29,018 nt of DNA from a virus, in the IMG/VR virus record IMGVR_UViG_3300027971_000172, positions 1 to 29,018 of that record. One strand, given 5' to 3'. The notes under the pieces are model-generated. The model did no database searches. It was not told the DNA's origin and saw nothing but the letters and a program-made list of their open reading frames with translations. Positions within the stretch are counted from its first letter, which is position 1, and every line of letters begins with the position of its first letter. Position numbers and translations under genes: made by a program. Below, one piece after another: positions 1-29,018 of this stretch.

Positions 1-334
1 CGATCCCGCTGTCCCACGGCATCGACCACGGGTTGGCCTTGCTGTTGCCAATCGAACATGCGAACGACACGCCACTGTGATCGTACATCCACACGGTCAA
101 CACAACCGCTGCATCGAACTCGGCCCTGAGCGCAAGCTCGGCCTCGTCCCACCCGGCGTAGTTGCCAAAGTTGAACCCGTCGATCTCCTGCGGCAGGTCG
201 TACTTCTTGTGCGCCCACACGAACCGCGTGAGGTTCTCAAACTGGCGCGGATCGTTGCTGTCATCAGGGTCGACCTGCCAATACTCCAACTTCAGGTCAC
301 CGTGGGTCACTGTCTGTGTCTCTATCTTTTGCAT
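1..334 (-). CDS. Conserved small phage protein, partial (C-terminus beyond left edge)
   Basis: The reading frame opens at an ATG preceded by AGGAG with a five-base spacer and stays open for 111 codons to the window edge, so the C-terminus is missing. The protein is soluble and acidic, without signal peptide or membrane segment. A C-terminal block reads WMYDHSGVSFACS followed by PWDSG. This matches my recollection of a family of uncharacterised phage and plasmid proteins that carry YDHSG and a later PWDSGQVG motif; the family has no known function. A further conserved-looking part is the central NFGNYAGWDEAE. It is the last gene visible in the leftward series, about 30 bases after the stop of the preceding gene, and its leader lacks the hairpin found before many neighbours. 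The family assignment is from memory, not a search. Confidence 0.8.
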   Translation of the reverse strand, partial: MQKIETQTVTHGDLKLEYWQVDPDDSNDPRQFENLTRFVWAHKKYDLPQEIDGFNFGNYAGWDEAELALRAEFDAAVVLTVWMYDHSGVSFACSIGNSKANPWSMPWDSGI

Positions 335-366
335 CGTGTCTCCTAACTATTGAGGGTGATTGGATA

Positions 367-768
367 CTACACTGCCGTCCGGATGTCACTCCGGGCGGGC
401 AGCAATGCCAGCTCGACAAGCATCTGAGCGTCGTCGTCTGTCAGCCGATGCGCGTCGTTGTGAATGCTCGCGAGGAAGATCCGGACTCGCATCGCGTCAA
501 GCATGATCGTCTCCGGGTCGAGCGCCGCACGAATGCCACGCTCGATTGCCGTCGACGACTTGAACACGTTGCGAGGCCAGTACCTGACCTGCATGAACTC
601 GCCGACCGGCCGCCGCCGCAGAATCGCAGTGGTCTCCAGTGTCGACGGTTTGTAGCTGCGGACGATCCCCCAGTCGAGATCGTCATCTTTGAGTGCCATC
701 TGCGCCACGGTCGACGTAAAGTCGAGCCTGTCGTGGTTCAGCGGGTGGCCGTGTACGTCGCCCGTCAT
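367..768 (-). CDS. Hypothetical protein, 133 aa
   Basis: I do not recognise this protein. The start at 768 is chosen because its ATG overlaps the TGA of the upstream gene as ATGA and is preceded by GGAGGA with a six-base spacer; a longer frame to 846 lies inside the upstream gene. The protein is soluble with mixed charge. Its second half is helical (SSTAIERGIRAALDPET, then RIFLASIHNDAHRLTDDDAQ) and resembles no enzyme motif I know. The start region (765-782) is an 18-base exact duplicate of the one at 2677-2694, so the translation start of this gene and that of the gene starting at 2680 are copies. Probably co-translated with the upstream gene. Confidence 0.75.
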   Translation of the reverse strand: MTGDVHGHPLNHDRLDFTSTVAQMALKDDDLDWGIVRSYKPSTLETTAILRRRPVGEFMQVRYWPRNVFKSSTAIERGIRAALDPETIMLDAMRVRIFLASIHNDAHRLTDDDAQMLVELALLPARSDIRTAV

Positions 769-782
769 GCTACGTCCTCCGG
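765..782. repeat. 18-bp duplicated gene junction, copy 1
   Basis: TCATGCTACGTCCTCCGG occurs identically at 2677-2694. Read on the minus strand it encodes the last residues PEDVA of the upstream gene, the ribosome site GGAGGA and the overlapping ATGA stop/start. The flanking proteins on either side are otherwise not alike. Confidence 0.9.
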
Positions 783-1292
783 TTCTGCCCAGCCGATGAC
801 GGCCGTGGCGGTCTTGACTTTGTTGTCCTTGACGATCAGCTTCCACTTATCGTCGGGGTCTTCGCCCTGCGCCTCGATCACGCCGTTGACGACGTGGTCG
901 AAGGTGAACTCTTCGAACCCGGGCTGACCCTCGGCCACTGCGCCCGGTGTCAGGAAGTGGTCGATCAGGTACTTCATCCACTGCGCTGCGTAGTAGAATT
1001 TCTCGCCGCCGTCCCATTCGAACGCCGCCGCCGGATGAAGCTGTCCTGAGTCGGTCACGCCCTCGCACGGCTCCCACTGGCACCACAGCCCCGGCTGGCC
1101 CTCGGGCGGCGTGTTGCCGGCGCCCCACGGCGTGTCGACCTCGGCGAGCGGGCTGCTGACGTCGACGCAGTACGGGCCTGCGGCATAGCTCACGCGGCGC
1201 GTCCGGCTGAACGCTGTGAGGTACTCAGCCTCGGCCTTGTTGAGCGGCGGCTCGATCCGAACCGAACCGGTGAAGTCAGTCGTGTAACCCAT
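765..1292 (-). CDS. Conserved phage hypothetical protein, 175 aa
   Basis: The ATG is preceded by GGTAGG six bases upstream and lies two bases after the stop of the upstream gene. The N-terminus MGYTTDFTGSV with PPLNKAEAEYLTAF, then GQPGLWCQW, FEWDGGEKFYY, a KYLIDHFL helix and a late QGEDPDDKWKLIVKDNKV block are the landmarks I associate with a widespread family of unknown function in phages and bacterial genomes (about 150-180 residues, so this is full length). No catalytic residues are evident. It ends in PEDVA, the same last five residues as the gene ending at 2677, because the two share a duplicated DNA segment. The stop overlaps the next start. Confidence 0.85.
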   Translation of the reverse strand: MGYTTDFTGSVRIEPPLNKAEAEYLTAFSRTRRVSYAAGPYCVDVSSPLAEVDTPWGAGNTPPEGQPGLWCQWEPCEGVTDSGQLHPAAAFEWDGGEKFYYAAQWMKYLIDHFLTPGAVAEGQPGFEEFTFDHVVNGVIEAQGEDPDDKWKLIVKDNKVKTATAVIGWAEPEDVA

Positions 1293-1294
1293 GA

Positions 1295-1492
1295 CTAACC
1301 TACCTTTGCTGCGAGGTACGCTGCTCGCACGTCGTCGGTGACCTTCTGGCTGTCGTCGACCATCGTTACACCGCCGGGCAGGGCTGTAAGCCCTGACGAC
1401 TCAACCAGTGAGCGAAACGCTGCGAGGTGTGACATCACCTCAATCGCTGTATCGGCGCTGATCTGCACCGTCACTACTTTCTGTTCTGGCAT
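1295..1492 (-). CDS. Hypothetical protein, 65 aa
   Basis: Small acidic protein without recognised family. The N-terminal KVVTVQISADTAIEV reads as a beta strand leading into a helix (SHLAAFRSLVESSG), followed by a short strand and a C-terminal helix. ATG at 1492 is preceded by AGGAG with a nine-base spacer. The leader holds a GCCGC/GCGGC hairpin (1511-1523) followed by AGA, the recurrent leader of this gene block. It ends two bases before the next ATG, so the two genes are probably translated from one message. Confidence 0.7.
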   Translation of the reverse strand: MPEQKVVTVQISADTAIEVMSHLAAFRSLVESSGLTALPGGVTMVDDSQKVTDDVRAAYLAAKVG

Positions 1493-1510
1493 TGCTGCCG
1501 TCTCCTGTCT

Positions 1511-1523
1511 GCCGCTATGCGGC
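1511..1523 (-). promoter_or_regulatory. Leader hairpin, gene starting 1492
   Basis: GCCGC/GCGGC stem with a three-base loop, followed on the minus strand by AGA, then AGGAG and ATG. Eighteen bases separate hairpin and ATG. One of seven leaders with the same layout. Confidence 0.7.
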
Positions 1524-1591
1524 GTTGTTGTCTATGCCGGTCGGCACAGAATGAGGCAGCCCTCCGGAGAGAGCTACCCGATCTGCGTCGC

Positions 1592-1831
1592 TCAGTCGCA
1601 CTCGCCCGTCAGAGCGCAGTGCCAGCGGTCATTGCCGCAGGCGTAGTCGTGATAGCCGTCGTACCACTCGGTCGGCTCGCCGCGCCTGTCGGCCAGATCG
1701 AGCGGCGGAGTGACAGTCTCGTTTTCCTCCATCGACGCCCGCCATCCTCGGGCGTATGACCTCACGTCGTAGTCCGGCCGCGCTGCGAGGACGGCCCGCC
1801 GCGCTGCGAGTTCCTGCCGTGTGCTGCTCAT
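1592..1831 (-). CDS. Hypothetical protein, 79 aa
   Basis: Start at 1831 is chosen over a start five codons upstream because it gives an ATGA overlap with the preceding stop and has GAGGTGG four bases ahead. The protein has an arginine-rich helical N-terminus, then YARGWRAS, LDLADRRGEPTEWYDGYHDY and a Cys/His-rich tail (YACGNDRWHCALTGEC). YARGW followed by EWYDGYxDY is a pattern I associate with small actinobacterial phage and plasmid proteins of unknown function. The three cysteines and one histidine could bind a metal, but this is inference. The 99 bases after the stop are non-coding and hold two small palindromes (1535-1546 and about 1562-1569) plus the leader hairpin of the next gene. Confidence 0.75.
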   Translation of the reverse strand: MSSTRQELAARRAVLAARPDYDVRSYARGWRASMEENETVTPPLDLADRRGEPTEWYDGYHDYACGNDRWHCALTGECD

Positions 1832-2022
1832 GCTGCCACCTCGCAATCAAGGTAGACGACGTCTCGCAGGCTGTCGCCCACGTCGACGGCGCAGGTGTCG
1901 ACCTTGCCATTGTCGTCGCGGAGGTAGCCGACGATGAGGCCCTCGCGGCCGTCGTCGAGCTTCACCCGGCTGTTGATGTCACCGACACCTGCTGAGACCT
2001 GCGTCTGCGTAAGTACTGACAT
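1828..2022 (-). CDS. Hypothetical protein, 64 aa
   Basis: Small acidic protein, probably all beta: SRVKLDDGREGLIVGYL followed by DTCAVDVGDSLRDVVYLDCEV. Two cysteines, no known motif. The ATG at 2022 is preferred to the in-frame GTG at 2031 because GGAAG lies eight bases before the ATG but abuts the GTG. A leader hairpin (2041-2053) followed by AGA precedes the site. It opens a coupled pair with the next gene, whose start overlaps its stop. Confidence 0.7.
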   Translation of the reverse strand: MSVLTQTQVSAGVGDINSRVKLDDGREGLIVGYLRDDNGKVDTCAVDVGDSLRDVVYLDCEVAA

Positions 2023-2040
2023 GTTGCTCACTTCCGTTCT

Positions 2041-2053
2041 GCCGTTGTGCGGC
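2041..2053 (-). promoter_or_regulatory. Leader hairpin, gene starting 2022
   Basis: GCCGT/GCGGC stem (one T-G wobble) with a three-base loop, followed by AGA and a GGAAG ribosome site; 18 bases from hairpin to ATG, exactly as for the gene at 1492. Confidence 0.68.
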
Positions 2054-2065
2054 GTTGATTGACTT

Positions 2066-2097
2066 GCACTGCGCAGTCTATCAAACCTGCGCAGTGC
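2066..2097. repeat. 11-bp perfect inverted repeat between genes
   Basis: GCACTGCGCAG at 2066-2076 pairs with CTGCGCAGTGC at 2087-2097 across a ten-base centre. The left arm overlaps a TTGCACTGC element shared with 3311 and 5438. Operator or RNA hairpin; no T-run follows on either strand. Confidence 0.75.
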
Positions 2098-2123
2098 CTG
2101 TTGTCACCTAGTTTCGGTGAGTC

Positions 2124-2321
2124 CTACACGATGCCCAGTGTCCGCGCTGCTGACAGCCAGCCATGCGGGCAAACTCCGTCCGGCTCAACAAAGCAGCCGT
2201 CGGGGCAATCCGTCTCGCCCTGCGCGTCGTCGACTTCGCTGAACGACATCATCGTGTCGCCCATCGCGTCGACCAGTGCCTGCGCCGCCTTCGGGCTGCG
2301 CTTCAGTTTCTCGCCGCTCAT
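2124..2321 (-). CDS. Hypothetical protein with C-terminal CPHG motif, 65 aa
   Basis: The start at 2321 overlaps the upstream TGA (ATGA); a longer frame to 2372 lies within the upstream gene. The N-terminus is basic (GEKLKRSPKAAQALVDAM), the middle acidic. The C-terminal block PDGCFVEPDGVCPHGWLSA with final LGIV closely matches a short C-terminal signature (EPDG, CxHG, then a helix and LGLI) that I recall in many small phage proteins of unknown function. The two cysteines and the histidine may form part of a metal site (inference). Last gene of a four-gene coupled run starting at 3266. Confidence 0.78.
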   Translation of the reverse strand: MSGEKLKRSPKAAQALVDAMGDTMMSFSEVDDAQGETDCPDGCFVEPDGVCPHGWLSAARTLGIV

Positions 2322-2680
2322 GCGATCACCCCGCTCGCCACTATCAGCGCAGCGCGGGCGCAATCCCACCACCCGTCAAGGGTCAGAGCAAGCACGGTTG
2401 GCCCGGTATAGCTGCGGCCGATGATCTGCTGCGCTCGGTCGACCACTGCGGCGACCACTTCGCGGCCCTCGACGTGCGGCGGCCAGTCGCCGACCTGCCC
2501 GTTACCGAAAACCTCGTCGAAGGCTCGCCAGTAATCCAGCAGCGTCGCCTCCTCGGGCGCGTCGTTGCCGCCGTACTCGGTAGCGATCTCAACGGCCGCC
2601 CGGATAAACGCGCCGCGGACCCGGGGCGAAACTGCCAGCCACGGTCCCGGAGTCAAGTCCAGTGTGCCTGTGTTGCTCAT
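2318..2680 (-). CDS. Hypothetical protein, 120 aa
   Basis: The start at 2680 is set by the ATGA overlap with the upstream stop and by GGAGGA six bases ahead. This start segment is the second copy of the 18-base repeat also seen at 765-782. The protein looks helical: PRVRGAFIRAAVEIATEYGG, then LDYWRAFDEVFG, a REVVAAVVDRAQQIIG helix and a hydrophobic C-terminal helix (DCARAALIVASGVIA), too short and mixed to call a membrane anchor with confidence. No family recognised. Confidence 0.72.
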   Translation of the reverse strand: MSNTGTLDLTPGPWLAVSPRVRGAFIRAAVEIATEYGGNDAPEEATLLDYWRAFDEVFGNGQVGDWPPHVEGREVVAAVVDRAQQIIGRSYTGPTVLALTLDGWWDCARAALIVASGVIA

Positions 2681-2694
2681 GCTACGTCCTCCGG
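2677..2694. repeat. 18-bp duplicated gene junction, copy 2
   Basis: Second exact copy of the junction at 765-782, again spanning the end of one gene (PEDVA), a GGAGGA ribosome site and an ATGA overlap. Confidence 0.9.
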
Positions 2695-3021
2695 ATAGGT
2701 GCGGAGAATGTCGCGACCTTCGCAGGTCGGGCCGCAATTCCAGCGGTAGGCCTCGAAGAGCTGTTTGATACCTGCCCTCCGCCATGTGTACTCGTCACCG
2801 CAGTCGTCACAGAAGACGATGCGCTCATGGTTGAGTTCTCGCACGATGGCCTCAAGCGTGTCGGCCGTTCTCGACACGCCGCCCTCGCGGTCGAACAGGT
2901 CACCTAGCGCGGCACCTGCTGCGGCGGGATCCCCATGCCGCAGGCAAGCGGCCGCTGCGGCGAGGTTCTCGGCGATGGCGGATAGCTCGCTCGCCATCGA
3001 ATTATTCTCGTAGGTACTCAT
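2677..3021 (-). CDS. Hypothetical protein with possible zinc site, 114 aa
   Basis: The start at 3021 overlaps the upstream stop (ATGA); an ATG at 3039 lies inside the upstream gene and has no ribosome site. The N-terminal half is an alanine-rich helix (SELSAIAENLAAAAACL), the middle contains DTLEAIVRELNHERIVF, and the C-terminal half has CDDCGDEYTW followed about 25 residues later by CGPTC. Two cysteine pairs of this spacing suggest a small zinc ribbon (inference). It ends in PEDVA, shared with the gene ending at 765. No family recognised. Confidence 0.72.
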   Translation of the reverse strand: MSTYENNSMASELSAIAENLAAAAACLRHGDPAAAGAALGDLFDREGGVSRTADTLEAIVRELNHERIVFCDDCGDEYTWRRAGIKQLFEAYRWNCGPTCEGRDILRTYPEDVA

Positions 3022-3266
3022 GCTGGGTAGTACTCCCATTCTGCCGCTGTTGCGGCGGCTGCGTCGCGCTGTACGCGCCTCTTGAGTTCCCGCGTCACTG
3101 CGGATGCGCAGCGGCGGAACATGTCCGCGACAGCTTCAACTTCAGCCTCGTCGACCTGCTTTTCGAACGCCGCCCGGCAACGGATCAGGTCATCCGCGTC
3201 ACTCCACGAGAGCGATTGTTCGAAGGTGGAATACATCCTGTCCAGCTTGGTGATCGGTCTGCTCAT
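3018..3266 (-). CDS. Hypothetical protein, 82 aa
   Basis: ATG at 3266 has AAGGAG six bases upstream and the recurrent leader hairpin (3281-3295). The protein is helical and charged (SDADDLIRCRAAFEKQVDEAEVEAVADMF, split by short turns, then RELKRRVQRD), possibly coiled coil. Its last residues, AAAATAAEWEYYPA, are partly encoded by the leader hairpin of the next gene (3043-3056), so the coding sequence seems to have run through a regulatory element. First gene of a four-gene run joined by 4-base overlaps. No family recognised. Confidence 0.72.
   Translation of the reverse strand: MSRPITKLDRMYSTFEQSLSWSDADDLIRCRAAFEKQVDEAEVEAVADMFRRCASAVTRELKRRVQRDAAAATAAEWEYYPA
3043..3056 (-). promoter_or_regulatory. 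Leader hairpin, gene starting 3021 (inside upstream CDS)
   Basis: GCCGC/GCGGC stem, four-base loop, followed by AGA; 21 bases to ATG. It lies within the last codons of the upstream gene, which reads through it as an alanine-rich tail. Confidence 0.62.
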
Positions 3267-3280
3267 GTGCTGCTCCTTCT

Positions 3281-3295
3281 GTGGCCTCCGGCCAC
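3281..3295 (-). promoter_or_regulatory. Leader hairpin, gene starting 3266
   Basis: GTGGCC/GGCCAC perfect six-pair stem with a three-base loop, followed by AGA and AAGGAG; 14 bases to ATG. The stem sequence differs from the GCCGC type on both arms, so pairing is conserved by compensating changes. Confidence 0.7.
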
Positions 3296-3310
3296 GGTAC
3301 GTCGGTTGAT

Positions 3311-3321
3311 TTGCACTGCAA
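3311..3321. promoter_or_regulatory. TTGCACTGCAA palindrome
   Basis: An 11-base palindrome around a central C, identical at 5438-5448 and with nine of eleven bases at 2064-2074. Each copy lies in a gap of the left arm beside a larger hairpin. The strand-symmetric form suggests a protein binding site. Confidence 0.55.
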
Positions 3322-3326
3322 TAGCT

Positions 3327-3347
3327 GCCGGGGGATTGAACCCCGGC
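3327..3347 (-). repeat. T-arm-like hairpin (possible tRNA 3' fragment)
   Basis: On the minus strand a GCCGGGG stem closes on the seven-base loop TTCAATC and CCCCGGC, the form of a tRNA T-arm, followed by AGCT. No matching acceptor 5' strand, anticodon or D arm exists within 70 bases, so it is not a tRNA gene. It may be an attachment-site core copied from a tRNA 3' end, or merely a hairpin. Confidence 0.4.
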
Positions 3348-3362
3348 CGGGCCTGATTACCC

Positions 3363-3722
3363 TCAGCCGTATACCGGCGACCCCCACAGGCCAATCTCAA
3401 CAAGCGTCATGGCATCACCGGCGTCGTACTGACCAGCGTCACACTCGCGGTACCAGTTGAGCCAGTCGCCCGCAACGTCTCCGCGGACGCACCTCACTGG
3501 GCCGTTACGCAGCAGCCCGAACGCTCGCGCTACCGTGTCGGCCGTGGCGCGGCGCGTCTCCTCGCCATCGTTGACCAGCAGCCAGACGACGGTCACGGCG
3601 TCGGGCGCGTCTGTCTGGCTGCTGCCGAAGCGGTGCGGGATCCCTGCCTCCGCGTAACCTGTAGCGGCCGTGTACAGAATGTCTTCAAGGAACTCACGAC
3701 GTTCTGGTGTTCGGTTTGGCAT
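3363..3722 (-). CDS. Conserved phage hypothetical protein (RREFL...VVYG-type), 119 aa
   Basis: Starts at an ATG nine bases after AGGAG, with a leader hairpin (3742-3755) further upstream. It begins with PERREFLEDILYTAATGY and ends LVEIGLWGSPVYG. I recall a family of small phage proteins with RREFLADxxTTA at the N-terminus and a final LGLFGEVVYG; the match at both ends and the length support membership. A middle block, ATADTVARAFGLL, fits the usual xxDTIxRGLxxL segment. Function unknown. The 95-base gap after it carries a T-arm-like hairpin, a TTGCACTGCAA palindrome and the next leader hairpin. Confidence 0.8.
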   Translation of the reverse strand: MPNRTPERREFLEDILYTAATGYAEAGIPHRFGSSQTDAPDAVTVVWLLVNDGEETRRATADTVARAFGLLRNGPVRCVRGDVAGDWLNWYRECDAGQYDAGDAMTLVEIGLWGSPVYG

Positions 3723-3726
3723 CTGC

Positions 3727-3921
3727 TTACTCTCCTAGTCTGCCGCTGCTGCGGCGATTGTTCACACTTCGATTGTACATTGTCACTGGGAACGATGCAG
3801 CGACCATGACGACGGCCGCCGCGATACTGCCGGAAGACTCAACAGCGCCCGCCGCGCCGACGGCCACCGCCGCCGACACTGCGACCACTACCCGACCTCG
3901 TCGTGTTGGCTGTAGCGTCAT
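3727..3921 (-). CDS. Small membrane protein, 64 aa, two predicted TM segments
   Basis: The start at 3921 overlaps the upstream stop (ATGA). After a basic N-terminus (TLQPTRRGR) come two hydrophobic stretches, about residues 11-27 (VVVAVSAAVAVGAAGAV) and 33-48 (IAAAVVMVAASFPVTM), joined by a short ESSGS loop. This suggests a hairpin inner-membrane protein with both ends cytoplasmic by the positive-inside rule. The C-terminal NNRRSSGRLGE is encoded by the leader hairpin and ribosome site of the next gene. A second holin, superinfection-exclusion factor or host-membrane modifier is possible, but nothing in the sequence decides. Confidence 0.65.
   Translation of the reverse strand: MTLQPTRRGRVVVAVSAAVAVGAAGAVESSGSIAAAVVMVAASFPVTMYNRSVNNRRSSGRLGE
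3742..3755 (-). promoter_or_regulatory. Leader hairpin, gene starting 3722 (inside upstream CDS)
   Basis: GCCGC/GCGGC stem, four-base loop, followed by AGA and AGGAG; 19 bases to ATG. It is encoded within the C-terminal codons of the small membrane protein gene. Confidence 0.65.
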
Positions 3922-4223
3922 CGGCCTAGCCTCGCGTCGCGGTCGCCCTCGTCGAAGGGATCCGGCGCGGGTGCGAAACCGTCATCGCGCCATTCGGCTT
4001 CCGTCGCGCCGATGATCACCGGCACACCGTGGGAGTTGAGTTCCGCGACCGGTTCAAGGTCGTTCATAGTTTCGAATACCTGAACCTCGTGGCGCTCAGA
4101 TTGAGCGATGGCGGCCGCGGTCGCGAGCGCATCATCAAGCGTCGTGGCGCCGATGTCGGAGTAGTGTTCGAAGTCGCCATGGCGATTGTCGAACTTGGCT
4201 ACTGTGTATTGAATGAGTGACAT
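3918..4223 (-). CDS. Hypothetical protein, 101 aa
   Basis: The ATG at 4223 is chosen because CGGAG lies five bases upstream; the longer frame to 4331 would read through a perfect 11-bp leader hairpin. The N-terminal part (SLIQYTVAKFDNRHGDFEHYSDIG, in two short strands) followed by TTLDDALATAAAIAQSE and HEVQVFETM looks like a small alpha/beta domain. The C-terminal tail is acidic and probably disordered. No family recognised. Coupled to the downstream membrane protein gene. Confidence 0.72.
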   Translation of the reverse strand: MSLIQYTVAKFDNRHGDFEHYSDIGATTLDDALATAAAIAQSERHEVQVFETMNDLEPVAELNSHGVPVIIGATEAEWRDDGFAPAPDPFDEGDRDARLGR

Positions 4224-4237
4224 TGCTGCTCCGATCT

Positions 4238-4262
4238 GCCGCCCGTCATCGTGACGGGCGGC
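4238..4262 (-). promoter_or_regulatory. Leader hairpin, gene starting 4223 (11-bp stem)
   Basis: Strongest member: perfect 11-pair stem (GCCGCCCGTCA and its complement) with a three-base loop, followed by AGA and CGGAG; 14 bases to ATG. It stands 19 bases after the stop of the 306-residue gene and could also slow or end transcription, but no T-run follows. Confidence 0.75.
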
Positions 4263-4281
4263 GGGGTTGGTTGGTTGGTGG

Positions 4282-5202
4282 TTAGGCGGGAAGAATGAAA
4301 CCGGCGCGGATACCCTCCGCGATGATCGCACGGCCGCGCGGGCCGACCGGCGCTTTAGCGCGGAGACCGACGATCACCCCGACCGGATCGGTGAAGCGTA
4401 GGTCCGTCTGGTCACCGTCGATCACCTGCGAGATCTGCCCGGCGATCATCGCGAGCGGTGGCAGGTTCTCGGCGTACGTTGAACGATCGCGAGTCTTGCG
4501 AGTCGACGTACTAAACGGTGCAGCCACGTTGATGCCACTGGCCAGCTCTATCGCGGCCTGCTCTGCGTTATCCTCCGAGAGACTAAACGTCAGATGGTAG
4601 TTCGTCGGCCACTGTGTGACACCGGCGCGGCGGCGGGCGGTCGGCCACTTCGTGTAATCGTAGAACGTGATCGTCGGGAAAGCTTCAAACACGTTCGCGA
4701 ACGTCTCACCGCCGCGGTTCACCGGCCACCGCTCCCACGGTAGGTCCGACGTGCCGTTGAGTCTCACCGCGGGAGCCAAGCCATGCTTGCCCGCTAGCTT
4801 TACATGGTTTTCAATCTCCCGCATTAGCGCGGCGAGGAACGCATCACGATTCTGCGACCAGTACCTCGTCCGGCGAATTCGGGCCGTTTGGATCGTGTTT
4901 AGACCGTCGCGGTCAAGACCGATACCGCCGCGGCCGGATTGATCAAGACAAGCAGCGCGGCAACCGTTGGACGCAAAGGGGCAGACGTTCCGGCCGGAAC
5001 GATCCGCGGGTGAGAGATGTAAGACCGCGGTCAGATAGCCAAGCTTCTCACCCTTAGCGGTTTTAGGATTACCACGAGTGAGTAGACCGCCCACGGGCGG
5101 CCGCTGATCAAGGTCGAAGACCGATGACGTTGCGCGGCCGCGGCCTGCGTTCATTAGGTCACGGGGGAGGCATCCGGGGGAGGCGTATTTAGGTGTTGGC
5201 AT
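4282..5202 (-). CDS. Gp88/DUF7227-like phage protein, 306 aa
   Basis: Largest gene of the left arm. Landmarks: NPKTAKGEKLGYLTAVLHLSPAD (about residues 45-67), a cysteine cluster CPFASNGCRAACL (Cys74, Cys81, Cys85), then RGGIGLDRDGLNTIQTARIRRTRYW, and AVRLNGTSDLPWER (145-158). These match my memory of phage proteins annotated as Gene product 88 domain or DUF7227, of unknown biochemical role. The C-x6-C-x3-C group may bind a metal or iron-sulfur cluster (inference). The start at 5202 follows GTAGG by seven bases and the recurrent leader hairpin (5218-5232). It is read in one direction with the 50-residue gene upstream. The exact family name is uncertain. Confidence 0.8.
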   Translation of the reverse strand: MPTPKYASPGCLPRDLMNAGRGRATSSVFDLDQRPPVGGLLTRGNPKTAKGEKLGYLTAVLHLSPADRSGRNVCPFASNGCRAACLDQSGRGGIGLDRDGLNTIQTARIRRTRYWSQNRDAFLAALMREIENHVKLAGKHGLAPAVRLNGTSDLPWERWPVNRGGETFANVFEAFPTITFYDYTKWPTARRRAGVTQWPTNYHLTFSLSEDNAEQAAIELASGINVAAPFSTSTRKTRDRSTYAENLPPLAMIAGQISQVIDGDQTDLRFTDPVGVIVGLRAKAPVGPRGRAIIAEGIRAGFILPA

Positions 5203-5217
5203 AATGGCCTACTTTCT

Positions 5218-5232
5218 GCCGATTCTGTCGGC
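5218..5232 (-). promoter_or_regulatory. Leader hairpin, gene starting 5202
   Basis: GCCGA/TCGGC stem with a five-base loop, followed by AGA and AGTAGG; 15 bases to ATG. Upstream of it, ATCAACCG plus GTACCG recur as in the leader of the gene starting at 3266. Confidence 0.68.
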
Positions 5233-5256
5233 GGTACTACGGTTGATGTGGTGATA

Positions 5257-5409
5257 CTACAGAACAGTGTTACTGAGTACTACGGCCGCTAGCTTGCAGA
5301 GAATCGCGGCATTACACTCCATTTCGGTAATCAATCCCGCTTGAAGTTGTTGCACTAGTTCGATTATCTCTGCCCCCGCGTTCATTACCTGCGCTTCTAA
5401 ATCGTTCAT
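5257..5409 (-). CDS. Small hypothetical protein, 50 aa
   Basis: Short frame of 50 codons ending in TAG at 5257. The translation begins MNDLEAQVMNAGAEII and continues with a leucine/glutamine-rich helix (ELVQQLQAGLITEMECNAAI), ending in a hydrophobic LCKLAAVVLSNTVL. It could be a single amphipathic or dimerising helix. The leader has a GTAGG element seven bases before ATG, the same GAAAGTAGGC string that precedes the gene at 5202. A TTGCACTGCAA palindrome and a large hairpin lie just upstream. It is the first gene of the leftward array after the 0.8-kb non-coding region. No family recognised; support is from position, leader and length. Confidence 0.6.
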   Translation of the reverse strand: MNDLEAQVMNAGAEIIELVQQLQAGLITEMECNAAILCKLAAVVLSNTVL

Positions 5410-5437
5410 TTGTGCCTACTTTCGTTGTCGTGATTAG

Positions 5438-5448
5438 TTGCACTGCAA
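5438..5448. promoter_or_regulatory. TTGCACTGCAA palindrome
   Basis: Exact second copy of the palindrome at 3311-3321, here 29 bases upstream of the start of the 50-residue gene and next to the hairpin at 5451-5478. Confidence 0.55.
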
Positions 5449-5450
5449 GA

Positions 5451-5478
5451 CACCGCCACGGGGTGAACCGTGACGGTG
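5451..5478. repeat. Hairpin with 11-position stem
   Basis: CACCGCCACGG and CCGTGACGGTG pair with a single C-A mismatch around a six-base loop. Same arrangement relative to the palindrome as the hairpins at 2066 and 3327. No T-run follows. Confidence 0.65.
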
Positions 5479-5498
5479 TTGAGATTGATTATCGGATA

Positions 5499-5721
5499 CC
5501 TAGCGCTATTGGGGTGCCATACCCGCGCTAGGCATACGTGCCTAGTGTCCGTCTCTGCCTAGCGGGCGGGATGCACGCGCCATACAGAGTCCAAGGTAAG
5601 TGAGCTACCCGCCTCCGCTATCCGGGCGGCCGCCATCGCGGCCGATCCGATACGGGCGACCTAATCGCACTAGGCCGCGGGAATACTTCCCCTATCTTGC
5701 CGACGATTACCCGACCTAGCG
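5499..5721. repeat. Six CCTAGYG sites on both strands
   Basis: CCTAGCG at 5499-5505, 5558-5564 and 5715-5721 and CCTAGTG at 5541-5547 on the plus strand; CCTAGCG at 5526-5532 and CCTAGTG at 5668-5674 on the minus strand. Sites two and three form an 18-base near-palindrome around TACG, and sites one and two form an inverted pair. The CTAG core is otherwise sparse in the window. Likely binding sites of one protein. Confidence 0.65.
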
Positions 5722-5879
5722 CCGCCGCCCGTGCGCTGACTCGTCACCGGTGCCGGATCGCGTGATCAACGGCCGCGCCGCGGATCGCGGCGGTGTGACT
5801 ATCCGGGCGGATATGTGGCCCGAATTCCTAACCTGCCATGCATACTCCCAGCCAAGAGAGCATGCCTTGTTACCAAGTT

Positions 5880-5907
5880 GTGAACGATTGGTGAACGATT
5901 GGTGAAG
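5880..5907. repeat. 11-bp tandem repeat (iteron-like)
   Basis: GTGAACGATTG occurs twice in tandem, followed by GTGAAG, a partial third unit. The 11-base period equals about one helical turn, as for initiator or repressor iterons. An eight-base T-run lies just beyond. Confidence 0.75.
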
Positions 5908-5994
5908 CTTTTTTTCGGCGGTCCTAGAACTACACAGGTGCGCGCATATATCACATCGTCGCCCGCGGCGCTCTCACCTATAATCCCGCCCGCA

Positions 5995-6028
5995 TTACAG
6001 TGACACTAGTGATATTGGCTCACTGTAA
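5995..6028. repeat. 9-bp inverted repeat, operator-like
   Basis: TTACAGTGA and TCACTGTAA are perfect complements separated by 16 bases that contain the smaller palindrome CACTAGTG (6004-6011). Arms and spacing fit a dimeric or tetrameric repressor operator. Confidence 0.65.
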
Positions 6029-6110
6029 CCCACTATAAATACGCATAAAGGTGATTATTGGGGCTGGTGGAACGGCGGGTGGCCTAACACGAGGGGGCCA
6101 GAAAAAGGAA

Positions 6111-6121
6111 GTGGTCCGAAG
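6111..6121. repeat. GTGGTCCGAAG copy, distal
   Basis: Identical to the copy at 6571-6581; lies downstream of the terminator of the leftward gene, so it is not part of that gene. Confidence 0.55.
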
Positions 6122-6186
6122 CCCTCTAACTCTTAAGTGACACAGATCGCTGCAATGACATAAAGTCACGCAGAAAATGTATGTTT

Positions 6187-6212
6187 AAAAGAAAACCCTC
6201 AAGCTAGAGGGT
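6187..6212 (-). terminator. Intrinsic terminator after leftward gene 6222-6509
   Basis: Minus-strand stem ACCCTC/GAGGGT with a six-base loop followed directly by TTTTCTTTT. Ten bases after the stop codon of the leftward gene. Confidence 0.82.
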
Positions 6213-6221
6213 GAGGGTTAA

Positions 6222-6509
6222 TCAGAGCATTTTGCGGAGCTTCCGACGCTCAGCTTGGAGCTGAACGGAAGCTTGGCGCAGCCGCTCTTCGGTCCTTACC
6301 GCGATGCGCGTGTAAGGAAGGCGGCCGATCTCTGACCTGATCGGAGCGGCGGCGGCCGACAGCTTCTCGAGCGCGGCCGTCAACTGCTTCGTCCGGAGAT
6401 CGTTCTGACGCTTTGTCGAGCGGCGATGAAAACGACGCAATTCGGCCGCCTCGGAACAGGCCGTCGCGGCCGCTTCAATGAGGCTGTCGTAAAGTGGTCC
6501 GGAGGCCAT
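6222..6509 (-). CDS. Leftward coiled-coil protein, 95 aa, possible leaderless gene
   Basis: The frame is open further up to 6608, but I place the start at the ATG at 6509, because a -10-like TATGCT lies six bases before it and no ribosome site is present, as expected for a leaderless transcript. The protein is almost entirely helical and basic: LIEAAATACSEAAELRRFHRR, then RTKQLTAALEKLSAAAAPI and, at the end, RLRQASVQLQAERRKLRKML. Heptad-like spacing suggests a coiled coil. An intrinsic terminator follows directly (6187-6212), so this is a monocistronic unit. Copies of the TGGTCCGAAG repeat lie upstream and within its first codons, so autoregulation or a DNA-packaging role (small-terminase-like) are possible, both inference. 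Confidence 0.65.
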   Translation of the reverse strand: MASGPLYDSLIEAAATACSEAAELRRFHRRSTKRQNDLRTKQLTAALEKLSAAAAPIRSEIGRLPYTRIAVRTEERLRQASVQLQAERRKLRKML

Positions 6510-6581
6510 TTCAGAAGCATACTCAGGAGTCAGCCGGAACTGGTCCGAAGGCCCCGATTTCGGAGGGCAAGTGGTCCGAAG
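6494..6581. repeat. Three TGGTCCGRAG sites around leftward gene start
   Basis: TGGTCCGGAG at 6495-6504, TGGTCCGAAG at 6541-6550 and at 6572-6581. The first overlaps codons 2-5 of the leftward gene; the others lie about 32 and 63 bases upstream of its ATG, on either side of where a promoter -35 would be. Confidence 0.6.
6515..6520 (-). promoter_or_regulatory. -10-like hexamer of leftward gene
   Basis: Minus-strand TATGCT ends six bases before the ATG at 6509, matching the TANNNT pattern of leaderless actinobacterial promoters. The -35 region is occupied by a TGGTCCGAAG repeat. Confidence 0.5.
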
Positions 6582-6621
6582 GTACCCAAAACGGACCCAA
6601 TAAAACAAAGGCTTCTCAGCA

Positions 6622-6660
6622 CCTTCCCCCAGCTCCCCCTATAGGGGGGAGTGGGGAAGG
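6622..6660. repeat. Large nested hairpin in divergent gap
   Basis: Outer arms CCTTCCCC (6622-6629) and GGGGAAGG (6653-6660) enclose an inner stem CTCCCCC/GGGGGAG around TATA. It lies between the leftward gene and the portal; on the minus strand a T-rich stretch begins about eleven bases beyond it. A direct repeat AGCGGACGCC follows at 6702-6711 and 6747-6756. Could be a bidirectional transcription barrier or part of a packaging site. Confidence 0.6.
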
Positions 6661-6757
6661 CGAGAGCCGGGCGCGAAAACGAAAATTTCAAGCTTGTTGA
6701 GAGCGGACGCCAAAGAGGAGAAAAGCGGCCGCAGAATCGTCCCGATAGCGGACGCCG

Positions 6758-6778
6758 TGACACACCTCGCGGCATCAT
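6758..6778 (+). promoter_or_regulatory. Weak late-promoter motif before portal
   Basis: TGACAC, nine bases, CATCAT; the hexamer ends nine bases before the portal ATG. First base of the -10-like box deviates. Portal has no clear ribosome site, so a leaderless or nearly leaderless transcript is possible. Confidence 0.4.
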
Positions 6779-6787
6779 TAAGAACTG

Positions 6788-8905
6788 ATGGCTAGCCGAC
6801 TCTCAAACTTCACCCGCGCCGTCGCGGGGGAGAAAGCTCTCCCCGCTCCTCCACCAGCAGACCTGTACGGTGCGGCTGGCCTCCCGATCGGCGGCCCAGC
6901 AGTCCCGCTTACTTCGCGTCTCAGTCAACGCGAAGCCCGGCGCCACATGGCGGCTTACGGCGGCGCGCAAGCAATCGACACTCTGAACAATTGTGTCAAC
7001 ACTTATCTTGATGCGCTGACTCTTGCAGAGTGGGAGCTTAAGAAGGACGGAGTGACTTACGTTCCGCATTTGCCTAAGGAGGCGCCGCCGGAAATTCTTG
7101 AGGCGCCACAGGATCTCGTCGAGTTGATTGAGCGGCCGAACCCTTGGCAGAACTGGGATAACTTCTTGGGCCTCGCTGTCACCGACTACTTGATTCTTGG
7201 AAACTTCTACTGGCTTAAGTTCCGAACGACACAGGGCAGCGATAAGCCACTGGCGTTGTACAGGCTGAACCCGGCCGACGTGACTGTCTTGCCGGGCAAG
7301 ACAGAGTTGATTGCTGGCTACGAGTACAAGATCCCCGGTCATGGTGAGCCTGTGCATTTTCCGGCGGACATGGTGATTCATGGCATGCGCCCGAATCCGC
7401 ACAACCCTTACTTTGGTTTGGGCATCGTCGCTGCTGGCGCTCGGATGCTCGATACTGAGATCGCGTTGACTGAGACTCAGGCTCAGTTCTTTGAGCAGGG
7501 TGCGAAGCTGTCGGGCGTGTTGCAGACTGACCGTCGCGTTCCGGACCCAGTGTTTAAGAAGATCACGATGCAGTTCCGCAATTTGTATTCCGGCAGCCAG
7601 AACGCTTACAAGGTTGCCGTGTTGGAGCAGGGCCTCCAGTTCAAGAGCATTCAGCCGACGGCGGCCGAGAGCGAGTTTGTTGCGTTGAGCAACCTTTCGT
7701 TTGAGCGGCAGTGTCGTCTGTTCAGGATTCCGCCGGAGTTGTTGCAGGGGTCAAACAATGGGCGACCGGGGATCATGCAGGAGGCTAAGCGTCAGTTCAC
7801 GAGTGACACGATGGCTCCGCTGATCAAGCGGTTGAACGCGATCATCTCGCATGAGCTGACTCAGCCGGGCTGGGGCTTTGACTTTTTCATGGACTACAAG
7901 TATGTGATGCCGCGTGAGGATCAGCTCAAGCTGGTCGCTGGCATTGCCACCTTGCCGGGCATCCGCATTAACGAGATCCGTCAGGAGGCTGGGCTTGAGC
8001 CGTTGCCGAAGAACGAGCTTGGTGATGACGGCAAGCCGATCGGCGACATGATCATCAACTTGCCAATGCCGTCAACTGAGAATCCCGGCGGCGTCGCGGA
8101 CCAGCCGTTGCCAAACGAGGCCGGGCGCCCACCGAAGATGGAGAACACTTTGGCGTTCGCGACTCGCGGGTCGGGCAGTAACCCGAAGCCAAATGGGTTT
8201 GGTGCGCCAGCGGGCGAGGCGGCCGCAAAGACTGGCAAGGGATTGCTTGAGACGATCGAGCTGCTCGAGGAGGCCCTTGGGGTCACTGACGCTAAGGCCG
8301 TCGGTGGGCATGTACCACCGCAGGGTGTGCGCTCTAACGCAAAGCGCGGTCTTGAGATGTACGCCAACGGCGAGGCCGGTGACGGACTGGAGGGAGCAAC
8401 GGTCTCTCGCGCTCGCAGGATCGCTGCCGGGTCAGCCTTGACCGACGCGCATGTGATGCGGATGCACTCGTTTTTTGAGCGGCACGACAAGACTCGGCCC
8501 GCTGACGGCGGCCGTGGCGAGTCACCGTGGCGGACAGCTTGGATGTTGTGGGGCGGCGACGCCGGACGCAGATGGGCCGGGTCAGTAGCCAAGCAGATTC
8601 AAGGTGAGGGCAAAGCTGCCACTGACGGCTTCGCAGAAGCACAGCAGGCCCTCTACGAGACGATTTGCGTCGAAGGGAAGGGCTTGGGTAAGGTTGACCG
8701 GGAAACTCTCGTAGCGAGCGTTTTGGCGTTGGGCGGTCTCGCTCAGGGCGTCAAGGAAGTTGCAGCTCGTGAACTGAGTGAGGGTGTGCGCCGGGGCTAC
8801 AGCATCGAGCAGCTTTGGGAGGGTTACGTCGCCGAGGGCTTTGCCGGGGTGCAGCAAGTGGTTTCCGGCTGGTACGGACGCGATGATGCGTCCCATGACG
8901 GCTGA
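6788..8905 (+). CDS. Portal protein with C-terminal extension, 705 aa
   Basis: HK97-type portal, forming the dodecameric ring at one capsid vertex through which DNA passes. Residues about 35-420 carry the portal fold: an N-terminal helix with VNTYLDALTLAEWEL, then LIERPNPWQNWDNFL, DYLILGNFYWLK, a YRLNPADVTVLPG block, VIHGMRPNPHNPYFGLG, and the clip/stem region with FRIPPELLQGSNNGRPG. After a proline-rich linker, residues about 506-602 form a second domain with GVRSNAKRGLEMYANG, ATVSRARRIAAGSALT, FFERHDKTRP and AWMLWGGDAGRRWA. I know this type of domain as a recurrent module in phage structural proteins; its role is unknown to me. The last ~100 residues are helical and unrecognised. Portals are usually 400-550 residues, so this one is long. 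In-frame stop TAA at 6779 limits the start; no good ribosome site is seen. Confidence 0.92.
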   Translation: MASRLSNFTRAVAGEKALPAPPPADLYGAAGLPIGGPAVPLTSRLSQREARRHMAAYGGAQAIDTLNNCVNTYLDALTLAEWELKKDGVTYVPHLPKEAPPEILEAPQDLVELIERPNPWQNWDNFLGLAVTDYLILGNFYWLKFRTTQGSDKPLALYRLNPADVTVLPGKTELIAGYEYKIPGHGEPVHFPADMVIHGMRPNPHNPYFGLGIVAAGARMLDTEIALTETQAQFFEQGAKLSGVLQTDRRVPDPVFKKITMQFRNLYSGSQNAYKVAVLEQGLQFKSIQPTAAESEFVALSNLSFERQCRLFRIPPELLQGSNNGRPGIMQEAKRQFTSDTMAPLIKRLNAIISHELTQPGWGFDFFMDYKYVMPREDQLKLVAGIATLPGIRINEIRQEAGLEPLPKNELGDDGKPIGDMIINLPMPSTENPGGVADQPLPNEAGRPPKMENTLAFATRGSGSNPKPNGFGAPAGEAAAKTGKGLLETIELLEEALGVTDAKAVGGHVPPQGVRSNAKRGLEMYANGEAGDGLEGATVSRARRIAAGSALTDAHVMRMHSFFERHDKTRPADGGRGESPWRTAWMLWGGDAGRRWAGSVAKQIQGEGKAATDGFAEAQQALYETICVEGKGLGKVDRETLVASVLALGGLAQGVKEVAARELSEGVRRGYSIEQLWEGYVAEGFAGVQQVVSGWYGRDDASHDG

Positions 8906-9140
8906 AGAGTTCGACGAGGTCTACGACACGATCCTTGACGCGATGGACGCGGACGGGCGCTTGATGACGTTGATGATCCCCGGACCTAACGGCGTTCATG
9001 TAGTGCAGTCACGAATTCCGTTGACGGCTTTGCAGTACGCCTACGATCCCGATCAGCGCGGCCGTGAGGAGTTCCATTGCCAAGCGATGGTCGCAACGTG
9101 TCGCGAGTTTGGGTTGCCGACCGGGGCCGAGGATGCCTAG
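8883..9140 (+). CDS. Hypothetical protein, 85 aa
   Basis: Overlaps the end of the portal gene by 23 bases. Three in-frame ATGs (8883, 8886, 8895) are possible and none has a clear ribosome site, so translation probably couples to the portal. The protein has an acidic helix (MTAEEFDEVYDTILDAMDAD), a strand pair around LMTLMIPGPNGVHVVQS and a C-terminal helix with two cysteines. No family recognised. It sits in the usual place of small head genes between portal and protease. Confidence 0.7.
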   Translation: MMRPMTAEEFDEVYDTILDAMDADGRLMTLMIPGPNGVHVVQSRIPLTALQYAYDPDQRGREEFHCQAMVATCREFGLPTGAEDA

Positions 9141-9483
9141 TCCAGTTGAACCAGACGCGCACGACGTTCTGTACGCAATCTCGGTCCTTGACGCTCAGAC
9201 TGATTTGGTGATGGACAAGATGTGTCCTTGTTGTCGGGCGCACCCGGTGATGAAGTTCACCGAGGAGGACGTTGAGACCGAGGAGCTTGTCACGACGGAG
9301 GCTTGCATCGCGTGTGACGCGATTCATTTGTGGCCTCGACTGGAGTGGGAGGATCTTGATGACGCTTGCGCTCAGTGCGAACGGTGCGGCAATTGCATGA
9401 CACATGATTGCGGCGGCTGCCCGACTCGTGAGGAATTGTTGGAGATGGGTTACACCGAGGAGGAGATAGATGCGACCGATTAG
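9133..9483 (+). CDS. Cysteine-rich zinc-binding-like protein, 116 aa
   Basis: The start at 9133 overlaps the upstream stop by eight bases, with GGGG six bases ahead. Eleven cysteines are arranged as CPCC (residues 31-34), CIAC (58-61), CAQCERCGNC (79-88) and CGGC (93-96), with His65 and His91 nearby. This strongly suggests two structural zinc sites of the ribbon or treble-clef kind. The C-terminal EELLEMGYTEEEID is an acidic helix. I recognise no named family; such proteins could bind DNA, RNA or a partner protein. A position next to the portal suggests a virion or packaging accessory role (inference). Confidence 0.75.
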   Translation: MPSPVEPDAHDVLYAISVLDAQTDLVMDKMCPCCRAHPVMKFTEEDVETEELVTTEACIACDAIHLWPRLEWEDLDDACAQCERCGNCMTHDCGGCPTREELLEMGYTEEEIDATD

Positions 9484-9613
9484 TCAAGCTCTTGTTGCCG
9501 TCGGGTTGACGGCCGCGATCACTGGCCTTAACGCGCTCGCCTATACCGCATCTGGTATAGCGTTGGTGCTTGAGATGACGCTTGTTTGGGCGTCGACGCG
9601 GGATTTTGAGTAG
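9470..9613 (+). CDS. Small membrane protein, 47 aa
   Basis: Short gene with a strong AGGAGGAG site five bases or less before the ATG and a 14-base overlap with the upstream gene. The sequence starts MRPISQALVAVGLTAAITGL and continues with ALAYTASGIALVLEMTLVW, giving two hydrophobic segments, about residues 5-22 and 26-40, joined by a very short turn, or one long kinked helix. The basic N-terminus and DFE C-terminus put the ends on the cytoplasmic side if it is a hairpin. Function unknown; a role in injection or membrane contact is guesswork. Confidence 0.68.
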   Translation: MRPISQALVAVGLTAAITGLNALAYTASGIALVLEMTLVWASTRDFE

Positions 9614-9614
9614 C

Positions 9615-9635
9615 TGTCACAGGGCTGCCTATTCT
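9615..9635 (+). promoter_or_regulatory. Late-promoter motif before gene 9643
   Basis: TGTCAC, nine bases, TATTCT, then seven bases to ATG. No ribosome site. A TTGAGT 17 bases before the hexamer could serve as ordinary -35 here, but the other members lack one. Confidence 0.65.
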
Positions 9636-9642
9636 TTTTCTC

Positions 9643-9984
9643 ATGCCTACTCCAGATTTCATGCGCGGCGGCGAAGTTGGAAGCAACGCCAAGATCACAC
9701 AGAATCCTTACGCTGGCGAGATCACTAGCTCAGCAAGCATTGGCGACAAGGGTGTTCAAGTTGCTCTCGCAGCTAACCCAGTAACTCAGGGTCCAGTGCC
9801 TTCAAGCGTTGATACCACCAACGGTGCGCGCACTGAGATTCGCGGCGTTCCGCCGAAGTTTACGTTGACGCCTCCGTCCTCAGTTGATACTTCCGGTGGC
9901 ATGGACAACACGATGGTTCCGGGCGGCATCTACCCGGCAACTATGCGTCCGCCGTCATCGGTAGACACTTCGCGGAACCGCTGA
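9643..9984 (+). CDS. Repeat-containing virion-associated protein candidate, 113 aa
   Basis: Preceded by a promoter-like TGTCAC-N9-TATTCT with the ATG seven bases after it and no ribosome site, so a leaderless start is likely. The protein is low in charge and probably extended: it carries PSSVDT three times (about residues 53, 82 and 104) each followed by a polar turn, and PPKFTLTPP and GGIYPATMRPP between. No family recognised. It opens a transcription unit with two fibre-like genes, so a decoration or linker protein is plausible (inference). Confidence 0.7.
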   Translation: MPTPDFMRGGEVGSNAKITQNPYAGEITSSASIGDKGVQVALAANPVTQGPVPSSVDTTNGARTEIRGVPPKFTLTPPSSVDTSGGMDNTMVPGGIYPATMRPPSSVDTSRNR

Positions 9985-9985
9985 T

Positions 9986-10351
9986 GTGCTTCAGCCCGCT
10001 CACTACAACTTTGTAGTCAAGCAGGGCGCCACTTGGCGCAACGTCTTTACGCTGTATCAAGGTGACACGTCTGGCGCGGTCGTCAACCTCACCGGCTACA
10101 CCGCAAAGCTTGAGGTCAAGGATGTTGGCGCGAGCCTTTACGCCACGCCTTCAACAACGAAGCTGCTGACTCTCACTGAGAGCAGCGGCATCACTCTTGG
10201 TGGGACGGCTGGCACGATCACTGTACTGCAGTCAGCAACCCAGACTGCGGCTTACCCTTGGGCTAGCGGCGAGTACCGGCTGACCCTCACGGCTCCCGGC
10301 GGCGACACCAACGTCTACCTTTACGGTGACGTCACAGTTGAGAGGTTCTGA
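9986..10351 (+). CDS. Ig-like/BppU-like virion protein, 121 aa
   Basis: Starts at GTG one base after the previous stop. The sequence YNFVVKQGATWRNVFTLY, GYTAKLEVKD, LTLTESSGITLGG, YPWASGEYRLTLTAP and YLYGDVTVERF is typical of a small beta-sandwich domain found at the N-terminus of phage baseplate/upper fibre proteins (BppU-like) and as separate proteins beside head or tail fibres. About 100-130 residues is the normal size. It ends TGATG into the next gene, so the two are co-translated and probably form one complex. Confidence 0.78.
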   Translation: MLQPAHYNFVVKQGATWRNVFTLYQGDTSGAVVNLTGYTAKLEVKDVGASLYATPSTTKLLTLTESSGITLGGTAGTITVLQSATQTAAYPWASGEYRLTLTAPGGDTNVYLYGDVTVERF

Positions 10352-11793
10352 TGCCGACTCAAGTGCAGGCGATCACGGTCAGCGACGGCAACATTGCACT
10401 GACGCAGACTAATTCGACGGTCAACGTCGTTGAGTCGTTGACGGGCGCTCAGGGTGCGACGGGTCCTACTGGAGCTACTGGAGCTACTGGAGCTACAGGT
10501 GCAGCAGGACCAACCGGCGCGACTGGCCCGACGGGTGCTACTGGAGTTGTTGCAGCGACCGCCCCGGCGACCTATAACTCTGGCACTCAAACGGTTGGAG
10601 TGACTGTCGGCACAACGTCTAACACTTTGGCCGCCGGTGATGACAGTCGAATTACGGGCGCTGCCCAAAAGGCCAACAACCTCAGTGACCTTGCTAGCGC
10701 AGCTACGGCTCGAACTAACCTTGGCCTTGCCCCGACTTCGGCAACGGCACTCAGCACAACTAACACAGTTGTTGACAAGGCCGCGCTAACTCCCGCCTAT
10801 GTGGCGCCGCATAACGTAGGTGAGTGGAATGGGCTGCATAGACAGGTGCAGTCTCCCCTTGAGTCAAGCCCGTCTCACGCGGGGATCTCGACGCTGCCAT
10901 CTGTTCTAGCAACTGCGACTATTGCCGGAGCTGTCAGTGCCGGTACAGGGACGCCCACCGGTCGTCTGACTGCTACATGGGTTTACGTTCCGGCAGCAAT
11001 CAGTGTTCAGCATGTTCGCTTTGCGTACTCAACAAGACTGCCTACTGACATTGTCGATGTGCGAGTGGGCATCTGGAACAGCTCACAAACTAATCTTGCT
11101 ACTTCTTTAAACCTTGTAAACGCAACAAGCTCAGGGAACGGCAGCAACGTACCTGCATCAGACAACAGCCGTTTTCAGACAATCTCGGGCGTTACTGTGC
11201 AAAGCACACAGGGCGCTCCAAGCTCAACGCTTAACATTGTCTGCACGTCAGGTCGTCCGGTAGTCAACATGGCCGTGACAACAGCAATTACAGGACTGGC
11301 AGCTAACGTCACGATTACTAACGTCGTCCCTCTCGGAGGCGTTACCAATGGCTACACCTTGACTTTGAGCGCCGCCACAACTGTCGCCCTAAGTGCAGGC
11401 ACTGCGATCACGTTTTCACCAAACAACATTATTGAAACGCGGCGGCAAACCGGAAACTTTAACGTCATAAGCGGATCGACGCTACTTGCCAGCCCTTACG
11501 CAGCGTTCAGCAGCCCAGTAGCGTTGTCCGCTGGCTGGTACTTAGCTGGAGTGTGGGCGGGCGGCGCAGCTTCTTCGGCTACGCCTACAATGGTTTCTTC
11601 TGTGCTAATGACTGCTTTTGCTGGAATACCGATGGTTGATCAAGCTGGCCCAACCTCTGCACCCGGCTTAAACAACTTCAAAGTTGGTTCACTGTATGTG
11701 GACAACGTCGCTCTTACAGGAGGTTTGCTCCCGACGATTGGAGCCAGCCCTGCAACAAGCGCAGGCACCCTGTACCTAGACTTGATGAGCTAA
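10351..11793 (+). CDS. Collagen-like fibre protein, 480 aa
   Basis: An N-terminal strand region (about residues 1-30) precedes a collagen-like stretch of GAT/GPT/GAA triplets (about 33-68), expected to form a trimeric triple helix. It is followed by AAQKANNLSDLASAATARTNLGL, a well-known phage fibre shaft motif, and by a beta-rich C-terminal half. Residues about 289-357 contain GLAANVTITNVVPLGG with LTLSAATTVALSAGTAI, resembling the small beta modules in two tail proteins of this window. A receptor-binding head or tail fibre is likely; its location upstream of the protease and capsid genes suggests a head fibre (inference). Ribosome site GAGAGG five bases before ATG. Confidence 0.82.
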   Translation: MPTQVQAITVSDGNIALTQTNSTVNVVESLTGAQGATGPTGATGATGATGAAGPTGATGPTGATGVVAATAPATYNSGTQTVGVTVGTTSNTLAAGDDSRITGAAQKANNLSDLASAATARTNLGLAPTSATALSTTNTVVDKAALTPAYVAPHNVGEWNGLHRQVQSPLESSPSHAGISTLPSVLATATIAGAVSAGTGTPTGRLTATWVYVPAAISVQHVRFAYSTRLPTDIVDVRVGIWNSSQTNLATSLNLVNATSSGNGSNVPASDNSRFQTISGVTVQSTQGAPSSTLNIVCTSGRPVVNMAVTTAITGLAANVTITNVVPLGGVTNGYTLTLSAATTVALSAGTAITFSPNNIIETRRQTGNFNVISGSTLLASPYAAFSSPVALSAGWYLAGVWAGGAASSATPTMVSSVLMTAFAGIPMVDQAGPTSAPGLNNFKVGSLYVDNVALTGGLLPTIGASPATSAGTLYLDLMS

Positions 11794-11813
11794 GTCAAAC
11801 GAATCCTCATACT
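11793..11813 (+). promoter_or_regulatory. Weak late-promoter motif before protease gene
   Basis: AGTCAA, nine bases, CATACT, then six bases to ATG. Geometry fits the series although both boxes deviate by one or two bases; an overlapping TACTAA is an alternative -10. No ribosome site. Confidence 0.4.
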
Positions 11814-11819
11814 AATTAC

Positions 11820-12821
11820 ATGGGCAAGTTCACTTGGGAGTTCGCGCTTGCGGGAAAGGCAGTCGAAGAGCAGGACGGAGACCTCTACATCGAGGGCTAC
11901 GCTTCCGACTTCGACGTTGACCGCGACAACGAGTACATCGCACCGGGCGCACTCCAGAAAGCTTTGGACGCTTACATGGCAAACCCAGTGTTGTGTTATC
12001 ACCACAAGATGTCGGACGCCATGGGTCAGGTTGTTGAGGCTCGCGTCGACGGCAAGGGCTTGTGGATCAAGGCTCGGGTCGACCAGCCCGAACCGGGTAC
12101 CGAGGCAGCTAATCGTTTCCGTCAGGTTGCTAAGGGAACCCTGCGTGGGTTCTCGATCGGTGGATTCTTCAAGAAGGCAGTTGAGCGCGGCCGCACGATC
12201 ATCAACGAGATTGACCTTGTTGAGATCTCACTGACCCCAACTCCGGTTAATCCTAGGACGCTTGGCACCGTTGTTGGTAAGGCTCTTGGCGACGACACGG
12301 CCGAGGCCGAGATGGAAACCCCGCTTGTTGAGGCGCTCGAGACTGTGCTTGGTTCGGCTGTAGTTCTGTATTTTATGGCGCACGGATCTCACTGGAACGT
12401 CAAGGGGCCAGCATTCGGCGCCTACCACGAACTGTTTCAAGAAATCTACGAGGACATCTACGAGTCGATCGACCCGATCGCTGAGCAAATGCTCAAACTG
12501 GGCGTCGATGCCTGCTTTACTCTGTCTGATTTTCTTGACGAGAGCGTCATCTCAAACGACAAGCCTGCTGACGATTCTCCGGAGGCACTCGTCACCATGT
12601 TGCTCACCGCTAACGCTGAGTACCTGACAGCGCTCAACACTCTTTTTGCCATTGCCACTGCTGACGATCAGCAGGGCATTGCGAACATGGCGGCCGATCG
12701 AATTGACGCTCACATGAAGTGGGCTTGGCAGCTTCGCCGCAGCGTCCAGAACCCTAACTCACCCGTTTTGGACACGGCCGCGCTGGACACGATGGAGCAG
12801 GCGCTCCGTCAGATGTCATAA
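11820..12821 (+). CDS. Prohead protease fused to a Dps-like ferritin domain, 333 aa
   Basis: Residues about 1-155 form an HK97-type prohead maturation protease: LYIEGYASDFDVDRDNE, CYHHK with the presumed catalytic His (61 or 62), GFSIGG with Ser112, and LVEISLTPTPVNP with Glu136. After a linker, residues about 168-310 match a Dps-like ferritin domain: AHGSHWNVKGPAFGAYHELF then IYESIDPIAEQMLKLG. His191-Trp192, His203, Asp218 and Glu222 reproduce the ferroxidase residues of Listeria Dps (His31, His43, Asp58, Glu62) with identical spacing; the position of its Asp47 is Gln207. The fusion would bring an iron-oxidising or DNA-protecting domain into the prohead. No ribosome site; a weak promoter motif sits just upstream. 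Confidence 0.9.
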   Translation: MGKFTWEFALAGKAVEEQDGDLYIEGYASDFDVDRDNEYIAPGALQKALDAYMANPVLCYHHKMSDAMGQVVEARVDGKGLWIKARVDQPEPGTEAANRFRQVAKGTLRGFSIGGFFKKAVERGRTIINEIDLVEISLTPTPVNPRTLGTVVGKALGDDTAEAEMETPLVEALETVLGSAVVLYFMAHGSHWNVKGPAFGAYHELFQEIYEDIYESIDPIAEQMLKLGVDACFTLSDFLDESVISNDKPADDSPEALVTMLLTANAEYLTALNTLFAIATADDQQGIANMAADRIDAHMKWAWQLRRSVQNPNSPVLDTAALDTMEQALRQMS

Positions 12822-12834
12822 GCGCGAGTAACTT
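12814..12834 (+). promoter_or_regulatory. Late-promoter motif before capsid gene
   Basis: TGTCAT, nine bases, TAACTT followed by TTTCTC, closely resembling the element at 9615. It overlaps the end of the protease gene; the capsid ATG is 94 bases further on, so this transcript would have a leader. Confidence 0.6.
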
Positions 12835-12928
12835 TTTCTCCAACCTATCTTTGACCTGCGTCACGCGGCGACTGGGATGGCGGACCGTTACATCAAACCA
12901 TTAAGACCAACAAGGACTTAAAACAAAC

Positions 12929-14362
12929 ATGTCAGACCAAACACAGTCGCGTGACGAGGATCTCGCCGCTCGCCTCGAGGATCTGCAGGCCAAGGCCGCA
13001 GCCCTTCTCGATCGTGCGCAGGCAGCCGATCCCGCAGACGCGAAGTCTCTGCGCGCTGAACTCGATTCCGAGATCAAGCCCGCGCTTGAGGCACTCACAG
13101 CAGAGCGTGACGCTGAAATCAGCGCCCGCGAAATGAAGGGTCTCAAGGAGCAGGTCAGCACTTTGACCGGCGCCATCGAGTCGCTTCGCAAGCCAGTTGA
13201 CTTCAGCTTTGGCGTTCCTACCGGCGAAGTTGTCGGCGAGACCGTTTACCGCAAGAAGTCACTTGGTTCAGCAGAGCCAGAAGGCACCGGCCAGAGCTTC
13301 TTCGCCGATGTCCTTGCAGCCAACAAGGGTGATCAGGCCGCAATCGGCCGTATGTCACAGGCTTGGGGCCAGAAGGCAGCAGCGTACCTTTCAGGTACAA
13401 GCGGCGCTGGCTCAACTGCTTCCAGTGGTTCGGGCCTGTCGGAGGGTACCTACACTCCGGCAACCTTTACCGGTGGCGGCTACCTCGTTCCGCCGGAGAT
13501 CAGCTCTGAGCTGGTCGTTCTGCGTGAGCAGGCAGCAGTGCTTCGTCAGATCTGCTCGTCAATTTCGGTTGACAGCCCGTCACTGCAGATCGCTTCTGTC
13601 ACTGGTGGCACCATCGCAGCTTGGGTTAACGAGCTGACTGAGAAGCCATACCAGAACATGACGTTCTCAAACATCAACGCGAACGTATACACGGCTGCTG
13701 GCCTCGGGGTTATCTCGAACCAGCTTCTCATGGATGCGCGCACGTCGATCGACTCGTTGCTGATCAGCGACCTTGCCAAGCGTCTTGCAACGCTTGAGGA
13801 AGTTGCGTTCATCAACGGTTCCGGTACCGATCAGCCGAAGGGCATCCTTAACACTTCTGGTGTTAACGCTCAGTCGGTTGGTTCAGACACGACCATCCCA
13901 GTGCTGCTCGACAAGATCCTTGCGGGCATCACCGACGTTCAGACCAACTACCAAGGCAACCCAAGCCACATTCTGATGCACCCCCGTACATGGGCGCGTA
14001 TTGTGGCTGCCCGCGAGTCAAGCGCACCGTCGACGTACCTGATCGGCGCTGGCGCGACTTCGTTCGGTCGCCGTGGCAGCGATGCCCTTCCGGGTGGAGA
14101 GCTGTTTGGTCTCCCGGTTGTCCTCACCAAGAACATGCCTACGACTCTCGGCTCGGGAAGCAACGAGTCCCGCGTCATCGTCGGCAACTTCGGCGAGGCA
14201 CTGATCCTTGATCGTCAGGGAATCACCGTCGATCAGTCGCCACATGTCCTGTTCACCCAGAACCAGACGGTCTTCCGGGCGGAAGAGCGCGTTGGTTTCA
14301 CCGCAGCTCGTTACCCCAAGGCTTTCTCCGTGATCAGCGGAACCGGCCTTGCCTCGGGCTGA
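12929..14362 (+). CDS. HK97-fold major capsid protein, 477 aa
   Basis: Residues 1-100 are charged and helical, a coiled-coil scaffold (delta) domain, and a Gly/Ser-rich stretch follows. From about residue 183 the mature domain starts: GGYLVPPEISSELVVL, AAWVNELTEKP, LLISDLAKRLATLEEVAFINGSG, PKGILN, ILMHPRTWARIV and FRAEERVGFTAARYPKAF are hallmarks of the HK97 family. The protease encoded just upstream is expected to remove the N-terminal part. The 107-base gap before the gene holds a TGTCAT-N9-TAACTT promoter-like element (12814-12834), giving a leader of about 90 bases, unlike the leaderless units. AAGGA lies 12 bases before the ATG, a long spacing. Confidence 0.95.
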   Translation: MSDQTQSRDEDLAARLEDLQAKAAALLDRAQAADPADAKSLRAELDSEIKPALEALTAERDAEISAREMKGLKEQVSTLTGAIESLRKPVDFSFGVPTGEVVGETVYRKKSLGSAEPEGTGQSFFADVLAANKGDQAAIGRMSQAWGQKAAAYLSGTSGAGSTASSGSGLSEGTYTPATFTGGGYLVPPEISSELVVLREQAAVLRQICSSISVDSPSLQIASVTGGTIAAWVNELTEKPYQNMTFSNINANVYTAAGLGVISNQLLMDARTSIDSLLISDLAKRLATLEEVAFINGSGTDQPKGILNTSGVNAQSVGSDTTIPVLLDKILAGITDVQTNYQGNPSHILMHPRTWARIVAARESSAPSTYLIGAGATSFGRRGSDALPGGELFGLPVVLTKNMPTTLGSGSNESRVIVGNFGEALILDRQGITVDQSPHVLFTQNQTVFRAEERVGFTAARYPKAFSVISGTGLASG

Positions 14363-14378
14363 TAAGGAGGAGATCCAG

Positions 14379-14567
14379 ATGGCAGACATCAAGGCTCCAG
14401 TAGTAACGCTTGACGCCGATGGCAACGTCGGACACGTTCAGCTTGATGTGCGTACCGGTGAGGCCGGAGTCACTCCTCTTCCCGAGGAGTTCCAGCCGGT
14501 GAACCCGATGGCGCATTACCTTGAGGCTTCGGCCCCAAAGGCGCCAGCGGCAGCTCCCAAGAAGTAA
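14379..14567 (+). CDS. Small structural-module protein, 62 aa
   Basis: ATG at 14379 follows AAGGAGGAG with near-ideal spacing, 17 bases after the capsid stop. The protein is acidic with a beta-rich start (APVVTLDADGNVGHVQLDV) and ends in an Ala/Pro/Lys tail (ASAPKAPAAAPKK). A similar Ala/Pro/Lys tail ends the small protein at 16370-16579. I do not recognise the family; small genes behind the capsid gene are often decoration or connector accessory proteins. Confidence 0.75.
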   Translation: MADIKAPVVTLDADGNVGHVQLDVRTGEAGVTPLPEEFQPVNPMAHYLEASAPKAPAAAPKK

Positions 14568-14587
14568 CTATCGGTCATAGACCATCA

Positions 14588-14623
14588 ACGGCGGCCCTCG
14601 GTGTAAAAACCGGGGGTCGTTGT
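14588..14623 (+). terminator. Terminator-like hairpin after gene 14379-14567
   Basis: Fourteen-position stem (14588-14601 with 14610-14623, four G-T pairs) and an eight-base A-rich loop, without a T-run. It separates the capsid unit from the connector unit and its right arm overlaps the next promoter motif, so it may attenuate rather than stop transcription. Confidence 0.5.
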
Positions 14624-14641
14624 CGTTACCGACCGTAGACT
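14621..14641 (+). promoter_or_regulatory. Late-promoter motif before connector gene 14648
   Basis: TGTCGT, nine bases, TAGACT, then six bases to ATG; no ribosome site. Confidence 0.6.
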
Positions 14642-14647
14642 CGTCTT

Positions 14648-15277
14648 ATGGCTCAGAGTGAAATTATTACCCTTAGTCAGCTCAAGGAAGCCCTTGGCAC
14701 TCCGGTTTCGGACACCACCAAGGACATCAAGCTGACGCAGGCGATCAAGAGCGCCTCGTCCGCGATTCGTACTTACCTTGACCGCGACTTTGGTACTGCT
14801 GTGGTCACTGAGACTCGCACGTTCGTCTACGACGGCTCGGGCATTCTCGAAATTGACGACTGCGTTAGCGGTTCGATTACGTCAGTCGTGGTTGCCGGGC
14901 GAACTGTCAGCACTAAAGAGTGGCTGCCACAGCCGTACCGTCGCAGCCCAGTGGTTTACTGGCTACTGCTGGCGCCCGCTTATGGCATCAGTCCGGCGAT
15001 GGGCTTCACATGGAACCTTGACACTTACTATTTGTACGCCAATCCTGTGGCTTACACGATTGACGTCGATGTCACGGCTGACTGGGGTTGGACTGAGATC
15101 CCTGAGGACATTCAGCAGGCAGCGATTTACACCGCAGCCGCGATGGCTGAGACTCCGAAGCCTTACGTTTCGCAGAACTACGGCAGCTACAGCGTTCAGA
15201 TGCCGACGCCGTTTGACACTGCGATCCCCGAGCGGGCCAAGGCGCTGCTCGATCCGTACCAACGCCTGAGGCTCTAA
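14648..15277 (+). CDS. Head-tail connector (gp6/Ad1-like adaptor), 209 aa
   Basis: N-terminal helices (ITLSQLKEALGTP, KLTQAIKSASSAIRTYLDRDFG) followed by a beta region with TRTFVYDGSGILEIDD and a C-terminal helical part with IPEDIQQAAIYTAAAMAETPKPYVSQNYGSYSV. This layout is that of HK97 gp6-like adaptors, which bind the underside of the portal after packaging. Position directly after the capsid gene agrees. Promoter-like TGTCGT-N9-TAGACT ends six bases before ATG, and there is no ribosome site, so a leaderless start is likely. The stop overlaps the next ATG (TAATG). Confidence 0.85.
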   Translation: MAQSEIITLSQLKEALGTPVSDTTKDIKLTQAIKSASSAIRTYLDRDFGTAVVTETRTFVYDGSGILEIDDCVSGSITSVVVAGRTVSTKEWLPQPYRRSPVVYWLLLAPAYGISPAMGFTWNLDTYYLYANPVAYTIDVDVTADWGWTEIPEDIQQAAIYTAAAMAETPKPYVSQNYGSYSVQMPTPFDTAIPERAKALLDPYQRLRL

Positions 15278-15912
15278 TGGCTCGGCGCAAGATTGCGGCC
15301 AAGGCGGAGCTGGCTAAGTACAGCCGCGATGCTTACGGCCCCGCGTCAATTGAGCTTCGCGCCACCGTCAACCCGGTTCATGGTAGCCGCGTCTATTGGC
15401 GTGACCAGTCGGGTTTTATGCAAGTTCCCAAGGAAGCGAAGGAAGCACTGTACAAACTTGCAGAAGACACGGCTAAGATTATGAAGCGCGAGGCGCCCGT
15501 GGGTAAACCGACACAAAACAAGGTGCCGTCTTCGCATAACACGCCCGGCCGCCTACGCAACTCGATCGGTGCTTTTAAGACCGAGAGCGGCGGCATTGTT
15601 GCCGTCACGGCCGATCACTGGAACCTTGTCGAGGGTGGTACGACGGACCATCCAATAACAGGCCCAAACGGCATTAGTTTCTGGGGGACTTTTCGGTACA
15701 ACGGCAAGAACGTAACACGGAAAAGCGGTAAAAATGCTGGGCAGCGCAAGGGCAAAATTACTGTTCCGTCAGTTCATCACCCCGGCACCAAAGCGCGACC
15801 GTTCATCTACCGAAATTTTAAAGAGGCCAAGTACGAGGCGCTCGATTACGTCGTTGACGCTGTGCGTTACGCAAAGACCGGTGGCTTTAACGAGGGGAAG
15901 AAATACCTATGA
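15277..15912 (+). CDS. Neck/tail-completion protein, HK97 gp10-like, 211 aa
   Basis: Contains LAEDTAKIMKREAPVGKPT, NTPGRLRNSIGAF, NLVEGGTTDHPITG and VHHPGTKARPFIYRNFKEAKYEAL. These blocks (APVxTGxLRxS, VExGT, HPGTxxxPF) define the gp10-like family of neck proteins that connect the adaptor to the tail. An N-terminal ~60 residues with basic start is longer than in HK97. ATG overlaps the upstream stop, and the downstream start overlaps its stop (ATGA), so the three connector genes are translated as a set. Confidence 0.85.
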   Translation: MARRKIAAKAELAKYSRDAYGPASIELRATVNPVHGSRVYWRDQSGFMQVPKEAKEALYKLAEDTAKIMKREAPVGKPTQNKVPSSHNTPGRLRNSIGAFKTESGGIVAVTADHWNLVEGGTTDHPITGPNGISFWGTFRYNGKNVTRKSGKNAGQRKGKITVPSVHHPGTKARPFIYRNFKEAKYEALDYVVDAVRYAKTGGFNEGKKYL

Positions 15913-16340
15913 GTAGTCCAGCAACAGCAGCCCGCAAGACTTTGATGAGTCTACTTCAGGCCGAGTTTGGTTCTGAGGGTTTTTCGATTCGTGGCGACCG
16001 ACTTGATACGTCACTTGGTTTTGACGGCGGCGTGATCGGTGTGGCCCCTGACAGTGAATCGCCGAATGGAAGTAACCGCATCGAGCTTGACACAACGCTT
16101 ACGGTCCAGTTTTACGGACCTTGGTCGGATCAGAGCGATCCAAACGACATCGTCGACCCGATCACGGTTGAGGCGTGGGCGTGGCGATTCCGGCTGCTCA
16201 TCGCTAACTATCAGCAGACTGGCACGTCGAGTGTCTGGTACTTCCAGCTTGATGATCTTGAGTACGGCGATGACCCCACCGGTAATTGCACTCGGTTTGT
16301 GGCGAGCGTCGTGGCGCGTGGTGAGAACCCCGCTTACTAG
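15909..16340 (+). CDS. Tail terminator protein (gpU-like), 143 aa
   Basis: Size and position, between the neck protein and the major tail protein, fit a tail terminator, the hexameric ring that stops tail tube growth and docks to the neck. Sequence features: N-terminal helix TAARKTLMSLLQAEFG, central strands with LDTTLTVQFYGPW, DPITVEAWAWRFRLLIANY, and a C-terminal strand CTRFVASVVARGENPAY. Assignment rests on synteny and fold-like pattern rather than a strong signature. Start by ATGA overlap. Confidence 0.72.
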   Translation: MSSPATAARKTLMSLLQAEFGSEGFSIRGDRLDTSLGFDGGVIGVAPDSESPNGSNRIELDTTLTVQFYGPWSDQSDPNDIVDPITVEAWAWRFRLLIANYQQTGTSSVWYFQLDDLEYGDDPTGNCTRFVASVVARGENPAY

Positions 16341-16341
16341 C

Positions 16342-16362
16342 TGTCACAACCGTTCGTACTAT
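16342..16362 (+). promoter_or_regulatory. Late-promoter motif before gene 16370
   Basis: TGTCAC, nine bases, TACTAT, then seven bases to ATG; no ribosome site. The preceding TAGCTGTCACA string is identical to that before 9643. Confidence 0.68.
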
Positions 16363-16369
16363 TCTGTTC

Positions 16370-16579
16370 ATGCCGAATTTCGAAATTTCCGACGCCGCCG
16401 CAGGCGCTGTTTTTGTCAGCCTGTCTAACGGCAACTTTGTGGTTCCCGCTAAGGGTTCAATTGAAGTAACCGAGGACGTAGCAGTTGAGCTTCGTCACCT
16501 CGCCCTTGTCAATGAAATCACTGAGGCCGCTCCGGTTGCTGACGCTCCCGTCGAGAAGCCCGCTAAGGAGAGCAAGTAA
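16370..16579 (+). CDS. Small protein before the major tail gene, 69 aa
   Basis: Preceded by TGTCAC-N9-TACTAT ending seven bases before ATG and without ribosome site; likely leaderless. The first 50 residues look like a small beta domain (FEISDAAAGAVFVSLSNGNF, VVPAKGSIEVTEDVAVELRH), then an Ala/Pro/Lys tail, as in the protein at 14379-14567. It starts the transcription unit carrying the tail genes. No family recognised. Confidence 0.75.
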   Translation: MPNFEISDAAAGAVFVSLSNGNFVVPAKGSIEVTEDVAVELRHLALVNEITEAAPVADAPVEKPAKESK

Positions 16580-16582
16580 CCA

Positions 16583-18061
16583 ATGGCCGGACTTAAGGGT
16601 AATGTCGCATGGTGGGCAGCCGCCAAGCAAAGCGCAAAGGGTTCGGCCGCAGCATACGCACCGTTCAAGGCTCCGTTCACCGGCGGCGGCATTCAAGTTA
16701 CTCGCGAAACCGCGAACCTTTCTGAGACTGATTCGTCACGCGATCAGGGCATCAGCTACGTCGTTCGTTCGGGCGTCGAGGGCGGCACCGAGTCTTACGT
16801 CCGCGATTCGTACATTCACAACCTTCTCGAGGGTACTCTCGGCAAGCGCACGGTTGTCGCTTCCGGCACTCAGTTCACGGTCAGTTCGGCGACTGCTGCT
16901 GCTCCCACGTCAGCTACTGTCAACGCAGTAAGCAACGTCCTTAACGTCTACACCTACACAACTGCGGCAGCTCACGGGTTCGTTGCAGGTGACGTTGTCA
17001 CAATCGCTGGTTCGTCAGTAGCCGGTTGGAACGGCACCTTTACGGTTGCCAGCGCACCCACTACCACTACCTTCACCGTAAACGGCCCAAGCTCTGCTGG
17101 GTATGGCACAACCACTTGGTCCTCTGGCACCGCTACTTCAACCAAGTCGATCTACACTTACACGACTTCAGCAGCGCACGGTTACGTCGCTGGTAACTCA
17201 GTAGGCGTAGCTGGCGCAGCTAACGCCGCCTACAACGGACTGTTCCTTGTTCTGACAGCCCCGACCACCACAACCTTCACGGTCGCAGGTCAGGCAAGCC
17301 CCGGCACAACCACTTTTACCAGTGGCACTGTTTCACAGTCGGGAACTCACACGATCACTCCGGCTGATTCGGCCAACCTTCCTTACTTCACTTTCTGGCG
17401 CAACCAGAGCGACACTCTCTGGGAGTCGTTCACTGACTGCCAGTTTGGCGAGCTGACCATCAAGGGTGAAGCTGGCGCACCGCTCTCGGTAACAACAGCG
17501 ATCATGGGCCTCACGCCTACTCGCTCAGCCACCGAGTTTGGCGCCACTTCGTGGAACACCAAGACCACGACCGACGCTTGCTACAGCTACAACAACGCGA
17601 CTATCGCGCTCGGCGGAACCGTTGGTTCAACAGGTCTAATCACCAGCCCTACCGCTACCGGACTTGTCCGCAGCGTTGAGATCCAGATCAGCAACAACCT
17701 CAATGTCCAGCAGACCGACGATGTCACTCCTTACGACATGGTCCCGGGTCAGCGTCAGATCAACATCTCGTTCGACCTGATCCTTGACTCGCTCGACGAG
17801 TACAACAAGTTTTTCTACGGCGGCATCAGCGGCACGTCAGTCAGCTCGTCGATCTACACGACACCGATGCAGATCACGTTTGCCAACGGTTCGAACAGCA
17901 TCAAGTTCGACATCCCATCGGTTGCTTACGAAGCTTTCCCAGTGCAGCCGAACCCGAACGGCGACCCGATCGTGGTCAGCGTTCGCGCTCAAGCTCAGCG
18001 CACTGGCGACCCAGCCAAGCCGATCATCACGGCGACTGTGGTCAACTCAAACCTTCTGTAG
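16583..18061 (+). CDS. Major tail protein with two inserted beta repeats, 492 aa
   Basis: The N-terminus (LKGNVAWWAAAKQSAKGSAA, GIQVTRETANLSETDSSRD, GGTESYVRDSYIHNLLEGTLG) and the C-terminal half (FTDCQFGELTIKGEAGAPLSV, VRSVEIQISNNLNVQQ, YDMVPGQRQINISFDL) form the tail tube fold seen in long-tailed phages. Inserted between them are two related units: residues about 122-185 (VYTYTTAAAHGFVAGDVVTIAG to SGTAT) and 190-251 (IYTYTTSAAHGYVAGNSVGVAG to SGTVS), which look like surface-exposed beta domains. Without them the protein would be about 360 residues, a more usual size. Three bases after the upstream stop; AAGGAG is 12 bases before ATG. Confidence 0.9.
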   Translation: MAGLKGNVAWWAAAKQSAKGSAAAYAPFKAPFTGGGIQVTRETANLSETDSSRDQGISYVVRSGVEGGTESYVRDSYIHNLLEGTLGKRTVVASGTQFTVSSATAAAPTSATVNAVSNVLNVYTYTTAAAHGFVAGDVVTIAGSSVAGWNGTFTVASAPTTTTFTVNGPSSAGYGTTTWSSGTATSTKSIYTYTTSAAHGYVAGNSVGVAGAANAAYNGLFLVLTAPTTTTFTVAGQASPGTTTFTSGTVSQSGTHTITPADSANLPYFTFWRNQSDTLWESFTDCQFGELTIKGEAGAPLSVTTAIMGLTPTRSATEFGATSWNTKTTTDACYSYNNATIALGGTVGSTGLITSPTATGLVRSVEIQISNNLNVQQTDDVTPYDMVPGQRQINISFDLILDSLDEYNKFFYGGISGTSVSSSIYTTPMQITFANGSNSIKFDIPSVAYEAFPVQPNPNGDPIVVSVRAQAQRTGDPAKPIITATVVNSNLL

Positions 18062-18100
18062 TAGAAGCCTCAGCAATTCAACAGCCGGGAGGACCGGCAC

Positions 18101-18244
18101 ATGGATAATCAAAACCCGGCGATCGGGATCGCTAAGGCGCAAGCCAAGCGTGTCAGGCGAGAGGTCACAATTCTCTTGCAGATGATCGCCCAATTAGAAG
18201 ACAACCTACAGCCCAAGGAGGCACAAGGTAATGAGCGCAACTAA
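18101..18244 (+). CDS. Small helical protein before tail chaperones, 47 aa
   Basis: Short frame with GGGAGG eight bases before ATG, overlapping the next gene by 14 bases. The sequence MDNQNPAIGIAKAQAKRVRR then EVTILLQMIAQLEDNLQPK suggests one long basic-to-amphipathic helix. No family recognised. Its strong ribosome site and overlap with the chaperone gene support it as a real gene rather than a leader. Confidence 0.65.
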   Translation: MDNQNPAIGIAKAQAKRVRREVTILLQMIAQLEDNLQPKEAQGNERN

Positions 18245-18671
18245 GACAACCAAGGCAAGCTGGAAGAAGGCGGCAGTTCACGAGGGCATCACGCTCCCGT
18301 CAGGCACTGTCGTTTCGATCAAGCTGCCGAACCTGCCGTTGATGATCAAGACGGGCCAGCTTCCCAACACTCTCGTCGAGGACGCCCTTGCCGCTCAGTC
18401 AGCGGCCGCTGATGCCAGCGTCACTCGCGAGATGATCGAGCAGCAGTGGGAGTACTACAGCTTCCTTGTCAGCAAGACCGTCGTCGAGCCTGCGATCACG
18501 CAGGAAGAGGTCGCTGAGATCCCGGCTGAGGACATCGAGATGATCGTCGAGTTCGCTACTCGTCAACGCGACATTGACGCTGTCTACGCTCACATTGCGG
18601 GGTTGGACAAGCTCGACTCGTTTCGCAAGTTTCGTTCGCTCTCCGGCGGCTTCGAGGATTTGGAGAACTAG
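18231..18671 (+). CDS. Tail assembly chaperone, gpG-like, 146 aa
   Basis: Located between the major tail protein and the tape measure, as in most siphoviruses. Sequence begins with a basic region (SATKTTKASWKKAAVHEG) and a strand pair (ITLPSGTVVSIKLPNLP) and continues in acidic helices (EMIEQQWEYYSFLVSKTVV, EDIEMIVEFATRQRDI), ending SFRKFRSLSGGFEDLEN. This is the pattern of gpG-type chaperones of actinobacterial phages, which coat the tape measure during tail assembly. AAGGAGG stands nine bases before ATG. Confidence 0.83.
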   Translation: MSATKTTKASWKKAAVHEGITLPSGTVVSIKLPNLPLMIKTGQLPNTLVEDALAAQSAAADASVTREMIEQQWEYYSFLVSKTVVEPAITQEEVAEIPAEDIEMIVEFATRQRDIDAVYAHIAGLDKLDSFRKFRSLSGGFEDLEN

Positions 18672-18684
18672 CAAGGAATCCGGT

Positions 18685-18858
18685 ATGCCGCTCCCGACTT
18701 TTTCCGACGACGACTTCATTGACTTCTGTGTTGCAGAGGCACTGATGCTGAAAGCTCGCGTCGAGGAAATCGAAGCGGAGAAGGATGCCGAGCGGCGCGA
18801 GTGGCAGAATAGGCCGCTTGGTTCCGGCGGAGCGATGAAGATGGGCGGCGGGTTCTAA
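18685..18858 (+). CDS. Second tail assembly chaperone (gpT-like), 57 aa
   Basis: Begins MPLPTFSDDDFIDFCVAEAL, then a coiled-coil KARVEEIEAEKDAERREWQN and a Gly/Met-rich end. Position and composition fit gpT, normally made as a frameshifted extension of gpG. Here it has its own AAGGA seven bases before the ATG and starts 14 bases after the gpG stop, so independent initiation is plausible. The frame stays open back through the last ~98 bases of gpG but is +1 (or -2) relative to it, not the common -1. The stop overlaps the tape measure ATG (TAATG). Confidence 0.75.
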   Translation: MPLPTFSDDDFIDFCVAEALMLKARVEEIEAEKDAERREWQNRPLGSGGAMKMGGGF

Positions 18859-21800
18859 TGGCCCGCCGCGAGATCGTTGGTGAAGCAGTTGTCAAGCTTT
18901 CCGCTGACACCAAGGGGTTTGTAGCCGAGCTTGAGGCGGCCAAGGCTAAGGCCGAATCAACGCTTCGAAACCTTGACGGCCGTCAGCGAATTCAGGTTGA
19001 CGTTGATGCTAATACAGCAGCGGCGCAGGCAAAGCTAGCGGCGTTAGCGACCGAGATTGAGCGTGTTCAAGGTTCCTACAAGTCTAAGTACGGTCGCGAT
19101 CAGTTCGATTCTTACGGCGCTAAGGCGCTTAGAGACGAGCTTGTCAGACTTCGAGCTGAGTACGACGCTGTTGACAGCTCGATTACCAGTTACATAGATC
19201 ACGTCAACGACGAGGCCGACGCTTACGATCGCGCTCGCATCGCTCGTAAGCGTCTTAGCGACTTAACTGATAAAGACCTCAACAGTAAGACGGCTCAGAG
19301 GACTGCTCAACTCACTGGCAATCTTAAGACGCTCGAGCAGCTCACGAGCGCGGAATGGGATCACGAGCAGCAGCGTCGTTCGATTGCGGCTGCCGAGATA
19401 AAAGATTCTAAGAGCCTTAATCAAGTCATGGAGACGTTGTCTAAGTCTCGTCGTAAAGAAATGCAGGATCGAATTGCGTCCGCCGGTGGATCATCGGCTT
19501 TCCTGCGGGCGATCGAAAAAGAGAACGCCGCTCTCCGTGAGCAGAACTCAGTTAGGCGCCTGCTGGGCATGGCTGAAATTGACAGTGACAACAGCGAGAG
19601 CGGCCGCAATAAGAGAGGCGGCATCTGGTCGATCTTGACTGCAGGTGGTTCAGGTTCGCCAATGGAAACCTTGATGAAGATCCTCAGGGAGCCAGTTAAG
19701 GTTGGCCCCTTCACAGCGTCAATTCGTGGTCTTACCATTGGTATGACCTACCTCGGTCACATCGCCGCGTCCGTAGTTGGCTCACTCGTTGCGATGGCCG
19801 GAACTGTCGGAGGCGCCCTAACTGGTGCGTTCACTGTCGGCATCGCGGGAGTAATGGGATTCGGGCAGGCGTTCCTTGGAGTCAGGGCAGTAATCGCCCC
19901 ATACGTCAAGGATCTTGAGCGCGCAAACCAAGCTACCGACGCTTACACCACCGCCGTTGCTAAGTACGGCAAGGGTTCCGACCAAGCCAAGGACGCGCAA
20001 ATCAGGCTGAACAGTGTTCTGGGTCAGATGGCGCCGACTGCTCGCGCCGCATTCAAGGACTACACTGCCGCCCAGCTCGAGTTCGCTAACCGCACCAAGG
20101 CCACTAAGCCAATGCTTGACCGGGCGCTGGCCTCTACCACCAAGACTTTCCGAGCTTTGGTTCCGAGTTTTGCTGACAACACTGTCAACACTGTTTCGAC
20201 TGTCGGCAGCAGTGTTGAGCAGGGTATGGGTTACCTGCGTCGCGAGGAGAAGGGCGGTAAGGGGTTCCTGAACACCACGTTTAAGAACGCAAACCTTGCC
20301 CTTGGCCCGCTGCTCGGCGGCATTGGCAGGCTCGCTGCCGCACTGGGCAACATCGGAGCGTCGGCGTCGCGTTACTTGCGGCCGCTTACTGTTTGGTTCG
20401 ATCGGGCAATGAAGTCATTTCTTGGTTCGACGAACAACAAGACTGGGCTGAACCGCACGATTGATGGCCTTGTTAGAGATTTCAAGTCGGTCGGCCGCAC
20501 GATCGGTGCCGCCACTAACTTGCTGCTTGATTTCTTTGGAGCCGGGCGCGGCGCCGGGCGAGGACTCTTTGACAGTTTGACTGGCGTCTTTAACAAGTGG
20601 GACAAGTTCATCACGTCCACTAAGGGTCGCAACACAGTTCAGAACTTCTTTAATGGCGCTGCCGAGGGTGGCAAGCTGCTTGCAAATGTGATTCGGTCGA
20701 TTGGCCAGTTCTTTGTTTTGATCACAACGGTTACGGCACCGTTGGCTATTGGACTTGCGAAAGTCAGCGAGTTTTTCCTGCGAATTGCCGGTCAGGCAAT
20801 GAAGATCGATGGCGTGACGAGGGCATTGCAGTCGATGGCGGTCGGTGCCACGTTTGCACTGGCAGCGTTTAAGTCCGGTGTCGCCATTGCAGCGATTGGT
20901 TCGCTGATTGCAAAAATTGGTGGGGCCATTACGGCGTTGCGAAACCTTCGGATGGCTGCGGTTCTTGCGTGGGCCGCCTCGACCGGCGGTATGTCGATCC
21001 TTATCGGCGGCCTTGTCACGCTTGGTGCCTATCTGCTTAGTTCCAAGAGTAAGTCCGACACTTTGAAGGACTCTTTGAAGAAGCTGAAGACTGAGGCCAA
21101 GGAGCTGGGCGAGGCGTTGTCTGACAAGTCTTACCAGCGGTCAATGAACGCGCTTCAAATTAAGTCGAACAATCAGCAGCTCAAGGGACTTAAGCCGAAC
21201 TCAGTTGAAGCTCAGATGCTTCGACTCGAGAACGATCGTCTTCGCGGAGATAACAAAAAGCTCGACGCTGAAATTCTGTCTACCCGCTCCAAGTTGCAGG
21301 CTAACGCTAAGGGACAGACGCGCAACAGGGAAGAGTCAGCTAACGACAGTTTCGAGAAGACGGTTACTGCGAGGCGCGCAGGGCGAGCCGGGCGTAATCT
21401 GCTTACCGACCCTGAGTATGTTGCAAGGGCAAACGCGCAGCTTGAGAAGAACCTCAGATTGCAGCAGCAGGCGCGAGATTTTGAAGGCGGTCAGGCCATA
21501 GCAAGTCAGCGTCTGCTCACTTCAGATCAAGGCGGGCTGGCACAGACCACGTCGATCAAGTTGCAGCAGGCAATCGGCAAGGCAATTAGAGCTGGCGCCA
21601 AGAAGCAAGCAATCGAAATTGCCCTGAATGGCAAGCTCAACGAGCGTCAGATGATCCGGGAGCTTAACCGGATCCCTGCTGTCAGGCGGCTTTCAATACA
21701 GGTTGAGACGTCACCAATACGCGCTGGAAAAGTCTTTGATGCCTTCCGTCAACTGCCGGGCGCTAGTCGAGCAGAGGGCGGGGTCAACTACGGCACGATG

Positions 21801-23123
21801 GCTGCCGCTTCCGGCTACGACAAGGCCACGGCGCTCGGTAAAGCAATGGGCCGACCGAGGCGCGCAGCGATGGGCCGATTCAACGAGCCAACCCTGTTGG
21901 TTGGCGAAGAGAACGTACCTGAGTACGTCATCGCGACCAATCCAGCGTACCGGTCGCAGAATAAGCGTTATCTCGCGGCGGCCGCCAAGGCGCTTGGAAT
22001 GGGCGTGTGGGACAGCTCGGGACTGACTTACGCTGCTGTTGGCCGCTCGCCCGCCGGAGTTACTAGCGCCGCAATCTTTGACGAGGTTGCTCTTCGATCA
22101 GACATTGAGGCCGGGAAAGTAAAGAATAAGTCTCAACGAGACATTTACAACCCCCTCTACAAGAAGAGTCAGCGCCAGCCTCTTACGACTGCTGAGCGCC
22201 GCAGAGCGGAGAAAGCACTTGGCGAGATTAACAAGGTAAACAATAGCTTTGCGTCCGGTGACCTTTTCTGGGCGCGCCGCGCCCTCGCGGTTGCAGATAA
22301 AATCAGTAGCCACTCAGACAGGGCGGACACGCTTAGTACGCTCATGTCTCGCGCAAAGAACAAGGGCGACGCAAAGGGATTTCATAAGTACCGTAACGAG
22401 CGCACGGCCGAACTTGAGTGGCTGATTGCCCAATACCGGATTGCTCTTCCGGGCGCTAACCCAAAGCGCAAGGCTGCGATCAACAAGGCCATCGCAGGCT
22501 GGCAAACCGACATTCAGTCCAACAACATGGACGAGTTTCAAGTCACCGGCGGCAAGCAAAAGCGTGTCGAGGATCAAACATCGGCGCTTAGGGAGAAGCT
22601 TAACCTTGACTCGCTTCGTCGTGACCCCAAGGCTTTCAAGAAGGACAAGGCTGCGCTTGACAAGTTGCTGCGGCAGTCATTGGCGTTTTATCGTGAGGCG
22701 CTTAAGGGAGCGTCCGCCTACGAAAAGCCCAACTTGCAGAGCAAGATTTACGGGCTTGAATCAGAGATCATCAACAACCGCAACAATGCCTACACTGACC
22801 CGGTTGCCGAAGCGTCCCTGCAGGCCAAGCTTGAGCGCAGTAACGCTCTATTGACCTCGGCGCGTAACGAGGCTGCGATTAGCACAGCGTTCTCTAACGT
22901 CGCTGGCTCGATGATGTATGACAGCGAATCGATTGCTGCTGGCGGTCCCGGCGGCTCAAGTTATTTCAGCGGACGCGGCGGCCGCACCACGAATCCTGTT
23001 GTGGTTAACATCAACACTCTGCATCCGGGCGATCCAAACACGTTGTCTGCTGTGGCATCGGCAGCTACCGGCGGACTTGATTTGCAGGGTACCGTCACTA
23101 GCCCGCGTAGTCTGGTGGGTTAA
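18858..23123 (+). CDS. Tape measure protein, 1421 aa
   Basis: Longest gene in the window; sets tail length and is ejected with DNA. The N-terminus is coiled coil (VVKLSADTKGFVAELEAAKA, later LAALATEIERV). Hydrophobic segments at about residues 290-350 (GLTIGMTYLGHIAASVVGSL and following), 618-640, 660-690 and 699-728 are membrane-active regions usual for tape measures. A conserved block near residues 1003-1030, FNEPTLLVGEENVPEYVIA then NPAYR, is a typical C-terminal tape measure motif, and about 390 further residues of charged helices follow. By the usual rule of roughly 1.5 angstrom per residue the tail would be near 210 nm. No lysozyme or peptidase motif seen. Confidence 0.93.
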   Translation: MARREIVGEAVVKLSADTKGFVAELEAAKAKAESTLRNLDGRQRIQVDVDANTAAAQAKLAALATEIERVQGSYKSKYGRDQFDSYGAKALRDELVRLRAEYDAVDSSITSYIDHVNDEADAYDRARIARKRLSDLTDKDLNSKTAQRTAQLTGNLKTLEQLTSAEWDHEQQRRSIAAAEIKDSKSLNQVMETLSKSRRKEMQDRIASAGGSSAFLRAIEKENAALREQNSVRRLLGMAEIDSDNSESGRNKRGGIWSILTAGGSGSPMETLMKILREPVKVGPFTASIRGLTIGMTYLGHIAASVVGSLVAMAGTVGGALTGAFTVGIAGVMGFGQAFLGVRAVIAPYVKDLERANQATDAYTTAVAKYGKGSDQAKDAQIRLNSVLGQMAPTARAAFKDYTAAQLEFANRTKATKPMLDRALASTTKTFRALVPSFADNTVNTVSTVGSSVEQGMGYLRREEKGGKGFLNTTFKNANLALGPLLGGIGRLAAALGNIGASASRYLRPLTVWFDRAMKSFLGSTNNKTGLNRTIDGLVRDFKSVGRTIGAATNLLLDFFGAGRGAGRGLFDSLTGVFNKWDKFITSTKGRNTVQNFFNGAAEGGKLLANVIRSIGQFFVLITTVTAPLAIGLAKVSEFFLRIAGQAMKIDGVTRALQSMAVGATFALAAFKSGVAIAAIGSLIAKIGGAITALRNLRMAAVLAWAASTGGMSILIGGLVTLGAYLLSSKSKSDTLKDSLKKLKTEAKELGEALSDKSYQRSMNALQIKSNNQQLKGLKPNSVEAQMLRLENDRLRGDNKKLDAEILSTRSKLQANAKGQTRNREESANDSFEKTVTARRAGRAGRNLLTDPEYVARANAQLEKNLRLQQQARDFEGGQAIASQRLLTSDQGGLAQTTSIKLQQAIGKAIRAGAKKQAIEIALNGKLNERQMIRELNRIPAVRRLSIQVETSPIRAGKVFDAFRQLPGASRAEGGVNYGTMAAASGYDKATALGKAMGRPRRAAMGRFNEPTLLVGEENVPEYVIATNPAYRSQNKRYLAAAAKALGMGVWDSSGLTYAAVGRSPAGVTSAAIFDEVALRSDIEAGKVKNKSQRDIYNPLYKKSQRQPLTTAERRRAEKALGEINKVNNSFASGDLFWARRALAVADKISSHSDRADTLSTLMSRAKNKGDAKGFHKYRNERTAELEWLIAQYRIALPGANPKRKAAINKAIAGWQTDIQSNNMDEFQVTGGKQKRVEDQTSALREKLNLDSLRRDPKAFKKDKAALDKLLRQSLAFYREALKGASAYEKPNLQSKIYGLESEIINNRNNAYTDPVAEASLQAKLERSNALLTSARNEAAISTAFSNVAGSMMYDSESIAAGGPGGSSYFSGRGGRTTNPVVVNINTLHPGDPNTLSAVASAATGGLDLQGTVTSPRSLVG

Positions 23124-24625
23124 TGGCGGACGTACTGCAAATTGTTACCCTCAGTGCAGGTGGCACTACGGCCTCATCAGTAACCGGCGGCGACCTTAAC
23201 GGGACTGACTGGAGTCTCGTCAGGGACACGCTGAAGCTGGTCCCGGGTCAGCGTAATCAGCAGTTCGCTGACACGAATCGGCGCTACGGCGGATCGGTCC
23301 TTGCCGCTGAGACTCACGCGAATGGCACGGTGACCGCCAGCTTGATTTACGCCGGGTCTTCCGCTAATGCGGCTGTCACCAAGTGGGAGCAGCTTCTCGG
23401 CATTCTTGAAGACACTGACAAGGATTACTACTTGAAGTGGCAGCCCGAGAACGCAACAAACGCCGTGTACTACCAGATCAAGGGGCCAGCTAGCTGGCAG
23501 GCAAATTACCGCTGGATCGAGTTCAGTCAGAATAAGTCAATTGTCTTCGAGGTGTCATGGCCGATCGGCCCGCTGGGCAGGGGCTTGAGTCAACAGATTT
23601 CTGCGCTGTCGACGACTACCTATCCGGCTAGTGCGGACGTCTCAGTAACTGCGGGTACAGCGCCCGGACTACTGGACTTGCAGTTCAACACTTCAACGGC
23701 CGCTAACTGGATGCTTGCTAGTTGGTCAACTGTTGGTACTCCACAGTCAAACACACGCGGGCCGTTTGGTGCCTTGGCGTTGACCAACAGCGGCGGCACC
23801 GCTTACGCTACTGGGGTTAGTGTGTCGGGTACGAGCTTTGGGTTCGCGGCGGAATCATCGACCACACTGGTTGGCGGCAAGGTGCGCGTCGCTACCCCGA
23901 CTGCGTCGACGTACACCGTCAACGTCGACCTCGACCCTTCAACCTTGAAACGCGACTCTTTCAACGGCAACGACGTAAGCCTTGAAGTCTGGGCGCGAAT
24001 GAAAGTCGCGTCCGACCACATTCCTACAACCACCACGTCGCTGGCTCCAACTGCAGGCACCAATTTCGGTGACGCTCGCTACACCGCAGAGTACGGCACC
24101 GCAGGGAAGCTACTGACCAAACCATCGTCTGGCAGCAACTGGTACTTCTACAGGCTTGGGACCGTTCCTGCGTACGTTGATCCGTCAAGCAGCCCGGCCG
24201 CTTGGCGCCTCAGTATCGCAACAGCTTTTTCGGCGGCGTCCTCAAACGAGTTTGCAATCGACTACGTCTGCGTCGTGCCAGCACGGCAGCGGGCATTGTC
24301 ACCTACCGCAAAGACACCTAACAGTTCGTACCCAGTCTTTATTCCGTCAAGCAGCGGCACCGCAAAGATCATCCGCTCGAACTTGACCGGCTGGATGAAA
24401 AGCAACGGCGGCACTAACGATTACACTGCGGCCGGGTACTTCCCTGATTCTGGGCTTGGCGGTCAGCTCTTGGAAGTTCCGGCAGCGTCAAGCTTCAAGC
24501 TTTTCCTTAAGCCGTCGGCGGCTGTGCCTGATGATCCGGAGGCCACTAACGTCGACACTGTCAGTCAATCCCTGACTGTCAGCGGCTGGTACACCCCGCG
24601 TTACTACCTCGCTAGGGGAGCCTGA
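23123..24625 (+). CDS. Distal tail/minor tail protein, 500 aa
   Basis: Directly after the tape measure (TAATG overlap). The N-terminal domain (about residues 1-160) has SLVRDTLKLVPGQRNQQFAD, YGGSVLAAETHANGTVTASL, KWEQLLGILEDTDKDYYLKW and WIEFSQNKSIVFEVSWPIGP, resembling distal tail proteins that cap the tail tube. The rest is beta-rich with a likely carbohydrate-binding-like sandwich (FNTSTAANWMLASWSTVG, YTVNVDLDPST, FAIDYVCVVPA). Probably binds the hub encoded next. Family by position and pattern. Confidence 0.8.
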   Translation: MADVLQIVTLSAGGTTASSVTGGDLNGTDWSLVRDTLKLVPGQRNQQFADTNRRYGGSVLAAETHANGTVTASLIYAGSSANAAVTKWEQLLGILEDTDKDYYLKWQPENATNAVYYQIKGPASWQANYRWIEFSQNKSIVFEVSWPIGPLGRGLSQQISALSTTTYPASADVSVTAGTAPGLLDLQFNTSTAANWMLASWSTVGTPQSNTRGPFGALALTNSGGTAYATGVSVSGTSFGFAAESSTTLVGGKVRVATPTASTYTVNVDLDPSTLKRDSFNGNDVSLEVWARMKVASDHIPTTTTSLAPTAGTNFGDARYTAEYGTAGKLLTKPSSGSNWYFYRLGTVPAYVDPSSSPAAWRLSIATAFSAASSNEFAIDYVCVVPARQRALSPTAKTPNSSYPVFIPSSSGTAKIIRSNLTGWMKSNGGTNDYTAAGYFPDSGLGGQLLEVPAASSFKLFLKPSAAVPDDPEATNVDTVSQSLTVSGWYTPRYYLARGA

Positions 24626-27204
24626 TGCAGACCGCTGACGCGGTGGTTCGCCTTCAGGCAATGGACGGAGCGTGGGAGACTTGCGGCGTTGATCGCCGCG
24701 CTGGAATCTCGCCTGAGGGAATCCAGCTTTCCTCTAACGACTGGGGGAATGACACCGCAAGCTTTACCTTGCGCCGCACTCCGAGCGCCCTGTGGCCCGA
24801 CCTTGCTGCGTTTACTCCAGTCGAGATCGAGATTGCTGGCGTCACTGTTTGGGAAGGGTTTATCTCGCAGACTCCGACTACGGACGCCGACGGCGGCAGC
24901 GTCAACGTGCAATGCAAGGGCTGGCAGTATCACCTTGACGATGACTCGGTTGAAAAGACTTGGGTGCATTCGCGCCTTGCTGATTGGCAGGAGCCTAAGA
25001 ACTTTCAGACGACTAGCCTTACGGCGTTCCCGTTTGGCTCGACAGTGCAGGCCAGTGAGGGCGTGGTTACAGTCGGCTGGGCAAAGGGCAGCACAATTCA
25101 AGCCAACACTTACGCTGCCGTGCTGCTGGATCTCGGCCCCGAAGCCAACGCTCAACAGATTGCCGTGAGTTGGGTTGTGCCATCAGGCGGTAACTACTCA
25201 ACAAGCGACAACATGAAAGTAGTAGCTCGGAGTTCTGATTCGCTTAAAACGATTCACGTTGATAGCGCCCCGACTACACCTCAAAGCAGCGCGTGGCCGC
25301 AGGCGATGGGAGCCGTCGGAACTGGTAGTAGCGCCTACGGCACGTTTGCAAACCCCAGCAGGTATGTGCTGCTCGGCGTTCAGTTTGTCGGCGGCACTAA
25401 CACGATTACCTCAGATTTCTTGGTGCAGTTCACGGCTATTCAAGTGTTTACCTCAAGTCCTAACCGATGGGCTGGAACGGTCACTTCGACTAACGGTTCG
25501 GTTAGCGCCACCTACACCACTACTAGCGGCACACTTACTGCTGGCATGCAAATTAGCGCGATCGGGGTTCGAGCTGGCACGACAGCATTGGTTGTCAGTG
25601 GTTCAAACGTCACCCTCAGTGTTCCAGCTACCGGGGCAACATCGGCGTCAGCCACCGGCCTTGTCAATGGTGTTGTTGCCAGCGAAGTAGTAAACGACGT
25701 GATTGAGTACGCTCCTTTGCTGGACCAGAGCGGCACCTATGTTTACCCGACGAAGTTCGCAGTGCCGCACCTCGCAGCCGAGGGCGGCGGCCGCAGCCCA
25801 CGCGAGTACATCACTGCCGTCAACTCGTACCACAACTACGTCAGCAAAGTCGGTCCCGGACGTAAGTTTATTTTTTCTCCGCGCCCGGCTACCCCATCAA
25901 CGGTTGTCGGCAACTGGGGTGGCTCCGCGTTTTCTGACGCCTCCGCTAACTCAGGAGATGAGATTTACAGCAAGGTTGTCGTTGAAGGCACTGGGCCAAA
26001 TGGACAGGCAGTGAGGTCTCCCCGCTACGCTGGGGCCACTGCGGATGGTGCGATGATGGTTTCTGACATTACGTCAGCGACAGTAGCCAACCCTGACTTT
26101 GAGGCCAACGCCAACAACTGGTACAGGTCCCCAAATTATTGGCTGGTAGCGTCAGGTTTTCCCGGCGGCTTTGTTCGCCAAAACAACACGCTCCTCGCCG
26201 GGTCTTACACAGCCCAGTGGCAGCCGCCGCCGCTTGACTCAAGTGTTGGCAACACGCACCTTACGGGGTCTTTGAAAGCCGGGTACACCTTCAAGGCTGG
26301 CACCGCCTACATCTTGAGCATGCTTGTTCAGCCTGACGTTGACGGGCATTTTCCAACTGTGCGCTTCGGTGATCTCGCCAACTCAGGCAATTACGGGACG
26401 ACGTGGGCAAAAACAACGAGTGGTGATCAGCAAATTCGGCAAGTGTCAGTTGCTTGGGTTCCAAAAGTCGACACTGTGAGTACAGCCGTTGTTGAAACTA
26501 CGATCACTCAAGCCTCGACAAGCAATCAAATCAAGGTCGCATCAACAGCGGGTATTTCAGTCGGACAGTGGGTTGTCGCTAATGGCGTCCCAACTAAGGC
26601 GTTAGTCACGGCCGTCAATACTGGTACTTCACTGGTCACGTTGAGCGCCACTGTGTCGGTGCCTGCAGGCTACGTTTCGAGCGGCTACAACGCTGTTTAC
26701 TTTGGCAACGTCGCAATCCGCCTGTACGACAACAACATTGTTACAGAGACCGTGACTGGCAACATCTACTTTGACTCAGTCACCGTCGGCGTCAGTCGAT
26801 CAACCATGCCAGACAGGCGTGGCTTTACTCGCACTAAGCGGCTTCGCCTCGACGCCTCAACCACCGACTCGGCGGCAGCTCAGATCGGTGACGTGTTTCT
26901 CGCGGCGCACATGGCAACCCCTTTGAAGGGTGACTTGACAGTTACTAGCGGCGGCGTCCGTGACTACTTTACTGGCGCCTCGCTGCACCCGTCACAGCTA
27001 CTGCTAAAGACCTCCGAACTGATTCATTTCTCAAACCGCGTCGACCCCGACTCGGGCGCGTACGGCAGGGACGGGATCATCGCAGGCGTCAGCTACGATC
27101 ACTCAAATCAGTCAGCTCAAGTGTCGATCGACAACCAACGAAACAGGTTTGAAAAATTCCTGTCCAGACTGGCCGTAGTGACTAATAGCAAGCTCGGTCG
27201 CTGA
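24625..27204 (+). CDS. Tail hub/minor tail protein with beta inserts, 859 aa
   Basis: N-terminus matches a tail-tip hub domain: GISPEGIQLSSNDWGND, ASFTLRRTPSALWPDL, PVEIEIAGVTVWEGFI and VNVQCKGWQYHLDDD. A central segment resumes hub-like sequence (YVYPTKFAVPHLAAEGGGRSP then YITAVNSYHNYV), and the C-terminal part includes HLTGSLKAGYTFKAGTAYIL, a carbohydrate-binding-like sandwich, and DGIIAGVSYDHSNQSAQVSI. Inserted modules at residues about 281-345 (TYTTTSGTLTAGMQISAIG) and 622-690 (ASTAGISVGQWVVANGVP) are related in layout. Starts by TGATG overlap. Likely involved in host recognition at the tail tip. Confidence 0.8.
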   Translation: MQTADAVVRLQAMDGAWETCGVDRRAGISPEGIQLSSNDWGNDTASFTLRRTPSALWPDLAAFTPVEIEIAGVTVWEGFISQTPTTDADGGSVNVQCKGWQYHLDDDSVEKTWVHSRLADWQEPKNFQTTSLTAFPFGSTVQASEGVVTVGWAKGSTIQANTYAAVLLDLGPEANAQQIAVSWVVPSGGNYSTSDNMKVVARSSDSLKTIHVDSAPTTPQSSAWPQAMGAVGTGSSAYGTFANPSRYVLLGVQFVGGTNTITSDFLVQFTAIQVFTSSPNRWAGTVTSTNGSVSATYTTTSGTLTAGMQISAIGVRAGTTALVVSGSNVTLSVPATGATSASATGLVNGVVASEVVNDVIEYAPLLDQSGTYVYPTKFAVPHLAAEGGGRSPREYITAVNSYHNYVSKVGPGRKFIFSPRPATPSTVVGNWGGSAFSDASANSGDEIYSKVVVEGTGPNGQAVRSPRYAGATADGAMMVSDITSATVANPDFEANANNWYRSPNYWLVASGFPGGFVRQNNTLLAGSYTAQWQPPPLDSSVGNTHLTGSLKAGYTFKAGTAYILSMLVQPDVDGHFPTVRFGDLANSGNYGTTWAKTTSGDQQIRQVSVAWVPKVDTVSTAVVETTITQASTSNQIKVASTAGISVGQWVVANGVPTKALVTAVNTGTSLVTLSATVSVPAGYVSSGYNAVYFGNVAIRLYDNNIVTETVTGNIYFDSVTVGVSRSTMPDRRGFTRTKRLRLDASTTDSAAAQIGDVFLAAHMATPLKGDLTVTSGGVRDYFTGASLHPSQLLLKTSELIHFSNRVDPDSGAYGRDGIIAGVSYDHSNQSAQVSIDNQRNRFEKFLSRLAVVTNSKLGR

Positions 27205-27222
27205 CAGACCCCAGCGTAGTCT
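27202..27222 (+). promoter_or_regulatory. Late-promoter motif before endolysin
   Basis: TGACAG, nine bases, TAGTCT, then seven bases to ATG; no ribosome site. Overlaps the stop codon of the hub gene. Confidence 0.62.
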
Positions 27223-27229
27223 GGGTTGT

Positions 27230-27901
27230 ATGCCTAATCCAAAAGATGAGCTTAAAGCTCACGAGGATCGCGCCAAGCGCGCTAGATCCAACATCGCGAA
27301 GTTCAAGCGCCTCATGGCGCACAACGCACTGGTGCTGAAGCTCGAGCAGCAGCGCGCCGCCCGAGTCAAGAAAAAGATCGCTAACACTGGCGAAAGGTCC
27401 GCTGCAGTTAAGTGGGCGCTGTCAACCGTTGGTGTTGTTGAGTCACCACCGTTCTCCAACCAAGGCCCCCGAATCACTAAGTGGGCTAGCCTCTGCGGTT
27501 ACCCCGGCGGCGGCGTTCCATGGTGTCAAGTCTTTTGTGCCACCTCAGCGTACGTCGGCAGCAGCCATCGGATCAACCCTGCTGATGTCGGTGGTTACAC
27601 CGTGTCGGTCGTTGACCGCGCTACTCGCCACGCAAAAATGGGTGGCGTTGACGGCTGGAAGAAGATTAAGTTGTCAGAGTGCAAGCCCGGCGACTGGGTT
27701 TACTTTAAGTTCACTCCCGGCGGCGACTCAGTTCAACACGTCGGAATTTTCCTGAAGTCAAACGGGTCATCGGTGACCTGCGTTGAAGGTAATACCGCCA
27801 GAGGTAACGGCGGCGATCAAGCAAACGGCGGCGGCGTCTTTGTCCGTACTCGATCGCTTGACGTTGTTGCCGCTTGCGTCCGCGTTCCCTACAAGGACTA
27901 A
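27230..27901 (+). CDS. Endolysin with C-terminal CHAP domain, 223 aa
   Basis: Residues 1-55 are a basic helical region (ELKAHEDRAKRARSNIAKF and on), possibly a wall- or oligomer-binding coiled coil. From about residue 58 the sequence is a CHAP (NlpC/P60-like) cysteine amidase/peptidase that cuts peptidoglycan: VPWCQVFCATSAYVG with nucleophile Cys99, CKPGDWVYF, SVQHVGIFL with His170, and CVEGNT with Glu186/Asn188 as third polar residue. No signal peptide, so export needs the holin encoded next. The promoter motif TGACAG-N9-TAGTCT ends seven bases before ATG, and no ribosome site is present: a leaderless lysis unit. Confidence 0.9.
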   Translation: MPNPKDELKAHEDRAKRARSNIAKFKRLMAHNALVLKLEQQRAARVKKKIANTGERSAAVKWALSTVGVVESPPFSNQGPRITKWASLCGYPGGGVPWCQVFCATSAYVGSSHRINPADVGGYTVSVVDRATRHAKMGGVDGWKKIKLSECKPGDWVYFKFTPGGDSVQHVGIFLKSNGSSVTCVEGNTARGNGGDQANGGGVFVRTRSLDVVAACVRVPYKD

Positions 27902-27905
27902 TCAC

Positions 27906-28082
27906 ATGAATAGCAAAGCCCTTACCAGCACAATTCAAGGAATAGCAGCCAGCGTCTTGACGGCGCTTGTCACGTTCAAGGTACTCGACGCCGGGTCGGC
28001 TAACGCCCTCGCAGGTGTCGCAGTGAGCTTGGCCCCACTGGTCGCTGCAGTCGCGATCCGGTCAGCTCGTAAACCCAAGTAA
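27906..28082 (+). CDS. Holin, 58 aa, two TM segments
   Basis: The start at 27906 is preceded by AAGGA with an eight-base spacer, five bases after the endolysin stop. The protein has two hydrophobic segments, about residues 8-26 (STIQGIAASVLTALVTFKV) and 32-51 (ANALAGVAVSLAPLVAAVAI), with a basic tail (RSARKPK). Size, topology and location behind an endolysin make a small holin the best call. Followed at once by the strong terminator at 28089-28124. Confidence 0.83.
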   Translation: MNSKALTSTIQGIAASVLTALVTFKVLDAGSANALAGVAVSLAPLVAAVAIRSARKPK

Positions 28083-28088
28083 AACGTA

Positions 28089-28124
28089 CGCCCCCGGCGC
28101 CTTACTGGCCGCCGGGGGCGTTTT
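28089..28124 (+). terminator. Intrinsic terminator after holin
   Basis: Perfect ten-pair stem CGCCCCCGGC/GCCGGGGGCG with a 12-base loop, followed by TTTT. Begins six bases after the holin stop. A TTTT also lies a few bases beyond the stem on the minus strand, so it may act both ways. Confidence 0.88.
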
Positions 28125-28197
28125 CGTTAGCGGGACAACCGGGGTCTGGTTTTGTTTACATACCCGCTAACGCAACAGCAACGTATCAAAAAAGTAG

Positions 28198-28232
28198 GAG
28201 GCCCGCACGGGTGTCCATTCCCGGCGGGCCTC
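28198..28232 (-). terminator. Intrinsic terminator for the leftward terminase transcript
   Basis: Nine-pair stem GAGGCCCGC/GCGGGCCTC extended by an inner CGGG/CCCG pair, followed on the minus strand by CTACTTTTTTG. It lies 77 bases after the terminase stop. The bases between (28233-28308) hold no gene. Confidence 0.83.
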
Positions 28233-28308
28233 TCTTGCCAGTCTCCGGTGTCCGGGCCATCGACTGACGTAGGAATTACGGTAACACACTTTCCGTCCGG
28301 TGGGTACG

Positions 28309-29018
28309 TTATGCGCCCCAAGCTTCGGGTCGATCAAACAACTCACCGAAGCTCGCCGGTCGCAAAGTGACCTCCTCAATCTTCTCAGTTGTCACTGGGT
28401 CGATCACCCGCATGTCCGGCCCTCCATGGTGAACTTGGCCCCAGTGTTCCAGTAGTTTCGCTGAGACCTCGTCGTCGTGACCACTGTCAGGTGCAGCGTA
28501 TTTGAAGCGGCCGGTGGTCTCACTCATTACATACGCATAAGTATTAAATTCGTGAAGTTGCTCGTCAATAAGGTAAGCATTGCCACGCTCAAGGTCGGCC
28601 GACAACAGGTTCACGGCGCGGCCCTTCCAGTCGTTGGTGAACTTGACCGGGACGATGTCGAGGCCGTCCTCCTCAAGGTCGTCGAAGATCACGTCGCCGA
28701 TGCCAGTGGAGTCCATGATGATCGTCACGCCTGTAGCGCCCATCTCTTCAAGCAGACGTGCGGCCGACACGATCCGGTCCTTCTGCATCGGCCAGCTCAC
28801 GGCGTTGAAACGATCGTGGTACACGGGCAGGCGGTCGCCGTCACGGCTCGCAGTGAACACAGTGAAGTCCCTGTGCTTGGCAAGGTCAATGCCAAGGTAG
28901 ACATGATGCCCGGCAGGACTTACAAGCTCAGGCGCAATCACCTCGGGCTTGACACGGAACACTGAGCCAGCGTCGGAGACGAACTCGGCTAAGACTTCCT
29001 GCTCGTACATGACGGCGG
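28309..29018 (-). CDS. terL: Terminase large subunit, nuclease domain, partial
   Basis: The frame is open to the right edge of the window; the visible part is the C-terminal ~235 residues. It contains the RNase H-like nuclease of phage terminases: YLGIDLAKHRDFTVF (acidic residue at about 42 counting from the Met at 29010), TIIMDSTGIGDVIFDDL (Asp100) and SGHDDEVSAKLLEH (His178, Asp179, Asp180), three metal-binding positions in the right order. EVLAEFVSDAGSVFR at the start of the visible part is the usual segment joining ATPase and nuclease, so the Met at 29010 is internal and the ATPase lies outside. Read leftwards, opposite to portal and capsid. Confidence 0.92.
   Translation of the reverse strand, partial: AVMYEQEVLAEFVSDAGSVFRVKPEVIAPELVSPAGHHVYLGIDLAKHRDFTVFTASRDGDRLPVYHDRFNAVSWPMQKDRIVSAARLLEEMGATGVTIIMDSTGIGDVIFDDLEEDGLDIVPVKFTNDWKGRAVNLLSADLERGNAYLIDEQLHEFNTYAYVMSETTGRFKYAAPDSGHDDEVSAKLLEHWGQVHHGGPDMRVIDPVTTEKIEEVTLRPASFGELFDRPEAWGA

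Follow-up and report, generated by a model that had tools for sequence, protein, structure and literature searches.

A prohead protease joined to a Dps-type ferritin domain, and a virus-only Dps clade recurrent among the head genes of uncultured phages

Bacterial Dps proteins such as MrgA, Listeria Dps, HP-NAP and PA0962 combine a four-helix fold and a BC helix with two histidine, one aspartate and one glutamate ligands. Dps folds form 12-subunit cages. In head maturation of the HK97 and T4 types, the prohead protease must sit inside the prohead to act, and the mature head normally retains neither HK97-type proteases nor their fragments. The encapsulin shell also has the HK97 fold. As two reports describe them, encapsulin systems hold a ferritin-superfamily protein within that shell, and their encapsulated ferritin (EncFtn) has two main helices (PMC5012862, PMC6668986). 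Extra domains that are probable capsid cargo occur on MuF and polyvalent head proteins (PMC5576092, PMC5512222). Zeta-like kinases are among those fused to phage MuF head proteins in the second of these papers (PMC5512222), which mentions neither ferritin nor Dps.

Phages are also known to encode Dps. In cultured phages (Aeromonas phages LAh and BUCT695, Salmonella SNUABM-01, SU10 and Lactobacillus phages) these are stand-alone middle or nucleotide-metabolism genes, situated outside the head module. The Dps gene stood alone in the four cultured phages that we examined (two of Aeromonas, one of Salmonella and one of Streptomyces), in three of them amid ribonucleotide reductase, thymidylate synthase or polymerase genes. 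In SU10, Dps is a middle gene, and mass spectrometry detected its product in phage that had been prepared without gradient purification (PMC4281155). Oxidative-stress genes, including ferritin, are frequent in freshwater phages; the paper describing them, in whose main text the word protease is absent, proposed host defence against oxidants (PMC6802176). Host protection was likewise proposed for Gratiaviridae, from gut phages (PMC8008677), and for Lactobacillus phages (PMC6669764). Phage Dps genes and freshwater-phage ferritins are thus already known; we found no description in the open-access literature of a Dps fused to a protease or located in a head module.

Such a fusion is encoded in the window, that is, the whole analysed stretch of 29,018 nucleotides of an IMG/VR virus record (IMGVR_UViG_3300027971_000172; Table 1). 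Judged by its profile matches and predicted fold, the ORF is an S78-type prohead protease joined in frame to a genuine Dps domain, as the sequence-only reading had proposed. Pfam placed Peptidase_S78 and Ferritin (residues 171-310, 1.3e-15) far above their gathering cut-offs, with 58 bits against 21 for PF04586, and TIGR01543 scored 64.3 against a cut-off of 59. PHROG profiles assigned the ORF to the head maturation protease phrog_80 and to the Dps-type phrog_3636. A phmmer search against solved structures matched the C-terminal half to Dps proteins, with CAIP of Helicobacter cinaedi and PA0962 at the top. Candidate catalytic residues H61/H62 and S112 (RGFSIGG), proposed from the sequence motif, are kept in the window and in two related loci (L001 and L002; L numbers denote related loci throughout). 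The top cultured relatives match the protease half only, to about residue 177 of the fusion. Unlike MuF proteins, the ORF had no match to a MuF domain in Pfam, PHROG and NCBIfam scans, and its additional domain is a ferritin. An assembly artefact is ruled out as the source of the fusion because it recurs in three other, independent contigs. Chance resemblance to Dps is ruled out by the Pfam score, the phmmer matches and the structural superposition.

Table 1. Features of the head region in the window and of the protease-Dps fusion
Feature	Position (nt)	Strand	Evidence
phrog_1617 protein	4282-5202	-	strong match, 2e-61
Portal protein, phrog_2859 domain at aa 507-611	6788..8905	+	phrog_12 4.8e-60
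Collagen-like (G-x-y repeat) fibre gene, between portal and protease	10351-11793		
Prohead protease-Dps fusion ORF, 333 aa + stop	11820..12821	+	Pfam, PHROG, TIGR01543; architecture common to L001, L002, L003
S78 / HK97-type capsid maturation protease domain, aa 15-147	11862..12260	+	PF04586 1.5e-15; TIGR01543 above cut-off; Foldseek to T4 gp21 5jbl
Linker, aa 148-167, mostly low pLDDT, candidate self-cleavage site K153|A154	12261..12320	+	pLDDT; motif likeness to capsid protein; inference
Dps-type ferritin domain, aa 168-310, ligands H191, H203, D218, E222; clade marks D212, K226	12321..12749	+	
Asp212, near-invariant mark of viral Dps clade	12453-12455		
Lys226, near-invariant mark of viral Dps clade	12495-12497		
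C-terminal extra helix, aa 320-333	12777..12818	+	AlphaFold2 helix 320-332
HK97-fold major capsid protein, N-terminal coiled segment, likely cleavage motif KK|SLGSAE	12929..14362	+	phrog_10 8.9e-60; PDB 1ohg, 2gp1
Head-tail adaptor	14648..15277	+	phrog_442 1.8e-24

The gene order in the window is portal, collagen-like fibre, fusion ORF, capsid protein, head-tail adaptor, then neck and tail genes. It includes the order portal, protease and HK97-type capsid protein that is typical of HK97-family proteases (S78; TIGR01543), to which the N-terminal half belongs by profile. The fusion lies within the head module and is not a separate auxiliary gene outside it. A collagen-like fibre gene in that place is unusual for a gene of tail-fibre type; collagen-like genes also lie just upstream of the protease in L012 (3348-6317) and L002 (4384-5952). 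The phrog_2859 domain at the C-terminal end of the window portal was seen in L018 (aa 79-182), L050 (aa 229-361) and L004 as well, and by eye it precedes Dps in Dps-S78 proteins such as that of L051. It reads as a shuffled head-module domain travelling with Dps, perhaps a capsid-targeting part. The window had no tRNA and no Rfam match.

An AlphaFold2 monomer of the fusion protein, computed from an alignment of 31 sequences, has helices at residues 168-193, 199-226, 254-281 and 285-310 and a short BC helix at 235-241, with pLDDT of 89-98 over this block. The four-helix bundle on which the sequence-only reading had staked its Dps assignment is therefore present in the predicted fold. The Dps half superposes on Bacillus subtilis MrgA (2chp) at 1.6 Å over 145 residues, with Z about 22 (Foldseek, VIA-align). 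Residues 167-311 match Listeria Dps 7-152, and the offset (160) equals that of the ligand pairing. This complete four-helix Dps, tied to a viral protease, differs from the two-helix EncFtn fold. The protease half is predicted to be beta-rich with moderate confidence, and Foldseek matched it to the T4 gp21 protease. A flexible linker with pLDDT < 50 spans residues 140-162, slightly farther upstream than the 150-167 first suggested.

All four ligands predicted in the Dps half are there and had been numbered correctly (H191-W192, H203, Q207, D218, E222): H191, H203, D218 and E222 of the fusion equal H31, H43, D58 and E62 of Listeria Dps. Among the matches listed, the four are invariant in 165/165 distinct viral domains from 75 clusters. 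The search patterns covered only the HWNV and YHE-FxEI stretches and later helices; neither D218 nor E222 falls in any pattern, and the invariance of these two was thus not imposed by the search. The residue at the place of Asp47 is indeed Gln207, but it can no longer be taken as the sign of a damaged site. In the 165 viral domains listed, this position holds E, Q, G, A, L, S, N, K or M and never D, and most of the 81 sampled cellular relatives have Glu, Gln or Met. Since it is mostly Glu in those cellular relatives, we did not count this position as defining, and lost activity through a missing Asp47 is ruled out by the cellular residues.

Two other residues distinguish the viral domains from bacterial Dps. 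Lys226 is found in 165/165 viral domains among the matches listed, against 2/81 cellular ones, and Asp212 in 163/165 against 21/81. Situated one helical turn beyond the ligand Glu222, Lys226 may modulate the ferroxidase site. Within the S78-Dps proteins, dN/dS is 0.04-0.16 for the Dps half, 0.05-0.10 for the protease and about 0.25 for the tail, the C-terminal extra helix being the least conserved part. By these ratios the Dps half is under purifying selection. A decayed ferritin domain is ruled out by the invariant ligands and dN/dS. The domain has a net charge of -12 to -17 and no lysine-rich tail of its own, so the protection of DNA, a role that the sequence-only reading had entertained, is not favoured by way of direct, tight binding; its acidity speaks for iron chemistry instead.

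The S78-Dps order is repeated in L001 (88%) and L002/L003 (82%), from different metagenomes. UniProt holds an 80% identical, 333-aa protein of an uncultured phage annotated merely as 'Prohead protease' (A0A6J7XDU5). More broadly, the domain falls within a Dps clade restricted to viruses, of at least 165 distinct domains in at least 75 clusters, defined at 70% identity on metagenomic sequences that are mostly fragments. In the tree this clade is separated from cellular and cultured-phage Dps with 100/100 support, and the cultured-phage copies that were tested group with cellular Dps. Both the cellular relatives and the cultured-phage copies are stand-alone. No cultured phage with the fusion was found in about 50,700 records. 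A genome scan for a prophage host gave only cellular Dps with 27-36% identity, with no member of the viral clade among the best 80 listed.

The genomic setting of the clade also separates it from bacterial Dps. Among the matches listed, a head protease shares the ORF with Dps in 17 of the 75 clusters, in at least six architectures: S78-Dps (the window, L001, L002), N-domain-Dps-S78 (L013, L015, L051, L078; Pfam S78 1e-39 to 1e-45), XkdF-like-Dps-coil (L041, L080), phrog_9427 protease-Dps-coil (L050), a portal-protease-Dps protein of 1740 aa (L018) and S78_2-DUF6496-Dps (L201). By the same count, 12/75 clusters have a same-strand protease gene no more than 4 kb away, often touching the Dps gene (overlaps of 10 bp in L016 and 5 bp in L004); a portal gene abuts the Dps gene in 33/75, nearly always across a gap of 0-21 bp, and a terminase gene is nearby in 2/75. 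The remaining 11/75 are truncated by a contig end or lack a clear head neighbour. Neighbours beyond the PHROG and Pfam scans were called with small HMMs built from PHROG and Pfam hits. Dps heads a longer protein in 10 of the 33 portal-adjacent clusters, with DUF5824 in all seven that were scanned. Dps was seen N-terminal to DUF5824, directly after the portal, in the actinophage-like contigs L034, L244, L289, L295, L297, L298 and L302. In L078 (5154-6959), a HAD-phosphatase-like domain (weak Pfam match) precedes the Dps-S78 fusion. Stand-alone members apparently outside head modules occur in L020, L024, L035, L061 and L074, and several of these run opposite to the genes on either side.

The clusters do not represent independent events. 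Within the viral clade, the fusion types are scattered over poorly resolved branches, and the proteases differ: S78 identity is only 28% between the window and L015, and 48% between L015 and L013. Several separate fusion events are therefore suggested by the tree and the sequences. The 33 portal-adjacent clusters probably go back to a single insertion, or a small number of them, in actinophage-like viruses, which would weigh against reading them as independent recurrences. The L034 portal is 40-77% identical to actinophage portals. The nearest cultured head module, that of actinophage DSL-LC01, has a portal with 77% identity and lacks Dps at that place, as do the other cultured actinophage relatives sampled.

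From its position and the known role of such proteases, we infer that the Dps domain enters the prohead, because whatever is fused to a protease that works there would be taken in with it. The case for prohead delivery is strengthened by the repeated occurrence of this Dps clade in fusion with, or next to, the portal and head-protease genes of unrelated head modules. We propose, on evenly balanced grounds, that the ferroxidase domain enters as protease- or portal-linked cargo and guards the packaged or incoming genome against iron and oxidants. Late in infection, the protease would be built into the prohead, where its task is to remove the delta part of the capsid protein from within, and the Dps domain would be carried along. 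The Dps parts would pair across the Dps dimer interface into ferroxidase sites of two His, Asp and Glu, perhaps as 12-subunit cages with the proteases on the outside. Once maturation is over, the protease may cleave itself in the linker near K153. With a width of about 9 nm, a Dps cage would be too large for the shell pores and would thus stay with the DNA, whereas small cleavage fragments would escape. There it could oxidise and hold Fe(II), sparing the genome, packaged or just after entry, damage from iron and peroxide. The broader proposal, that ferritin is packed into the virion in a large group of uncultured tailed phages, brought in through fusion or association with the capsid protease and portal, and shields the genome, enclosed or incoming, from iron and oxidants, is put forward tentatively.

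The HK97 capsid protein is cut at the end of its N-terminal segment. In three fused proteins, the linker carries K153-A-L-G/D at a conserved position, and this resembles the K-S-L-G/E that ends the N-terminal segment of the capsid protein in the same three phages. We take the motif as only a hint of release by self-cleavage, since K-A-L is also present at residues 47-49, inside a predicted helix. The Dps domain could, like the protease, be lost from the mature head, which counts against the cargo proposal.

So does a sizeable stand-alone minority (the L020, L024 and L061 groups) for which a location in a head module is not evident, one member lying near a DnaC-like helicase loader. Such members would fit a role in the cytoplasm of the infected cell, where Dps would lower free iron and oxidants and thereby keep the host alive for long enough; the late structural fusion would then mean abundant expression only, perhaps followed by cleavage. 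This is how the authors read ferritin in freshwater phages, and Dps in Gratiaviridae and Lactobacillus phages, and the same has been suggested of further phage genes for Dps, catalase and thioredoxin. It leaves unexplained why most clusters show fusion or adjacency to a head protease or portal, as against the nucleotide-metabolism neighbours in cultured phages, and we consider it rather unlikely here.

Alternatively, the domain might serve assembly, oligomerising as a core for the protease or as a nucleation particle in the prohead, with the metal ligands kept for stability and not for iron chemistry. The 12-subunit cages of Dps folds are in keeping with this, as are L005, L028, L041 and L050, in which Dps is joined to coiled, scaffold-like segments. 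Nevertheless, a purely structural role would neither require four ligands that are invariant in 165/165 of the domains listed nor favour stand-alone versions beside portals, and related head modules of cultured actinophages do without the domain at the same place; we regard this explanation as improbable.

Head-module places collect cargo domains, as zeta-like and ADP-ribosyltransferase-like neighbours and published polyvalent head proteins show (PMC5512222). Zeta-toxin-like kinase domains adjoin Dps in L007, L016, L066, L270 and L303 and are fused in L052 (7575-9968), and ADP-ribosyltransferase-like domains were seen in L017, L052, L066, L270 and L274. Dps might accordingly be one more effector packaged on head proteins and brought into the new host together with the DNA, in the manner of the zeta-type kinases and ADP-ribosyltransferases that MuF and other polyvalent proteins carry. 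Zeta-like kinase or ADP-ribosyltransferase-like domains share the head module in 9/165 loci among the matches listed, and the same ORF once (L052). These loci are few, and an assembled cage would not fit through the tail, which leaves only small or unfolded units as injectable; injection thus seems very improbable to us.

The recurrence of Dps domains in capsid genes of uncultured phages suggests that their heads may contain an iron- and oxidant-scavenging protein. If true, viruses would have their own equivalent of the ferritin-loaded encapsulin, within one family of HK97-fold shells, and this bears on the theme of ferritin inside such a shell, which encapsulins share. Phage Dps and ferritin genes have so far been read as an aid to the infected cell, whereas the head-protease fusions and portal adjacency point to the particle instead, which bears on the habit of filing phage ferritins under auxiliary metabolic genes. 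Whether virions carry antioxidant or iron-binding cargo becomes a directly testable question, with a bearing on the survival of particles in sunlit, iron-rich water.
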